Source: Paraburkholderia sp. (GTDB taxonomy: Bacteria > Pseudomonadota > Gammaproteobacteria > Burkholderiales > Burkholderiaceae). From it: a stretch of DNA of 64,000 nt. The notes beneath the pieces were generated by a model. That model was not told where the DNA came from. It saw only the letters and a list, made by a program, of their open reading frames with translations, and did not search any database. Positions 1-64,000 of this stretch are shown here, one piece after another (position 1 is the first letter of the stretch; each line of letters opens with the position of its first letter). The position numbers and the translations under genes are program-made. Where the stretch lies: NCBI GenBank assembly GCA_004322045.1, contig SCRN01000040.1, forward strand, positions 372,001-436,000. Reading direction: 5' to 3'.

Positions 1-226
1 ATCACGATTCGCATGTCCTGATTCCCCACGGTCGTTGAGCGCGCGAGGCGTCGATCGCTTCGCGATTGACGCGCGCCGTCGTTGCCCAACCCCTTGTATA
101 ACCGAAGCCGGTGCACTCGACTGCGTCCTGGGACACATCCAGCGGCGCAACGCCGGTTCCCGCGGCGGATAACCCGACCCACCGAGCACCGGGCGCCGGG
201 CACTGAATGCGGCGAGCAAGCGCAAG

Positions 227-1351
227 TCATGCCATCAGCGCAATCGTCTTTCGAAAGCGGGCAAGCGAAAGCGCGAACAGGACCGAGCCGATCGTCGCGA
301 GCGCGAGAAACGGCACCCAGACGGCGTCGAAACCCGCGCCCCGATAGAGGATCGCCTGAGCGAGCTCGACGAAATGCGTCGTGGGCGCCGCGAGCATGAC
401 TTCTTGCACGAGCTTGGGCATGCTCTCTCGCGGCGTCACGCTGCCCGACAACAGTTGCAGCGGGATCAGCACGAGCACCATCAGCATGCCGAACTGAGGC
501 ATGCTGCGGGCGAGCGTCGCGAGAAAAATGCCCATCGACGTCGCGGCGAACAGATGCAACGCCGCGCCCAGCATGAACAAGGCCACCGAGCCTTGGATCG
601 GCACATGCAAAGCGCCGCGCACGACGAGCGTGAGCGATAGGAACGCAGCCGTCAGCACGACGAGCCCCATCGACCACACCTTCGCAACCATGATTTCCAG
701 CGGCGTTACGGGCATGACGAGCAAATGCTCGACCGTCCCGTGCTCGCGCTCGCGGATCAGCGCCGCGCCCGTGAGAATGATCGACAACATGGTGACATTG
801 TTGATGATCTCCATCAGCGCGCCGAACCACGCGTGCTCGAGATTCGGGTTGAAGCGCATGTGCATGGCCAAATCGACCGGGACGGGCGCCACGCCTTTCT
901 CGCGCGCCAGAAAATCGCGCACCTCGCCTAGCACGATCTGCTGCACGTAGCCGCTGCCCGTGAAGGCCTGACTCATGCGCGTCGCGTCGACGTTCAGTTG
1001 AATCTGCGTTTGCCGACCGGCTAGCGCGTCGCGCTGAAAGTTCGGCGGAATATCGAGCGCAAACGTGAAGCGCCCCAGATCGAGCCCGTGGTCGACGCCG
1101 GCGGCATCGACCAGCAAAGGCGGCGAAAATTGCGGCGGAAAGAATGCCGAGACAATGCGTTGCGCGAGCGGCGAAGCGTCTTCGTCGACGATCGCAATCG
1201 GCGCCATATGCAGCGTTTCAGGCTGCGCCGTGGCGGCCGCATAGATCGAGGCCGTGAACGTGTACACGATGAGCACGAGCATCATCGGGTCGCGCGCCAA
1301 GCTCCAGAGTTCCTTGACGCCGAGCCGGTAGATCGTCGAAAGCACGCGCAC
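227..1351 (-). CDS. yhhJ: ABC-2 type permease, YhhJ-like (last gene of efflux operon)
   Basis: 374 aa inner-membrane permease of the ABC-2 family, probably the partner permease of the RbbA-type protein encoded just upstream. One N-terminal membrane segment (about residues 22-42) is followed by a large periplasmic region and then about five hydrophobic segments in the C-terminal half, the usual ABC-2 layout. The start is GTG at 1351, placed immediately after the TGA of the upstream gene (1352-1354) with no gap, so translation is probably coupled. The gene order HlyD, RbbA, YhhJ is the same as in the E. coli yhiI-rbbA-yhhJ cluster, which supports the assignment. The exported substrate cannot be told from sequence. 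Confidence 0.88.
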   Translation of the reverse strand: MRVLSTIYRLGVKELWSLARDPMMLVLIVYTFTASIYAAATAQPETLHMAPIAIVDEDASPLAQRIVSAFFPPQFSPPLLVDAAGVDHGLDLGRFTFALDIPPNFQRDALAGRQTQIQLNVDATRMSQAFTGSGYVQQIVLGEVRDFLAREKGVAPVPVDLAMHMRFNPNLEHAWFGALMEIINNVTMLSIILTGAALIREREHGTVEHLLVMPVTPLEIMVAKVWSMGLVVLTAAFLSLTLVVRGALHVPIQGSVALFMLGAALHLFAATSMGIFLATLARSMPQFGMLMVLVLIPLQLLSGSVTPRESMPKLVQEVMLAAPTTHFVELAQAILYRGAGFDAVWVPFLALATIGSVLFALSLARFRKTIALMA

Positions 1352-4138
1352 TCAGACCTCCTGTTTGCGCAACAGCGCGACGGTGGCGCCCAGCAGGACC
1401 GGGATCGCGATGGCAAGCGGCAGAAAATGCGCGCGAAGGTCGGCAAATCCAAGCGCCTTGTTGAATACGCCCCGGCTGATCGCGAACATGTAGGTCGCCG
1501 GGTACGCTTGGCCGATCAAGCGGCCCGTTCCCTCCATCGACGAGACCGGATTGATGAGGCCGCAAAATTCCACCGCCGGAATCAGCGTGCCGATCAGCGT
1601 GAAGAACATCGCCGCAATTTGGCTGCGTGTGAACGTCGATGCCAGCAAGCCGAATGCGGTCGACACCACGTTGAACAGCAGGACGGCCAGCAGCAATGTC
1701 GGCAGACTGCCTTTGACGGGCACATCGAAGGCGAAGCGCGCCAGCAACGCCATCAACGCGAAGTTCAGCATGGCGAGCAGGACATACGGCACTTGTTTGC
1801 CGAGGAGAAACTCCATGCGCGTCACCGGCGTGACGTAAAGATTGACGATAGAGCCGAGTTCGCGCTCGCGCACGACCGCCAACGCCGTGAGCATCGCCGG
1901 CAGCATCAGCAACAACAGCGGAATCACGGCCGGCACCATGGCCGGCAAACTTTTCACGTCGGGGTTGTAGCGGAACCGCGTTTCGATCGTAATCTGCGCG
2001 GCGCTATCCACGCCCAACCGGTGGCGCAGTTGATCGCGCAGCCACTGCTCGTGCATGCCCAGCATGTAGCCCCGAATCGTCTCCGCACGCAGCGGCATGG
2101 CGCCGTCGATCCAAACGCCGATCTGCACCGGCCGTGCGTGCGACAGGTCGCGCCCGAAGCTCGGCGGAATTTCGATCGCAAGCGACAGCTTCCCTGCTCG
2201 CATGCGTCGATCGAGGTCCTCGTAATCACTGACCGGCCGCTGTTCGATGAAGTAGCGTGAGCCTGCAATGTTCAAAGCGTAGTCGCGGCTCAGCTCCGAT
2301 TGATCGCGATCGAGGACGGCAAAGGTCAGATTCTCGACGTCGAGGCTGATCCCAAGCCCAATGACGCACATCAGGACGAGCGAGCCCAACAGCGCGAGGG
2401 CGGCGCGCACCGGGTCACGACGCAGTTCCAGTGCTTCGCGCCAAACATACGTGAGCGCGCGAGAAGGACTGAAGCCGCGCCGCGCGACCGAAGGCGCCGG
2501 CGGCGCCGCAGACTGCGCGGCCGGCGCGTCATCGGGCACGGCCGCCTTCCCCCCTTCGGCGTCGACCAAGTACGCGACGAACGCGTCCTCCAAGTTCTTT
2601 GCGCCGCGTGCGCGCACGATTTCGGCCGGCGCCCCGCTCGCGAGCACGCGCCCCGCATGCATGAGCGAGATCCGATCGCAGCGCGCGGCCTCGTTCATGA
2701 AGTGCGTCGAGATGAAGATCGTCACACGATCGCGTCGCGAGAGATCGAGCATCAGTCGCCAAAACTCATCGCGCGCAACCGGGTCCACACCCGAGGTGGG
2801 CTCGTCCAGAATCAGCATCTCGGGGCGATGCACCATCGCGACCGCAAGCGACAAACGCTGCCGCATCCCGAGCGCCAGTCGGTCCGGCAACGCGTCGAGC
2901 ACTTCGGTCAGGCCGAAGCGCTCGCTCATTTGCACCACGCGCTCGGCGATCTTGTCTTCTTCGACCTGAAACAACCGCGCGTGCAACACGAGATTTTGCC
3001 GAACCGTCAGTTCGCTATAGAGCGAGAACGCCTGCGACATGTAGCCGACGCGCCGGCGCGTATCGATATCCTTCGGGTCGACTTCTTTGCCGAACAAGGT
3101 GGCCTTGCCTTCGCTCGCGCTCAAGAGCCCGGTCAGCATCTTCATCGTCGTCGATTTGCCGCAACCGTTCGAGCCGAGAACCCCGAAGATCTCCCCGCGG
3201 CGAATGCGAAAGCTCACGTGATCGACCGCCACGAAATCGCCGAAGCGCATCGTCAAACCTTCCGCCTCGATCGCCGCGTCCTCGTCCTCGCCCTCTCCTG
3301 CGACCCACGGCTCCACCGCGACCGGCCGGTACTCGCCGCGCCGCGCTTGCGGCAGCAAGGCGATGAAGGCCGCCTCGAGCGTGTCGGCGCCCGTTTGCGC
3401 GAGCAGCGCTTGCGGCGAGCCGACCGCGAGCACCCGGCCCGCATTCATCGCCACGAGCCAGTCGAAGCGCTGCGCTTCGTCCATATAAGCGGTCGCAACG
3501 ACCACCGTCATCGCGGGACGCTCGGCGCGCAGCGCCGCGATCAAGGTCCAAAATTGCGCTCTCGCAAGCGGATCGACGCCCGTCGTCGGTTCATCGAGGA
3601 TCAACAGGTCGGGGTCGTGAATCAACGCACAGCACAGCCCGAGCTTTTGCTTCATGCCACCCGATAACTTGCCTGCCGGGCGCGCGAGAAACGGATAAAG
3701 CCCCGTGCTGCGCGTCAGCGCATCGATACGGCGCCGGCGCTGCGCAGCGTCATGCCCGAACAAGCGCGCGAAGAACTGCAAGTTCTCTTCGACGGACAGC
3801 GTCGCGTACAAATTTTTGCCGAGCCCCTGCGGCATATAAGCGATGCGCGGGCACACGGCCTCTCGGTGGCGCGCCGAGCGCATGTCGCCGCCGAGCGCGG
3901 ACACTCCGCCGGTCTGGATCACGCGCGCGCCGGCGGCGAGCGCCAGCAGGCTCGACTTGCCTACCCCGTCCGGCCCGATCAAGCCGACGATCTTGCCGGC
4001 CGGGATCGCGATCGTCACGTGCTCGAGCGCGACGGTCTTGCCGTAATGCAAGCTTACGTTGGACATGCGCACGGCTGCGGTCGCGTCGTCGGTGGACGCG
4101 ACGCGCTCCGCCGCCGGCGTTTGGCGCGTATCGCTCAC
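1352..4138 (-). CDS. rbbA: RbbA-type ABC transporter: two ATPase domains fused to an ABC-2 permease
   Basis: 928 aa fusion protein. The first ATPase domain has Walker A GPDGVGKS near residue 56, signature LSGGMKQK and Walker B LLILDEP. The second has Walker A GSNGCGKS near residue 321 and Walker B MLILDEP, but its signature is the altered LALGMRQR, a variation typical of this family. From about residue 560 a permease domain follows, with one membrane segment, a periplasmic loop and about five C-terminal membrane segments. E. coli RbbA (YhiH) has the same architecture and about 910 residues. I place the start at GTG 4138, which overlaps the upstream stop as GTGA; a TTG at 4198 would add 20 residues and a long overlap. 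E. coli RbbA has been described as a ribosome-associated ATPase, but in this operon a drug or lipid exporter role is more natural. Confidence 0.9.
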
Positions 4139-5208
4139 TGCGGAACCTTGATGGCCAGCTCGCTCGGCCAAGCCGCCTTCGGATCGAGCTTGACCCAAGC
4201 CACACCGGGCACGCCGGTCTTCACGATCGTGAGATGCTTGAGCAGCAAGTCGCGGTTGATGCGCGCTTTCACGCGGAACATCAGCTTTTGCCGTTCGCTT
4301 TGCGTCTCGACGGTTTTGGGCGTGAACTGCGCCGTGCTCGCCACGAACGAAACCGAAGCCGGAATCACATACTGCGGCGCCGCGTCCAACACGAGGCGCA
4401 CTTCGCTACCCATCGCGACCTTGCCGGCCACCGTCTCGGGCAGGAAGAACGTCATGTAGACGTCCGATAGATCCACGAGGTTCAGGACCTTGCCACCTGC
4501 GGGGAGCACTTCGCCGGCTTGGGCGATGCGGTATTGCACCCGGCCGTCGCGCGGCGCGGCGAGGTTGCTGTCGTCGATCTCCGATTGCACGCGTGCGATC
4601 GTTGCGTTGGCGGCCGCCACGGCCGAGCGCGCTGCGACGAGCTGCGCGCGCGTCGCCTCGATCGCCGCTTGCGCCGCGCCCACCTGCGCAACGGCCGCTT
4701 GCACGGTCGCTTGCATGCCGCGTACGCGCGCGCGATCGTCGTCGCGTTCCTGCATCGACGATGCGCCTTCGCGCGAAAGCGTCTCCGATCGCTCTAGACG
4801 CCGTCGCGCCGCATCGAGTTCGCTGTTGCGTTGCGCGACGACGGCCTGGGCAGCGACTTTATCGCTCTCGCGCAGCGCGACCTGAGCTGCAACGCTCGCC
4901 ACCGTATTGACCGCTTGCTGCGCGCGCGCACGTGCTTCGTCCAGCTGCGCACTCAACGATTGGACCTCCATCTTCGCGAGCGGTTGGCCGGCTTTGACGA
5001 AGTCGCCCTCGTCGACGAAGATGCTGTCGACGCGGCCGGGCAACTTCGTCGCGACATCGATCTCCGTTGCCTCGATACGTCCGTTTCCGCTCGCAAAGCC
5101 CTCCCCAGGCCCGCTTGGCCGGGAATTGAGCCATGCATAGCCGCCGGCCAGGGCAATTGCCGCTGCGGCCGCAAGGGCGATCGTCGCTGATTGCCTCGTG
5201 ATCTTCAT
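4135..5208 (-). CDS. HlyD family periplasmic adaptor (membrane fusion protein)
   Basis: 357 aa. An N-terminal signal anchor (about residues 9-27) is followed by a biotinyl-lipoyl-like half motif ([18 protein letters not shown]), a long alanine- and glutamine-rich coiled-coil hairpin (about residues 75-215), the second lipoyl half ([19 protein letters not shown]) and a beta-barrel domain. This is the order expected of an adaptor that joins an inner-membrane ABC exporter to an outer-membrane channel. The ATG at 5208 overlaps the upstream stop as ATGA, and its own stop overlaps the GTG of the next gene, so the operon is translationally chained. It corresponds to YhiI in the E. coli cluster. Confidence 0.93.
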
Positions 5209-6773
5209 GGTGTGGATGAGTGAGTGTCGTTGGGCGCGGCCGCCATGCCGCCGCTATCGTCCGCGTTGCGCATCGTCGCGCCGCCAAGCGCCGTGTAGAG
5301 CGCCACGCGGCTCGAAAGCAGCGCGCGACGCAATTGCACGAGCTGCTGCTGCGCCGCTAGCAAATCGCGCTGCGCGTCGAGAACTTCGAGAAATGGTGTG
5401 GCGCCGTCGTCGTACCGCAACCGCGCGAGGCGAGCGCGCTCCGTTTGCGCGGCGAGCGTCGCGCGGGCGGTTTGGACTTGCTCGCCAAGCCACGCACGCG
5501 CCGACAGCGCATCGGCGACATCGCGGAACGCATTCTGAATCGCGCTTTCGTATTGAGCCACCGCTTCGTCTCGCCGCGCCTTCGCCAGGGCGAGATTGGC
5601 CCGATTGCGCCCGGCATCGAAGATCGGCAGCGCAAGGTTAGGGACGAACGCCCACATGCCCGTGCCGGACGAGATCAGCTTGCTGAGTTCGGTGCTGCTC
5701 GCGCCTACCGAGCTAGTCAGCGCAATGCGCGGAAAGAACGCGGCGCGCGCGGCGCCGATGTTCGCATTAGCGGCTCGCAAACGATGCTCAGCGGCAATGA
5801 TGTCGGGGCGCGCTTCGAGTAGCGCAGATGGCAAGCCCGGTTCGAGCGTGGGCATCACCGCGGCGTCGTCGAGCGGCCGCTCGCTCCCGCCGAGTTGGGC
5901 GGGCGCGCCTATCAGGACGTCGAGCGCATGGGCCTGTGCCGCTCGCGCTTGCTGCAACTGCGCCCCGAGCGTGCGCGCCTGTTCGAGCAAGATTTCCGAT
6001 TGCTCGAAATCGAGCTTGGAGGTCGACCCGACTTCGTAGCGACGCCGAAAGATATGCAGCGATCTCTCGCGGCTTGCGATCGTCTCGCGCGTGAAAGCGA
6101 TACGCTCGTCCAGTTCGCATAGGCCGAAGTAGGCATCGGCGATGTGGGCGACCAAGCTCAATGTCACGGCGCGTCGCGCCGCTTCGCTTGCGAGGAGATC
6201 TTCGAGCGACGCCGCACTCGTATCGCGCAGCCGCCCCCACAAGTCGATCTCCCAACTGCTTTGCAATAGCCCCGCGTCGTACACGGTCGCGACGATCGGC
6301 GTGGGCGCCAGCAATCCGCTGGGCAACCGGAACCGCGCGGCGGTTGCCGTCGCGTCGATGCTCGGCAACTGCGCGGCGCGGCGCAAACCGTATACGGCAC
6401 GCGCTTGCTCGATCCGCGCCGTCGCGATGCGCAAATCCCGATTGTTCGACAGCGCTTGCGCGATCAACGCGCGCAAGCGCGGATCGACGAAATAGTTGCG
6501 CCATTCGGGCAACTCAGGCGACGCCACTCGCTGCGAGGGCTCGCCCGCCTGGGTCGCTGCGTCATCACGCGAATCACTGGAATAACTGTCCGGCACAGGC
6601 AGGGCGGGACGGGTGTAGTGCGGTGCGAGCGACACGCAGCCTGTCAAAGCGAGCAGACATGCGAGCGTCGAGACACCGGCCTGCCACGCCCGGCGTGTCG
6701 GCCGGTGCGACCGGATGCCGCCGTGACGTGGCGGCGTCGGCTCGTGTTGGGGGGGAAATGCGAAATCGCGCAT
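5205..6773 (-). CDS. RND/ABC efflux outer-membrane lipoprotein, NodT/OprM family
   Basis: 522 aa outer-membrane factor, first gene of the exporter operon. A lipoprotein signal ends in the lipobox LTGC with Cys46, and the mature part begins with the usual VSLAPHYTRPALPVP stretch. Two repeated halves rich in alanine and arginine form the coiled-coil barrel, each with the SWEIDLWGR / FPRIALTSS type motifs of the family. The length is normal. The N-terminus before the signal is longer than usual (about 28 basic, proline-rich residues), so translation could start a little later, but I see no better start codon with a ribosome site. An FNR-like box and a TATAAA hexamer lie upstream. Confidence 0.92.
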   Translation of the reverse strand: MRDFAFPPQHEPTPPRHGGIRSHRPTRRAWQAGVSTLACLLALTGCVSLAPHYTRPALPVPDSYSSDSRDDAATQAGEPSQRVASPELPEWRNYFVDPRLRALIAQALSNNRDLRIATARIEQARAVYGLRRAAQLPSIDATATAARFRLPSGLLAPTPIVATVYDAGLLQSSWEIDLWGRLRDTSAASLEDLLASEAARRAVTLSLVAHIADAYFGLCELDERIAFTRETIASRERSLHIFRRRYEVGSTSKLDFEQSEILLEQARTLGAQLQQARAAQAHALDVLIGAPAQLGGSERPLDDAAVMPTLEPGLPSALLEARPDIIAAEHRLRAANANIGAARAAFFPRIALTSSVGASSTELSKLISSGTGMWAFVPNLALPIFDAGRNRANLALAKARRDEAVAQYESAIQNAFRDVADALSARAWLGEQVQTARATLAAQTERARLARLRYDDGATPFLEVLDAQRDLLAAQQQLVQLRRALLSSRVALYTALGGATMRNADDSGGMAAAPNDTHSSTP

Positions 6774-6870
6774 GAAGACGCCGTTCGAGGTTGCTTGGCC
6801 CGCTGCCGCTCATTGGGCAGCGTCGATCGCGGCGGCTTCGAGCCAATACACCGCTGGGATCGCTGACCCC

Positions 6871-6942
6871 TTTATATCCGAGCAAACCCTTATGCCATCT
6901 TGATCCACGTCAAGGGAGGTCCGACCGTGCAGTCGTTAACAT
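6871..6942. promoter_or_regulatory. Divergent FNR/Anr-type promoter between efflux operon and tetR-family gene
   Basis: The sequence TTGATCCACGTCAA at 6900-6913 differs from the FNR/Anr consensus TTGAT-N4-ATCAA at one base. On the minus strand a TATAAA hexamer (6876-6871) ends 35.5 bp from the box centre, and on the plus strand TAACAT (6937-6942) ends the same distance away. This is the geometry of class II FNR-activated promoters (box centred near -41.5) in both directions, so one dimer could serve both the exporter operon and the TetR gene. Box and hexamers are read directly; activity is inferred. Confidence 0.5.
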
Positions 6943-7017
6943 CCTCGAATTGCCCTAACCTGGACGAGAGCGCGTTTTGCGTCTCCCATTCGTCACGAAC
7001 CTTCAGCGCCGACCGCC

Positions 7018-7668
7018 ATGCATGCCCTCTCCGCTCAACTGCTCCCCGATACGCGGCGTCGCCGGCTGCCGCCCGATGTTCGCGTCGCGCAAATCCTCGA
7101 TGCCGCGTACGACGTGTTTTCCACCCGCGGATTTCCGCATACGCGCATCGACGATATTGCCGCGCGTGCGGGGTTGTCCAAAGGCGGCATCTACGCGCAT
7201 TTCGAAAGCAAGGATGAAATATTCGAGGCGTTGCTCAATCGCACGTTAAAGCCGATCGGCATCGACGAGCCCGCCCTGTATCGCGATCCGGTCACCGTTG
7301 AGCGTATCGTCGATTTACTCGGCAACCGTCTTTATTCGTGGGCCGTGAGCGCGCCGGCCGTCGCGACGCTGCGCCTGTTGATCGCGGAGAGCGCGCGCGT
7401 TCCCAACGCCGTCGAGCGGTGGCGCTGCTATATGGATCGAACGATCGTCGCGGCGGTGCGCACCCTCATCGTCAAAGGCGTGCGCGAGGGCACGTTGCGC
7501 GACGGCATCGCGGCGCGATCGCCGTCTCTGTTGATCGCGCCGATCGCACAGGCCTGCCTTGCCGAAGTCCTGCGGACAGACGAGCCGAAAACCGGCGAAC
7601 TCGATCGCGCCCGGGCCGATTACGCTCGCTTGTTGCACGAGTTGCTGGGGTTGCGCCACGCCGCTTAG
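7018..7668 (+). CDS. TetR/AcrR family transcriptional regulator
   Basis: 216 aa. The N-terminal helix-turn-helix (about residues 22-66) carries the family pattern ILDAAYDVFSTRGF followed by IDDIAARAGLSKGGIYAHF. The C-terminal ligand-binding domain is all-helical and resembles that of regulators next to efflux operons. The gene is divergent from the four-gene exporter operon with a 244-bp shared promoter region, so it probably represses that operon and itself. The ATG at 7018 is the first in frame ahead of the DNA-binding domain. The ligand is unknown. Confidence 0.9.
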   Translation: MHALSAQLLPDTRRRRLPPDVRVAQILDAAYDVFSTRGFPHTRIDDIAARAGLSKGGIYAHFESKDEIFEALLNRTLKPIGIDEPALYRDPVTVERIVDLLGNRLYSWAVSAPAVATLRLLIAESARVPNAVERWRCYMDRTIVAAVRTLIVKGVREGTLRDGIAARSPSLLIAPIAQACLAEVLRTDEPKTGELDRARADYARLLHELLGLRHAA

Positions 7669-7711
7669 GCCCTCGGCGTAACGGCCTCGACGGCGAGAAG
7701 CTTCGCGGCAG

Positions 7712-7752
7712 TTGACCAATGTCAACCTGCTTGGTTCGCGCCGGCGAACAAT
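7712..7752 (+). promoter_or_regulatory. FNR/Anr-type promoter of the HPF-like gene
   Basis: A perfect palindrome TTGACCAATGTCAA (7712-7725) of the form TTGAC-N4-GTCAA is followed by AACAAT at 7747-7752, ending 33.5 bp from the centre. This matches class II FNR/Anr spacing and predicts a transcript start near 7759, about 109 bp before the ATG of the HPF-like gene. The palindrome and spacing are seen; regulation is inferred. Confidence 0.5.
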
Positions 7753-7867
7753 GGAGTCGGGGCGCGGATCGCCCGCGCATGGGCGCCGTCCCAGCGCCGA
7801 CCGCATGCACGATCGAAGGAAGCGCTTGCGCCCCGTTACTCTCTTTGGCCCATCGACTCAACCGATT

Positions 7868-8188
7868 ATGAAACTACCCCTGGAAATCTCATTCGAAGGC
7901 CTGGACCGTTCGGCGGCGCTCGAAGACGCCGTGCGCAAGCACGCCGACAAGCTCGAGCAGCACCACGGCGACATCGTGCGCTGCCGCGTCGCCATCGTCT
8001 GCGACGGCAAGCACAAGCATCAGGGCAAGCCGTTCGCCGTCGCGATCGATCTGACGATCCCCGGACAGGAGATCGTCTCGAACCGCGCAGGCGACGAAGA
8101 CGTCTACGTGGCGGTGCACGACGCCTTCAAGGCGGTATCGCGCCAACTCGATCAAATCGCGCAGGCGCGGCAAGCCAAACGCGTTTGA
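7868..8188 (+). CDS. HPF/RaiA family ribosome-associated (hibernation factor-like) protein
   Basis: 106 aa. It matches the short HPF/RaiA fold, beta-alpha-beta-beta-beta-alpha: an N-terminal MKLPLEISFEGLDRS strand, helix EDAVRKHADKLEQ, central strands and the C-terminal helix with DVYVAVHDAFKAVSRQLDQ. Such proteins bind the 30S decoding region and silence ribosomes in stationary or starved cells. No C-terminal dimerisation domain of long HPF is present. The ATG at 7868 is chosen because family similarity starts at MKLPLE; a longer in-frame reading to 7712 would run through the FNR-like box. Together with that box, it may act in ribosome hibernation at low oxygen. Confidence 0.82.
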   Translation: MKLPLEISFEGLDRSAALEDAVRKHADKLEQHHGDIVRCRVAIVCDGKHKHQGKPFAVAIDLTIPGQEIVSNRAGDEDVYVAVHDAFKAVSRQLDQIAQARQAKRV

Positions 8189-8263
8189 GTGCCCTGTCGA
8201 CTCCGCGCCGCACGCGCGGGGCTTTGGCCGGCGTATGCCTCGAATCGGCGCACACCGGCCCTT

Positions 8264-8524
8264 CTAATCGTCATCGCCCTCGTCATCGCCCTCCTCGGCT
8301 CGCAAAATCTCGAAGACGCGCGCGGCTTTCCCGTGCAATTCGTAATCGAGCCTGCGCTCCTGCAGTTGATCGGAGCGATACCTCGTATAAGCGTCGAGCA
8401 CTTCGGCGCTGGTCGCGCCGATATCGACGATTTGGGCGATCACCTCGTCTTCGAGCTCCCCGACGATCTGACGAATATCGCTGGCCGTTGCGGCCTGTAG
8501 TCGCGTTCTGTCATCGGCATTCAT
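8264..8524 (-). CDS. Unknown acidic 86-aa protein downstream of narI
   Basis: 86 aa, no family recognised. The sequence is mostly helical and ends in a very acidic tail (EEGDDEGDDD). The ATG at 8524 has a good ribosome site (GGAGA) a few bases upstream; an upstream in-frame start at 8563 lacks one. It lies 111 bp downstream of narI on the same strand, so it could be read as the last gene of the nar transcript unless the hairpin at 8591-8617 stops transcription. It converges on the HPF-like gene 75 bp away. Confidence 0.6.
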   Translation of the reverse strand: MNADDRTRLQAATASDIRQIVGELEDEVIAQIVDIGATSAEVLDAYTRYRSDQLQERRLDYELHGKAARVFEILRAEEGDDEGDDD

Positions 8525-8590
8525 CGTGCTTTCTCCGATAGGCGTCCAGGGCCCAACGACCAACGAAGACGCCAGTCAATCCAACGATGC

Positions 8591-8617
8591 AGGCCGGCGT
8601 TCCGACGTTGCCGGCCT
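8591..8617 (-). terminator. GC-rich hairpin after narI (possible terminator or processing stem)
   Basis: AGGCCGGC (8591-8598) pairs perfectly with GCCGGCCT (8610-8617) across an 11-base loop. There is no T-run on either side, so it is not a standard intrinsic terminator; it could attenuate transcription or protect the 3' end of the nar messenger. Confidence 0.35.
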
Positions 8618-8635
8618 ACCCTAGGGCGCAGCCTA

Positions 8636-9349
8636 TCAACCGTTGCGCCGCGCGCCCGCGCTCAAGCGCCGCGAGCGCACGAGCTGATATGGGCGCAACG
8701 CATAGGCCACCGTCCCGAACCCACTCCAAATATGCACGAGGCGCGTGAATGGGAACAGCAAAAACACGGTCATCCCGAGCACTAGATGCAACTTGAACGG
8801 CCATAGCACCGATGCCATGGCGCTCGCATCGGGACGCAATGTGACGATGTGCTGCGCCCAATCGGCCAATACCAGCATCTCATGTGCATCGGCGCGCTGC
8901 GCATAGGAGAACGGCAGCGTCAAGAGCCCCAGGCACAATTGCACCCACAGCACGATGAGCAGCGCCAAATCGGTGCGACGGCTCGTTTTGCGGATGCGCG
9001 GGTCGAACATGCGTCGATGCAGCAACATCGTCAAACCGATGAAGCACAGCGTGCCGGCCGTCCCGCCCGATACGATCGCCAGCATTTGCTTCTGCGAAGC
9101 CGTGATGAAGGCCGAGTAAAGCGCGTGCGGGGTCAGCAGGCCAAACGTGTGACCGAACAGCAGGAACAGCACCCCCACGTGAAAGAGATTGCTGCCCCAA
9201 CGCAACTGCGCATGCCGCAACAACTGCGACGAATCGCTTTTCCACGCGTATTGAGCCCGCTCGAACCGTCCCAGACTGCCGATCAAGAACACCGTCAGGC
9301 AGACGTACGGATAGACCGAGAAAAAGAACGTATTCAAAGAAGTGCTCAT
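8636..9349 (-). CDS. narI: Respiratory nitrate reductase gamma subunit (cytochrome b)
   Basis: 237 aa membrane subunit of NarGHI that takes electrons from quinol through two b-type hemes. About five membrane segments are visible, beginning with FFFSVYPYVCLTVFLIGSL, with histidines in HVGVLFLLFGHTFG and in the C-terminal LHLVLGMTVFLLFPFTRLVH helix that fit the heme ligands. The length is normal. The ATG at 9349 overlaps the narJ stop as ATGA; the longer upstream reading frame is only narJ in another frame. Last enzyme gene of the nar operon. Confidence 0.96.
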   Translation of the reverse strand: MSTSLNTFFFSVYPYVCLTVFLIGSLGRFERAQYAWKSDSSQLLRHAQLRWGSNLFHVGVLFLLFGHTFGLLTPHALYSAFITASQKQMLAIVSGGTAGTLCFIGLTMLLHRRMFDPRIRKTSRRTDLALLIVLWVQLCLGLLTLPFSYAQRADAHEMLVLADWAQHIVTLRPDASAMASVLWPFKLHLVLGMTVFLLFPFTRLVHIWSGFGTVAYALRPYQLVRSRRLSAGARRNG

Positions 9350-10077
9350 GCCCGTGCTCCTTGCGTCGCATTCAAAGCAGCGTGTGAATCGGCCGCCGGA
9401 GCCCGGCGCACGATGTGCACCGGTTGGGGTTGCCCCGCTCCCTGCTGCCCTGCGTTGCCGCAGCCGTCGAATGCCGCGGGCTCCTGCCACGCTTCGTCGA
9501 TGTCGAGCTCGGGCTCGGGCGGCTGAGCCGGCATGGCGCTATCGACGCCCGCGACGTCGAGCAACGCCCCCAGCACCGCGGCATAGGCGCTCCCGCGCTT
9601 TTCGACGGAGCCGTGGATGCGCTGCAAGATGTGCGCGACTTCCCCGAGCAGCGCAACCGCCGCTTCGCGCGGCTGCGTCGATGCGTATTCGAGCAACACC
9701 GTCAAATGATCGGGCAGCTCGTCCGTGTTCAGCGCAAGCCCCGCCTGCTCGTAGGTCGCGATCAAATCGACCATGGCCGGGCCGCGCTCGCGCGAATCGC
9801 CGTGCACGTGTTCGAACAAATGCAGCGCGGTGCCGCGGCCGCGGTCGAACAATTCGACATAGGCCGCTTCCGCTTCGAGTTCTTCGGCGCTCCTGATCGT
9901 ATCCAGCAAAGCCTCGATCCGTTCCAGGCGGGCCGCGCCAAGCACAGCCGTCTCGCGCAGCGCGTCGCTCACTTCATCCAGATGCACACGCCACGCGGCA
10001 TCGGGATAGCGCAGCAGGAAAGCCAGCGCGCGCAGCGTTTGCGCGAACGCGGCCTGCCGTGGGTCCATTCGTGTCAT
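9346..10077 (-). CDS. narJ: Nitrate reductase assembly chaperone NarJ (delta subunit)
   Basis: 243 aa cytoplasmic chaperone, a TorD-family protein that binds apo-NarG and assists insertion of the molybdenum cofactor and the proximal iron-sulfur cluster. The recognisable core is LAFLLRYPDAAW near the N-terminus and YVELFDRGRGTALHLFEHVHGDSRERGPAM in the middle, with the usual variable C-terminal tail. ATG at 10077 lies 2 bp after the narH stop, and the stop overlaps narI. A reading frame continuing upstream to 10959 has no meaning; it is a narH shadow. Confidence 0.95.
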   Translation of the reverse strand: MTRMDPRQAAFAQTLRALAFLLRYPDAAWRVHLDEVSDALRETAVLGAARLERIEALLDTIRSAEELEAEAAYVELFDRGRGTALHLFEHVHGDSRERGPAMVDLIATYEQAGLALNTDELPDHLTVLLEYASTQPREAAVALLGEVAHILQRIHGSVEKRGSAYAAVLGALLDVAGVDSAMPAQPPEPELDIDEAWQEPAAFDGCGNAGQQGAGQPQPVHIVRRAPAADSHAALNATQGARA

Positions 10078-10079
10078 GG

Positions 10080-11603
10080 TCACTCCTCCACCTTGATCGG
10101 GATCGTCCGCTTGCCTTCGCCGCCGAACAGGCTCGGCTCCTCGTCGCCATGATTGCAGCCGTTGCCGAAGCTGAAGCCGCAGCCGCCGCGCATATCGAAC
10201 GCGTCCTCGGCATATTCGCGATGCGAGGTGGGGATCACGAAGCGATCCTCGTAGTTCGCGATCGCCATCACGCGGTACATCTTCTCCATCGTCTCCAAGC
10301 TCAAGCCCACTTGGCGCAGCACCGTATCGTCGGTGACGCCGTCGACATGCTTGGCGCGCTGATAGGCCCGCATGGCCAGCATGCGTTCGAGCGCCCGCAC
10401 GACCGGCGCTTCGTCGCCTGCCGTCAACAAGTTGGCCAAATACTTCACCGGAATGCGCAACTGGCTGACGTCGGGGATCGCGCCGTTTGCACCGATGTGG
10501 CCCGCTTGCGCGGCGCCCGTGATCGGCGACAGCGGCGGCACGTACCACACCATCGGCAGCGTGCGGTATTCGGGGTGCAGCGGCAGGGCCACTTGCCATT
10601 CCACCGCCATCCGGTACACGGGGCTGTTGCGCGCGGCCTCGAGCCAGTTCTCGGGCACGCCGTCGCGGCGCGCGGCCTCGATCACGGCCGGATCGTGCGG
10701 GTCGAGGAACACGTCCAACTGTGCGCGATACAGGTCCTTTTCGTTTTCGACGCTGGCCGCCGCTTCGATGCGATCGGCATCGTAGAGCAGCACGCCCAGA
10801 TACCGAATGCGCCCGACGCAGGTTTCCGAGCAGACGGTCGGCTGCCCTGCTTCGATACGCGGGTAGCAGAAGATGCACTTCTCCGCTTTGCCCGACTTCC
10901 AGTTGTAGTAAATCTTCTTGTATGGGCATCCGCTCACGCACATGCGCCAGCCGCGGCACTTGTCCTGATCGATCAAAACGATGCCGTCTTCCTCGCGCTT
11001 ATAGATCGAGCCCGACGGGCACGACGCGACGCACGCCGGATTCAGGCAGTGCTCGCACAGGCGCGGCAGGTACATCATGAACGTGTTCTCGAACTGTCCG
11101 TAGATGTCCTTCTGAATCGCCTCGAAGTTGCTGTCTTGGCTGCGCTTCGAGAACTCGCCGCCGAGAATCTCCTCCCAGTTCGGGCCGCCGGTGATCTTCT
11201 CCATCGGCTGGCCCGTGATGAGGCTGCGCGGGCGCGCCGTCGGCGCCGCCTTCATCTCGGGCGCGCTTTGCAGATGATCGTAGTCGAACGTGTAAGGCTC
11301 GTAGTAGTCGTCGATCTGCGGCAGGTTCGGGTTCGCGAAGATGCGCGAAAGCACCTTCAGCTTGCCGCCTTGGCGCGGCTCGATCGAGCCGTCCTTTTTC
11401 CGAGTCCAGCCGCCGTTCCACTTCTCCTGGTTTTCCCATTGCTTCGGGTAGCCGACGCCCGGCTTGGTCTCGACGTTGTTGAACCAGGCGTATTCCATGC
11501 CGGGCCGGTTCGTCCAGACGTTCTTGCAGGTGACGCTGCAGGTATGGCAGCCGATGCATTTGTCCAGATTCAGCACCATGCCGATTTGGGCGCGCACTTT
11601 CAT
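10080..11603 (-). CDS. narH: Respiratory nitrate reductase beta subunit (iron-sulfur)
   Basis: 507 aa electron-transfer subunit. Four cysteine clusters are visible in order: CIGCHTCSVTCKN at the N-terminus, CEHCLNPACVASCPSG, CRGWRMCVSGCPY and CIFCYPRIEAGQPTVCSETC. The tryptophan replacing a cysteine in the third group is the hallmark of the single [3Fe-4S] cluster in NarH. Length and order match the family. The ATG at 11603 overlaps the narG stop as ATGA. Confidence 0.97.
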   Translation of the reverse strand: MKVRAQIGMVLNLDKCIGCHTCSVTCKNVWTNRPGMEYAWFNNVETKPGVGYPKQWENQEKWNGGWTRKKDGSIEPRQGGKLKVLSRIFANPNLPQIDDYYEPYTFDYDHLQSAPEMKAAPTARPRSLITGQPMEKITGGPNWEEILGGEFSKRSQDSNFEAIQKDIYGQFENTFMMYLPRLCEHCLNPACVASCPSGSIYKREEDGIVLIDQDKCRGWRMCVSGCPYKKIYYNWKSGKAEKCIFCYPRIEAGQPTVCSETCVGRIRYLGVLLYDADRIEAAASVENEKDLYRAQLDVFLDPHDPAVIEAARRDGVPENWLEAARNSPVYRMAVEWQVALPLHPEYRTLPMVWYVPPLSPITGAAQAGHIGANGAIPDVSQLRIPVKYLANLLTAGDEAPVVRALERMLAMRAYQRAKHVDGVTDDTVLRQVGLSLETMEKMYRVMAIANYEDRFVIPTSHREYAEDAFDMRGGCGFSFGNGCNHGDEEPSLFGGEGKRTIPIKVEE

Positions 11604-14600
11604 TTTTCAACTCCTTGCGTTTGCGCCGCGCTCACCGCAGCAGCCGGCTCGTCGAGCCAATCGACGCGCCGCATCTTGCGCACGACCACGAATTCATCGC
11701 GGTTCGTGCCGATCGTTCCGTAATAGTTGAAGCCGTAGCTCAGTTGCGCATAGCCACCGATCATGTGCGTCGGCTTCAACACGATGCGCGTCACCGAGTT
11801 ATGGATCCCGCCGCGCACGCCTGTGATCTCCGAACCGGGCGTGTTGATGATTTTTTCCTGCGCGTGGTACATGAGCACCATGCCGGGGTTGACGCGTTGG
11901 CTGACGACCGCCCGCGCCGCGATTGCGCCGTTGACGTTGAACAGCTCGATCCAGTCGTTGTCCTCGATGCCGGCGCGGCGTGCGTCGTCCTCGCTGAGCC
12001 ACACGCAAGGGCCACCGCGATTGAGCGTGAGCATTAGCAAGTTGTCGCTGTACGTGCTGTGAATGCCCCACTTTTGGTGCGGGGTGATGAAGTTCAGCAC
12101 GACCTCGGCATTGCCGTTCGGCTTGATGCCTTTCATCAGCGCCGTGGCCTTGAGATCGACCGGCGGCCGATACGTCGAGAAGCCCTCGCCGAACGCGATC
12201 ATCCAAGGATGGTCTTGGTAGAACTGCTGACGGCCGGTAAGCGTGCGCCATGGAATCAGTTCGTAGACGTTCGTGTAGCCGGCGTTATAGCTGACGGTTT
12301 CGCTCTCGATGCCGCTCCAAGTGGGTGAGCTGATGATCTTGCGCGGCTGCGCTTGCACATCGCGATAGCGAATCTTTTCATCCTCGCGCGGCACGGCCAG
12401 ATGGCTGTGATCGCGTCCCGTCGCCTTGGACAAGGCCTCCCATGCCTTGACCGCCACGTGCCCGTTCGTCTCCGGGGCAAGTTGCAGAATCACTTCGCAG
12501 GCGTCGATGTCGGTGACGATGCGCGGCATCCCGCGCGTGACGCCTTCCTCTTCGGTCAACCCGTTCAGTTCTCCCAACTGTTTGACTTCGATCTCGGTTT
12601 TCCACGCGATGCCCTTGCCGCCGTTGCCGATCTTCGCCATGAGCGGGCCGAGCGCCGTGAAGCGTTTGTACAAGTTCGGATAGTCGCGTTCGACGAGCGT
12701 CACTTGCGGCGCGGTCTTGCCGGGGATTGCCCGGCACTCCCCCTTGCGCCATTCGCGCACTTCGAACGGCTGTGCGAGCTCGCCCGGCGTGTCGTGCATG
12801 AGCGGCGTCATCACGACATCCTCTTCCACGCCCAAGTGCCCCGGGCAGACTTCGCTGAACGCTTTCGCAAAGCCCTTGTAGATTTCCCAATCGGAGCGCG
12901 ATTGCCAGACCGGGTCCACGGCCGCCGAGAGCGGGTGGACGAACGGATGCATGTCGCTCGTATTGAGGTCGTTCTTTTCGTACCAGCTCGCCGTCGGCAG
13001 CACAATGTCGGAATACAGGCACGTCGTGCTCATGCGGAAGTCGAGCGTGACGAGCAGATCGAGCTTGCCCTCCGGCGCTTGCGCGTGCCAGTTCACTTCT
13101 TGCGGCTTGGCGTCGTCCGGGCCCAGGTCCTTGCCCTGCACGCCGTTGCTGGTGCCGAGGAAGTGCTTGCAGAAGTACTCGTGCCCCTTGCCGGACGATC
13201 CCAGCAAGTTCGAGCGCCACACGAACATATTGCGCGGCCAATTCTCGGGTGCATCCGGATCTTCGCAGCTCATTTGCAAGCCGCCGCTCTCCAAACCCTG
13301 CGCGACGAAGTCGCTGACGTCCTTTCCGGCCGCCGCGGCCATTTGCGCGAGATGCAGCGGGTTCGTCTTCAACTGCGGCGCGCTCGGCAGCCACCCCATC
13401 CGCTCGGCGCGAACGTTGTAGTCGATCATGCTCGCCGGCGCGTGCGAGGCGTCGGCCAGCGGCGAGGCGATTTCGTCGGGGCTCAGCTTTTCATAGCGCC
13501 ATTGATCGGTATGCGCATAGAAGAAGCTCGTGCTGTTCGTCTGACGCGGCGGTCGCACCCAGTCGAGCGCGAACGCGAGCGCGGTCCAGCCCGTTTGCGG
13601 CCGCAATTTTTCCTGGCCGACATAGTGCGCCCACCCGCCGCCGCTGCGGCCGATGCAGCCGCACATCATCAACAGGTTGATGATGCCGCGGTAGTTCATG
13701 TCGGCGTGATACCAGTGGTTCATGCCGGCGCCGATGATGACCATCGACTTGCCGTGCGTCTTGTCCGCGTTCTCGGCAAACTGGCGAGCGAGCGCAACGA
13801 TCTGCCCGCGTGCGACGCCTGTGATCGATTCGGCCCACGCCGGCGTATAGGCGGTGTCCGCGTCATAGCTCGAGGCGCCGCTGCCCAACCCGCGGTCCAC
13901 GCCGTATTGTGCGGCTTGCAAATCGAAGACGGTCGCCACGAACGTTTCGTTCGCGCCTTGTTCGCCTGTGAGCGCAAGGCGCACTGCCGGCACACGGGCT
14001 ACGCTGATGCCGCCGCTTTGCTGGTTCGCCGGGAAATGCGGGTTCTGCACGCCGCCGAAGTAAGGGAACGCCACATCGACGATCTCGTGCGCCTGCGCGC
14101 CATCTTCGAGCACCGACAGTTTCAGGCTCGCTGCTTCTCCGCTTTGGGCGTCTTTCTCTTCGAGATTCCACTTGCCGGCATCGTCGCGCCCCTGCGCTCC
14201 CCAGCGGAAACCGATCGAGCCGTTGGGCAACATGACACGGCCCGAACGATCGAAGGCGACGGTCTTCCATTCGGGATTGTTGTCCTGCCCGAGCTGCCCG
14301 TCGAAGTCGGTCGCGCGTAGATAGCGATCGGGCACGAGCGTCGTGCTGCCGTCGGGCAACGTGTGCCGCTTGAGCATCACGAGCATCGGCATGTCGGTGT
14401 ACCGGCGCACGTAGTCGTCGAAGTACGCGCTGCGCTTGCGGAAGAAGAATTCAGTCAGCACGACATGACCCATCGCCATTGCAAGGGCGGCATCCGTGCC
14501 TTGCTTCGGGTGCAGCCAAAGGTCGGCGAGCTTGGCCACTTCGCTGTAATCGGGCGTGATCGCGACCGTCTTCGTGCCCTTGTAGCGCACCTCTGTGAAA

Positions 14601-15400
14601 AAGTGCGCATCGGGCGTGCGTGTTTGCGGGACGTTGCTGCCCCAGGCGATGATGAACGTCGAGTTGTACCAGTCGGCCGATTCGGGCACGTCCGTTTGCT
14701 CGCCCCACACTTGCGGGCTAGACGGCGGCAGATCGCAATACCAATCGTAGAAGCTCATGCACACGCCGCCGATCAAGCTCAGGTAGCGGCTGCCCGCTGC
14801 GTAGCTGACCATGCTCATGGCGGGGATCGGCGAAAAACCGATGACGCGATCGGGCCCGTGGCGCTTGATTGTATAGACGTTTGCCGCCGCGACGAGTCGA
14901 TTGACCTCGTCCCACGAACTGCGCACGAAGCCGCCCATGCCGCGCGCCTGCTGATAATCGCGCCTTGCCTCGTCGCTCTCGACGATCGACGCCCAAGCTT
15001 GAACCGGATCGGTGAACTGCGCGAGCGCCGCACGCCAGCGCTTGAGCAAACGGCCCCGCACCATCGGGTATTTAACGCGATTCGCGCTGTACAGGTACCA
15101 CGAGTACGAAGCGCCACGTGCGCAACCGCGCGGCTCGTGATTGGGCATGTCCCAGCGGGTCCGCGGATAGTCGGTCTGCTGCGTTTCCCAGGTGACGATG
15201 CCGCCCTTCACGTAGATCTTCCACGAGCAGGAGCCCGTGCAATTGACGCCGTGCGTGCTGCGCACGATCTTGTCGTGCGACCACCGATTGCGATAGGCAT
15301 CTTCCCACTTGCGATTTTCGCCAGTGGTCACGCCGTGGCCTTCCGAAAAGCGCTCGGACGGCAGCGCAAAGTGAATCAGACGATCGAGAAAGTGACTCAT
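11600..15400 (-). CDS. narG: Respiratory nitrate reductase alpha subunit (molybdopterin)
   Basis: 1266 aa catalytic subunit reducing nitrate to nitrite on the cytoplasmic side of the membrane. The N-terminus carries the HGVNCTGSCSW motif for the FS0 cluster (histidine plus cysteines), and the YDWYCDLPPSSPQVWGEQTD region contains the aspartate that ligates molybdenum in NarG enzymes. Full length for the family. The ATG at 15400 (MSHFLDRL) is chosen because similarity starts there; the frame is open for 15 more codons. It follows narK by 13 bp, so narKGHJI form one unit. Confidence 0.97.
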   Translation of the reverse strand: MSHFLDRLIHFALPSERFSEGHGVTTGENRKWEDAYRNRWSHDKIVRSTHGVNCTGSCSWKIYVKGGIVTWETQQTDYPRTRWDMPNHEPRGCARGASYSWYLYSANRVKYPMVRGRLLKRWRAALAQFTDPVQAWASIVESDEARRDYQQARGMGGFVRSSWDEVNRLVAAANVYTIKRHGPDRVIGFSPIPAMSMVSYAAGSRYLSLIGGVCMSFYDWYCDLPPSSPQVWGEQTDVPESADWYNSTFIIAWGSNVPQTRTPDAHFFTEVRYKGTKTVAITPDYSEVAKLADLWLHPKQGTDAALAMAMGHVVLTEFFFRKRSAYFDDYVRRYTDMPMLVMLKRHTLPDGSTTLVPDRYLRATDFDGQLGQDNNPEWKTVAFDRSGRVMLPNGSIGFRWGAQGRDDAGKWNLEEKDAQSGEAASLKLSVLEDGAQAHEIVDVAFPYFGGVQNPHFPANQQSGGISVARVPAVRLALTGEQGANETFVATVFDLQAAQYGVDRGLGSGASSYDADTAYTPAWAESITGVARGQIVALARQFAENADKTHGKSMVIIGAGMNHWYHADMNYRGIINLLMMCGCIGRSGGGWAHYVGQEKLRPQTGWTALAFALDWVRPPRQTNSTSFFYAHTDQWRYEKLSPDEIASPLADASHAPASMIDYNVRAERMGWLPSAPQLKTNPLHLAQMAAAAGKDVSDFVAQGLESGGLQMSCEDPDAPENWPRNMFVWRSNLLGSSGKGHEYFCKHFLGTSNGVQGKDLGPDDAKPQEVNWHAQAPEGKLDLLVTLDFRMSTTCLYSDIVLPTASWYEKNDLNTSDMHPFVHPLSAAVDPVWQSRSDWEIYKGFAKAFSEVCPGHLGVEEDVVMTPLMHDTPGELAQPFEVREWRKGECRAIPGKTAPQVTLVERDYPNLYKRFTALGPLMAKIGNGGKGIAWKTEIEVKQLGELNGLTEEEGVTRGMPRIVTDIDACEVILQLAPETNGHVAVKAWEALSKATGRDHSHLAVPREDEKIRYRDVQAQPRKIISSPTWSGIESETVSYNAGYTNVYELIPWRTLTGRQQFYQDHPWMIAFGEGFSTYRPPVDLKATALMKGIKPNGNAEVVLNFITPHQKWGIHSTYSDNLLMLTLNRGGPCVWLSEDDARRAGIEDNDWIELFNVNGAIAARAVVSQRVNPGMVLMYHAQEKIINTPGSEITGVRGGIHNSVTRIVLKPTHMIGGYAQLSYGFNYYGTIGTNRDEFVVVRKMRRVDWLDEPAAAVSAAQTQGVEK

Positions 15401-15413
15401 GGATGCTCCGAAC

Positions 15414-16823
15414 TCAACAAGGCATCGGTGCTCGGCGGCGCGCATAGTGCCACCAAGTCACCGCGATACAGATCAGATAAAAACCAATGAACAGGTACAG
15501 CGCCGCCTCGGGGCCGCCGGTCAGCTTGATCGAACTGCCGTAGCTCTTCGGAATGAAGAAGCCGCCGTATGCGGCGATCGCCGCCGTGAAGCCGAGCGTC
15601 GCCGCGGCTTCGGTGTTGCCTTGCTTGGTTGCACGCTCGACGGCGTCGAGATCGCGCGGGTCAGCTTCGCGCAGATTCAACGCGAGAAAGATTGCCGGGA
15701 TCATGCGGAAGGTCGAACCGTTGCCGATGCCGGTGGTGAAGAACAGCACGAGGAAGCTCATGAAGAAGCCGCCGAAGCTGCCGCCCGACGGTCCCGACGG
15801 CAAAAAGAACAACACGCCTCCCACAGCCAGCGCCATGACCACGAAGTTCCACAGCGTGACGCGCGCACCGCCGAGCTTATCGGCGAGCCAGCCGCCGAAC
15901 GGCCGCACGAGCGCGCCGATCAGCGGGCCGAGCCAGGCATAGGCGAGCGGATTCACGGTCGGGAATTCGTTTTTGATCAGCAGCGGGAAGCCGGCGGCAT
16001 AACCGATGAACGAACCGAAGGTGCCCAAATAGAGCAAGCACATGAGCCAGTTGTGCTTGCGGCGGAAAATCGCCGCTTGCGCCGCGAACGACGCTTTCGC
16101 TTGGGCGATGTCGTTCATGCCGAACCAGGCGGCGATCGAGGCAACGGCGATCCACGGCACCCAAATGAATGCTGCATTCTGCATCCACACTTGAGATGTG
16201 TGACCGGCCTTCATGATCGTTTGCGGTGCGCCGCCGAAGATGCCGAGCACGCCAACCGTGACGACCAGCGGGCTCAAGAACTGAACGACGGACACGCCGA
16301 GATTACCGAGCCCCGCATTCACGCCGAGCGCCGAGCCCTTGCGCTCCTTCGGAAAGAAGAAGCTGATGTTGGCCATGCTCGAGCTGAAGTTGCCGCCGCC
16401 GAAGCCGCACAGCAATGCGAGCACGAGCATCGTCGTGTAGGGCGTCGTGTTGTCTTGCACCGCGAAGCCGATGCCGAGCGCGGGCACGAGCAGCGAAGCA
16501 GTGGAAATCGCGGTCCAGCGCCGGCCGCCCACGAGCGGGACCATGAACGAGTAGAAGATGCGCAATGTCGCGCCGCTGAGCGCCGGCGCTGCTGCGAGCC
16601 AGAAGAGTTGATCGGTCGAGTACTTGAAACCGAGCGACGGCAAACTCACCGCAACGACGCTCCATACCTGCCAGATCGCGAAGGCCAGGAACAACGCCGG
16701 CACCGAGATCCAAAGATTCAACTTTGCGACGGCTTCGCCCTCGCGTTCCCAAAAAGCTTTGTCTTCCGGCGTCCATATTTCCAGCGTATGACCGCTTCGC
16801 TGCGTTAGCGAACGGATGTGCAT
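15414..16823 (-). CDS. narK: Nitrate/nitrite transporter NarK (MFS)
   Basis: 469 aa major facilitator with about 12 membrane segments. Both nitrate signature regions are present: FGGGNFSSSMANISFFFPKE in the fifth segment and TTGIGNGSTFRMIP in the eleventh. The closest pattern I recall is E. coli NarK, a nitrate/nitrite antiporter. Many Burkholderia have two narK genes in front of narG; only one is here. The ATG at 16823 has GAGGTG upstream at good spacing. A perfect FNR box lies 120 bp upstream, so this is the promoter-proximal gene of the nar operon. Confidence 0.95.
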   Translation of the reverse strand: MHIRSLTQRSGHTLEIWTPEDKAFWEREGEAVAKLNLWISVPALFLAFAIWQVWSVVAVSLPSLGFKYSTDQLFWLAAAPALSGATLRIFYSFMVPLVGGRRWTAISTASLLVPALGIGFAVQDNTTPYTTMLVLALLCGFGGGNFSSSMANISFFFPKERKGSALGVNAGLGNLGVSVVQFLSPLVVTVGVLGIFGGAPQTIMKAGHTSQVWMQNAAFIWVPWIAVASIAAWFGMNDIAQAKASFAAQAAIFRRKHNWLMCLLYLGTFGSFIGYAAGFPLLIKNEFPTVNPLAYAWLGPLIGALVRPFGGWLADKLGGARVTLWNFVVMALAVGGVLFFLPSGPSGGSFGGFFMSFLVLFFTTGIGNGSTFRMIPAIFLALNLREADPRDLDAVERATKQGNTEAAATLGFTAAIAAYGGFFIPKSYGSSIKLTGGPEAALYLFIGFYLICIAVTWWHYARRRAPMPC

Positions 16824-16936
16824 GACGGCACCTCTATGGATTGGATTGAGCGTCGGCGTCGCGGCTGGTTCGACGGGCGTTACGAGCGAGTTCGCGCCGA
16901 CGACTGAGAAGCTAACCGGTTGGCGCGCTGCGCACA

Positions 16937-16950
16937 TTGATGCGGATCAA
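16937..16950 (-). promoter_or_regulatory. Consensus FNR/Anr box upstream of narK
   Basis: TTGATGCGGATCAA is an exact match to TTGAT-N4-ATCAA. On the minus strand a weak -10, TAGCTT (16914-16909), ends 34.5 bp from the box centre. This gives a predicted start near 16902, about 80 bp before the narK ATG. It is the best box of the five in the window and the most likely activator site for narKGHJI. Confidence 0.7.
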
Positions 16951-17018
16951 CTAGCTCAAAAAGTGATATTTCACGCGACAAGATGTCCGAAGCGACTCTG
17001 TCACGTTCATGCGCGGTA

Positions 17019-17032
17019 TTGACGCGCGTCAA
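17019..17032 (+). promoter_or_regulatory. FNR/Anr-like box, middle of nar control region
   Basis: TTGACGCGCGTCAA is a perfect palindrome of the form TTGAC-N4-GTCAA. On the plus strand CAGAAT (17055-17060) ends 34.5 bp from its centre. On the minus strand nothing like a -10 sits at the matching place. It may therefore drive the rightward 138-aa gene from a start near 17067, or act as an upstream site for narK. Confidence 0.45.
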
Positions 17033-17122
17033 ATTTGCGTGAGCGGGAGAGGGGCAGAATGGATCGAAATGCGCCCGACCCAATGCGCCGCGTAATCAAA
17101 ACAAGAATGGCAAGCGGTGCGA

Positions 17123-17136
17123 TTGACGCCAATCAA
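17123..17136 (+). promoter_or_regulatory. FNR/Anr-like box proximal to the 138-aa gene
   Basis: TTGACGCCAATCAA matches TTGAY-N4-ATCAA. TACGAT at 17159-17164 ends 34.5 bp from the centre, giving a predicted start near 17171 and a leader of about 70 bases before the ATG at 17243. Confidence 0.5.
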
Positions 17137-17242
17137 CGTGCGGACAGCCGCGCGCACCTACGATGGCTGCAACGGTAGCGTAGGCCCCGCAGGCGCGCGC
17201 GAACAGAAACCAGGGCCGCATCATCGCGGTAAGGAGCATCGC

Positions 17243-17659
17243 ATGGACGACAGCTACGAGCGCCGAGCCCTGCTACTGCATTTGGGCAGCGTATTGCAGA
17301 CGACGAGCCTGCTGATGGAACATGAGCGCGGCGACGAAACGCTCGCGGAACTGATCGAGGCGCAGCCGCTGCTCGCCGACGTCCCGCTTCTCGAATACAG
17401 CTACCAGCAGATGACCGTGCGCGATCTCGCGGCGGCCGCCTTGCGCGCGTTTTGCTTGTGGCCGCAGTTGCTGTTGGAAGCGCCGCTCGATCGCGCTGCG
17501 CTTGCCGCTTCCGTACGTGAGCACCTTTTCCGCGACAACGCGCAGGGCTGGTCGTCTTATGCCGCGTCGCTGCAATCGGAGGTCGCGTGGTTCGGGAAAC
17601 CTGCAGCCGTAGCGAACGACCGCCACGACGACGACGACGACGCGCGCCGTAGCGCGTAG
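17243..17659 (+). CDS. Unknown 138-aa protein, divergent from narK, FNR boxes upstream
   Basis: 138 aa; I do not recognise a family. It has a helical, leucine-rich body (residues about 5-115) with conserved-looking aromatic patches (LLEYSYQQMT, FCLWPQLLLEAP, GWSSYAASLQSEVAWFG) and a low-complexity acidic tail (HDDDDDARR) encoded by GAC repeats. There is no signal peptide or membrane segment. The ATG at 17243 has AAGGAG 7 bases upstream; frames extending further upstream would cross the FNR-like box. It is not a NarJ/TorD-type chaperone by any motif I can see. Position and promoter suggest a role in anaerobic or nitrate metabolism, but that is inference. Confidence 0.75.
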   Translation: MDDSYERRALLLHLGSVLQTTSLLMEHERGDETLAELIEAQPLLADVPLLEYSYQQMTVRDLAAAALRAFCLWPQLLLEAPLDRAALAASVREHLFRDNAQGWSSYAASLQSEVAWFGKPAAVANDRHDDDDDARRSA

Positions 17660-17697
17660 CGCGCCCCGCCCGCTCCGCTCGCGCGCGGCCGAACCGC

Positions 17698-19887
17698 TCA
17701 ATGGGCCTTCGGCTGAAACCCGGGGGCGCCCACCTGCCAAAGCGAGAACGCCCATTCATCGGCGAAACGATCGGCCGTTTGCTTGACGCTCGAGCCGATG
17801 CCGTGCCCCGCATCGTAGTCGACGCGCAGCAGGACCGGCCGCCCGCTCGCCGTCGCCGCCTGCACGCGAGCCGTCATCTTCAGCATGTGCCATGGCGACA
17901 CGCGCGGATCGTTGGCGCCCGTCGTGAACATGACCGCCGGATAGGGCGTCCCGTCATGAATGTGCGCATACGCGCTCATCGCATAGAGGCCGTGAAAACC
18001 CGCTTCGTTCGATGTCGAGCCCATCTCTGGCACGTTGGGCGGCCCGTTGGGCTCGGTCTCGAAGCGCAGCGCGTCGGACACGCCGACATCGTCGAGCACC
18101 ACGCGGAACAATCCCGGATCGATGGTCAGCGCGCCGCCCATCACGATCCCGCCCGCGCTGCGGCCGTTCGCCACCAAATAGCGGCGCTGCGTGTAGCCCT
18201 GATCGATCATGTACTGCGCGCCCGCGAGGAAGTCGAACATCGTATTGATCTTCCAGCGCTTTTGCCCCGCACGATGCCAGGCGTCGCCGTACTCGCCGCC
18301 GCCGCGCATGTGCACGACCGTCATGATGCCGCCCTGCTCGAACCAAGCGCGCCACGCACTCTGATAGTTGGGATCCAGCGACAAGCCGTAACTGCCGTAG
18401 CCGTAAATGATGGTCGGGTGCGAACCGTCGCGCCGGATGCCCTTCTTCGAAATGATCGAAATGGGCACGCGGGTTCCATCGTAGCTCGTCGCGAAGGTTT
18501 CCTGCGCTTCGAGCTCGTCGGACTCCGTCTTCGATGGCGGAATCAATCCCGTATCGGCCGCGGCTTGCGCGCCGGGCGCATAGGCCACCTCGCGCGGCGC
18601 TTTGATCCAGCCGCGCAACTCGAACATCACGCCCGGTAGCTTCGCATCGGGCTTCAGATCGCGAATCGAGCCCGCGAAGGGCAACCCGATCGTGCGCTCA
18701 TCTTTGCCGTCCAATCTCGTGCGATGCAACTCGAACGTAGCGCCAGCGCGCTCGGCCAGATAGATGCCATCGTTTGCGAGCGTGAAGGTGTCGATGACGT
18801 TGGCCCCTTCCGGTACCACGACCTGCGCGTGTGCGAGATCGGGCTGCGCCAGCGGCGCCGATACGAGCTTGAAACGCGGCGCGTCTTTGCCCGTTAATGC
18901 GTACAGGCGATCGCCGCGAAGTTGCACGTCGACGACGCCGTCCTCGGGGCTCGCGATCTTTTTCCACGGCGTGTCGGCGCCGTGGATATCCGCGACTCGA
19001 GCGACGTAGAAGGTGTTCGGGTTGTCGTCCATATTGTGATTCGCCACGGCGACGGCGTAAGGAGAATCGGGCGAAACCAACACATAGGTGCCCTGCCCCT
19101 CGGGCACGTCGAGCTTGGGCGACACGCCGCGGCCGAAGACAGCCTCGTCGCCTTCGCCGTCGGCATGCCGGCCGAGCACGTGCAACCGCGTCACGGCGTT
19201 GTACTCGCTCAATGCGGGCGGCGTGTCGGGGCCGACCTGCGGGTAGCGCAGATAAAAGAACGAGCGGTTGTCGTTGCGCCACGAGACGACGCAGGCGCTC
19301 GTGCGATCGATCGCCTCGGCGAGCGTTTTGCCGCTTTCCACATCGACCACATGCAGCACGCTCTTCTCGGAGCCGCCCTCCGAAATGCCGTAGGCGACAT
19401 AGCGCCCGTCCCACGACGGCGCATACCAATCGAGCGCGAAGTGACGCGAGCGATCGGTCGATAGCTGGGCCGGATCGACGAGCACGTGCTCGTGTCCCTC
19501 CACGCCGTCGCGATACGCGAGCTTGAAGAGGTTTTCGCCGGCCGCGGCCGTTTGATAAAACAGGCGATGACCGCGGCGCGTGAAATCCGACCGCCGCAAA
19601 TCGCCGCCCATCAACGTTTCGATGCGCGTGGCGAGCGCGTCGCGCCCGGGGATCGCGGCCAACACGCGGCGTGTGTAGTCGTCCTGCGCTTTCATCCAGG
19701 ACTGAACCTCGGGGTCCTTCAGGTTCTCCATGTAGCGGTAATTGTCGACGAACGGCGTGCCGAAGTAAGTGTCGGTCACAGGGCGCACCGGGGCGACGGG
19801 GGGCGTGTCGGCAGACCAGGCAGCGCTCGATGCGGTCAAGCAAGACAGCAGCAGCGTTACGACCAAAAGAGACTTGTTTCGTTTCAT
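17698..19887 (-). CDS. Secreted S9-family prolyl oligopeptidase-like serine peptidase
   Basis: 729 aa. A signal peptide (MKRNKSLLVVTLLLSCLTASSA) is followed by the peptidase_S9 N-terminal beta-propeller (start VTDTYFGTPFVDNYRYMENL) and an alpha/beta hydrolase domain. Catalytic residues are visible: serine in GRSAGG (near residue 577), aspartate in GANDPRVSP (near 659) and histidine in DAGHGIG (near 695). Substrate would be short proline-containing peptides in the periplasm. It converges on the 138-aa gene across 38 bp. Prolyl endopeptidase versus oligopeptidase B cannot be separated here. Confidence 0.92.
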   Translation of the reverse strand: MKRNKSLLVVTLLLSCLTASSAAWSADTPPVAPVRPVTDTYFGTPFVDNYRYMENLKDPEVQSWMKAQDDYTRRVLAAIPGRDALATRIETLMGGDLRRSDFTRRGHRLFYQTAAAGENLFKLAYRDGVEGHEHVLVDPAQLSTDRSRHFALDWYAPSWDGRYVAYGISEGGSEKSVLHVVDVESGKTLAEAIDRTSACVVSWRNDNRSFFYLRYPQVGPDTPPALSEYNAVTRLHVLGRHADGEGDEAVFGRGVSPKLDVPEGQGTYVLVSPDSPYAVAVANHNMDDNPNTFYVARVADIHGADTPWKKIASPEDGVVDVQLRGDRLYALTGKDAPRFKLVSAPLAQPDLAHAQVVVPEGANVIDTFTLANDGIYLAERAGATFELHRTRLDGKDERTIGLPFAGSIRDLKPDAKLPGVMFELRGWIKAPREVAYAPGAQAAADTGLIPPSKTESDELEAQETFATSYDGTRVPISIISKKGIRRDGSHPTIIYGYGSYGLSLDPNYQSAWRAWFEQGGIMTVVHMRGGGEYGDAWHRAGQKRWKINTMFDFLAGAQYMIDQGYTQRRYLVANGRSAGGIVMGGALTIDPGLFRVVLDDVGVSDALRFETEPNGPPNVPEMGSTSNEAGFHGLYAMSAYAHIHDGTPYPAVMFTTGANDPRVSPWHMLKMTARVQAATASGRPVLLRVDYDAGHGIGSSVKQTADRFADEWAFSLWQVGAPGFQPKAH

Positions 19888-20082
19888 TGTTCTGATCGCT
19901 CGAAGTAACGACGCGCAAGATTAACGCGCCGCGTGCCTCGGCGATAGTAGAGAACTTGCTCCAATGACGCCGCGAACGGCGCATGGGTGCGGGGATCGCC
20001 GGCGCCGCAGCCGGTCGCCCTGGCGATGCTTTGCGGCCCTTTGCGATACGCAAGGGCTCGCCGCGACCGGAAGTGGCCCGCA

Positions 20083-20967
20083 TCAAACCGCAGAGGTAGC
20101 GGCGGCTTCGAATTCGCGCGCGACGATGTCAATGAACGCTTGCACTCGCGCGGTCTTGTACAGATCGGTATGGGTCACGAGCCAAACGTCGAAGTGGTCG
20201 CAGCGCTTGGACATGACACGGACGAGTTCGGGCTCGTCATCGGCTCGAAAGCACGGCAGCTCGGTGACCCCAAGGCCGCAAATGGCCGCCTCGAACAGCA
20301 TCATGGTCGAAGACGTTTGAAAGGCGATCTTCCCGCGATGAGTCGGCTCGCCGCATAACGCTTCCCACATCGACGGCATCACGGGCCGCTGATACATCAC
20401 GAGATCGTGGCCTTCGAACGCCTCGCCCTCGCGCGGCGCGCCGCGTGCCGCCAGATAGGCGCGCGAGGCGTAGATGCCCGATTCGAGTTGCGCCAGGCGG
20501 CGCACGATCAGATCGGGCGACTCGGGCCGGAGCGTGCGAATCGCGACGTCGGCCTCGCGCCGCGTCAGGTTGGCCATGCCCGCCGATGTCACGCAGATGA
20601 CTTCGATGCCCGGATGCGCCGCGCGCAGCTTTGCGATCGCGGGCACGACGAAGCGCTTGCCAAGCGAATCGGTGGTCGCCACGCGTATCGCACCGCACAA
20701 TTGGTCATCCATGCCGACGATGCGCCGCTCGACTTGATGCACGGCTTGCTCCATCGCCTCGCACGGCCCGATCAGCGCTTCTCCGGCCGCGGTCAGCACG
20801 TACATCGTCGGCGTCCGCAAAAAAAGGCGCGCCGACAGCGCCTGCTCGAGCGCTGCGATGCGGCGGCCGACCGTCGCTTGATCCACGCCCAGGCGCGCCG
20901 CTGCACCGCGCAACGTGCCTGTGCGCGCCACCGCTAAGAAAAAACGCGCGTTGTCCCAGTTTGTCAT
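20083..20967 (-). CDS. LysR-family transcriptional regulator
   Basis: 294 aa of standard length. N-terminal winged helix (ARFFLAVARTGTLRGAAARLGVDQATVGRRIAALE) followed by a periplasmic-binding-like effector domain (about residues 90-290). The gene is divergent from the DHA2 exporter with a 140-bp intergenic region that contains a perfect 16-bp inverted repeat, so the exporter is its most likely target. ATG at 20967. Confidence 0.93.
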   Translation of the reverse strand: MTNWDNARFFLAVARTGTLRGAAARLGVDQATVGRRIAALEQALSARLFLRTPTMYVLTAAGEALIGPCEAMEQAVHQVERRIVGMDDQLCGAIRVATTDSLGKRFVVPAIAKLRAAHPGIEVICVTSAGMANLTRREADVAIRTLRPESPDLIVRRLAQLESGIYASRAYLAARGAPREGEAFEGHDLVMYQRPVMPSMWEALCGEPTHRGKIAFQTSSTMMLFEAAICGLGVTELPCFRADDEPELVRVMSKRCDHFDVWLVTHTDLYKTARVQAFIDIVAREFEAAATSAV

Positions 20968-21003
20968 TGCTGCCTACGAACCTTCGTGTACATCGGTGAA
21001 GGC

Positions 21004-21019
21004 GATGCATTTTTGCATC
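21004..21019. promoter_or_regulatory. Perfect 16-bp inverted repeat, possible LysR operator
   Basis: GATGCA-TTTT-TGCATC lies between the divergent LysR gene and the exporter, 37 bp from the lysR start. The arms are perfectly complementary. Size and position fit an LTTR recognition site, although the T-N11-A rule is only approximately met. Confidence 0.45.
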
Positions 21020-21107
21020 ACAGACGTGCAACTTCACTGCTTTCTCGCAGCGCCCCCAGTTTATAGACTTGCGGCATCGAACACCATGCACCGAGCCGGA
21101 GGCTTCC

Positions 21108-22532
21108 ATGACCGACTGCATCGCTTCATCGCTCCCATCCGCCCGCAGCGACGACCGGCGTGCCGCCGTTCGGCGGCGCCTCACGCTCGCCTTCGTGGCG
21201 AGCGGCATGTTCATGGCTGTGCTCGATACGACGATCGTCAACGTCGCCCTGCCCGTAATGCGCACGCACCTCGCCGCCTCCATCGCAGGGCTCGCTTGGA
21301 TAGTCGATGCCTATACGCTCAGCTTCGCCGCGCTGATCCTCGCCGGTGGCGTCGCATCCGACCGGTTCGGCGCGAAAACCGTCTACCTCTGCGGATTGGC
21401 GTTGTTCGTTCTTGCCTCGGCGGCATGCGGGCTCGCGCCGTCGGTCACGCTCTTGATCGCGGCGCGCTTTGCTCAAGGCATCGGCGCGGCGCTGTTCCTA
21501 CCGGCGTCCCTCGCCATCGTGCGCGCGACGTTCGATGATCCGGCGCAGCGAGCCAAAGCGATTGCGACGTGGGCCGGCATCGCGTCGGTCGCTGCTGCGA
21601 TCGGCCCCGTGGCGGGCGGACTGCTCGTCGACGCTTTCGGCTGGCGCAGCGCATTTCTCGTCAACGTGCCGACCGGCGTGGCGGCGCTGGCCGGCGCCGC
21701 GATGGTTGTTCGCGCAACCAATCCGGCAAAGTCCCGCCGTTTCGATTGGGTTGGACAGGTCGCCAGCACCGTTGCGCTTGCCGCGCTCTGCTTCGCGGCA
21801 ATCGAGCTGCCCACGCGCGGCATGGGCGCGCGCGAAGTTCACGTGGCCATTGCGCTCGCGTTCGTCGCCACGGCGCTCTTGATCCTTGCTGAGCGCCGCA
21901 CCGCCGATCCCATGGTGCCCCTCGCGTGGTTTCGCAATGCGACGTTCGTCGCGATGAACGTGAGCGGCACGCTCGTCTATGTCGGCTACTTCGGTCTGCT
22001 GTTCGTGCTGAGCCTGTATTTGCACGGCGTGCGCGGCCTCGATGCACGGCACACCGGGCTTGCGATGTTGCCGATGGCCGCGAGCCTTTCGCTGGGCAAT
22101 GTGCTCGCCGGAAAGCTGCAAGCGCGCGCAACCCATCTCATGACGATCGGCCTCGCGGTCGCGACCGTCGCGGGACCGGCCATGGCGCTGGCACTCGAAT
22201 GGAACGCCGCGTGGGGACTCGTCTTCGCGGCCATGGCGGCGTTCGGGATCGGCACCGCGCTCTCGGTGCCGCCCATGATTGCAACCGTCCTCGAACAAGT
22301 GCCCGGCGAATCGGCGGGCGTTGCATCGGGCCTGCTCAATGCATTGCGCCAAGCCGGGAGCTTGTTGGGGGTCGCGTTCGCCAGCGCGGCCACACTCTTG
22401 TGTGCCCAACTATCGACGGCTTTGATCGTCGTCGGCGTCATGGCGGGCGTCGTTTATGCGGGCTCCGCTTTCCTGGCGGCTCGATCGGCAGGCGCCGCGA
22501 GAGCCCCGGCCACGGGCATTGCCGGTTCGTGA
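21108..22532 (+). CDS. MFS drug exporter, DHA2 (EmrB/QacA) family
   Basis: 474 aa inner-membrane protein with about 14 hydrophobic segments. The DHA2 motif LDTTIVNVALP occurs in the first segment and the loop 2-3 motif DRFGAKTVYL follows; ARFAQGIGAALFLPASLAIV and GPVAGGLLVDAFGWRSAF are also typical. ATG at 21108 has GGAGG 6 bases upstream, better than an in-frame start at 21069. It probably exports a toxic compound by proton antiport; no adaptor gene is adjacent. Regulated, by inference, by the divergent LysR protein. Confidence 0.9.
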   Translation: MTDCIASSLPSARSDDRRAAVRRRLTLAFVASGMFMAVLDTTIVNVALPVMRTHLAASIAGLAWIVDAYTLSFAALILAGGVASDRFGAKTVYLCGLALFVLASAACGLAPSVTLLIAARFAQGIGAALFLPASLAIVRATFDDPAQRAKAIATWAGIASVAAAIGPVAGGLLVDAFGWRSAFLVNVPTGVAALAGAAMVVRATNPAKSRRFDWVGQVASTVALAALCFAAIELPTRGMGAREVHVAIALAFVATALLILAERRTADPMVPLAWFRNATFVAMNVSGTLVYVGYFGLLFVLSLYLHGVRGLDARHTGLAMLPMAASLSLGNVLAGKLQARATHLMTIGLAVATVAGPAMALALEWNAAWGLVFAAMAAFGIGTALSVPPMIATVLEQVPGESAGVASGLLNALRQAGSLLGVAFASAATLLCAQLSTALIVVGVMAGVVYAGSAFLAARSAGAARAPATGIAGS

Positions 22533-23367
22533 ACCCGGCATGCGGCCGAGAATTAGGATTAATCCGGCAGCCGAGCAGCATTGCCTACAGCAACGAAAAA
22601 TCTGCGTGGAATTCATCGTTTCCAGACGGAAAGCGAGCGAATATTGGAGAACTGAGCAACATCCTCCGTGCGCTTGCCCATGACACGCGTCGAAGCATGC
22701 CTAGAATGGATTTGACGGTAATCCTGGCTCGTATATGCTCATCTTTAGGTTCTAGCCGGTGATATGTCGTAACCCGTGATTGCTGCGCCCCACTGCGCCG
22801 CATCGCTCGATGCTCGGCACCGGCCCGGACCGGACGTCCGTTCGATCGCGCCATGCACCGTGGCGCGGGACGCGCAACACCCTGAACATCACCGAGTCGA
22901 GTGTCATCGTGAGAGTCCGAGGCCCTTTGGTTAGATGGAATCGCAGCACGCGCGCGAATCGTTTTCGCGCCGGCCGCGCCATCGCCGACGGCTGCACCGG
23001 CAAACTTGCGTTTCCCCGGTTTCTGTCCGTCTTCACCATCCTTTCCCGCCGCTCCATTCGCCGCCATAACGTCACATCGGCTCGCGCGCATATCGCCGTG
23101 CATATCGACGACGCGTCCTCATTGCTGCCGTAGCGCCTCCTTTCCGTCGCAACTCATCCAGTGCTTGGCGCACGCGGTTCACGCCTGCCCGGCGTCGTCT
23201 GTGCTCGCTGAACGGCGGCCGCGCGCAGGCGCGAGTGAACTCGCTGCATACACAGGGGATCGCCGCGCTCGCGCCGCATCTCATCGTCGAGGCGATCGCT
23301 CCCGACGGCCTGATCGAAGCCATTCGCCCGCGGCCGGCACGCACATCACAACGAACCGAGAAAAGCC
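22533..23367. other. 835-bp region without a convincing gene upstream of the putrescine genes
   Basis: Open frames here on either strand are rich in arginine and serine and lack ribosome sites or recognisable domains. The left part (to about 22760) is visibly less GC-rich than the genes around it. One sigma-70-like promoter is listed separately. The region could hold a long leader, a small RNA or gene debris; I cannot decide. Confidence 0.5.
22712..22739 (+). promoter_or_regulatory. Sigma-70-like promoter in the 835-bp gap
   Basis: TTGACG (22712-22717), a 16-bp spacer and TATGCT (22734-22739). The predicted start near 22746 lies about 620 bp before the ligase gene at 23368, implying a long leader or an unannotated transcript. 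Confidence 0.35.
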
Positions 23368-24702
23368 ATGCAAGTCATCGACGAGTTTCTTCGCAAGCAC
23401 CACATCACCGAAATCGAGGCGGTCATCCCCGATATGGCCGGCATCGCTCGCGGCAAGATCATTCCGCGCAGCAAGTTCGAAGCGGGCGAAGCGATGCGCT
23501 TGCCGCAAGCGGTCATGATCCAGACCGTCACCGGCGAATATCCCGACGACGGCGGTCTCACCGGCGTCACCGATCCCGACATGCTGTGTGTGCCCGATCC
23601 ATCGACGATCCGGCTCATCCCATGGGCGGTCGATCCCACGGCCCAAGTGATCCACGACTGCGTGAAGTTCGACGGCACGCCGGTGGCGATTTCGCCGCGA
23701 CGCGTACTGCGCCGCGTGCTCGAGTTGTACGAAGCGAAGGGTTGGAAGCCAGTCGTGGCGCCCGAACTCGAGTTCTATCTGGTTGAAGTCAACAAGGATC
23801 CCGACTTGCCGCTGCGCCCGCCCGTGGGCCGCACGGGCCGCGCGGAAACGGGCCGCCAAGCGTATTCCATCGAGGCCGTCAACGAGTTCGATCCATTGTT
23901 CGAAGACATCTACGAATACTGCGACATTCAAGAGCTCGAGGTCGACACCTTGATCCACGAAGTAGGCGCGGCGCAGATGGAAATCAATTTTTTGCACGGC
24001 GACCCGCTCAATCTCGCCGACCGCGTCTTTCTATTCAAGCGCACGGTGCGCGAAGCGGCGTTGCGTCATCACATGTACGCCACATTCATGGCCAAGCCGA
24101 TGGAGGGTGAACCGGGCTCGGCCATGCACGTGCATCAGAGCTTGGTCGATGCCGAGACGGGCCGCAATTTGTTCACGGGCAGCGAGGGCGAGCCCACCGA
24201 ACTGTTCTATCAATACATCGCGGGCCTGCAGAAATACACGCCCGCGCTCATGCCGATTTTCGCGCCGTACATCAATTCCTACCGCCGTCTGTCGCGCTTC
24301 ATGGCCGCGCCGATCAATGTCCAATGGGGCTATGACAACCGCACCGTGGGCTTTCGCATTCCGCATTCTTCGCCCGCCGCGCGCCGCATCGAGAATCGCA
24401 TCCCAGGGGTCGACTGCAATCCCTATCTGGCGATTGCCGGCACCCTGGCCGCGGGCTACCTCGGGCTCACGCAACACCTCGTGCCCACCGAGCCGCTTGC
24501 AAACGACGGCTACCGCATGCCCTACCAATTGCCGCGCAATTTGGAGGAAGGCCTGACGCTGATGGGCGCTTCCGAACCGCTTGCATCGATTCTCGGCGAG
24601 ACCTTCGTGAAAGCGTTTCTCGCGCTGAAGGAAACGGAATACGACGCGTTTTTCCGCGTGATCAGTTCGTGGGAGCGCAGGCATTTGCTGCTGCACGTTT
24701 GA
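23368..24702 (+). CDS. puuA: Glutamine synthetase-family ligase, probable gamma-glutamylputrescine synthetase
   Basis: 444 aa of the glutamine synthetase fold. Key segments are APELEFYLVE and EVGAAQMEINF (metal-binding glutamates), KPMEGEPGSAMHVHQSL (the HVH loop) and a C-terminal R-rich active-site stretch FRIPHSSPAARRIENRIPG. Compared with GlnA the protein is shorter and lacks the adenylylation-type end, as in PuuA/SpuI enzymes that join glutamate to putrescine. A class III aminotransferase follows by 36 bp, which fits polyamine catabolism. The precise substrate is inferred from neighbours. Confidence 0.82.
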   Translation: MQVIDEFLRKHHITEIEAVIPDMAGIARGKIIPRSKFEAGEAMRLPQAVMIQTVTGEYPDDGGLTGVTDPDMLCVPDPSTIRLIPWAVDPTAQVIHDCVKFDGTPVAISPRRVLRRVLELYEAKGWKPVVAPELEFYLVEVNKDPDLPLRPPVGRTGRAETGRQAYSIEAVNEFDPLFEDIYEYCDIQELEVDTLIHEVGAAQMEINFLHGDPLNLADRVFLFKRTVREAALRHHMYATFMAKPMEGEPGSAMHVHQSLVDAETGRNLFTGSEGEPTELFYQYIAGLQKYTPALMPIFAPYINSYRRLSRFMAAPINVQWGYDNRTVGFRIPHSSPAARRIENRIPGVDCNPYLAIAGTLAAGYLGLTQHLVPTEPLANDGYRMPYQLPRNLEEGLTLMGASEPLASILGETFVKAFLALKETEYDAFFRVISSWERRHLLLHV

Positions 24703-24738
24703 AGCGTGCGACGCATCGCAACCGAATGGAGCCAACCA

Positions 24739-26163
24739 ATGAATTCCGAATTCGACACCTTCGATCAGCCCGCTCTCGGGCCAGCCGCGCAAGCGCACCC
24801 GGCGCGGAGCACATCTGATTACCGTGCGCTCGATGCCGCGCACCATCTGCATCCGTTCTCCGATATGGGCGCGCTCAATCGCGCGGGCAGCCGCGTCATC
24901 GTCAAGGCCGACGGCGTCTATTTGTGGGACTCGGACGGCAATCGAATCATCGACGGCATGGCAGGGCTATGGTGCGTCAACGTCGGCTACGGCCGTAAAG
25001 AACTCGCCGAGGCCGGCTATCGCCAATTGTCGACGCTGCCCTACTACAACACCTTCTTCAAGACGACGCATCCACCTGTCATCGAGCTCTCCGCCTTGCT
25101 GGCCGAGCTCGCGCCCGCGCCGTTCAATCATTTCTTCTATTGCAGCAGCGGTTCGGAAGGCAACGACACCGCGCTGCGCATCGTCTATCGATACTGGGCG
25201 ACGCAAGGCAAACCGTCGAAGAAATATGTGATCTCGCGCTGGAACGGCTATCACGGATCGACGATCGCGGGCGCCACGCTCGGCGGCATGGCGTATATGC
25301 ACGAGCAGATGCCGTCGAAAGTCGAGCACGTCGTCCACATCGATCAGCCCTACTTTTTCGGGGAAGCAAGCGCCGACATGACGCCGGATGCATTCGGCCT
25401 CGCCCGTGCTCGGCAACTCGAAGCGAAGATCCTCGAATTGGGCGCGGAAAACGTCGCTGCGTTCATCGGCGAGCCGTTTCAAGGTGCGGGCGGCGTTATT
25501 TTCCCCCCCGCCACCTATTGGCCTGAAATCGAGCGCATTTGCCGCAAATACGACGTATTGCTGATCGCGGACGAAGTGATCGGCGGGTTCGGGCGCACCG
25601 GCGAATGGTTCGCCCATCAGCACTTCGGTTTCAAGCCTGATCTGCTCACGCTTGCCAAGGGCCTCACGAGCGGATACGTCCCGATGGGCGCAGTCGCGCT
25701 GCACGATCGCATCGCTCGGCCCATCATCGAGAACGGCGAGTTCAATCACGGGCTGACCTACTCGGGGCACCCTGTCGCAGCGGCGGTGGCTGTCGCCAAC
25801 CTGAAACTGTTGCGCGACGAACGGATCGTCGAGCGCGTCAAAGCGGATACCGGCCCCTACTTCCAGGCTTGCTTGCGGCATGCGTTCGAAGACCATCCTA
25901 TCGTCGGGGAAGTCGCGGGCGCAGGCCTCGTCGCCGGCATTCAACTCGCGCAAGCACCGCGGACGCGGGCGCGTTTTCCGAACGGCGGCGAGATCGCCTT
26001 GCTCTGCCGCGACTTTTGCTTCAACGGCAACCTCATCATGCGCGCCTCGGGCGACCGCATGTTGCTCTCGCCCCCGCTCGTCATCACGCGCGCGCAAATC
26101 GACGAAATCGTGGAGAAGGCAAAACGCGCGATCGATGCGACGGCAAAGCGCATCGGCTCATGA
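24739..26163 (+). CDS. spuC: Class III aminotransferase, probable putrescine(polyamine)-pyruvate transaminase
   Basis: 474 aa PLP enzyme of fold type I. Visible motifs include GLWCVNVGYGRKELAEA, the cofactor-binding CSSGSEGNDTALR, the IADEVIGGFGRTG aspartate region and the Schiff-base lysine K307 in LAKGLTSGYVPMGAV. The pattern and length match SpuC-type enzymes that move the amino group of putrescine or its relatives to pyruvate. ATG at 24739 has GGAG upstream; 36 bp after the ligase, so the two are cotranscribed. Confidence 0.87.
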   Translation: MNSEFDTFDQPALGPAAQAHPARSTSDYRALDAAHHLHPFSDMGALNRAGSRVIVKADGVYLWDSDGNRIIDGMAGLWCVNVGYGRKELAEAGYRQLSTLPYYNTFFKTTHPPVIELSALLAELAPAPFNHFFYCSSGSEGNDTALRIVYRYWATQGKPSKKYVISRWNGYHGSTIAGATLGGMAYMHEQMPSKVEHVVHIDQPYFFGEASADMTPDAFGLARARQLEAKILELGAENVAAFIGEPFQGAGGVIFPPATYWPEIERICRKYDVLLIADEVIGGFGRTGEWFAHQHFGFKPDLLTLAKGLTSGYVPMGAVALHDRIARPIIENGEFNHGLTYSGHPVAAAVAVANLKLLRDERIVERVKADTGPYFQACLRHAFEDHPIVGEVAGAGLVAGIQLAQAPRTRARFPNGGEIALLCRDFCFNGNLIMRASGDRMLLSPPLVITRAQIDEIVEKAKRAIDATAKRIGS

Positions 26164-26172
26164 TGCAGGCTT

Positions 26173-26208
26173 GCGGCTACACATGCGGCTACGCATGCGC
26201 CTACAGCT
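26173..26208. repeat. Three imperfect 12-bp tandem repeats between convergent genes
   Basis: GCGGCTACACAT, GCGGCTACGCAT and GCGCCTACAGCT follow each other without gaps, just after the aminotransferase stop and touching the end of the pncB-like gene. No function is apparent. Confidence 0.4.
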
Positions 26209-27551
26209 TACGGCCCAAGCCCCGCATCTAGCCGACGGGCCAATTCGCGCAAGCCGTCGGAAATCGCCACGGGGTACGGCTCGTCCCTATCCAGTGAGCG
26301 CTGCGCCGGCGGCAGCGCCCGCAGGCTTCGCTGCGCGTGCTGACGCGCCGCTTCGAGCGTCGTCGGCGGAGCGCAGCGCTTTCCGCCGCGCATGACGGGC
26401 TCGAGCAGCGGCTCGCCGTCGCGCTGTTCGCGCTCGAGCGTCACGAGGTCACCCGCCATGATGGCGTTCGCGCCATACACGCGGTACACAGCCTTGCGTC
26501 CAGGCCAGGTCGCCTTCCCTTCCGAACGCTTGCGCCGCGGCTCGTTCGCATACTCGACGAGTTTGTACGCGCAGTCGAGATACGGCGCGTCGGCCGACGT
26601 GTTCATGCGCGTGCCCACCCCGAAGCCGTCGATCGGTGCCTGCTCGTCCACCAATTGACGCAGCCGGTACTCGTCGAGGTTGCCGCTCGCGAAGATCGTG
26701 ACGCCGGTGAGGCCGCCCGCATCGAGGATGCGGCGCACGCGTCGCGCGTGTTCGCCCAGATCGCCGCTATCGAGCCGCACGGCCTGAATCGAGATGCCGT
26801 CCTTGGCCAGACGCGGCGCGAGCACGACGATTTTGCGCGCGGCATGCTCCGTATCGTACGTGTCGATGAGCAGCGTCGCGTTCGTCGGCTGCGAACGAGC
26901 GAACTGTTCGAACGCGTAGGCTTCGTCGTCGTGCGCCTGCACATACGAATGCGCCATCGTCCCATAGACGGGAATGCCGAACGCGAGCCCCGCAGCCAGC
27001 GTGGCAGTGCCGCTAAAACCGGCGAGAAAGCTTGCCCGTGCCGAGAGCCAGGCGGCTTCCGCACCATGGGCGCGGCGCAGCCCGAAATCGACGAGCAGTT
27101 TCTCGGGCGCCGCAAGCACGCACCGCGCCGCCTTGCTGGCCACCAAGGTCTCGAAATGCGCAAGATTCATGAGGCGGCTTTCGACGAGCTGAGCTTCGCG
27201 CATCGGCGCGGTAATGCGTAAGAACGGCTCGTCGGGAAAGAACACCGTGCCTTCGCGCATCGCGTCGACGTCGCCCGTGAAGCGCAGGTGCTCGAGCGAC
27301 CTGAGAAAGGGCGTGGAGAACCGCCCGGTGCGCGACAACGAAGACAACTCTTGCGCGCTGAACCGCAGTTGCTCGAGATAGTCGATGACTTGCTCGAGCC
27401 CAGCCGCCATCAGAAAGTTGCGCTGCGCGGGGAGCGCGCGAACGAACAGTTCGAACGATGCCGTCTCGTTCATGCAGGCGTCGAAATACGCCTGCAGCAT
27501 CGTCAGTTCGTATAGATCGGTGAGAAGCGCGCTACCGAGCGATAGCTTCAT
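26208..27551 (-). CDS. pncB: Nicotinate phosphoribosyltransferase
   Basis: 447 aa. The N-terminus LLTDLYELTMLQAY and the motifs FSGTATLAAGLAFGIPVYGTMAHSYVQ and RLDSGDLGEHARRVR are characteristic of the family that converts nicotinate and PRPP to nicotinate mononucleotide (with ATP) in the NAD salvage pathway. It resembles the PncB2-type sequence branch more than E. coli PncB. Start ATG at 27551. Transcribed alone or after nnrS, from which it is separated by 176 bp; convergent with the aminotransferase. Confidence 0.92.
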   Translation of the reverse strand: MKLSLGSALLTDLYELTMLQAYFDACMNETASFELFVRALPAQRNFLMAAGLEQVIDYLEQLRFSAQELSSLSRTGRFSTPFLRSLEHLRFTGDVDAMREGTVFFPDEPFLRITAPMREAQLVESRLMNLAHFETLVASKAARCVLAAPEKLLVDFGLRRAHGAEAAWLSARASFLAGFSGTATLAAGLAFGIPVYGTMAHSYVQAHDDEAYAFEQFARSQPTNATLLIDTYDTEHAARKIVVLAPRLAKDGISIQAVRLDSGDLGEHARRVRRILDAGGLTGVTIFASGNLDEYRLRQLVDEQAPIDGFGVGTRMNTSADAPYLDCAYKLVEYANEPRRKRSEGKATWPGRKAVYRVYGANAIMAGDLVTLEREQRDGEPLLEPVMRGGKRCAPPTTLEAARQHAQRSLRALPPAQRSLDRDEPYPVAISDGLRELARRLDAGLGP

Positions 27552-27727
27552 GGCGTTCCTCTCCCGTTCGGGTCATCGAATCACATGATGCCCGAGCCGG
27601 CACCTAACGCTGCGCGCGGTGGCTAACGTATGCGCACGAATGCTTGCACGACGCGGCGGCAATCTTCCGATCAATGCCTGCCGCCGTCACCGTTCGCACC
27701 GCGCCCCGGGCCGTGAAACGAAGCGAA

Positions 27728-28933
27728 TCAACCCGGTTTCCCGTCGATCCGCGCCGAGGTCAAGAAAGGCGCATAGCGGATCAGATAGACGAGAAACGCC
27801 GCACACCAAGCGCCGCCAGCGATATCGAGCCACACATCGGTTGCGCCGGGCAACAGCAGCGGACCGAACACGCGTGCGAGCGCGGCCACGATCATGAGCC
27901 AGTAGCAGACGATCTCGACCGGACCGGCAACCAGCACACGCCCGGTGTGGCCGAGCGCGGTGCGCGTGATCATCGCCATGATCGCGCCGCCCATCGCCCC
28001 GACCGTCAATGAGTGAATGGCAAGGGAGTGCGGAGCCAAGCCGAGCGCCGAGCAAGCGAGCAGCGCAAAGCCCAGCGGGATCCACAGACACGCCACATGC
28101 AGCACCCATAGGATCGGGCGAGCCCCGACCCGCCATGAGCGCCACCCGGCCATGCGCACCACGTGAATGATCGCCGTAGCAGCGGCGCAGGCGGCGACCA
28201 GCGGCCCCGGGGCGCCAGCCGCATCGGCGATCAGCGCGATGAGGGGCATGGGCGCCGCCCAGGTGTCGATGAACTTCCAACGTTTGATGGTGAAGCCTTT
28301 TACCACGTTGGCCGTAAACATCGGCACGACGCGGCCCGTGATGACCGCAATGAACATGATCACGACGCCCGTCGTCGCATAGGCCACGCGCAGCGCGAGA
28401 TCGACGCGCCCCTCCCATGCGTACCAATGAAACAGCGCATTGAGCACCCCGAACAACGCCAGCGCGGCAGGCAAGAACATGTTGCGCCGGTTCTTGGCCG
28501 CAACGAGCACCCGCAGCAGCACGACGGCCGCGATCGGCAGGAACGCCACGTCGACGACGGCCGCAACGGCTTCGGGGCCGGTCCAAACAAGCACGCGTCC
28601 TGCCGCCCAGAGCAGCCAGAGCGCGCCCAGCGACGCGCCGGTGGGCGTCTCGTGAGAGGTCCACGCGCGCACGGCCGTCAGCAAGAAACCAACGACGATC
28701 GCCGCCGCAAAGCCGAACAACATCTCGTGCACGTGCCAAAGCACGCCCGACAGTTGCGCCGTCTGCCCCGCCCCGCCGTGACCGCGTAACGCCGATAACC
28801 AAAGCGCGATTGCGAGGAGACCGAAAGCGGCGCCTGCAAGGTAGAAAGGACGGAATCCGAGGCGCAAGACCGGCAGTCCCGGTGCTTGCTGAGTTGCGCC
28901 GCGCTCGAGCGGCTCGTTGATCTTCATTGTCAT
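27728..28933 (-). CDS. nnrS: NnrS family protein (nitrogen oxide stress)
   Basis: 401 aa integral membrane protein with about 12 hydrophobic segments. Start region LRLGFRPFYLAGAAFGLLAI, LWHVHEMLFGFAAAIVVGFLLTAV and GRVVPMFTANVVKGF are diagnostic of NnrS, a heme- and copper-containing protein linked to nitric oxide tolerance in denitrifiers and NO-exposed bacteria. I use ATG 28933, which has AAGGAG 7 bases upstream, rather than ATG 28927 or an upstream start at 28972. It fits the nitrate-reducing lifestyle suggested by narKGHJI in the same window. Confidence 0.93.
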   Translation of the reverse strand: MTMKINEPLERGATQQAPGLPVLRLGFRPFYLAGAAFGLLAIALWLSALRGHGGAGQTAQLSGVLWHVHEMLFGFAAAIVVGFLLTAVRAWTSHETPTGASLGALWLLWAAGRVLVWTGPEAVAAVVDVAFLPIAAVVLLRVLVAAKNRRNMFLPAALALFGVLNALFHWYAWEGRVDLALRVAYATTGVVIMFIAVITGRVVPMFTANVVKGFTIKRWKFIDTWAAPMPLIALIADAAGAPGPLVAACAAATAIIHVVRMAGWRSWRVGARPILWVLHVACLWIPLGFALLACSALGLAPHSLAIHSLTVGAMGGAIMAMITRTALGHTGRVLVAGPVEIVCYWLMIVAALARVFGPLLLPGATDVWLDIAGGAWCAAFLVYLIRYAPFLTSARIDGKPG

Positions 28934-29071
28934 GCCGTTTCTCCTTGGGCGGCATATCGCCACCCGAGGCATTCATATTAGGCGTTCGTTTCGTCCGCCG
29001 AATGCGCGATTTGCGACCCCGATCGCGCTGGCTCCCGCGTTGGTGCGGGATTCCGATGCACCGCCCTATAC

Positions 29072-29084
29072 ATCACAAGGTGAT
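29072..29084. promoter_or_regulatory. 13-bp inverted repeat between nnrS and the 65-aa gene
   Basis: ATCAC-AAG-GTGAT is a perfect inverted repeat about midway between two divergent genes, 139 bp before nnrS. It does not match the FNR or NsrR consensus well. It may be an operator of an unidentified regulator. Confidence 0.35.
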
Positions 29085-29212
29085 ACAAATACAGCAAGCA
29101 TAGCGCGTTGGCGCCCGTTTGGCGGGCCGCTGCGACAATTTGCTCGTCAGCAGGGCTGCGCCGTCGCTTTATCGTGATAGTCGAAACCACTCATCGGCCA
29201 AAGGAGGAAAAA

Positions 29213-29410
29213 ATGCTGAGTCCACACGAATTCGCCGCGCTCCTACTTGTCGGCGGCAAACGCGACTTGGACGGGGTCGATCGAGACGACTTGGCCTCGC
29301 TCGTCGAGCGCCAGCTCGTCGCGCTGGACAGATTGGTGACAGGCCAGCAGTTGCGCCTGACCGAGCGTGGCGCGTGCGTGGTCAGGGCCGTGACGAGGCG
29401 CCCTCACTAG
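29213..29410 (+). CDS. Small unknown protein (65 aa) with very strong ribosome site
   Basis: 65 aa, family not recognised. AAAGGAGG sits 6 bases before the ATG at 29213, one of the best ribosome sites in the window. The sequence reads as two or three short helices (SPHEFAALLLVGG, DRDDLASLVERQLVALDRL) followed by LRLTERGACVVRAVTR. The end looks like part of a small winged-helix wing, but this is too weak to name. It is divergent from nnrS. Confidence 0.6.
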   Translation: MLSPHEFAALLLVGGKRDLDGVDRDDLASLVERQLVALDRLVTGQQLRLTERGACVVRAVTRRPH

Positions 29411-29538
29411 GTCCCGCGTGCCCAGCAGCGAAGTGCGGTAGTATCCGCACCGAAGCGAAAAGCGAGCGCCGCGCGGCGGTCCCGGCCGACAGGGCGGCGG
29501 CGTGCGCCACTTGGCTCTCGAGCCCGTCCACTCATTCG

Positions 29539-30420
29539 ATGCCTCACCGGTCGTCCACCGTGTCACAGTCTCCTTCTTCCTCTGCCCCAAGTTTCGACGA
29601 ATATTGTGCGCAGAAAGCCGCGCCCGCTGGATCGAGCGTCTACTATGCGCTGCGCCAGGCGCCGCTCGCACGACAGCCGCTGTTGACTGCTCTGTTCGCG
29701 CTGCGCCGCGAGTTGGAAGAGACGGTGAAGGACACGACCGATCCGACCGTCGGACGGACGAAGTTGGCGTGGTGGCAAAAGGAAACGGCCGCGCTGGCCG
29801 CCGGGCAACCCTCACACCCCGTCTCCCACGCACTCGCGGCCCACTCTGACGATATCGAAGCGCAAGCCCCGATGCTGCGCATGCTTGTCGCAGGCTTCGA
29901 GATGGATTTGGATCAAGCGCGGTACCTCGATTTCGCCAATCTGACGCGCTACATCGAGCGTGTCGGGGGCGCCTTCGCTAGCGCCGTTGCAAGCGTCACG
30001 GCGCGCGAGCGGGAGCGCACCCAAGAATGGGCCCCTGCACTCGGCAACGCGCTCATGCTCGCTCAATTCGTGCAAGAGCTGGGCAACGACGCGCGCCACG
30101 GGCGCATCTATCTGCCGATCGACGAACTGCAGCGCTACGGCGTGACGGCGGCCGAACTGATCAACCGCAAGTACACGCCGGCCTTCACGGAACTCATGCG
30201 CTTTCAAACGAATCGCGCGCGCGAATCGCTCCACGCGGCGCTCGCCGGCGTGCCGGCCGCCGAACGCGCGACGCAGCGCACGCTGAAAGCGCAAGCGGCC
30301 ATGTCGCTCGCACTGCTAGAGGAAATCGAGCGCGACCGGTTTCAAGTCCTTCATCAACGGATTGCGCTCACGCCGATCCGCAAGCTGTGGATCGCTTGGC
30401 GCGCCGCGCGCAAGCGCTGA
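29539..30420 (+). CDS. Squalene/phytoene synthase-fold protein with degenerate active site
   Basis: 293 aa, all-helical. The C-terminal pattern LAQFVQELGNDARHGRIYLPIDEL corresponds to the second aspartate-rich region of squalene and phytoene synthases, but with E and N replacing some acidic positions. The first aspartate-rich motif (normally DxxxD in a YCRxxDDxxDE context) is replaced by ALRRELEETVKD, so condensation of prenyl diphosphates is doubtful. It may be a non-catalytic relative, as NDUFAF6 is in mitochondria, where it serves complex I assembly. No hopanoid or carotenoid genes are adjacent. ATG 29539 is the best of several starts. Confidence 0.72.
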   Translation: MPHRSSTVSQSPSSSAPSFDEYCAQKAAPAGSSVYYALRQAPLARQPLLTALFALRRELEETVKDTTDPTVGRTKLAWWQKETAALAAGQPSHPVSHALAAHSDDIEAQAPMLRMLVAGFEMDLDQARYLDFANLTRYIERVGGAFASAVASVTARERERTQEWAPALGNALMLAQFVQELGNDARHGRIYLPIDELQRYGVTAAELINRKYTPAFTELMRFQTNRARESLHAALAGVPAAERATQRTLKAQAAMSLALLEEIERDRFQVLHQRIALTPIRKLWIAWRAARKR

Positions 30421-30442
30421 TTGCTCGGGCGCAATGTGCGTA

Positions 30443-30469
30443 ATAGAGGTGATAGAGGTGATAGAAGCG
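30443..30469 (+). repeat. Short 9-bp tandem repeat
   Basis: ATAGAGGTG occurs twice, followed by the related ATAGAAGCG, in the gap after the synthase-like gene. The 39-codon open frame across it has no ribosome site that I trust. Confidence 0.4.
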
Positions 30470-30540
30470 ATCGCTGCAACGATGCAAGTCGACCGAAGCA
30501 AACGGGTTGCCGCCGCGTTCGATGCAGCGTTGAGTCGCGC

Positions 30541-30879
30541 TCACTGCCTGTAGAGTTCGCGCACTGCGTCTTCGATATGCTGACGCAACAAACGCCGTTC
30601 GTCGGCAGTCATATGACCATCGCGTTGATGATCGCTGAAATCGCCCGGCGCCGAGGCCGCGCGCACGATCGCCGCGGAGGCGCCCGGCGGCGCCGGATTC
30701 GGGAGCGGTGCGCGCTGCGGCGGCAGGTAACGACGATGCGCTTGATGGTGGGCCGAGCGCTCGCGCAGCGGCCCTTGCGCCTGTGCTTCGGCTGTAACGG
30801 TCAAACTGGCGACAGCGCCGGCGATGGCGACCGCGGCGATCCGCGCACGCAAGCGCGGCAACGCGCGTCCCACCGTCAT
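30541..30879 (-). CDS. Small secreted basic protein of unknown function
   Basis: 112 aa. A signal peptide (AAVAIAGAVASLTVTAEAQAQ, cleavage near residue 34) precedes a histidine-, arginine- and proline-rich linker (AHHQAHRRYLPPQRAPLPNP) and a short helical C-terminus (MTADERRLLRQHIEDAVRELY). The last part resembles the end of small exported proteins common in Burkholderia, function unknown. ATG at 30879 is chosen because the signal sequence begins there; an in-frame start at 30903 would add 8 residues. Converges on the synthase-like gene. Confidence 0.65.
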   Translation of the reverse strand: MTVGRALPRLRARIAAVAIAGAVASLTVTAEAQAQGPLRERSAHHQAHRRYLPPQRAPLPNPAPPGASAAIVRAASAPGDFSDHQRDGHMTADERRLLRQHIEDAVRELYRQ

Positions 30880-31053
30880 CTTGTTCCCTTCGTCATGCGG
30901 CAACCGGCTACCTCGAATTACGTGTGCAGATGCCCGATCGATGTCGAGCGCGACTAAAAGATGTTATGGGATGAAGTATCCACCGAACAGCCGCTATCCG
31001 TGAAGCAGTTTAAGTGGACGCCGTTTACGCGGCGCATCAACACGGGTAAATTT

Positions 31054-31069
31054 TGTAACTGTCTGTAAC
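31054..31069 (+). promoter_or_regulatory. Two TGTAAC half-sites 10 bp apart upstream of ompR-like gene
   Basis: TGTAAC at 31054-31059 and again at 31064-31069 are in direct repeat with one helical turn spacing, 54 bp before the start codon of the OmpR-like gene. Tandem half-sites at 10-bp phase are how OmpR/PhoB-type regulators bind, so autoregulation is plausible. Confidence 0.45.
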
Positions 31070-31122
31070 CCTTTAATTTCACGTTTCGCGCCCTGCTTTC
31101 CAATCGCGCTAAGATGCCGCCC

Positions 31123-31848
31123 ATGGAAACTAAAAACCCTTCGAAGATTCTCGTCGTCGACGACGACCCCCGCTTGCGCGATTTGCTGCGCCGTTACCTC
31201 GGCGAGCAAGGCTTCAACGTCTACGTGGCGGAGAACGCGCCCGCGATGAACAAGCTCTGGGTGCGCGAGCGGTTCGACCTGCTCGTGCTCGATCTCATGT
31301 TGCCCGGCGAAGACGGTCTGTCGATTTGCCGCAGGCTGCGCGGCAGCAACGACCGCACGCCCATCATCATGCTGACGGCCAAGGGGGAAGACGTCGATCG
31401 CATCGTCGGGCTCGAGATGGGCGCCGACGACTACTTACCCAAGCCGTTCAACCCGCGTGAGCTCGTCGCGCGCATTCACGCGGTGCCGCGGCGTCAGTCG
31501 CCGTCGGAACTGCCAGGGGCGCCGTCGGAAACCGCCGAGCTGTTCGAATTCGGCGACTTCGCGCTGAATCTGGCCACGCGCACGCTGACCAAGTCGGGCC
31601 AAGAGATCCCGCTCACGACGGGCGAGTTCTCCGTGCTGAAAGTGTTCGCGCGCCATCCGCGCCAGCCGCTCTCGCGCGAAAAGCTGATGGAGCTCGCGCG
31701 CGGGCGCGAGTACGAGGTCTTCGACCGCAGCCTCGACGTGCAGATCTCGCGTCTGCGCAAGCTGATCGAGGTCGATCCCAGCAGTCCCCGCTTCATTCAA
31801 ACCGTCTGGGGCCTCGGCTACGTGTTCATCCCCGACGGCGCGGCGTGA
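31123..31848 (+). CDS. ompR: OmpR-family response regulator
   Basis: 241 aa. The receiver domain has the acidic pocket VVDDDP, phosphorylated aspartate D57 in LLVLDLMLPGEDG and lysine in DDYLPKPFNP. The C-terminal winged helix ends QISRLRKLIEVDPSSPRFIQTVWGLGYVF. A histidine kinase gene follows by 37 bp. I prefer METKNPSK (31123) to the in-frame ATG at 31114, as METKNPSK is where family members start as I recall them. This pair is the OmpR/EnvZ-like system that precedes ahpC in Burkholderia. Confidence 0.9.
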   Translation: METKNPSKILVVDDDPRLRDLLRRYLGEQGFNVYVAENAPAMNKLWVRERFDLLVLDLMLPGEDGLSICRRLRGSNDRTPIIMLTAKGEDVDRIVGLEMGADDYLPKPFNPRELVARIHAVPRRQSPSELPGAPSETAELFEFGDFALNLATRTLTKSGQEIPLTTGEFSVLKVFARHPRQPLSREKLMELARGREYEVFDRSLDVQISRLRKLIEVDPSSPRFIQTVWGLGYVFIPDGAA

Positions 31849-31885
31849 CCTTCGCTCTATCGCCTAGCGCACCCGAATAAGCCCC

Positions 31886-33235
31886 ATGCGCATCGACCGG
31901 CGGTATCTCGCCCACGCGTTCGGGGGCTTGTTCTGGCGCACGTTTCTTTTGATCGCGCTGCTGATCGCGGTGAGCCTCGCCGCGTGGTTTCAAAGCTTCC
32001 GCGTGATCGAGCGCGAGCCGCGGGCGCAGCGCGTGGCGCTGCAGCTCGTGGCGATCGTCAAGCTCACGCGCACCGCGCTGCTCTACTCCGATCCGGACTT
32101 GCGCCGCGCGCTGTTGCAAGATCTGGAAAGCAACGAAGGCGTGCGCGTCTACCCGCGCGAGACCACGGACAAGTTCAAGCTGCAGCCCGACGAGTCGCTG
32201 AACCGGCTCATCGAGCACGACATCCGCGGCCGACTCGGGGACGATACCGTCATCGCCCAATCGGTCAACGACATACCGGGCGTATGGATCAGCTTCAAAA
32301 TCGACGACGACGACTATTGGGTCGCGCTCGACCGAGACCAGCTCGATAGCGTCACCGGGCTGCAGTGGGCCGGCTGGGGCGTGTTCGCGCTCGCGCTCTC
32401 CTTGTTCGGCGCCGCCTTCATCACGAGTCTCGTGAACCGGCCGTTTGCGCGCTTGGCCGCGGCCGCCCGCAAGGTGGGCTTGGGCCATACGCCGGAGCCG
32501 CTGCCCGAGCGCGGCCTCGGCGTGGCGGCGGAAACCAACCGCAGCTTCAACCAGATGGTGCGCGACCTCGAGCAACTCGAGGCCGACCGTGCCTTGATGC
32601 TCGCCGGCATCTCGCACGATCTGCGCACGCCGCTCGCGCGGTTGCGGCTGGAGACGGAAATGAGCCCTTCCGATCAAACGACGAAAGACGCCATGATCGA
32701 CGACATCGAGCAAATGGACTCGATCATCGGCCGCTTCCTCGACTACGCACGGCCGCCGCAACATTTCTCGCGCGCCGTCGACCTATCGCTGATCGCAGGC
32801 GATATGGCCGCGCGCATGGCCAGCGAGGACGGCGTGCGCCTGATTTCGCGGCTAGCCGACGAAGCCATCATCGAAGCTGACGAAACCGATCTGCGGCGGG
32901 TGGTCGGCAATTTGCTTGAAAACGCCAAGAAGTACGGCGTGAGCGAAAGCGACGGCATTCCGCACATCATGCTGGAAACGCGTGTTTCGCATTCTCGCGT
33001 AGAGTTGTCTGTGCTCGATGAGGGGCCGGGCGTTCCCGAGGACCAAATCGGGCTCGTCACGCGGCCGTTCTATCGGGTCGATTCGGCGCGCAGCCAGGCG
33101 AACGGGACGGGCCTCGGCATGGCCATCGTGCAGCGCCTCGTGAGCCGACACCGCGGCACGCTCAAACTGCGCAACCGAGCACCCGGCCCGGGCCTCGAAG
33201 TGACGATCGAGTTCCCGCTTGCCAAGAGCGCGTGA
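31886..33235 (+). CDS. envZ: EnvZ-like sensor histidine kinase
   Basis: 449 aa. First membrane segment near residues 13-35, periplasmic sensor region to about 155, second segment near 158-180, then HAMP, dimerisation domain with phosphorylated H244 in LAGISHDLRTPLARLRLE, and an ATPase domain with the N box (VVGNLLENAKKYGV) and G boxes (DEGPGVP, NGTGLGMAIV). Start ATG at 31886. It is the cognate kinase of the regulator immediately upstream. Confidence 0.92.
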   Translation: MRIDRRYLAHAFGGLFWRTFLLIALLIAVSLAAWFQSFRVIEREPRAQRVALQLVAIVKLTRTALLYSDPDLRRALLQDLESNEGVRVYPRETTDKFKLQPDESLNRLIEHDIRGRLGDDTVIAQSVNDIPGVWISFKIDDDDYWVALDRDQLDSVTGLQWAGWGVFALALSLFGAAFITSLVNRPFARLAAAARKVGLGHTPEPLPERGLGVAAETNRSFNQMVRDLEQLEADRALMLAGISHDLRTPLARLRLETEMSPSDQTTKDAMIDDIEQMDSIIGRFLDYARPPQHFSRAVDLSLIAGDMAARMASEDGVRLISRLADEAIIEADETDLRRVVGNLLENAKKYGVSESDGIPHIMLETRVSHSRVELSVLDEGPGVPEDQIGLVTRPFYRVDSARSQANGTGLGMAIVQRLVSRHRGTLKLRNRAPGPGLEVTIEFPLAKSA

Positions 33236-33271
33236 GGTGCGAGCCCGCTGCGCCGCGAGAAAAGCTATCGC

Positions 33272-33300
33272 TTGCGTTAGCAAAACTCTATTTCTACAAG
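33272..33300 (+). promoter_or_regulatory. Probable ahpC promoter
   Basis: TTGCGT (33272-33277), 17-bp spacer and TACAAG (33295-33300). TTAG-N7-CTAT at 33277-33291 overlaps it and resembles half of an OxyR site, but the remaining quarter-sites are off by one or absent. Start expected near 33307. Confidence 0.35.
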
Positions 33301-33328
33301 AATTCAATAGCGGTGGTTTGGAGACTGC

Positions 33329-33344
33329 GTAACGCATTCGTTAC
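33329..33344. promoter_or_regulatory. Perfect inverted repeat in the ahpC leader
   Basis: GTAACG-CATT-CGTTAC lies 58 bp before the ahpC ATG, downstream of the predicted promoter. It could be an operator or a hairpin in the messenger leader. Confidence 0.4.
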
Positions 33345-33401
33345 AGCGAGCAGGTACTTTTGAACAACGCTTTTCTTCCAACCAGACACAGGAGTCACCG
33401 C

Positions 33402-33950
33402 ATGAAAACCGTCGGCGACAAACTCGAAGCGTTCACCGTCACCGCTGCAAAGCCGGGCTTTAACCACCACGAAGAAAACGGTCAATCGGCATTCGAAGAG
33501 ATCACCGAACAGTCGTTCCCGGGCAAGTGGAAGATCATCTACTTCTATCCGAAAGATTTCACGTTCGTTTGCCCGACCGAAATCGTCGAATTCGCCCGGC
33601 TGAAAAAGGACTTCGAAGAGCGTGAAGCCGTGCTGCTCGGCGGCAGCGTCGACAACGAGTTCGTCAAGCTCGCCTGGCGCCGCGAGCACAAGGACCTCGA
33701 CAAGCTGAACCACTACGCGTTCGGCGACGTCAAGGGCGAGCTGATCGACCAGTTGGGCGTGCGCGACAAGGAAGCCGGCGTGGCCCTGCGCGCGACGTTC
33801 ATCGTCGATCCGGACAACACGATCCAGCACGTGTCGGTCAACAACCTGAACGTCGGCCGCAACACGCAAGAAATTCTGCGTATCCTCGACGGCCTGCAAA
33901 CGGACGGGCTGTGCCCGTGCAACCGCTCGGTGGGCGGCGCGACGCTGTAA
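33402..33950 (+). CDS. ahpC: Alkyl hydroperoxide reductase/peroxiredoxin AhpC
   Basis: 182 aa two-cysteine peroxiredoxin. Peroxidatic Cys57 sits in FTFVCPTE and resolving cysteines Cys171/Cys173 in GLCPCNR near the C-terminus. It reduces H2O2, organic peroxides and peroxynitrite. In Burkholderia and mycobacteria this form is paired with AhpD as its reductant, but the ahpD gene that should follow is reduced to a stub here, so another electron donor must serve it. ATG at 33402 with AGGAG upstream. Confidence 0.95.
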   Translation: MKTVGDKLEAFTVTAAKPGFNHHEENGQSAFEEITEQSFPGKWKIIYFYPKDFTFVCPTEIVEFARLKKDFEEREAVLLGGSVDNEFVKLAWRREHKDLDKLNHYAFGDVKGELIDQLGVRDKEAGVALRATFIVDPDNTIQHVSVNNLNVGRNTQEILRILDGLQTDGLCPCNRSVGGATL

Positions 33951-33966
33951 GCGTAGCCCTGGCGCG

Positions 33967-34004
33967 AAGCCCGCTATGGTCTCTCAAAGCCGGCGGGCTT
34001 TTTT
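33967..34004 (+). terminator. Intrinsic terminator after ahpC
   Basis: AAGCCCGC (33967-33974) pairs perfectly with GCGGGCTT (33993-34000) across 18 bases, and the T-run extends to 34004. It lies between ahpC and the ahpD stub. Confidence 0.7.
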
Positions 34005-34029
34005 ATCGACACAGCGATAGGAGAAAACG

Positions 34030-34095
34030 ATGAAATTCTTGAATTCGATTGAGGCACTCATCCCCGACTATGCGAAGGACATTCGCCGCCGCTGA
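34030..34095 (+). pseudogene. ahpD: 5' remnant of ahpD (21 codons) fused to the 3' end of ispF
   Basis: AGGAG, a 6-base spacer and ATG open a frame reading [19 protein letters not shown], which matches the N-terminus of AhpD alkylhydroperoxidase (usual length about 175 residues). After about codon 19 the match stops, two arginine codons follow, and TGA is at 34093-34095. The catalytic CxxC region is absent, so no activity is possible. The rest of the stretch is already the antisense strand of ispF. A deletion between ahpD and ispF explains this best. Confidence 0.85.
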
Positions 34096-34561
34096 GCAAT
34101 ACGACGGCCTGCGCCTCGATTCCTTCCCCCCGGCCCAAATAGCCGAGTTTTTCGTTCGTCTTGGCTTTGACGTTCACGCAGCCGATAGGCAGCGCGAGAT
34201 CCTCGGCCAGGTTGACGCGCATGGCCTCGATATGGGGCGCGAGCTTCGGCGCCTGAGCGATGACCGTGCTGTCCACGTTCACGATGGCAAAGCCCGCCTG
34301 CTTGATGCGCGCCGCACACTCTCGCAGCAGCACACGGCTGTTCGCGCCGGCGAAACGCGTGTCCGTATCGGGGAAATGACGGCCAATGTCGCCCAGCCCC
34401 GCGGCGCCGAACAGCGCGTCGGTCACGGCATGCAGCAGCACGTCCGCATCCGAGTGGCCAAGCAAACCACGTTCGTAGGGAACGGTCACGCCACCGATGA
34501 TGAGCGGGCGCCCGGGCACCAACGCATGGACGTCGTAGCCCTGTCCGATTCTGAAATTCAT
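34058..34561 (-). CDS. ispF: 2-C-methyl-D-erythritol 2,4-cyclodiphosphate synthase
   Basis: 167 aa enzyme of the MEP isoprenoid pathway. Metal ligands are in GYDVHAL (D10, H12), with [28 protein letters not shown] and [25 protein letters not shown] as signature stretches. The last 9-10 residues (GECPSHSRG) are encoded by the antisense strand of the ahpD remnant, so the native stop has been lost and the C-terminus is foreign. The catalytic core is complete, so the enzyme is probably active. Downstream of ispD, 114 bp apart. Confidence 0.95.
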
Positions 34562-34675
34562 GTTCGATTCCTATGGGTTGCCAATTGCCGCCGCAATCGC
34601 GCTCGTCGTCGCGCTTGCGGCTGCGGTACGGTTCTTCCTGGACTCGTGCTGGGCTCTTGCTGGCAAACGGCGGCG

Positions 34676-35395
34676 CTATCGCACGCCGTGCGGCGGATCC
34701 TGCGTCAAGATGGCCTCGGCAAGCGCGAAGTCTTCTGGATACGTGACCTTGAAGTTGCGCAAGCTGCCCTGCACGAGGCGCGGCGCATGCCCCAGCCATT
34801 CGACCGCGCTCGCCTCGTCGGTCAAATCGTGCCCGTCGCGCTCGGCCCGCGCGATCGCCTCGCGCAGCATGCCGATGCGAAACATCTGCGGCGTCTGCGC
34901 CTGCCATAAGCCATTGCGCGACTCGGTGCGTGCGATGCGATCGCCCTGATCGATGTCGACGCGCTTGAGCGTATCGGCCACGGGCAGCGCCATGATTCCG
35001 CCCACCGGGTCGCCGGCGAGCGCGGCAATCAGCGAGCGAATGAGCGCGGGCGTGATGCCGGGCCGCGCCGCGTCGTGTACGAGCACCCAGTCGTCGTTGC
35101 TCGCACCGAACGCTGCCAGCGCGTCGAGCCCGTTCTTCACGGACGCTTGCCTTGACGCACCGCCGCACCGCCGCACGGCAAAGCGCAATGGGGCGAAACG
35201 GGCTTCGTCGAAGTGCGTATCGTCGGGCGAAATGACGACAAGCGTTTGCGAAAGGTCGTCGCAGGCATCGAACGCGGCGAGCGTGAAATACAGCAGTTCG
35301 CGCCCGGCCAGCGTGCGGTATTGCTTGGGCATCGGCGCGCCGGAGCGGCTGCCGGTGCCCGCGCAAGGAATCAGTGCGAAAAAGCGGGAAGTCAC
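34676..35395 (-). CDS. ispD: 2-C-methyl-D-erythritol 4-phosphate cytidylyltransferase
   Basis: 239 aa. The CTP-binding loop [17 protein letters not shown] and the motif [11 protein letters not shown] identify IspD, which attaches CMP to methylerythritol phosphate, two steps before IspF in the same pathway. The start is GTG at 35395 (codon read as Met); no in-frame ATG exists before the conserved [12 protein letters not shown]. Divergent from mfd. Confidence 0.95.
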
Positions 35396-35446
35396 GAAAT
35401 CGGGGCGAGCCGCGCGGGCGGCCGATCAAAAATAGACAACGGATTT

Positions 35447-35452
35447 TATAAT
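35447..35452 (+). promoter_or_regulatory. Consensus -10 of the mfd promoter
   Basis: TATAAT at 35447-35452 in an unusually AT-rich patch; the -35 region 17 bp upstream (GATCAA) is weak. Predicted start near 35459 leaves a leader of about 127 bases before mfd. Confidence 0.5.
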
Positions 35453-35585
35453 AGACCCTTTGCTCCGGGCGCCTCATCGGTCGCCGATCGTGTGTCCGGC
35501 GCTCGAAAGCCCCTGCTTGCACGCGCCTCACGGCGTCGCGGCGGGGCTTCGTCACGCTCACACGCAAGGCCGCAAGCTCTTCCTC

Positions 35586-38500
35586 ATGCCGCAAACCGAC
35601 CATTCTTCCGCCGCCGTCAATCTACCGCTCGCCCTCGTGAAAGCAGGGCAACGCTTCGCGTTCGACGGCACGCACGGCTCGTCCGACGCCCTGCTGCTCG
35701 CCCGCTACAGCGAGGCCGCCCGCGCACGCGTGCCGCAACCGAGCTCGAGCGCCGGGGCGGCGCCGCTTTTGGCCATCGTCTGCGCGAGCGCCGTCGATGC
35801 GCAGCGCCTCGCGCAAGAGATTCCATGGTTCGCGCCGAACGCACGCGTGCGCTTGCTGCCCGATTGGGAGACGCTGCCCTACGATACCTTTTCGCCGCAT
35901 CAGGACCTCGTCTCCGAACGGCTCGCGACACTGCACGATCTCGGCGAAGGCCGCTGCGACATTCTGCTCGTGCCCGCCACGACGGCGCTCTATCGCATGC
36001 CGCCGGCCGCTTTTCTCGCCGCCTATACGTTCTCGTTCTCTCAAGGCGAACGGCTGGACGAAGCCAAGCTGAAGGCGCAGTTGACGCTGGCCGGGTACGA
36101 GCATGTGAGCCAAGTCGTGCGTCCCGGCGAGTATTGCGTGCGCGGCTCGCTGATCGATCTGTTTCCGATGGGCTCGCCGCTGCCGTATCGCATCGATTTA
36201 TTCGACGATCAAGTCGATTCGATTCGCGCGTTCGACCCCGACACGCAGCGCAGCCTCTACCCGGTGCGCGACGTGCGCTTGCTGCCGGGCCGCGAGTTCC
36301 CGTTCGACGAGGCGGCGCGCACGGCATTCCGCAGCCGCTGGCGCGAAGTGTTCGAAGGCGATCCGAGCCGCTCCTCCATCTACAAGGATATCGGCAACGG
36401 CGTACCTTCTGCCGGCATCGAGTACTACCTGCCGCTGTTCTTCGACGAGACCGCCACGCTCTTTCACTACCTGCCCGAGGGGACGCATTTGGCGTTCGTC
36501 GGCGATCTCGATCAGGCAATCCGCCGCTTCACGCTCGACACGAAGCAGCGCTACAACTTCCTCTCGCACGATCGCGAGCGCCCCATTCTCGAGCCGCAGC
36601 GGCTTTTTCTGTCCGACGACGATTTCTACGCGTTCGCCAAGCCGTTCGCGCGGCTCGTGCTGCCGTCGAACGGCGATGGCGCTTGGGCGAGCTCGCTACC
36701 CACGCTCGCGATCGATCGCCATGCCGGCGATCCCTTGCTTGCCCTGCGCCGCTATTTGGAAAGCAGCGAGCGGCGGGTGCTCGTGGCCGCCGAATCGGCC
36801 GGGCGGCGCGAGACGATCGCGCAGCTTTTCGCCGAGCACGGTTTGCGCCCCGCTAGCGTCGACAGCTTCCAAGACTGGCTGACGAGCGACGAGCGCTTCG
36901 CGCTGGGCGTCGCGCCGTTGACGAGCGGCTTTTCGCTGCCCGGCGAAGGGTTCGCGCTCGTCACCGAATCCGAGCTCTACGGCATGCTCGCACGCCGCGC
37001 CGGTCGCCGCCGCCAAGAGCAGGCGAGCAGCGTCGATTCGATGGTGCGCGACCTGTCGGAACTGAAGGTCGGCGACCCGGTCGTGCATGCGCAGCATGGG
37101 ATCGGCCGTTACATGGGCCTCGTCACGATGGACCTGGGCGAAGGCGAGACCGAATTTCTGCATCTCGAGTATGCGAGCGACAGCAAGCTCTACGTGCCGG
37201 TCGCCCAGTTGCACGTCATCTCGCGCTACAGCGGGGCCGACCCCGAAAGCGCGCCGCTGCATGCACTCGGCTCCGGCCAATGGGAAAAGGCGAAGCGCAA
37301 GGCCGCGCAACAAATTCGCGACACCGCCGCCGAACTGTTGAACCTCTATGCAAGGCGCGCGGCGCGTGAAGGTCACGCGTTCAAGCTCGAACCGCGCGAT
37401 TATGCGAAGTTCGCCGAAAGCTTCGGCTTCGAGGAGACGCCCGACCAAGCGTCGGCCATCGCCGCGGTGATCGGCGATATGACGGCGGGCCGGCCGATGG
37501 ACCGGCTCGTCTGCGGGGACGTCGGCTTCGGCAAGACCGAAGTGGCGCTGCGTGCCGCGTTCATCGCCGTCATGGCCGGCAAGCAAGTCGCCTTGCTCGC
37601 CCCCACCACGCTTCTCGCCGAACAGCACACGCAAACGTTCACCGACCGCTTTGCCGATTGGCCCGTGCGCGTCGCCGAACTGTCGCGCTTCAAATCGACC
37701 AAGGAAGTCAACACGGCCATCGCGCAAATCAACGAAGGCTCGGTGGATATCGTCATCGGCACGCACAAACTGCTTTCTTCGGATGTGCGCTTCAAGAGGC
37801 TCGGGCTCGTCATCATCGACGAAGAACACCGGTTCGGCGTGCGCCAGAAAGAGGCGCTCAAGGCGCTGCGCGCCGAGGTGGACGTGCTCACGCTCACCGC
37901 TACCCCGATTCCGCGCACGCTCGGCATGGCGCTCGAAGGCTTGCGCGATTTCTCCGTGATCGCGACTGCGCCGCAAAAGCGCCTGGCCATCAAGACATTC
38001 GTGCGGCGCGAGGAAGACGGCGTGATTCGCGAGGCGATGCTGCGCGAGCTCAAACGCGGCGGTCAGGTGTACTTCCTGCACAACGAGGTGGAGACCATCG
38101 AAAACCGCCGGGCAATGCTCGAAGCGCTCGTGCCCGAAGCGCGCATTGCGGTTGCCCATGGGCAAATGCACGAGCGCGAACTCGAACGCGTCATGCGCGA
38201 TTTCGTGGCGCAGCGCGCGAACGTCCTGCTGTGCACGACCATCATCGAAACCGGCATCGACGTGCCGAGCTCCAATACGATCATCATTCACCGGGCCGAC
38301 AAGTTCGGCCTCGCTCAGTTGCATCAATTGCGCGGCCGCGTCGGGCGCTCGCATCATCAGGCGTACGCCTATCTACTCGTGCACGACCCGCAAGGGCTCA
38401 CGAAACAAGCGCAGCGGCGCCTGGAAGCGATTCAGCAGATGGAGGAACTCGGCTCGGGGTTTTATCTCGCGATGCACGACCTCGAAATCCGCGGCACCGG

Positions 38501-39098
38501 GGAAGTGCTCGGCGACAAGCAATCGGGGGAGATTCACGAGATCGGCTTCCAGCTTTACTCGGATATGCTCGCGGACGCCGTCAAAGCGCTCAAGAACGGA
38601 CAGGAGCCCGACCTCACCGCGCCGCTGGCGGCAACGACCGAAATCAATCTGCACGCGCCGGCGATTCTGCCGGCCGATTATTGCGGCGATGTTCAAGAGC
38701 GCCTGTCGATCTACAAACGGCTCGCGAGTTGCGAGAGCAGCGACTCGATCGACGATATCCAAGAAGAACTCATTGACCGTTTCGGCAAGCTGCCGCCGCA
38801 GGCGCACGCGCTCGTGGAAACACACCGGCTCAGGCTCGCGGCGAAGCCGCTCGGCATTTCAAAGATCGACGCGGGCGAGAACGCGATCAGTCTGCAATTC
38901 ATCCCGAATCCGCCGATCGACGCCATGCGCATCATCGAAATGGTGCAAAAGCACAAGCACATCAAGCTTGCCGGGCAAGATAAGCTGCGCATCGAAACCC
39001 GCAGCCCCGATCTCTCGGTGCGCTTGGCGACCGTCAAGGAATCGCTGCGCGCCCTCGGTGCGCCGGCGCGGCAAAACGCGCCCGTGGCCGCTCGCTGA
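35586..39098 (+). CDS. mfd: Transcription-repair coupling factor
   Basis: 1170 aa. An N-terminal UvrB-like module is followed by an RNA-polymerase-interaction domain (VGDPVVHAQHGIGRYMGL), a RecG-like translocase with Walker A GDVGFGKTEVA near residue 650 and the DEEH box IIDEEHRFGV, and the TRCF C-terminal domain. It removes stalled RNA polymerase and recruits UvrA. Full family length. ATG at 35586 is chosen; 42 further in-frame codons upstream read as unrelated, and the TATAAT box lies before them. Confidence 0.96.
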   Translation: MPQTDHSSAAVNLPLALVKAGQRFAFDGTHGSSDALLLARYSEAARARVPQPSSSAGAAPLLAIVCASAVDAQRLAQEIPWFAPNARVRLLPDWETLPYDTFSPHQDLVSERLATLHDLGEGRCDILLVPATTALYRMPPAAFLAAYTFSFSQGERLDEAKLKAQLTLAGYEHVSQVVRPGEYCVRGSLIDLFPMGSPLPYRIDLFDDQVDSIRAFDPDTQRSLYPVRDVRLLPGREFPFDEAARTAFRSRWREVFEGDPSRSSIYKDIGNGVPSAGIEYYLPLFFDETATLFHYLPEGTHLAFVGDLDQAIRRFTLDTKQRYNFLSHDRERPILEPQRLFLSDDDFYAFAKPFARLVLPSNGDGAWASSLPTLAIDRHAGDPLLALRRYLESSERRVLVAAESAGRRETIAQLFAEHGLRPASVDSFQDWLTSDERFALGVAPLTSGFSLPGEGFALVTESELYGMLARRAGRRRQEQASSVDSMVRDLSELKVGDPVVHAQHGIGRYMGLVTMDLGEGETEFLHLEYASDSKLYVPVAQLHVISRYSGADPESAPLHALGSGQWEKAKRKAAQQIRDTAAELLNLYARRAAREGHAFKLEPRDYAKFAESFGFEETPDQASAIAAVIGDMTAGRPMDRLVCGDVGFGKTEVALRAAFIAVMAGKQVALLAPTTLLAEQHTQTFTDRFADWPVRVAELSRFKSTKEVNTAIAQINEGSVDIVIGTHKLLSSDVRFKRLGLVIIDEEHRFGVRQKEALKALRAEVDVLTLTATPIPRTLGMALEGLRDFSVIATAPQKRLAIKTFVRREEDGVIREAMLRELKRGGQVYFLHNEVETIENRRAMLEALVPEARIAVAHGQMHERELERVMRDFVAQRANVLLCTTIIETGIDVPSSNTIIIHRADKFGLAQLHQLRGRVGRSHHQAYAYLLVHDPQGLTKQAQRRLEAIQQMEELGSGFYLAMHDLEIRGTGEVLGDKQSGEIHEIGFQLYSDMLADAVKALKNGQEPDLTAPLAATTEINLHAPAILPADYCGDVQERLSIYKRLASCESSDSIDDIQEELIDRFGKLPPQAHALVETHRLRLAAKPLGISKIDAGENAISLQFIPNPPIDAMRIIEMVQKHKHIKLAGQDKLRIETRSPDLSVRLATVKESLRALGAPARQNAPVAAR

Positions 39099-39278
39099 AC
39101 CTGAGCGCGGCGGCGGGCGCCAAGCTCGCCGCACGCGAACCGCACGGTCCGCGTTCGTGAGGCCTGAGGTCGATGCCAGCTTCCGATACCGCAGCGCACA
39201 ATCGACAGCGTGCGCATCATTTGGGTCCGGTCGTGTTTTTTCGGTATGATCGGACCACTCATAAGCTGGAGCTTCGCC

Positions 39279-40538
39279 ATGTCGCAGGATGTCGAAACGG
39301 CGCACTTGTCCTCCCCTTCCTCCCTTCCTCGGCCGGCTTCGGCTTCTACCGCCTCCCCCGCTCAATCGCCGCTCAGCCTTTCGTGGGTCGAGCGTTTGGT
39401 CGAGATCGATACGACCAGCCGCGTCCCCAACATCGGCCTGATCGAGCTGGTGCGCGACGCGCTGGCGGGGCTCGGCGTGGCGTCGACGCTCACGCAGGAC
39501 GGCCGTGGTCAATGGGCGAATTTGTTCGCGACGATCCCGGCTCGCGATGGGACCACGAACGGCGGCGTCGTGCTCTCGGGCCATACGGACGTCGTGCCCG
39601 TCGACGGTCAGGCATGGGACAGCGATCCGTTCAAGCCGCAAGTGCGCGACGGCCGGCTGTACGGTCGCGGCACGTGCGACATGAAAGGCTTCATCGGTGC
39701 GGCGCTCGCGCTCGTTCCTGAAATGCAGGCGGCGCAGTTGGCCAAGCCGATCCATCTCGCTCTTTCCTTCGACGAGGAGATCGGCTGCGCGGGCGCCCCC
39801 TACATGATTGCGGATTTGCTGCGCCGCGGCGTGAAGCCGGAAGGCTGCATCGTCGGCGAGCCGACGAGCATGCGCCCGATCGTGGCGCATAAGGGCATCA
39901 ACGCTTATCGCTGTTGCGTGCGCGGTCATGCGGCGCACTCGTCGCTCACGCCCAAAGGGTTGAATGCGATCGAGTATGCAGCGCGGCTGATTTGCCACAT
40001 TCGCGATCTAGCCGATGAAATGCGCCGCGACGGCCCCTTCGACGAAGACTACGACGTGCCGTTCACGACGGCGCAAACGAGCACGATCGAAGGCGGCAAC
40101 GCAATCAACACCGTGCCTGCCGAGTGCCGCTTCGGCTTCGAGTTTCGCAATCTGCCCACGCTCGATCCCGAGACCGTATTCGCACGCATCGAACGCTATG
40201 CGCACGAGACGCTGTTGCCGCAAATGCGGCGCGAGCATCCGAACGCGGCGATCGAGTTCACCAAGATTGCTGCGGCTCCGGGGCTCGATGCCTCCGAGCA
40301 AGCCGCCATCACTGCGCTCGTGCGAGCGCTGACGGCCAATCGCGAAACCCGCAAGGTCGCCTACGGCACCGAAGCCGGCCTCTTTGCGCGCGCCGGCGTG
40401 CCGAGCATCGTGTGCGGCCCCGGCGATATCGAGCAAGCGCACAAGCCCAACGAGTACTTGGCGTTGTCGCAGCTTGCGGCCTGCGAAGACTTCCTGCGCA
40501 AGTTCATTCGCAGCATGTCGGTCGACGCGCAAGCGTAA
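39279..40538 (+). CDS. argE: Acetylornithine deacetylase
   Basis: 419 aa M20-family zinc hydrolase. Metal and catalytic residues appear in LSGHTDVVPVDGQ, GRGTCDMKGF and SFDEEIGCAGAP. The sequence is close to the ArgE class that removes acetate from N-acetylornithine in arginine synthesis. GGAG 7 bases before ATG 39279 decides the start over an earlier in-frame one at 39210. Dehydratase-like gene follows by 34 bp. Confidence 0.9.
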   Translation: MSQDVETAHLSSPSSLPRPASASTASPAQSPLSLSWVERLVEIDTTSRVPNIGLIELVRDALAGLGVASTLTQDGRGQWANLFATIPARDGTTNGGVVLSGHTDVVPVDGQAWDSDPFKPQVRDGRLYGRGTCDMKGFIGAALALVPEMQAAQLAKPIHLALSFDEEIGCAGAPYMIADLLRRGVKPEGCIVGEPTSMRPIVAHKGINAYRCCVRGHAAHSSLTPKGLNAIEYAARLICHIRDLADEMRRDGPFDEDYDVPFTTAQTSTIEGGNAINTVPAECRFGFEFRNLPTLDPETVFARIERYAHETLLPQMRREHPNAAIEFTKIAAAPGLDASEQAAITALVRALTANRETRKVAYGTEAGLFARAGVPSIVCGPGDIEQAHKPNEYLALSQLAACEDFLRKFIRSMSVDAQA

Positions 40539-40572
40539 CGCGCACGAACCCCTCAACGACGCGCTCCGAGCC

Positions 40573-41586
40573 ATGTCCACCGCCATGTCGCAGCCGACCG
40601 ACCGCACCATCGACACCGAGCCGATTCCGACGCTCGATGCAATCGCCACGCAACATTTCGCGCTCACGCCCTGGGTGTTTCGCACACCGGTGTTCGAGCG
40701 GCACGACTTTCCCTCGTTGGAAGGCACCGCGATCAACTTCAAGTTCGAACTGCTGCAAGCGAGTGGAACCTTCAAGGCGCGCGGCGCTTTCACGAACTTG
40801 CTGGCGCTCGACGCCACGCAGCGCAGCGTCGGCGTGACCTGCGTCTCGGGCGGCAACCACGCCGCGGCCGTCGCGTATGCGGCGATGCGGCTAGGCGTCA
40901 GCGCGAAGGTCGTCGTCTTTCGCACCACCACGCCGACACGCATCGAGTTGTGCAAGCAGTATCGCGCCGAGGTGGTCGTGGCCGATACGCCAGCCGAGGC
41001 ATTCGATCTCGTGCGCCGCATCGAGACGGAAGAAGGCCGCTTCTTCGTGCATCCGTTCAACGGCTATCGGACCGTCCTAGGCACCGCCACGCTCGGCTAC
41101 GAATGGGCCACGCAAACGCCCGATCTCGATGCCGTGATCGTGCCGATCGGCGGCGGCGGGCTCGCCGCGGGGGTGTCGACCGCCCTGCGCCTGGCCAATC
41201 CGCGCGTTCACGTGTACGGCGTGGAGCCAGAAGGCGCCGACGCCATGAACAAGAGCTTCGCCGCCAATCACACGATCAAGATGGGTCCGATGCATTCGAT
41301 CGCCGATTCGCTGATGGCGCCGCATACCGAGCAATACAGCTACGAGCTCTGCCGCCGCCATATCGACCGGCTTGTGACCGTGTCGGACGACGCATTGCGC
41401 GCGGCCATGCTGAAGCTGTTCACGCAGTTGAAGATCGCGGTGGAGCCGGCCTGCGCAGCGGCCACCGCGGCGCTGCTCGGCCCGCTGCGCGAAACGTTGC
41501 AGGGCAAACGCGTCGGCGTGCTGCTGTGCGGCTCCAATACCGATCCCGCCACGTTCGCCTCGCACATTCAATCGGCGCAGGCATAA
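40573..41586 (+). CDS. Threonine/serine dehydratase-like PLP enzyme
   Basis: 337 aa fold type II PLP enzyme. Lysine K68 in SGTFKARGAF forms the Schiff base; SGGNHAAAVAYAA, the glycine loop PIGGGGLAAG and CGSNTD complete the cofactor site. It lacks the regulatory ACT domain of biosynthetic IlvA, so a catabolic threonine dehydratase, serine racemase or hydroxyaspartate dehydratase are all possible. ATG 40573 or 40585; both keep the whole domain. Probably cotranscribed with argE. Confidence 0.85.
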   Translation: MSTAMSQPTDRTIDTEPIPTLDAIATQHFALTPWVFRTPVFERHDFPSLEGTAINFKFELLQASGTFKARGAFTNLLALDATQRSVGVTCVSGGNHAAAVAYAAMRLGVSAKVVVFRTTTPTRIELCKQYRAEVVVADTPAEAFDLVRRIETEEGRFFVHPFNGYRTVLGTATLGYEWATQTPDLDAVIVPIGGGGLAAGVSTALRLANPRVHVYGVEPEGADAMNKSFAANHTIKMGPMHSIADSLMAPHTEQYSYELCRRHIDRLVTVSDDALRAAMLKLFTQLKIAVEPACAAATAALLGPLRETLQGKRVGVLLCGSNTDPATFASHIQSAQA

Positions 41587-41641
41587 GCGCGGCCACCAAG
41601 CGCGCGCTTCGCCCCGGCCTCGCCGCTTCGAGGCGCACGAC

Positions 41642-41676
41642 TTATCCCCAGATTTTGTTGACAGACCTGTTGATAA
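41642..41676. repeat. 35-bp element with paired inverted DnaA-box-like arms, copy 1
   Basis: TTATCCCCAG, a 15-base spacer and CTGTTGATAA (reverse complement TTATCAACAG) lie between the convergent dehydratase and PBP1A genes. Both arms resemble DnaA boxes (TTATCCACA). A second copy with the same 15-base spacing lies on the other side of the PBP1A gene. The two copies match at about 26 of 35 positions. Confidence 0.55.
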
Positions 41677-41805
41677 GCCTTGGGCGATTGCGCTAAGCAG
41701 TTGTACGCACAACGAATTTTTCTCGCGCCTCTTGTTTGAGGCAGGGCGATGCAGCCGGGCGCTTGACGAGCGATTAGCGCTTCGCGGCACGGGACGCATC
41801 TCGCG

Positions 41806-44271
41806 TTACGGCCGGTTGTCCTCGAACAGATTCAAAATCTGCTTCTGCTCTTGCTTGCTCACGTCCGGCGTCGCCAAACCGGCCGGGCCCACCGAGCCGA
41901 CGGCGTCGCTCGCCCCGGTGCCGGCCAGCGCGGTACCGGCATCGGTGCCGATGCTTGCGACGAAGCCGTTTCCTGGAACCTTATCGGCCAGATAGAGCTC
42001 GCCCGCGATCGTGGCGACGCCTTCGGGCATCGGCATCGGTTGATCCGGCACGCCGCGCAGCGCGCGGCTCATGTAGTCCACCCAAATCGGCAAGGCGAGT
42101 TGCGCGCCGAACTCGCGGCTACCCAGGCTCTTCGGTTGATCGTAGCCCATCCACGCCACGGCGACGAGCGTCGGCTGATAGCCTGCGAACCAACCGTCCT
42201 TCGCATCGTTGGTCGTACCGGTCTTGCCCGACAAGTCGCTGCGATGCAGCGCGTTCGTGCCCGCACCGGTGCCCGCCGTCGCCACCGAATGCAACAGGCT
42301 GTTCATGATGTAGGCGGTGGCCGCGCTGATCGAGCGCGGCGCGTTCTGGCCCGCGACGATGGGTTGCGCCTTCGAAACGGGTTGCCCGCGTGCATCGTCC
42401 ACTTCCGCGATCAGATACGGATTGACGCGATAGCCGCCGTTCGCGAACACCGAATAAGCCGCGGCGGACTGCAGCGGCGTGACGAGGCCCGCGCCGAGCG
42501 CCATCGGCAAATACGGCGGGGTTTTATCGGCGTCGAAGCCGAAACGCTGCGTCACGTAGTCTTGCGCGTACTTCGTGCCGATGTACGACAAGATCCGAAT
42601 GGATACCAAATTCTTCGATTTCTCGAGCGCGACGCGCATCGACATCGGCCCTTCGGGCTGATCGTCATCCTTCGGCTCCCAGGGATCGCCGCCAGGCGTG
42701 CTGGGCGGGAAATACAGCGGAGCGTCGTTGATGATGGTCGCCGGGGCGAGCCCTTTGTCGATCGACGCCGAGTAGATGAACGGCTTGAAGCTCGAGCCCG
42801 GTTGGCGCCACGCCTGCGTGACATGGTTGAACTTGTTCTTGTTGAAGTCGAAGCCGCCAACGAGGGCACGTACCGCTCCGTCTTGCGGGGCCAGCGAGAC
42901 GAGCGCGCCCTCGACTTGCGGAAGCTGCGTGATTTGCCAATTGCCCTTCGCATCGGGCATCAAGCGCACGATCGAGCCGGGGCGGATGCGTTGCGCCTGC
43001 GACGCGCGCGGGCCGAGCGCGAACGCCGCGAACCGCAAGCCCTCGCCGGTGATCTTGGCCGAGCCGCCGTCGACGAATTGCACCGTCACTTGCTTCGGGC
43101 TCGCGCCCGTCACAACGGCCGCAACGAGCTCGCCATCATCGGGATGATCGGCTAGCGCATCGTCGATCGCTTCATCGCGATCGTCGCCCGCGGCCGGCAA
43201 TTCGACGAACCCTTCCGGCCCGCGATACCCGTGGCGGCGCTCGTAGTCCATGACGCCTTTGCGCACGGCGCGATAGGCGGCGTCCTGGTCGGCCGAATCG
43301 ATGGTGGTCGTGACCGTCAGGCCACGGGTATAGGTTTCGTCTTTGTATTGCGCGTACATCATCTGCCGCACCATTTCGGCCACGTACTCGGCATGGACGC
43401 TGTACTCGCTGCCGGCGGCTTTGGTGCGAATCGGCTCCTTCACGGCCTCGTCGTACTGCGGCTGCGTGATGTAGCCCAAATCGAGCATGCGCTTCAGGAT
43501 GTACTCCTGGCGGATCTTCGCGCGCTTCGGATTGACGACGGGGTTGTAGGCGGACGGGGCCTTCGGCAACCCGGCCAGCATCGCCGCCTCCGCCACCGTA
43601 ATGTTCTTCAGATCCTTGCCGAAGTACACGCGCGCCGCGGCGGCAAAGCCGTAAGCGCGCTCGCCCAGATAAATCTGGTTCATGTACAACTCGAGGATCT
43701 GGTCCTTCGTGAGCGCGCGCTCGATCTTGTAGGCGAGCATCATCTCGTAGATCTTGCGCGTGTACGTCTTCTCGCTCGACAGGAAGAAGTTGCGCGCCAC
43801 CTGCATCGTGATCGTGCTCGCGCCTTGCGAAGCGCCGCCATGCAGCAGGTCGGCCGTGCCCGCGCGCAAGATGCCGATGAAATCGACGCCGCCGTGCTCG
43901 TAGAAGCGGTAATCCTCGATGGCAAGCACCGCTTTCTTCATGACGTCGGGGATATCCGCGAACCGAACCAAGCTGCGCCGCTCTTCGCCGAACTCGCCAA
44001 TCAGGACGTGATCGGCCGTATAGATGCGCAGCGGGACTTTCGGGCGGTAATCGGTCAGTGCATCGAGCGAGGGCAGTTGCGGCGCCATGACGATCAGCGC
44101 GTAGCCGACGATCAACGCACCGACGACGGCAACGGTGGCCATGAGGCCCACGAACGTCAACGCGATCCGCCCGCCTAGCGAGCGACGAGCGCTGCTGGAA
44201 CTATCGGAGGGGCGGGGAGGAACTCGGTCGGCCGGGCGGCCATCGGAAGGCGGTCTTTTGATGATAGGCAT
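41806..44271 (-). CDS. mrcA: Penicillin-binding protein 1A (bifunctional transglycosylase/transpeptidase)
   Basis: 821 aa. A membrane anchor near residues 35-65 precedes the glycosyltransferase 51 domain (EDYRFYEHGGVD, GASTITMQVARNFF), an OB-like insert and the transpeptidase with SxxK serine near 493 (GSSFKPF), SKN, and KTG in SGKTGTTND near 681. It polymerises and crosslinks peptidoglycan. ATG at 44271 (MPIIKRPP) is chosen ahead of the anchor; the frame stays open for 41 codons upstream without similarity. Flanked by the 35-bp elements. A TAAAAT hexamer at 44406-44401 is a possible -10. Confidence 0.94.
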   Translation of the reverse strand: MPIIKRPPSDGRPADRVPPRPSDSSSSARRSLGGRIALTFVGLMATVAVVGALIVGYALIVMAPQLPSLDALTDYRPKVPLRIYTADHVLIGEFGEERRSLVRFADIPDVMKKAVLAIEDYRFYEHGGVDFIGILRAGTADLLHGGASQGASTITMQVARNFFLSSEKTYTRKIYEMMLAYKIERALTKDQILELYMNQIYLGERAYGFAAAARVYFGKDLKNITVAEAAMLAGLPKAPSAYNPVVNPKRAKIRQEYILKRMLDLGYITQPQYDEAVKEPIRTKAAGSEYSVHAEYVAEMVRQMMYAQYKDETYTRGLTVTTTIDSADQDAAYRAVRKGVMDYERRHGYRGPEGFVELPAAGDDRDEAIDDALADHPDDGELVAAVVTGASPKQVTVQFVDGGSAKITGEGLRFAAFALGPRASQAQRIRPGSIVRLMPDAKGNWQITQLPQVEGALVSLAPQDGAVRALVGGFDFNKNKFNHVTQAWRQPGSSFKPFIYSASIDKGLAPATIINDAPLYFPPSTPGGDPWEPKDDDQPEGPMSMRVALEKSKNLVSIRILSYIGTKYAQDYVTQRFGFDADKTPPYLPMALGAGLVTPLQSAAAYSVFANGGYRVNPYLIAEVDDARGQPVSKAQPIVAGQNAPRSISAATAYIMNSLLHSVATAGTGAGTNALHRSDLSGKTGTTNDAKDGWFAGYQPTLVAVAWMGYDQPKSLGSREFGAQLALPIWVDYMSRALRGVPDQPMPMPEGVATIAGELYLADKVPGNGFVASIGTDAGTALAGTGASDAVGSVGPAGLATPDVSKQEQKQILNLFEDNRP

Positions 44272-44651
44272 GACGGCATGAATGGCGCGGCTCTCGGCGC
44301 CTCTTCGCCGCGAGCGGTGCTCGCAGCGTGACTCGTAATGTATGTATTCGTGAGGTTGGCCGCCTTCGGCGGCGAACCGCCGAGCGCGGGGCAACAGCGC
44401 ATTTTAATTAAATCGCCGCCGCGGCACCGGAATTTTTTTTGTAAGAATTCGCGCAAAACGGCACATTCGCCCGATAGCGGCAAGTTATCAACAGAAAATG
44501 TTGAAAGGCCTGTGGAGAAGTGGCAGAAAACACGCATAAGTGATTGATGGCGCACGAATATCGCGACCGGGCGCGTTTGAGGGCAGCGTCTGCCGCCTTA
44601 TCATGTTGGACATCGCCGCCCCGCCCCGCTTTCGACGCCAGCGAGCCTATC
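44272..44651. other. 380-bp divergent region between PBP1A and the RHH-like gene
   Basis: AT-richer than its neighbours, with runs such as AATTTTTTTT near 44430. It contains the second copy of the 35-bp DnaA-box-like element and a 17-bp palindrome, listed separately, and probable promoters for both flanking genes. Confidence 0.5.
44485..44519. repeat. 35-bp element with paired inverted DnaA-box-like arms, copy 2
   Basis: TTATCAACAG, 15 bases, CTGTGGAGAA. Same orientation and same spacer length as the copy at 41642. Both spacers contain GTTGA at the same place. Inside it, TCAACA-GAAAA-TGTTGA (44488-44504) forms a perfect 17-bp palindrome with odd spacer. Confidence 0.55.
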
Positions 44652-45203
44652 ATGAGCCAGAGCAGCGAACGTCTCGTCGTTTTCGTCACGCCCGCGCAAA
44701 AGCGCGTGCTCGCCGCGCGCGCGCAGCGCATGGGCATCAGCCTGAGCGAACTCGTGCGGCGCGCCGTCCTGGCCTTCGACGATACCGGCGAAGAAGTACG
44801 AGCGGCGGGCCTCGTCGACCGGCTCGGCGCGGCCGCCCGCCATCACGCCGTCGATGACGATCTACTGCGGCGTCTCGCGGCCGGGCAGCCGGGACATGCA
44901 GCGCACACCGCACCCACGGAGTCCCGCGTTCGAGGCGACCCATCTGGACAGGCGAACGGCAACGCCGAGCAACCGGCGTCCAACGTCCGCGCGCTGGCGC
45001 CGGCCCCCTCGCCGGACGGAACCCTGCTGCCGAACGAGCCGGAACGCGAGGACGCGCCGGCCGTGCTGCCCGTCGCCGCCGCTGTGGCCCGGGTGCTCGC
45101 GCTAGAGGCGGGTTCGCCCGTGCAGCCGGACCCCAATCACGAGGACGAAGCCGCCGTCGCGCGGGCGATCGCCAGCGCATCGCGCGATTTAAGCCGGCTT
45201 TAA
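44652..45203 (+). CDS. Ribbon-helix-helix-like protein with long disordered tail
   Basis: 183 aa. Residues 5-42 (SERLVVFVTPAQKRVLAAR then MGISLSELVRRAVLAFD) read like the strand-helix-helix of a CopG/MetJ-type DNA-binding domain. The remaining 140 residues are rich in alanine, proline and acidic residues and look disordered. No partner toxin gene is adjacent. ATG 44652 follows a 36-codon open stretch with no similarity; the SD is weak. The palindrome at 44488-44504 could be its own operator. Function unknown. Confidence 0.68.
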   Translation: MSQSSERLVVFVTPAQKRVLAARAQRMGISLSELVRRAVLAFDDTGEEVRAAGLVDRLGAAARHHAVDDDLLRRLAAGQPGHAAHTAPTESRVRGDPSGQANGNAEQPASNVRALAPAPSPDGTLLPNEPEREDAPAVLPVAAAVARVLALEAGSPVQPDPNHEDEAAVARAIASASRDLSRL

Positions 45204-45419
45204 CGATACCCTGCTGTACTATCGCGAGCGGCGCAAATGGGAGCGCATGGCGCCGTGCCTCTTGCAATTGCGCCGCGCGTCCCGACATTCGGCAAGCGCG
45301 CCGCGCCGCTTGGCTCGCGCCGCGCCGCCGGTCGCAACGCGGCGTAGCATAGAGCGTTGGGCACGCCAGAATCGCCGCCCGAGCCCATTGGGCGCCGACA
45401 TCATTTCACGGAGGATTTC

Positions 45420-46118
45420 ATGTCGTTATTCGACTCAATTTCGCGTACTGTCAAAGGCTTGCTCAACGATGCGGCCGAGTCCGTGCAGGACCCCTCGCGC
45501 GACGCACGCCAAATCGTGCGCGAGCTCGACGACAGCATCGGGAAGGCCGAGAACGCGCTGATCGAGATCGAAGCGCAAGTCGCGACGCAGCAAAGCAAGC
45601 GTGACGCCGCCGCCGAAAAGGCGAAGAAGTACGAAGACGGCGCCAAGCGGGCGTTGCAATCGGGCGACGAAGGCCTTGCACGCGAAGCGCTGACCGCGCA
45701 AGCGAACGCGGAAGCCGAACGCGATGCGCTCGCCAAGGAACTGGCGACGCTCGAGCCGTCCGTCGATCAACTGAAAGGCCAGATCGCCGATATGCGCCAA
45801 CGCCGCAACGATTTGAACGCCCGCTCGAACATCCTTCAAGCGAAGCAAGAGATCGCGCAAGCCAAGGATGTCGCGGCTACCGCGCTTGGCGGCATCGGCG
45901 GCAAGGACTTGTCGGAGGATTTCCGCAAGCTGGAGGACAAGGTCGCGCTCTCGAACGCGCGCTCCGACGCGCGGCTGAATTCGGCCGATGCGTCCTCGGG
46001 CAAGGCGCTCGAAGATAAATTGGCGGCGCTCGATCATGGTCCGTCGGTGGAAGACCGTCTCGCCGCGCTCAAGCAGCAATTGAACACGAACACAAACACG
46101 AATACGCCGGCGCAATGA
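45420..46118 (+). CDS. PspA/IM30 family membrane-stress protein
   Basis: 232 aa almost entirely coiled coil, starting MSLFDSISRTVKGLLNDAAE (amphipathic membrane-binding helix) and continuing DPSRDARQIVRELDDSIGKAE. PspA/Vipp1 proteins assemble on damaged inner membranes. The C-terminus ends in NTNTNTNTPAQ from a short AACACG-type repeat (46083-46106). No pspF, pspB or pspC gene is nearby and I see no sigma-54 site. The TPR gene follows 110 bp after its stop (same operon probably). Confidence 0.88.
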   Translation: MSLFDSISRTVKGLLNDAAESVQDPSRDARQIVRELDDSIGKAENALIEIEAQVATQQSKRDAAAEKAKKYEDGAKRALQSGDEGLAREALTAQANAEAERDALAKELATLEPSVDQLKGQIADMRQRRNDLNARSNILQAKQEIAQAKDVAATALGGIGGKDLSEDFRKLEDKVALSNARSDARLNSADASSGKALEDKLAALDHGPSVEDRLAALKQQLNTNTNTNTPAQ

Positions 46119-46228
46119 CGCACGGCGACGCGATGCGCTGGCCCGCCCAAGCGGACGCGCCGGCCGTCGCGCGCGGGCCAAAACAGGTCGATGGTTACGG
46201 AGACGGGCGTTCGCGCCCGGTTGAGTCA

Positions 46229-47413
46229 ATGAAGACATTCCTCGCGGCCGCGTTCGCCGCTCTGCTGTTTGCGTCCGGCGCGGCGTTCGCCGCACCGAGC
46301 GCAAGCCAAGTCGAACGCGCGATGGCGCAAGGCAATTGGCAGCAAGCCGACGCCGAGCTCTCGCAGGTGCTCGCCGAGCACCCGAACAATGCGCACGCGC
46401 ACTATTTGTACGGCCAGGTGCTCGCGAACGAAGGCCGCTTTGCTGACGCGCTCGCGCAGATCGAACAGGCCAAGTCGCTCGATCCGCAGTTGCGGTTCAC
46501 GACCCCGTCTCGTTTCGCTCAAGTGGAAGCGCGCGTGCGCGCGGCCGCCAATCGCGCCAGTGTCCCGGCGCCCGCCGCCACGACCCACAGCGCCGCCAAT
46601 CCGTTCGTTCAGGCGTTGCCGTCCACACCGGCGCCTAAGCGTCATGGTCCGTCGATGGCGGCGTGGGTCGGCTTGGCCGTCCTGATCGTGGCCATCGCGC
46701 TACTCTTGCGCTGGACGCTGCGCCGCGCGCGTTCGAACGAAGACGGCCGCGCCGACGAAGAGCGCAGGGCCCAGTTGAAGCGCGCGACGGAGCTGCTCAA
46801 CGCGGCCCGCTCGCTCAAGCTCGACGCACGGCTCTCGAGCGTACAGGGGCATGAAACGCTGGCAAGTGAAGTCGAAGGCGTGGAGAACCAGTTGCGCACG
46901 CTCGTGGAATCGCTGTCGAATAAGGGCAATCCGGTGCCGGCCTATCAGCTCGACGAGCTGGCGCGCCAGCTCGACAGTCTTCGAGCCCGAACCGAAGGGC
47001 GGCCCGATCCCACGCGCTCCGACGCGAATGCACCCATGCCTGGCGGCAACCCATCGGCCTATGCGCAGGAAGCCGAGCGGCTGCAGCAACAGCAAGCTCC
47101 CTATGGCACGCAACAACCGTATCCGCCGCAGCAACAGCCGCCCGTCATCGTCCAACAAGGCGGCGGTGGCATGGGCGGACTCCTCACGGGTGTCCTGCTC
47201 GGCGAAGTGCTCTCGCATGGACGCGATCGCGTGATCGAACGCGAAGTCGTCGTCGACGACGAAGCAGCCCGCCGCCGCGCCGCCGAGCGCGGCGACACGG
47301 GCGGCCTCGACTTCGGCCAGGGGTCGAACGATTGGAATGACGGCGATAGCGGTGCGAGCGGCGGCGGGGTCGATTTCGGCAACGACGATTCAGGCGGCTG
47401 GAGCGACACCTGA
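46229..47413 (+). CDS. Exported/membrane TPR protein of unknown function next to PspA
   Basis: 394 aa. Signal peptide MKTFLAAAFAALLFASGAAFA, a TPR-like unit (GNWQQADAELSQVLAEHPNN, YLYGQVLANEGRFADALAQ), a proline/alanine linker, one membrane segment (AWVGLAVLIVAIALLLRWTL, near residue 150), then a basic coiled coil, a glutamine/proline stretch, GGGMGGLLTGVLLGEVLSHG and a glycine/aspartate tail. The tail resembles those of TPM-domain and YgcG-like proteins. ATG 46229 is chosen for the signal peptide; an ATGA-coupled ATG at 46115 exists but leads to no signal sequence. Confidence 0.75.
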   Translation: MKTFLAAAFAALLFASGAAFAAPSASQVERAMAQGNWQQADAELSQVLAEHPNNAHAHYLYGQVLANEGRFADALAQIEQAKSLDPQLRFTTPSRFAQVEARVRAAANRASVPAPAATTHSAANPFVQALPSTPAPKRHGPSMAAWVGLAVLIVAIALLLRWTLRRARSNEDGRADEERRAQLKRATELLNAARSLKLDARLSSVQGHETLASEVEGVENQLRTLVESLSNKGNPVPAYQLDELARQLDSLRARTEGRPDPTRSDANAPMPGGNPSAYAQEAERLQQQQAPYGTQQPYPPQQQPPVIVQQGGGGMGGLLTGVLLGEVLSHGRDRVIEREVVVDDEAARRRAAERGDTGGLDFGQGSNDWNDGDSGASGGGVDFGNDDSGGWSDT

Positions 47414-47415
47414 GC

Positions 47416-48963
47416 GTGGGCGGCTCGAGCACGACCGGCCTGCGGGTCGCGATCGTCGGCAGTGGGTTCGCCGGCATCGGCATGGCGATCCGGCTGCGCC
47501 GAATGGGTGCGGCCTCCGTGACCGTCTACGAAGCTGCTGACGAGATCGGCGGTACGTGGCGAGACAACGCCTATCCCGGGGCCGCGTGCGATATTCCCTC
47601 GCATCTGTATTCGTTCTCGTTCGCGCCCAATCCAGCGTGGACGCGCACGTTCGCTTCGCAACAGGAAATCCTAGCCTACCTGAACCGTTGCGCACAGGAC
47701 CATGGCGTGGCGTCGCTGATCCGCTGCAACACACGCGTGGCGGCGGCGCGGTTCGACGACGCGCGCCGAATCTGGCGGCTCGAGGTCGTTGCGACCGGGC
47801 ACGACCGGCACGGCGCCACGGACGGCAGCCAAACGGATAACGCGCAGAACGCGCCCGAAACCGTCGAAGTCGATGTCCTCATCGCGGCGAGCGGCCCGCT
47901 GTCGCGCCCGGCGTTGCCTGCGATCGCCGGACTGGATCGTTTCGGCGGCGCCCTCTTTCATTCCGCTCGCTGGGACCATGCCTATCCGCTCGAAGGCAAG
48001 ACCATTGCCGTGATCGGCACGGGCGCCAGCGCCGTGCAGTTCATCCCGCGCATCCAGCCGCGGGTAGCACGGCTGCACGTATTTCAACGCACGCCGCCAT
48101 GGGTCATGCCGCGGCCCGACCGCGCCATCGATCCGCGAACCCAGCGTCTGTTTCGCTCGGCGCCCTGGGCGCAGCGGCTCGCACGCTGGACGATCTATTG
48201 GCGCCATGAAGCGCGCGCGCTCGCCTTCATCGTCAATCCTAAATGGATGAAAGCGCCGATGCGCTTCGCCGCCAGCTATCTGGAGCGCCGCGTGAAAGAT
48301 CCGGCGTTGCGTGCCAAGCTCGCGCCCAACTACCTGCTCGGCTGCAAGCGCGTGCTGCTCTCGAGCGACTACTACCCCGCTCTCGTGCAACCGAACGTCG
48401 ACTTGGTGACGACGCCGATTCGTGAAATCGTCGAGGACGGAATCGTGACCGAAGACGGCCGCCGATATCGCGTCGATGCGATCATCTGCGGCACGGGCTT
48501 CGACGTGGCCGATGCGGGCGCGCCATTTCCGCTATACGGTTCGGGCGGGGCGGATCTCGACGCGCAGTGGCGCAGCGAGGGGCCGCAAGCTTACCTCGGC
48601 GCAAGCATTGCCGGCTTTCCGAACTTCTTCATGATGATCGGCCCAAATACGGGGCTCGGCCACAACTCGATGGTGTACATGATCGAGTCGCACATCGCGT
48701 ACATCGCAAGCTGCCTGCAACTGCTCGTCCGGCGCGGCGCGAGGACGATGGAGGTCCGCGCCGACGTGCAAGCGGCCTATAACGAGAGGGTTCGGAAAGC
48801 GTTCGAAGGAACCGTCTGGATGAGCGGCTGCCGCAGTTGGTACTTGTCCGCGCGCGGCAAGAACACGGCGTTGTGGCCCGGCTTCTCGTTTGCCTTTCGA
48901 TGGTTGACTCGGCGCGTGCGACCTGAGGACTATCGCTTCGACGAATCGCCGAGCACAGTCTGA
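47416..48963 (+). CDS. Flavin monooxygenase, Baeyer-Villiger type
   Basis: 515 aa. FAD-binding GSGFAGIG (residues 15-22), NADPH-binding GTGASAVQ and the BVMO fingerprint FGGALFHSARWDH are all present, so a ketone monooxygenase or related class B flavoenzyme is likely. The start is GTG at 47416, 2 bp after the stop of the TPR gene; no other start fits because the nucleotide-binding strand begins at residue 10. Coupling to membrane-stress genes is unusual. Substrate unknown. Confidence 0.87.
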   Translation: MGGSSTTGLRVAIVGSGFAGIGMAIRLRRMGAASVTVYEAADEIGGTWRDNAYPGAACDIPSHLYSFSFAPNPAWTRTFASQQEILAYLNRCAQDHGVASLIRCNTRVAAARFDDARRIWRLEVVATGHDRHGATDGSQTDNAQNAPETVEVDVLIAASGPLSRPALPAIAGLDRFGGALFHSARWDHAYPLEGKTIAVIGTGASAVQFIPRIQPRVARLHVFQRTPPWVMPRPDRAIDPRTQRLFRSAPWAQRLARWTIYWRHEARALAFIVNPKWMKAPMRFAASYLERRVKDPALRAKLAPNYLLGCKRVLLSSDYYPALVQPNVDLVTTPIREIVEDGIVTEDGRRYRVDAIICGTGFDVADAGAPFPLYGSGGADLDAQWRSEGPQAYLGASIAGFPNFFMMIGPNTGLGHNSMVYMIESHIAYIASCLQLLVRRGARTMEVRADVQAAYNERVRKAFEGTVWMSGCRSWYLSARGKNTALWPGFSFAFRWLTRRVRPEDYRFDESPSTV

Positions 48964-48975
48964 CCGAGTCTGGCC

Positions 48976-49014
<39 letters not shown>

Positions 49015-49172
49015 GCCCGCCCTGCACTGCCTTGATGCGACGCACTGACTCACGGTCCGTCGACGGCCTCGAATGCGGCACACGCGCGCTTCAAAACGAA
49101 CGCGTGCGCCACTCGCACCAGCCTAGCCGAGAGCCACCGCGAAACCAGCGCTCGGCGCAGGTTCGATCGCGA

Positions 49173-50804
49173 TCAACCCGCGAGCGCCGGCAACGCGCTA
49201 TGCGAATCGTGTGAGAGTCGGGGCATAGCCGCACGCGGCGCCGCTTCAAGCGCGTGCGCTTCGACGCGGAACGCGGCGACGGCCGCATCGAGTTGCGCCG
49301 CCTGCTCCTGCAGCGACACCGCCGCCGCAGCAGCCTGCTCGACGAGCGCGGCGTTTTGCTGTGTGACGGAGTCCATCTGCACCACGGCGAGGTTGATCTG
49401 TTCGATCCCCGTCGATTGTTCGCCGGAGGCTGCGCTGATCTTGCCGATGATGTCGGCGACGCGATGCACGGCGGCGACGACCTGGCCCATCGTCTCGCCG
49501 GCGCGTCCCACGAGTGCACTGCCGGCCTGCACCTTGTCGGCCGACGCCGCGATCAGGGATTTGATCTCCTTCGCGGCGCTCGCGCTGCGTTGCGCGAGGC
49601 TGCGCACTTCGCCCGCCACCACCGCGAAGCCGCGGCCCTGCTCGCCCGCCCGTGCGGCTTCCACCGCTGCGTTCAGCGCAAGGATGTTCGTCTGGAACGC
49701 GATGCCTTCGATCACGCCGATGATGTCGCCGATTTGGTTCGAGCTCGTCGCGATGTCCTCCATCGTGCGCACGACGTCGCTCACGACTTCGCCGCCGCGA
49801 GCCGCTGTTTCCGACGCATCGTGCGCGAGACCGCTCGCCTCCACCGCGTGCGCAGCATTGAGCTTCACCGTCGACGTCAATTGCTCCATGCTCGACGCCG
49901 TTTCCTGCAGCGACGCCGCCTGCTGTTCGGTGCGCTGCGATAGATCCGCGTTCCCCGTCGCGATTTCGCGCGCACCGTGCATGATCGCTTCCGAGCCGGA
50001 GCGCACGCGCGACACGGTCGCCACGAGCGCCGCCTGCATGCTTTGCAGGCCGATGAGCAAACGCCCCATTTCATTATTGCTCGCGGCGTTGATCGCGCCC
50101 GTCAGATCCCCCGACGCAATGCGCTCGCAGTGGCGCACGACACTGTCGATGGGCCGCACGACGGCCGCGACGAGCGCTGCACGCGCGAACAGCCCGACGA
50201 TGAATGCGATGGCGGCAATGATCGCGGCCGCCGTCGCCAGCGTGTGAAAGAGCGCTTGGGACGCCGCATAGCGCGCTTCCTGGTGCGTGACCTGCAACGC
50301 CTCGAGCTCGCCGATCGACGTTTCGTAACGCGCGTAGAGCTCGTTGGCCGTTTGCCCTTGAAGCGTGCGGAACGAGTTGAAGTCGTTTTGCTCGAGCGCT
50401 TGAAACTCCGGATCGATCGCTTGCTTCACGAGCGCCGTGCGCGCCGCGGTAACGGCATCGGCGAGCCGCGACTCGTTCTCGTCGCGCGGCTTCTTCAAAT
50501 ACTCGGCCCATTGCGCGTCGCTGTCCTTGAGCACGCCATGCGCCTTGGGAAGCAGGTCGTCGCCGGCCTTGCCCATTGAAAACAGGGTCTCGTAGCTACC
50601 GAGCGCGAGGCGCACTTGGAGCATGCGCTCGGAACTCGTCTTCAAATGCGTCAGCGCGGCCGTATCGGTCGCGTACATTTGCTGCAGAGCATCGTTGCTC
50701 TGTTTCAGACCCAACATGCCGGCGGCCATGGCCGCCATCAGCGCGAGCGTATAGCCCGCGATCGTGAGCGTCAGCCCGCCGCGAATCGTAAAGCGTTTGA
50801 ACAT
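49173..50804 (-). CDS. Methyl-accepting chemotaxis protein with periplasmic sensor
   Basis: 543 aa. Membrane segments near residues 9-32 and 180-212 enclose a four-helix-bundle-type periplasmic domain. HAMP follows, then the signalling domain with tip [42 protein letters not shown]. The C-terminus lacks an NWETF-like CheR pentapeptide. ATG 50804 is the start of [10 protein letters not shown]. The divergent neighbour is also a chemoreceptor-like gene. Ligand unknown. Confidence 0.92.
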
Positions 50805-51235
50805 GGCTACGTCGTGCGCGCGCTGGTCGCCCAGGCGTGGCACGGTCCCCCTCTGCGTGGTGGTGGTAATGCGCGCACTGTCGGCTCTTCTTGTGGAGCG
50901 TCGAATGGTCCCGGCCTGCTGCGAGAGGTCTATCGGGCGCGTCGTGCGTGCGAAGGTTCTCGCGCAATCTAAGCGTTTCGAGACGAATGCGCAATGGCTG
51001 GAAGCACTATTGTCACACTATGGACTTCCCCACTTAAGCCAAGCCCTTTACCGTCCGTAAACACAGGGGACAGCCTGTCGACACCTCGCACGAACCGGTC
51101 TGCGGATCGCGATTCGGGGAGTAAGTGTCACGTAAGCTGGCTTGGTTAGATATGGGCTGCAAGCGGCCTTTCGCGGCGGCAACAGACAAACTACAGGGCG
51201 GCGGGTCGGATCGCATCCGCGCCAAGGAGACCTTC
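50805..51235. other. 431-bp divergent region between two chemoreceptor genes
   Basis: No gene recognised. I looked for sigma-28 promoters (TAAA-N15-GCCGATAA); only CCCGATAG-like fragments without a proper -35 occur. AAGGAG just upstream of 51236 is the ribosome site of the rightward gene. Confidence 0.5.
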
Positions 51236-52639
51236 ATGCGCTTGATCTTGCGCCGGCGTCGCGCCGGGCGTTCGCTCGTGGCAGATATTGCCGCCCACGC
51301 GAGCAAACTCGGCATGGAGATATGCGATGTCTCCGGTCACGTCGAGGAAGTCGCTGGCCGCGTCGCGCAACATGCTCACGTTTGTCGCTCTTTGCGCGAA
51401 TCGGCATCGGTGACGATGCAAGGCAATCAGCGTATCGCCGAGGCAGCGCGGCAAGTACGCGTGGTCAGTAGAGAAGCGTCGGGCGCCGTCGAGCAATCGC
51501 GGCAAACGCTGGATGCATCGCTATCGGATATCCACGGCCTGGTCGAAGGCGTGACCGGCATTGCGACGCAAATCGAAGCCTTGCGCGAGGCGCTCGATCA
51601 CGTCAGCACCGTTTCCGAAGAAATTTCGCTTATCGCGCGGCAAACCCATCTGCTCGCTATCAACGCAGCGATCGAGGCGGCGCGCGCCGGCGAATCGGGC
51701 AAGAGCTTCGCCGTGGTGGCGGCCGAAGTCAAAAACCTATCGAGCAAAACTGCCCAGGCTACGGCGCAAATCGAAGCGACGCTCGCCCGCCTGACGCAGC
51801 AGACCGAACAGCTCATCGCCGACGGCGCGGAAAACACCGCGCGGGCGCATCGCGTCCGGGAAGGTTCTGCGACGATCGGCGGCATCGTGCAATCGACCGG
51901 CACCGCCATCAATCAATTGCATGAAGAGGCCGAGCAGATCGCGACGCTGACCGACGACATCGAGGCGCAGTGCCATCAACTCGAGGAGCAAGTGGGCGAG
52001 ATGGCAAGCGGCGTCGAGCAATCGAGCGAGAACTTCTTGCAGGCGAAGGACCGTATCGCGTCGCTCCTGACCGTATCCGAAACGCTGATCGAGTTGACCG
52101 CGGCCGCCGGAGTCGAGACGCCCGACACCCGCTTCATCGAAGCCGCGCAGCGCACGGCCGCGCTGATCAGCCGGCGCTTCGAACAAGCGCTTGCGCGCGG
52201 TGAGATCACCGAAGCCGCGCTCTTCGATACTCACTACGCGCCGATCGCCGGCACCGATCCGCAACAGTTCATGACGCAATTCACCGCCTTCACCGATCGC
52301 GTGCTCCCCGACATTCAAGAACCCCTGCTCATGCTCGACGAGCGCGTGGCATTTTGCGCGGCAGTGGATGTGCGCGGCTATCTGCCGACCCACAATCGCA
52401 AGTTTTCGCAACCGCCCCGCCCGGGCGAACCTGTCTGGAACGCCGCCAACTGCCGCAACCGGCGCATCTTCAACGATCGCACCGGACTTGCGGCCGCGAG
52501 CCACACGAAGGCATTCCTGCTGCAGACCTACCGGCGCGACATGGGCGGCGGCGCATTCGCGATCATGAAAGACGCGTCCGCGCCGATCCTCGTGCACGGC
52601 CGCCACTGGGGTGGCCTCAGGCTCGCTTATAAGACCTGA
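51236..52639 (+). CDS. Cytoplasmic methyl-accepting protein with C-terminal Cache-like sensor
   Basis: 467 aa with no membrane segment. Residues about 60-300 form a short signalling coiled coil with the conserved tip [27 protein letters not shown]. Residues about 315-467 form a separate domain with [19 protein letters not shown] and [16 protein letters not shown], which I recall from soluble chemoreceptors with a C-terminal sensor of Cache/PAS type. The sensor-after-signalling order is reversed compared with standard receptors. AAGGAG 6 bases before ATG 51236 decides the start. Signal unknown. Confidence 0.82.
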
Positions 52640-52800
52640 TAGACCTGATGATTTGAAAACCCACGTACTTGACGCGCGCCGGCGCGCGCCAAAAATCCTC
52701 CCGCACGGGTCGACCGTTCGCTATCATGCCCTCAATGGCACACGCGTTGCGCCGCTCGATGCGTTCGCCTCCAACCCAGTCAAGCAAGGAGGAAAAAAAG

Positions 52801-53241
52801 ATGGGTATCGTCAAGGAATTCAGAGAGTTCGCGGTCAAAGGCAATATGATGGATCTGGCCGTCGGCGTCATCATCGGCGGCGCGTTTGCCACGATCGTCA
52901 ACTCGATCGTCAAAGATCTCATCATGCCGATCGTCGGCGTCGCCACGGGCGGTCTCGACTTCTCGAACAAGTTCGTTCGCCTCGGCGATATCCCGCCCTC
53001 CTTCAAGGGCAACCCCGATTCATTCAAAGATCTGCAATCGGCCGGCGTGGCCGTGTTCGGCTACGGCTCGTTCATCACGGCCGTCATCAATTTCGTCATT
53101 CTCGCGCTGATCGTGTTTGCGATCGTCAAATTCATGAACTCGCTGCGCAAGCAGGAGGAAGCCGCGCCGGCAGCGCCCGCCGCTCCGCCCGAAGACACTG
53201 TCTTGTTGCGTGAGATCCGCGACGCGCTCAAGCAGCGTTGA
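52801..53241 (+). CDS. mscL: Large-conductance mechanosensitive channel
   Basis: 146 aa. N-terminal [29 protein letters not shown], the pore-lining first membrane helix, a periplasmic loop, the second helix ([24 protein letters not shown]) and the cytoplasmic C-terminal helix ([15 protein letters not shown]). It opens under hypo-osmotic tension. AAGGAGG upstream of ATG 52801 is strong. Transcribed in the same direction as the chemoreceptor 161 bp upstream. Confidence 0.97.
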
Positions 53242-53266
53242 GCGAGGCGATGAGGTCACCGCGATA

Positions 53267-53293
53267 GGCTCGCGCCGCTATGGCGCGTGAGCC
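53267..53293. terminator. Imperfect hairpin between convergent mscL and kinase genes
   Basis: GGCTCGCGCC and GGCGCGTGAGCC form an imperfect stem around GCTAT. There is no clear T-run, so this is only a possible shared terminator. Confidence 0.3.
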
Positions 53294-53321
53294 CAAGCCT
53301 CTCGAGCGCCCTAACGAACGT

Positions 53322-55310
53322 CTATCCCGCGCGCTGCGGTGCGCCGCCTTGGCCTTTCGCCTCGGCCGTGCGCTGTATCAGCACTTCGAGTTGCGAGAAG
53401 TTGACCGGCTTGGTTAGATGCGCCGTGAAGCCGGCGGCTAGACAACGTCGTATATCTTCGTCCGAGCCGTAGCCCGTCAAGGCAATGGCCGGCACCTGCG
53501 AACTGCGGCGCACCGAACTCACGAAGTCGAGGCCCGTTCCATCGGGCAAACCCACGTCGCTGACGATCAGATCGAAGGTGCGCGCCCGCGTGGCAGCGAG
53601 CGCCTCGGCAACGGACGCCGCCACCGCCACGTCGTGCCCGAGCGAGCGCATCAAGTGCGCCATGACGTCTGCGGTATCGACGTGGTCCTCGACCAACAGG
53701 ATGGCGATTCGTTCATCCGCTGCGGCGCGTGCCGACACCGGCGGCACCGGCTCGGCCGCGGGCGCCGACGTCGTCGGCAACGCAATCGTGAACGTGGCTC
53801 CGCAATGCGGCCCGGGGCTGCGCGCACTCACCGAGCCGCCGTGCGCATCGGTCAACGCCTTCGTAATAGCAAGCCCCAGCCCGAGCCCGCCGAACTGTTG
53901 GGTCATGCGCTGGCTACCTTGCTCGAACGCATTGAACAGTTTGCCGATTTGCTCCGGCGCGATGCCGATGCCCGTGTCTTCGATTTCGACTTCGATGCGC
54001 ATGCGAGCGTCGCGCGTGCGCACGTAGATATGGCCGCCGTCGGGCGTGAATTTCGCTGCGTTGCGCACGAGGTTCCACAGCATCTGCTGCAGCCTCGCCG
54101 GGTCGGCCAGCACGTAATGATTCTTGGCGTCTTTCTCGATGTGCACGTCGAGCGCCTTGACCTGGATCTCGGCATGAAACAGTTCGAGCACACTGTCGAT
54201 GACGTCGTGGACATCAACGGTTTCCAGTGCGAGCCGCAGCTTGCCGTTCGCCACGCGCGTCAAATCCAGCAAGTCGTCGATCAAACGCGCTTCGAGTTCG
54301 ATGTTGCGTCGGATCATCTTGACGCACGACTGTGCGGCCGCAGACAACTCCTGCATCGTTTCAAGCACGCGCGTGCCGGCGAGCACGGGCGTGAGCGGCG
54401 TGCGCAGCTCGTGAGAGAGCATGGCGAGGAAGCGGTCTTTGGCCCGATTGGCTTCCTCGGCCGTCTGGCGTGCACACTGTTCGGCCGTCAAGAGCCGCTC
54501 GCGCTCTTCCATCGCCTCGCGTTGCGACTGGATGTCGGTGCAACTGGCGAACCACTTGCCCACCCCTCCGCTCGCGTCGCGAACGGCCGCAATGCGCATG
54601 TCGAACCAGCGATAGGTGCCATCGGCCGCACGCAAGCGCAGTTCGTGCCGGTAGTCGGCCCCAGCCGCGCCGCTCACGGCGTCGAGCCACGAGCGGCGCA
54701 GTGCATCCCGATCAACGGGGTGCACTGCGGCGAGCCAACCGAGCCCGCGCGAAGCGGCCTCGTCCAAGCCCGTGTAGGCGTACCACTGCTTCGAAAAGAA
54801 ATCGCACTCGCCGCGCGCATTGCTCGTGAACACGAGGTGCGGCAACGCCTCCGACAAGCTGCGGTAGTGCGCCTCGCGGTCGCGCAACAGTAGCGCCTCG
54901 GCCGATGCGCGCTGCAATCGAACCTGGGTCAGGACGCGCTCGACGGCTTCGGGCAAATAGTCGAGGTAACCGCCCGATTTCGGCACGACATCGGATACAC
55001 CGGCGCGCAATGCCTCGATCACGCGCGATTCATCGGTGAACCCGGTAACGAGGATCGCGGGCAACGTCACGCCCTCGGCGCGCAAGCGGCGGAAGAAATC
55101 GAGACCGGTCTCGGCGGTGCCGAGTTGATAGTCGAGCACGAGCAAATCCGGGGCGTCGGCGGCAAGCTGCGCGTGCGCGTCTTTCGCGCTCGGATAGCCG
55201 AATACGCGGCACCCCGCGCGCTCGAGCGACTTGCGCGCTAAGCGCAAAATGCCCTCGTCGTCATCGACGATGAGTACGCGGGCGCTTTCCTGGAGAGAAA
55301 CTTCGGTCAT
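53322..55310 (-). CDS. Hybrid sensor kinase: REC-PAS-HisKA-HATPase-REC
   Basis: 662 aa, soluble. N-terminal receiver with D60 (LLVLDYQLG), PAS domain around residues 150-265 (LPHLVFTSNARGECDFFS), phosphorylated H300 in LSHELRTPLTPV, ATPase with NLVRNAAKFTPDGG and GLGLGLAITKAL, and a C-terminal receiver with D585 in IVSDVGLPDGTGLD. ATG 55310. It follows the CHASE3-type kinase gene by 37 bp, so the first receiver may accept phosphate from that kinase. Output unknown. Confidence 0.9.
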   Translation of the reverse strand: MTEVSLQESARVLIVDDDEGILRLARKSLERAGCRVFGYPSAKDAHAQLAADAPDLLVLDYQLGTAETGLDFFRRLRAEGVTLPAILVTGFTDESRVIEALRAGVSDVVPKSGGYLDYLPEAVERVLTQVRLQRASAEALLLRDREAHYRSLSEALPHLVFTSNARGECDFFSKQWYAYTGLDEAASRGLGWLAAVHPVDRDALRRSWLDAVSGAAGADYRHELRLRAADGTYRWFDMRIAAVRDASGGVGKWFASCTDIQSQREAMEERERLLTAEQCARQTAEEANRAKDRFLAMLSHELRTPLTPVLAGTRVLETMQELSAAAQSCVKMIRRNIELEARLIDDLLDLTRVANGKLRLALETVDVHDVIDSVLELFHAEIQVKALDVHIEKDAKNHYVLADPARLQQMLWNLVRNAAKFTPDGGHIYVRTRDARMRIEVEIEDTGIGIAPEQIGKLFNAFEQGSQRMTQQFGGLGLGLAITKALTDAHGGSVSARSPGPHCGATFTIALPTTSAPAAEPVPPVSARAAADERIAILLVEDHVDTADVMAHLMRSLGHDVAVAASVAEALAATRARTFDLIVSDVGLPDGTGLDFVSSVRRSSQVPAIALTGYGSDEDIRRCLAAGFTAHLTKPVNFSQLEVLIQRTAEAKGQGGAPQRAG

Positions 55311-55347
55311 GCTCAATTTTGGCTCATTCGGCTCGACGCCTTATGCA

Positions 55348-56955
55348 TCAAGTCATTCGCAACGGCTGTTCTGGCAGCGTCACGTAAAACGTCGAACCGA
55401 CGCCCTCCGTCGATTCGACCCATGCGCGTCCACCGTGCCGCTCCGTCACCCGGCGCACTAGGGCGAGGCCAATGCCGTCGCCTTTGGCCCGATCGCCGTG
55501 CAACCGTTGAAAAGCACTAAACATTTTGGGCATGCAAGCGACGGGAATGCCGAGCCCGTTATCGCGCACGTAGTATGTTCGCATTCTAGGCGCTCGTTCG
55601 CCGACATCGGGCTGAGGCTGCTCCAGCGCGCCGATTTCGATGCGGCCGGGGCGCGAAATGTCGAGATAATTGACCGCGTTGCCGATCAGGTTGGTGAAAA
55701 TCTGCTCGATCGCCGTGGGGTCGCCCCAGACGGGCGGCAGTTCCCCGACCGATACGGCCACGCCGCGCTCGGCGATAGCCTGGTGCAGCGATTCCACGAC
55801 GCGCGCGACGGCGCGGGCCACGCTTACGCGCTGCCACTGATATTCGAGCCGGCCCGCCCGGGAGATCCGCAGCAGCGCGTCGATGATCGAGGCCGAACGC
55901 GCCACCGCGGTGCGCAAATAGTGCAGCGCTTCGCTCAGATTGCCATCGAGCACCCGTGTGATACGCGAGCGCTCGGCTTCCGGCAAACGGGCGGCGTCGA
56001 GCATCGTACGCAACTCGTCGCACGATACTTGCAACTCGCGAGAAAACCCTTGCAGGTTCACGAGCGGCGAGCGTAGATCGTGCGAAACGCTATAGATGAA
56101 CATATCGTTGTCCTGCTTTTGCTGGCGCAGATTATCGTTCACTTGCGTCAACTCTTGCGCACGCATCTCGAGCGTAGCCTGCAAAGTGGCCTGATCGTGC
56201 TCGGCCTCGGTCAAGCGTTGACTCGTCCGGTGCAATGCCGCATCGAGTTGAGCCAATTCGTCGTCGCCCGCCAGCGGCGCGCCCAGCGCCTGTGAACGCC
56301 CCAGCCGCTGCGCGTTGGCCGTCAACGTATGCAGGCGCCGCCCGATGTTGCCGGCGAACGCCAGCGCCGCGATCGCCCAAATGAGCATCGAACCGGCAAT
56401 GGCCGCAATCAGCGCATAGCGCTGCTGCTCACGCGTGGCGGCCAGTTCCGAACTGCGCTCGGCGTCGAGCCGCGATTCGTCGGCAACGAATGCGCCCAGT
56501 TCGTCTCGAAACGCTTGGATGGGCTGCGGCAACGGCGCACTGTCGAGCGAGGCCAATTGCACGCGCTGCTCATCGTGCAACGCTGCATAAACCTTGTCCG
56601 TCAGCGCCCGGTAGTCATTGACGGCTTCGCGCATACGCCGCACCCGCTCGACTTGCAGCGGATCGTCCGCCACGAGCTTCTCGAGCCGCGAGAGCCGATC
56701 GCCCAGGTCCACCCAAACGACATGCCGATCGATGAAGGAAGGATCGCCGACGATGAGGCCCGCGCGCACGCGCGACGCCTCGCGCAAGAGAGGATCGACG
56801 ATGGCCGACGCTTGATAGAGCACCTGTTTGCTATGCGATGCCCACTGGCCCGCTTGCGTGGCCTGCTCCTGCGTCTTCGACAGCATGCCAACGAGCGCCA
56901 ACTCGATCAAGCTCGGCACGGCGATCAGCAGCAGTCCCTTCGTGAATAGTTTCAT
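55348..56955 (-). CDS. Membrane sensor histidine kinase with CHASE3-like domain
   Basis: 535 aa. An N-terminal membrane helix (GLLLIAVPSLIELALVGML) is followed by a helical periplasmic CHASE3-like region (about residues 30-180), a second helix near 184-206, a HAMP-like linker with coiled coil, H292 in YSVSHDLRSPLVNLQGFS and an ATPase domain ending DGIGLALVRRVTERHGG. This resembles phytochrome-type kinases in its catalytic part. ATG 56955. Upstream partner of the hybrid kinase gene. Confidence 0.88.
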   Translation of the reverse strand: MKLFTKGLLLIAVPSLIELALVGMLSKTQEQATQAGQWASHSKQVLYQASAIVDPLLREASRVRAGLIVGDPSFIDRHVVWVDLGDRLSRLEKLVADDPLQVERVRRMREAVNDYRALTDKVYAALHDEQRVQLASLDSAPLPQPIQAFRDELGAFVADESRLDAERSSELAATREQQRYALIAAIAGSMLIWAIAALAFAGNIGRRLHTLTANAQRLGRSQALGAPLAGDDELAQLDAALHRTSQRLTEAEHDQATLQATLEMRAQELTQVNDNLRQQKQDNDMFIYSVSHDLRSPLVNLQGFSRELQVSCDELRTMLDAARLPEAERSRITRVLDGNLSEALHYLRTAVARSASIIDALLRISRAGRLEYQWQRVSVARAVARVVESLHQAIAERGVAVSVGELPPVWGDPTAIEQIFTNLIGNAVNYLDISRPGRIEIGALEQPQPDVGERAPRMRTYYVRDNGLGIPVACMPKMFSAFQRLHGDRAKGDGIGLALVRRVTERHGGRAWVESTEGVGSTFYVTLPEQPLRMT

Positions 56956-57351
56956 GCGTCCTTGGCGGCCCCATCGAGTCGAGTCGCGCGCGTCGCGCGA
57001 GCCGCGCCGCAGGCTTGTACGGCGGCACGGCGCTTGCATCGCACGACGTGCAAACGTGAAACCGAACCATTATCCGTGCTGTCTCGAGATATTTCAACGG
57101 ACGATATGCCAGCGCGCAGGCCCACAGAAAATGGCATTTTTTATGAGTTTGATCAGCACGCGGATGAAACTCGGGCCTATTATTGCCATAGATGTCGAGC
57201 GCAGCGCGACACGACTCGCGCACCCGTTCCGGCATGACCGCATGCGAGCTGCGTCGATCGTTCCAGCCAGACCGTAACAGGTCGTGAAGATGCCGATTTC
57301 GTATGCTATAAAAGATCGGACGTGCGGCGCGCGAGAGCCGGGAGTGGTCGC
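56956..57351. other. 396-bp divergent region before the CHASE3 kinase and the 161-aa gene
   Basis: Holds no convincing gene; a 48-codon frame starting at 57132 has no ribosome site. TATAAA at 57307-57312, within GCTATAAAAG, is a possible -10 of the rightward gene. Confidence 0.4.
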
Positions 57352-57837
57352 ATGAGGACGCTGTGTTTCTTGCAAATCTTTTTCAGGCGAATGTTTATGT
57401 CCTTCCCGAGAAAGCGTAGGCGCGCGAGCGCGGACAGTAGTAAGGAGTCGTTTCTCGCCGTCCTGCGCCAATTCAAGCCTTTCGTCCAGCTGGATACGAA
57501 GATTGCGCGCGCTCGTTCGCAGGATGAGCCCGTGCTCTACGAACATGTCTTGCCGGGGCTCGACGTCCTGCTGTGCACAGTTCGTGGCGCGCAACCGCCC
57601 TATCCTGACGTCGACGAATTGCGCCGTCGCTGTCTCGAGTCGATCGCGAACGCGCTCGAACAGCCGCTCGAGGGCCTCGAGAACGGCGGGTACTGGTATG
57701 AAACGAACGGTTTCGGCTTTCTCGTCTTCGCGAGCCGGGCGCGCACTAAGGTTCTGCCTGAATTCGGCGCCGGCGTGGCCGCGCCCAATGCGCGGCGGCA
57801 AAACGCAGGCGATGCCGCCCCGCGCTCGTTTCGCTGA
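57352..57837 (+). CDS. Unknown 161-aa protein
   Basis: 161 aa, family not recognised. A basic N-terminus (SFPRKRRRAS) leads to an alpha/beta-looking core (VLYEHVLPGLDVLLCTVRG, YPDVDELRRRCLESIANALEQPL, GYWYETNGFGFLVFASRA) and a basic tail. No signal peptide or membrane helix is convincing. ATG 57352 has GGGAG 8 bases upstream; ATGs at 57391 and 57397 are alternatives and would remove a hydrophobic first dozen residues. Convergent with the dehydrogenase gene. Confidence 0.6.
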   Translation: MRTLCFLQIFFRRMFMSFPRKRRRASADSSKESFLAVLRQFKPFVQLDTKIARARSQDEPVLYEHVLPGLDVLLCTVRGAQPPYPDVDELRRRCLESIANALEQPLEGLENGGYWYETNGFGFLVFASRARTKVLPEFGAGVAAPNARRQNAGDAAPRSFR

Positions 57838-57891
57838 CGCCGGGTAAGTTGGCGGCGCGGCAGAGGTTCGGCCCGCGTTTCGCTCCGTGCG

Positions 57892-58791
57892 CTACTTCTT
57901 GGCGCGGTGCATGCCTGCCTGCGGCCGGACGATATCGATGAATGCCGCCAAATCGGCATCTGCCAGCCCCATCGCTGCGCCCATGCGCAACATCTGCTGC
58001 ACGGCGCCCACGACAGGTATCGCCGCGCCCGTGTCCCTGGCGGCATCCGCCACCATATCGATATCTTTTTGAAACGTTTTCAACGAACCGAGCGGGGCGT
58101 GTCCCGTCTCCGTCATGCGTGGCACGAAGGTGCGCAGGAGGACCGAATCGGCCCAACCGCCGCCGAGCGCTTCGGGCAGACGCGCCGCGTCGATCCCCGC
58201 CGCGTGGGCCAAGCCCACCGCTTCCGCAATGCCCGCCACCGTCGCACAAACGATTGCCTGATTGCAAAGCTTCGTCGTCTGGCCCGCGCCCACTTCGCCC
58301 ATGTGCGTCACGCGCGCTGCATAAGCACCTATGACGGGTTCGAGCGCGGCTATGTCCTCGGCCCGTCCGCCAGCCATGACCGCGAGCGTGCCGGCCTGCG
58401 CGCCTGGAACGCCACCCGAAACGGGCGCATCCACCCAACCGACGCCGCATTGAGCTGCGCGCGCGGCGAATGCGCGCGTTGCCGCGGGCGCAATGCTCGA
58501 ATGATCGACGATCCAGCGCAGACGTCCCGCCCCTGCGTCGGGCTTGGCCAGCAAGCCGCCGGAGCCGAAAACGACGTCCTCTACGGCGCGTGTGTCCGAC
58601 ACGCACAAGAAAACCGCCTGGGCATGCGCGAGCAAGTCGCTCGGCGCGTCGACGACGCGCGCCCCATCGGCGGCCAACGCTTGCGCCTTCGCGCGCGTGC
58701 GATTCCAAACCCACACGTCATGACCTGCGCGCAGCAGATGCCGAATCATCGGCGCCCCCATGAGCCCTGGCCCGCAAAATCCGAGTTCCAT
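57892..58791 (-). CDS. Beta-hydroxyacid dehydrogenase family (3-hydroxyisobutyrate dehydrogenase-like)
   Basis: 299 aa. Rossmann start [15 protein letters not shown], the substrate loop [22 protein letters not shown] and the catalytic lysine (about K174) in [11 protein letters not shown] define the family, which oxidises 3-hydroxyisobutyrate, tartronate semialdehyde and related acids with NAD(P). The N-terminal motif GFCGPG is slightly unusual (GFIGLG is common) but keeps the glycines. No valine catabolic genes are adjacent, so the substrate is open. Confidence 0.9.
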
Positions 58792-58904
58792 TGTTTCGTG
58801 CTCTCCTGCGGATGCGGCGGGCCGCCCTTCTATATGCCCGGGCGTGCCCAGCCGTCGTTGCCTATACTGGTTCTTCCATTTGCGACGAAATGCGGAGACG
58901 ACTC

Positions 58905-59114
58905 ATGAACGATCACGTCTACAAGTACATCGAATTGACCGGATCATCGACGAAGTCGAGCGACGATGCGGTACGCTGCGCCATCGAACGCGCATCGAAG
59001 ACGTTGCGCAACTTGCACTGGTTCGAAGTGACCGAAACCCGCGGGCATATCGAAAACGGCACCGTCGCGCATTGGCAGGTGACGCTCAAAGTGGGCCTGC
59101 GTCTGGAAGAGTGA
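58905..59114 (+). CDS. Dodecin (flavin-binding protein)
   Basis: 69 aa. The start [20 protein letters not shown], the aromatic W39 in RNLHWFEV and [15 protein letters not shown] are the dodecin pattern; W39 and Q58 are the residues that stack on flavin in this family. Dodecins form hollow dodecamers that store FMN or riboflavin. GGAGA precedes ATG 58905. Divergent from the dehydrogenase, convergent with the BMP operon. Confidence 0.95.
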
Positions 59115-59117
59115 TGC

Positions 59118-59142
59118 CGGGCGGCACCGAACATGCCGCCCG
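59118..59142. terminator. Hairpin between dodecin and BMP operon
   Basis: CGGGCGGC and GCCGCCCG form a perfect 8-bp stem with a 9-base loop between two convergent genes. Only a weak pyrimidine-rich stretch follows, so it is a likely but not canonical terminator, perhaps working for both strands. Confidence 0.5.
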
Positions 59143-59173
59143 CTCGTTCCCTTGTCGGCGAACGCAGACCCTA

Positions 59174-60259
59174 TTACTTCGGCAGCGAACCGTCGACGCC
59201 TTCGACGTACCAATTGAGCCGTTGCAGTTCGGCGTCCGTCAGCGTCTTGCCCGCAGCAACCTTGATCGCGCCCGATTGATCTTTGATCGGGCCCGTGAAA
59301 ACATCGCGGCTACCGCTCGCGATCGCGTCATGCGCCTTCTTCTCGTCCGTGCGCGCGGCGGCGTCCACGGACGGATTCAGATCTTCGAGATCGACTGCCT
59401 GTTGGGCCAGCCCCCACCACACCGGGTCATTTTTCCATTTGCCGTCGAGCACTTGCTGGATGGCAGCCATGTAATACACGCCCCAATGCGCGACCACGGA
59501 GCCGAGCGCCGCGTTCGGACCGAATTTCTTCATGTCCGAATCCCAACCGAACGCGTGCACCTTCTTCTCCTCGGCCGTTGCCAGCGTCGCGCTCGAATCG
59601 GTGTTCTGCAGTAGGACGTCGGCGCCCTGCCCAATCAGCGTTTCCGCAGCCTGCTTTTCCTTGCCGGGATCGAACCAGCTGTTGATCCAAATGACCTTCG
59701 TATGGACCTTCGGATTCACCGAACGAGCGCCGAGCGTGTAGGCGTTGATGTTGCGCACGACTTCCGGGATAGGCACCGATGCGACGAATCCGAGCGTGTT
59801 CGTCTTTGTCATATGGCCCGCAACGACGCCCGCGAGATATGCGCCTTGATACATGCGCACGTCGTAGGTGCCGAAGTTCTTGCTCTTCTTATAGCCCGTC
59901 GCATGCAGAAACACCGTGTCGGGGAAGTCTTTCGCCACTTTCAGCTCGAAATCCTGATAGCCGAAACTCGATCCGAAAATGATCTTGTTGCCCTTGCTCG
60001 CCAGATCCCGAAACACCCGCTCCGAGTCGGCCGATTCCGGCACATTCTCGACGCGCGTCACCTTGATTTTGTTGCCGAACTTCGCCTCGGCTTGCTTGGA
60101 GCCTTGATCGTGCGCGAAAGTCCAGCCCGCATCGCCCGGGTTGCCCAAGTAGACGAAAGCGACGCCGGGCGCATCGGCCGCATGCGCGACGGGCGCAACG
60201 GCTGCGCCGAGCGCGAGCGCCGCGCAAGCGGCGAGCAGTGGCAACGTTCTTCTTTTCAT
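59174..60259 (-). CDS. BMP-family ABC transporter substrate-binding protein (nucleoside type)
   Basis: 361 aa. A cleavable signal (MKRRTLPLLAACAALALGAAVAPVAHA) precedes a Bmp/PnrA domain: GVAFVYLGNPGDAGWTFAHDQG, NKIIFGSSFGYQDFELKVA, TNTLGFVASVPIPEVVRNINAY and GADVLLQNTDSSAT. Family members bind purine nucleosides or related bases. There is no lipobox, so it is soluble in the periplasm. GGAGA before ATG 60259. Last gene of the importer operon. Confidence 0.92.
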   Translation of the reverse strand: MKRRTLPLLAACAALALGAAVAPVAHAADAPGVAFVYLGNPGDAGWTFAHDQGSKQAEAKFGNKIKVTRVENVPESADSERVFRDLASKGNKIIFGSSFGYQDFELKVAKDFPDTVFLHATGYKKSKNFGTYDVRMYQGAYLAGVVAGHMTKTNTLGFVASVPIPEVVRNINAYTLGARSVNPKVHTKVIWINSWFDPGKEKQAAETLIGQGADVLLQNTDSSATLATAEEKKVHAFGWDSDMKKFGPNAALGSVVAHWGVYYMAAIQQVLDGKWKNDPVWWGLAQQAVDLEDLNPSVDAAARTDEKKAHDAIASGSRDVFTGPIKDQSGAIKVAAGKTLTDAELQRLNWYVEGVDGSLPK

Positions 60260-60308
60260 CGAACTTCTCCAGTGGTGTGGGGGAATCGGTCGATCGGGCC
60301 TCGCTCGC

Positions 60309-61238
60309 TCAGCTCGTCGCAAAGAACGGCTTGCCAAGAGAAGCGGGCGCATTGAGCTTGATCGTATTGGGGTTGCGCGAAATGACAGCCAGCACGACGA
60401 TGGTCGACAAGTACGGCAGCATGGCGAGGGCCTGTGTCGGCATCGGCACCCCCACTGCCTGCGCATAAAACTGCAAGCCCGTGACCGCGCCGAACAGCAG
60501 CGCGCCGAGCAACAAGCGCCAAGGCCGCCACGTGGCGAACACGACCAGTGCGAGCGCGATCCAGCCTCGGCCCGAGGTCAGCTGTTCCTGCCACAGATGC
60601 AGGTAGACGATCGAGTAGTAACCGCCCGCGAGTCCCGCCATGCCGCCGCCGAACAACGTCGCGCCGTAGCGCACGCCGATCACAGGAAAGCCGACCGAAT
60701 GGGCCACGGCGGGCGATTCACCCACAGAGCGCAGCACGAGCCCCGCCCGCGTCCGATAGAGAAACCATCCAACCAGGGCGAAAGCCGCGAACGCGAGATA
60801 GCCTAGCGGCGTCAGAGCAAACAGCGCGGGCCCCAGCACCGGAATCTTGGCCAGCCCCGGGACCGGCCAGGCGTCGATCGTCGCGCTGACCGACGCCGAC
60901 GTATAAGGCTTGCCGACATAGGCCGACAAGCCGATGCCGAAGATCGTCAGCGAAAGCCCTGTCGCCACTTGGTTGGCGAGCATCGTCAGCGTGAGAAAGC
61001 CGAACAACAATGCCATCGCGACGCCGGCCGCGATCGACGCCGCCACGCCTAGCCACGGGTGCCCGGTCGTCACCGTGACGGCATAACCGGTCACCGCCCC
61101 CATCAGCATCATCCCTTCGACGCCCAGGTTCAGCACCCCCGACTTTTCGGTGACGAGTTCGCCAATGCCCGCAAACATCAGCGGTATCGCCGCGACGACT
61201 GCGCTCGAAGCAAGATTGCCGGCTTGTTGGATATCCAT
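60309..61238 (-). CDS. ABC transporter permease (nucleoside importer, second permease)
   Basis: 309 aa with about nine hydrophobic segments, BPD_transp_2 family. MIxGE-like ELVTEKSGVLNLGVEGMMLMGA near the N-terminus and SGRGWIALALVVFATWRP near the C-terminus are typical of NupQ/YufQ-type permeases. It lies 65 bp after the first permease gene and 49 bp before the binding-protein gene. Confidence 0.92.
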   Translation of the reverse strand: MDIQQAGNLASSAVVAAIPLMFAGIGELVTEKSGVLNLGVEGMMLMGAVTGYAVTVTTGHPWLGVAASIAAGVAMALLFGFLTLTMLANQVATGLSLTIFGIGLSAYVGKPYTSASVSATIDAWPVPGLAKIPVLGPALFALTPLGYLAFAAFALVGWFLYRTRAGLVLRSVGESPAVAHSVGFPVIGVRYGATLFGGGMAGLAGGYYSIVYLHLWQEQLTSGRGWIALALVVFATWRPWRLLLGALLFGAVTGLQFYAQAVGVPMPTQALAMLPYLSTIVVLAVISRNPNTIKLNAPASLGKPFFATS

Positions 61239-61303
61239 GGTTCGTTCTATTTCGATTGGCTAGTCATGCGCTTGCACAGCGCGCTCGGTCGCGTTTGGCA
61301 CGC

Positions 61304-62407
61304 TCATCCATGCGCGACGCGGGACACTCGGCGCAGACGGTAATTGACGAACAAGTCGGCTCCGAGCAAACAAAACAGGAGCAGGCCCTGGAACACCCCC
61401 GACAGCGCTTGCGGCAGTTGCATCGAGGTCTGCACCGCCTCGCCCCCGAGATACAACAGCGCCATCAACAAGCTCGCGAGCACGATGCCGAGCGGATGCA
61501 GCCGGCCGACGAACACGACGATGATGGCCGTGAAGCCGTAGCCCGGCGACCACGTCGCCTGCAACTGCCCGATCGGCCCCGCGATCTCGCCCATGCCCGC
61601 CAGCCCGGCCAACGCCCCGCTGATGAGCAGCGACATCCAAACCGTGCGCGTATCGGAGAAGCCCGCGTAGCGCGCGGCGAGCGGCGCAAGCCCTCCCACG
61701 TTCATGCGAAACCCCGCGAAGCTCTTGCGCACGAACAGCCATGCCAGCGGCACCGCTGCCAGCGTCACGAAAATCGAAGCATTCAGCCGCGTACCGCGAA
61801 GCCAATGCCACTGCCAGTCGCCGCCGAAAGTCGGATAGAGCGCATCGCCCGAGAACATCTCCGAGATCGGAAAGTTCATTCCCTGCGGGTCGCGCCACGG
61901 CCCGCTCACGAGATAGATCAACAATTGCGTCGCCACATAGGTCAGCATGAGGCTCGTCAATATCTCGTTGGTGTTGAAACGCGTTTTCAGGAACGCGGGA
62001 ATCGCGGCCCAAACCATGCCACCGAGGATGCCCGCACCCATCATCAAGAACAGGATCCAGCCGCCGCTCGCTTGGTCGAAGTGGATGGCGACGCCGCTCG
62101 CGGCCATGCCACCCGCCAGCATTTGCCCTTCCGCGCCGATGTTCCAAACGTTCGCACGATAGCCGATGGCAAGGCCAAGACCGATCAGGCATAAGGGCGA
62201 GGCTTTGAGCAGCAGTTCGGACCAGCCGTTGACATTCGCGAGCGGGTCGACGAAAAAGGCGCGCATCGCTTGCGCGGGGTCGCGCCCGACGATGCCGAAA
62301 ATCACGAACCCGATAACGAGCGTCAAAAGGGCGGCGATCGCCGGCACGGCGAGCTGCATCGCTCGCGAGGGCGTTGGGCGAGCTTCGATTCGGTACGGAA
62401 AATACAT
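61304..62407 (-). CDS. ABC transporter permease (nucleoside importer, first permease)
   Basis: 367 aa, BPD_transp_2 family, about nine or ten membrane segments. AIGYRANVWNIGAEGQMLAGG and GYGFTAIIVVFVGRLHPLGIV match NupP/YufP-type permeases. ATG 62407; 55 bp after the ATPase gene. Confidence 0.92.
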   Translation of the reverse strand: MYFPYRIEARPTPSRAMQLAVPAIAALLTLVIGFVIFGIVGRDPAQAMRAFFVDPLANVNGWSELLLKASPLCLIGLGLAIGYRANVWNIGAEGQMLAGGMAASGVAIHFDQASGGWILFLMMGAGILGGMVWAAIPAFLKTRFNTNEILTSLMLTYVATQLLIYLVSGPWRDPQGMNFPISEMFSGDALYPTFGGDWQWHWLRGTRLNASIFVTLAAVPLAWLFVRKSFAGFRMNVGGLAPLAARYAGFSDTRTVWMSLLISGALAGLAGMGEIAGPIGQLQATWSPGYGFTAIIVVFVGRLHPLGIVLASLLMALLYLGGEAVQTSMQLPQALSGVFQGLLLFCLLGADLFVNYRLRRVSRVAHG

Positions 62408-62462
62408 GGTCTATACGAGCGTCGATGGTTCGAATGTAAAGGTCGGCATGGTGCGGGCGCCC

Positions 62463-64000
62463 TCAAGCATGGACGGCCTGCTGCGCGGGCGGCGCAGCCC
62501 CGCTATCGCCGAAGAGCCCTGCCATCCACAAGCCGATCTCTTCAGCGTTGGTCTCGCCCGTCTTGCGCGAGGGCGATAAGCGTCCGCGCGCGAGCACCGC
62601 GATCCGATCGCAAATGTCGAACAGCTCGTCGAGCTCCTCGGAGATGACCAGCACGGCCACACCCTTGGCCGATAGATCGAGCAGTTGCTGCCTAATGAAG
62701 GCCGATGCGCCGACGTCCACGCCCCACGTCGGCTGCGCGACCACGAGCACCTTCGGCGCCTGCAGCAACTCGCGGCCGACGATGTACTTTTGCAAGTTCC
62801 CGCCCGAGAGCGACTGTGCCAGCGCGTCGGGGCCGCCGCAGCGCACGTCGAACGCTTCGATGCAGCGCGTCGCGAATGCGCGGATCGCCCGCGCGCCGAT
62901 CCAGCCGTGACGGACCATGCCCGGTTGCCGATGCGCGGTCAGCAAGGCATTTTCCGCGAGCGACATCGCGGGCACGGCTCCGCGCCCGAGCCGCTCCTCG
63001 GGCACGAAGGCGAAGCCGAGGCGGCGCCGTGCGCCGGCCGAGAGCCGGCCCGCGCTTTTGCCGCAGATCGTAACGGCATCGGCCGCGGCCGTGCTGCGCC
63101 TTTCGCCCGACAGCGCCGCGAGCAACTCCGCTTGCCCATTGCCCGATACGCCCGCGATGCCGAAAATTTCTCCGGCATGCACGTCGAACGTCACGTTCTC
63201 CAGCGAGGTGCCGAATGGGTCGTCGCTCGCCACCGACAATTGCTTGACGCTCAGCAAGGCCGCGCCCGGCACGTGCGCCCGGCGCGTGTAATCGGGCAGC
63301 GCATGGCCCACCATCAACTGCGCGAGCGAGGCATGCGTCTCGTCGCGAGGCCGGACTTGGCCCGTGACGCGCCCGCCGCGCATGACCGTCGCCGTATCGC
63401 AAAGCTCTTGAATTTCGTCCAACTTGTGGCTGATGTAGAGCACGCTGCAGCCCTGCTGCGCCAATCGCTTCAGCGTATCGAACAGCTTACGCACGGCCTG
63501 TGGCGTGAGCACCGAGGTCGGCTCGTCCATGATGAGCAGCCGCGGATGCTGCAGCAGGCACCGCACGATTTCAACGCGTTGGCGCTCGCCCACGGTCAGA
63601 CTGTGCACGTGCCGCTGCGGGTCGATATCGAGCCCGTACTCGCGCGATACCTCGCGAATGCGCTTGCCGAGCGCGCCGAGGTCGAAAGGCTCTTCGAGCG
63701 CGAGCGCAATGTTTTCGCCAACCGTCAGCGTCTCGAACAAAGAGAAGTGCTGGAAAACCATGCCGATACCGAGCTTGCGCGCCTGTGCGGGGCTGCCGAT
63801 CTCGACGGGATGGCCATCCCACCGAATCTCGCCCGCATCGGGGCGCACCGAGCCGTAGATGATCTTCATCAGCGTGCTCTTGCCGGCGCCGTTCTCGCCC
63901 AACACCGCGTGAATCTCGCCCGGCGCCACGGCCAGATGCACATCGTCGTTGGCACGCACCGACGGATATTGCTTGCTGATGCCTGCAAGCGCCAGCCGCG
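62463..64000 (-). CDS. ABC transporter ATPase of nucleoside importer (two domains), 5' end outside window
   Basis: At least 512 codons are in the window. Two ATPase domains: Walker A GENGAGKST near the start, Walker B LLIMDEPTSVL and D-loop; the second half has a degenerate Walker A (GVSGNGQAELLAAL) and signature QSLSGGNLQKYIVGREL, as in NupA/RbsA-type proteins. The frame is open to the last base (LALAGISKQYPSV upstream of GTG 63959), so the GTG at 63959 is not the start; only a few residues are likely to be missing. First gene of the visible four-gene importer operon. Confidence 0.93.
   Translation of the reverse strand, partial: RLALAGISKQYPSVRANDDVHLAVAPGEIHAVLGENGAGKSTLMKIIYGSVRPDAGEIRWDGHPVEIGSPAQARKLGIGMVFQHFSLFETLTVGENIALALEEPFDLGALGKRIREVSREYGLDIDPQRHVHSLTVGERQRVEIVRCLLQHPRLLIMDEPTSVLTPQAVRKLFDTLKRLAQQGCSVLYISHKLDEIQELCDTATVMRGGRVTGQVRPRDETHASLAQLMVGHALPDYTRRAHVPGAALLSVKQLSVASDDPFGTSLENVTFDVHAGEIFGIAGVSGNGQAELLAALSGERRSTAAADAVTICGKSAGRLSAGARRRLGFAFVPEERLGRGAVPAMSLAENALLTAHRQPGMVRHGWIGARAIRAFATRCIEAFDVRCGGPDALAQSLSGGNLQKYIVGRELLQAPKVLVVAQPTWGVDVGASAFIRQQLLDLSAKGVAVLVISEELDELFDICDRIAVLARGRLSPSRKTGETNAEEIGLWMAGLFGDSGAAPPAQQAVHA

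Follow-up and report, generated by a model that had tools for sequence, protein, structure and literature searches.

Deletion of ahpD beside ahpC in a Paraburkholderia genome and coupled changes in AhpC among relatives that lack AhpD

The ahpC-ahpD-ispF locus

The window, i.e., the whole stretch of 64,000 nucleotides analysed here, comes from a Paraburkholderia genome of 6.0 Mb (54 contigs, completeness 100), in which ahpC is followed by a remnant of ahpD fused to the end of ispF. The features of the locus, in window positions, are as follows.

33402..33950, plus strand: ahpC, its 182-aa product being of the three-cysteine type (C57, C171, C173); from the sequence and a family search
33967..34004, plus strand: terminator-like hairpin in the ahpC-ahpD spacer, 8-bp arms, 18-nt loop, T run after it; an inverted repeat
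34019..34024, plus strand: AGGAGA, ribosome-binding-like; read by eye
34030..34095, plus strand: ahpD stub ORF of 21 codons, its ahpD part being 34030-34087 (19 codons and one base); from the sequence and alignment to the sister genome G009
34087..34088, no strand: deletion junction, 597 bp absent relative to G009; from alignment to G009
34058..34561, minus strand: ispF, 167 aa, intact core, residues 3-156 matching Pfam YgbB; from the ORF and a family search
34058..34087, minus strand: new IspF tail GECPSHSRG and stop, from antisense ahpD; from the sequence and alignment to G009
34676..35395, minus strand: ispD, upstream of ispF; from the ORF

An earlier note on this DNA had described a ribosome-binding site and an ATG opening an AhpD N-terminus that passes into the reverse strand of ispF, and both the coordinates and the sequence proved correct. 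The stub of 19 codons given there holds for the ahpD sequence, which continues for one more base, and not for the reading frame, which has 21 codons. Mapping of the breakpoint against the close relative G009, as proposed in that note, showed that the first 58 bases of ahpD remain and that the antisense 3' end of ispF begins at 34088. The junction is blunt, with the left match to G009 ending at 34087 and the right one starting at 34088; no microhomology (no bases shared in the comparison with G009) was found at this point, and two copies of CATTCGCC are present in the corresponding G009 stretch, a two-step deletion being no more than conceivable. It is a plain deletion, which took all of ahpD after base 58 together with the ahpD-ispF intergenic stretch and which, as part of the overall reading given below, we consider a recent and real event. 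The CMD domain, which in AhpD is complete and carries a CxxC redox motif, is absent from the stub (it spans residues 94-172 in G009). The hairpin at 33967..34004 was also seen by eye in AhpD-bearing relatives; a consensus terminator scan with a loop limit of 8 did not report it, its loop being 18 nt.

As for IspF, its residues 1-158 are normal, and the protein scores 223.5 bits against TIGR00151 (cut-off 116.45) over residues 4-156, its closest named relative being that of Trinickia terrae (89%). The loss of the ispF stop and the origin of the tail in antisense ahpD, claimed earlier, were confirmed: the last nine residues and the stop occupy 34058-34087, and the IspF of G009 ends in LSGSAQAA, unlike the window protein. 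That the ispF-ahpD fusion is functional in itself and the new tail has a role could be argued from the open frame, which extends nine residues beyond residue 158. However, IspF tails after about residue 156 vary among the lineages compared, and the best stretches matching known structures stop at IspF residues 152-164. We rejected a role for the tail, given these differences between lineages, and see next to no chance of a functional fusion; the tail was probably gained without consequence.

Absence of AhpD in the window genome and its relatives

A protein search for a second AhpD in the window genome returned 0 matches at E 1e-3. The search for ahpF recommended there found AhpF on contig C46, where it adjoins a second AhpC (locus L111, 1091-1654), which is of the CPA type, ends in CPAKWKEG and has no third cysteine. 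We take AhpF to be the reductant of this CPA-type AhpC.

Among the 11 genus-group genomes, the window genome included, AhpD matches were found in eight. The gene order ahpC-ahpD-ispF, which the note had given for relatives, was borne out by eight of the ten other genomes of the group, where a full 175-aa AhpD is encoded between the two flanking genes. The nearest genome, G009, has AhpD, and because of this the loss in the window is younger than the split between the window genome and G009 (AhpC dS 0.126). The other two genomes, G003 and G006, have no ahpD through deletions different from that of the window, with 52 and 19 bases, respectively, between the stop codons of ahpC and ispF, and by eye they are also without the ahpC-ahpD hairpin. 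At the G006 locus (L142) the loss of ahpD is complete and the AhpC tail reads PCPSNR.

In the family as a whole, 199 of 299 genomes have an AhpD match (E 1e-3) and 227 have an AhpC match (E 1e-40). Comparison of the genome lists by hand gave 30 of the 227 with AhpC and without an AhpD match, or 31 without an intact AhpD once G124, whose ahpD is truncated, is added; two genomes have AhpD without an AhpC match, namely G150 (weak) and G226, in which the ahpC tail pattern described below was found. The window is thus one of many AhpD losses, and AhpC persists after the loss.

Three side observations concern the same gene neighborhood. G124 (locus L305, 2431-3817), from another genus group, provides a second case of the window architecture: some 85-90 codons of its ahpD remain before the sequence passes into antisense ispF, and its AhpC tail is still canonical. 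The opposite case is G271 (L220), where ahpC is open for just 27 codons from its start and adjoins a full-length ahpD match. In one AhpD-lacking clade the gap between ahpC and ispF measures 1.3-1.4 kb; we considered a replacement AhpD there and rejected it, as in the three loci read (L282, L283 and L284) the former place of ahpD is taken by an open frame of 385-390 codons, presumably acyltransferase 3-like, which runs in the direction of ispF. A similar frame occurs in L258 beside an intact ahpD.

For the evolutionary analysis, a tree of 82 rows (53 with and 29 without AhpD) was built from HK, IspF and IspD; left out were seven duplicates, one row that lacked IspF/IspD, and those in which HK was missing or fell below 60% identity. 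Its AhpD-lacking rows comprise 26 of the 30 AhpD-lacking genomes (all except G011, G020, G024 and G044), G124, and the named contigs L018 and L019. On the best tree the presence of AhpD switches 11 times, and treating its loss as irreversible gives 11 as well.

The AhpC tail

In the window AhpC, the peroxidatic C57 is present in the motif VCPTE and the tail reads DGLCPCNR, so that C171 and C173 are both kept and E169 is replaced by Gly; for the AhpD partner of such a three-cysteine, AhpD-type AhpC this genome has no match. The wider tail pattern Q-T-x-E-x-C171-x-C173-N-R, searched as one DNA pattern in the 299 family genomes, does not match the window because of E169G. It was found in 206 genomes. 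Where AhpC and AhpD both match, 197/197 genomes have it, G124 and G271 among them, as compared with 8/30 where AhpC alone matches; the remaining genome is G226. The reversed control pattern had no match in any of the 299 genomes. At 80 loci from AhpD-matched genomes the C-x-C tail is present in 79/79 full-length AhpC proteins, that of G124 among them, the 80th locus being that of G271 with its early in-frame stop in ahpC.

Of the 30 AhpD-lacking genomes, 19 have lost C173: in 18 of them Ser, Asp, Gly or Ala stands in its place, whereas in G059 a stop comes before C171. It is kept in the other 11 (the window genome G000, G003, G011, G020, G023, G024, G043, G044, G200, G269 and G296), with Lys at the place of E169 in G024 and G044, where both cysteines are kept. 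C57 is retained in 29/29 and C171 in 28/29 of the AhpD-lacking tree rows. Beyond the family, we surveyed 250 genomes of the order, and 13 outside the family have an AhpC of this type (E 1e-60): C-x-C is present in 11/11 with AhpD (E 1e-30) and in 2/2 without it (G350 and G500), so that no C173 loss was seen among these 13 genomes.

In G059 (loci L287 and L160), a genome in which AhpD has no match, a TAG interrupts ahpC ahead of C171, and the product would have neither of the tail cysteines.

Besides E169G, the window AhpC carries K66R and D75E, all three at positions that never vary among the 53 tree rows with AhpD. K66 is changed in three and D75 in five other AhpD-lacking lineages, and E169 in the window alone among the tree rows. 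These substitutions bear on the possibility that an assembly error hides an intact ahpD, as might happen in a single draft assembly of 54 contigs. However, the locus lies on a 560-kb contig, the clean junction keeps ispF open, and G003 and G006 lost ahpD by other deletions; an error is also disfavored because the window AhpC has already changed at residues linked to AhpD, with Gly in place of an E169 that the tail pattern recovers in 197/197 AhpD-matched genomes, and with three residues altered that are invariant in the AhpD-bearing rows. On these grounds we rejected an assembly error as very unlikely.

Changes in AhpC after the loss of AhpD

On the 82-row tree C173 was lost six times, and all six losses fall on AhpD-lacking branches, which make up 0.196 of the tree length; the chance of such an outcome is 0.196^6 = 5.7e-5, assuming irreversible loss and that the best tree is the true one. 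An independent-pairs sign test was not significant: well-supported inner branches number 21/79, the six independent pairs on such branches gave a median p of 0.5, and C173 follows AhpD in 2.1 pairs on average and goes in the opposite direction in 0.0. AhpD is gone and C173 present in eight rows from six lineages, and the reverse was never observed in the AhpD-matched genomes examined; AhpD was therefore lost first.

In a separate test, which does not hinge on C173 alone, we counted for each row the columns that are invariant in the other AhpD-bearing rows and changed in that row, seven distant rows being omitted. Ten AhpD-lacking lineage representatives, chosen by hand, have 2-19 such changes in AhpC, whereas the 47 AhpD-bearing rows have at most 3, with a median of 0 (Mann-Whitney p 4e-10, a value flattered by the relatedness of the rows). 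The same count gave p 0.27 for HK, 0.38 for IspF and 0.02 for IspD, the latter with 0-2 changes, and the medians over all 28 AhpD-lacking rows were 16.5 for AhpC, 2 for HK, 1 for IspF and 0 for IspD. The change after AhpD loss is thus confined mainly but not entirely to AhpC, with HK and IspF not following and IspD rising at most weakly. The three changes in the window are no more than those of the highest AhpD-bearing row. The positions changed in the most AhpD-lacking lineages are H96, D75, T54 and H23 (6/11 each), followed by C173, I161, A125 and E63 (5/11 each, the stop of G059 uncounted).

The AhpC dN/dS ranged from 0.044 to 0.163 in seven AhpD-lacking pairs vs. 0.008-0.069 in four AhpD-bearing pairs, all chosen by hand and with overlapping ranges. 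In mixed pairs it was 0.105 for window/G009 (0.025 for HK), 0.050 for window/G007, 0.025 for G003/G004 and 0.094 for G006/G002. A raised dN/dS would also come from partial decay, and it might be supposed that AhpC, once AhpD is gone, is a mere passenger that will be lost in turn, with no working reductant, while the second AhpC and AhpF do the work. The presence of this pair, the faster change of AhpC once AhpD is lost, and the stop before C171 in the ahpC of G059 are what such a passenger would lead us to expect. Against it stand the values far below 1 in 15/15 pairs computed, the retention of C57 and C171 reported above, and the open ahpC kept by a clade of 15 AhpD-lacking rows, and we regard it as unlikely. 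Because the two cysteines are kept and dN/dS is low, the AhpD-less AhpC looks instead like a two-Cys peroxiredoxin under selection.

The electron donor of AhpC without AhpD

The earlier note stated that such an AhpC is dependent on AhpD, and that the strain must use another reductant. The first statement is too strong: AhpC persists without an AhpD match in 30/227 genomes, and the AhpC of Burkholderia thailandensis is also reduced by TrxC in vitro, with a kcat/Km of 0.79e5 per M per s as compared with 4.29e5 for AhpD with cumene hydroperoxide (PMC6626918). TrxC was likewise described as reducing mycobacterial AhpC (PMC5505994). The second statement is likely, TrxA, TrxB and AhpF all being encoded in the window genome, and we too infer another donor. 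By analogy with these systems, thioredoxin would be the likeliest one for the window AhpC, because the genome encodes TrxA and TrxB.

The replacement donor could instead be AhpF or another CMD-domain protein, as the genome encodes the former and has 11 CMD-domain matches. Yet AhpF adjoins the second AhpC with the CPA tail and so has its own neighbor to serve, and no protein of the window genome reaches E 1e-3 to AhpD; this alternative seems to us somewhat less probable even than that of a passenger AhpC. The AhpC-AhpF system is encoded here as well, and the window AhpC differs from its AhpC in subtype, scoring 117 bits where TIGR03137 has its cut-off at 272.

Our preferred reading, to which we assign a probability of roughly 0.7, is that of a real and recent ahpD deletion, after which AhpC still works through another donor and loses stepwise the residues that AhpD required. 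The enzyme would act as a two-Cys peroxiredoxin, with C57 peroxidatic and C171 resolving, and would receive its electrons from a different thiol donor, for which thioredoxin with thioredoxin reductase is the likeliest candidate. Released from AhpD, it would shed the residues needed by AhpD only, other residues of the body and tail going first, which would be the stage of the window, and the third cysteine, C173, later.

The third cysteine and its significance

In B. thailandensis, C57 is peroxidatic and C171 and C173 are resolving, the same residue numbers as in the window AhpC; both AhpD and TrxC reduce the enzyme there, whereas in the window ahpD is deleted and positions invariant in AhpD-bearing rows are changed (PMC6626918). 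The three-cysteine AhpC of Mycobacterium tuberculosis and M. bovis has the same arrangement as C61, C174 and C176, and AhpD is present in these organisms, unlike the window and a minority of its relatives, where AhpD is lost and C173 often lost too (PMC5505994 and PMC12028322). According to the model of Guimaraes, as cited in PMC5505994, the disulfide C61-C174 is converted to C174-C176, which is then attacked by a thiol of AhpD or TrxC. The role of the third cysteine was called unknown in a paper of 2019 (PMC6417708), and that of the M. tuberculosis enzyme not determined in a review of 2025 (PMC12028322), and it is at the role of this puzzling residue that the joint pattern of C173 and AhpD hints.

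From this pattern we read Cys173 as a relay chiefly serving AhpD. A more detailed version, to which we would give slightly better than even odds, is that C173 together with a set of other residues, H23, T54, D75, H96, D168 and L170 among them, forms the AhpD-specific part of AhpC, that the C173 relay is selected only while AhpD is the donor, and that loss of ahpD leads stepwise to a two-Cys, thioredoxin-fed enzyme, the window representing the first step. Counting against it, C173 is kept in 11/30 AhpD-lacking family genomes, that of the window included, and in 2/2 outside the family, so that its loss is not an invariable consequence. Moreover, each of the single mutants C171S and C173S of B. 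thailandensis AhpC was reported to be active whether AhpD or TrxC served as donor (PMC6626918), which does not fit a role of C173 with AhpD only; its importance may be confined to conditions in vivo. In the literature covered, i.e., titles and abstract openings, with most subscription papers beyond scope, no link between AhpD and Cys173 was found, and a report elsewhere is possible.

The informative part of the locus is the coupled change in AhpC and not the ispF junction, and it is because of this coupling to ahpD loss that the window deserves attention. The repeated natural loss of AhpD, followed by loss of C173 in several lineages, is evolution's own experiment: it names residues to test and supplies natural before/after pairs of AhpC, predicts that the AhpD-less AhpC is served by another donor, and suggests that a peroxiredoxin can switch donors without being lost. 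A structure search with the window AhpC placed the mycobacterial three-cysteine AhpC structures PDB 7bz6 and 2bmx at the top, one stretch being aligned over residues 2-182.
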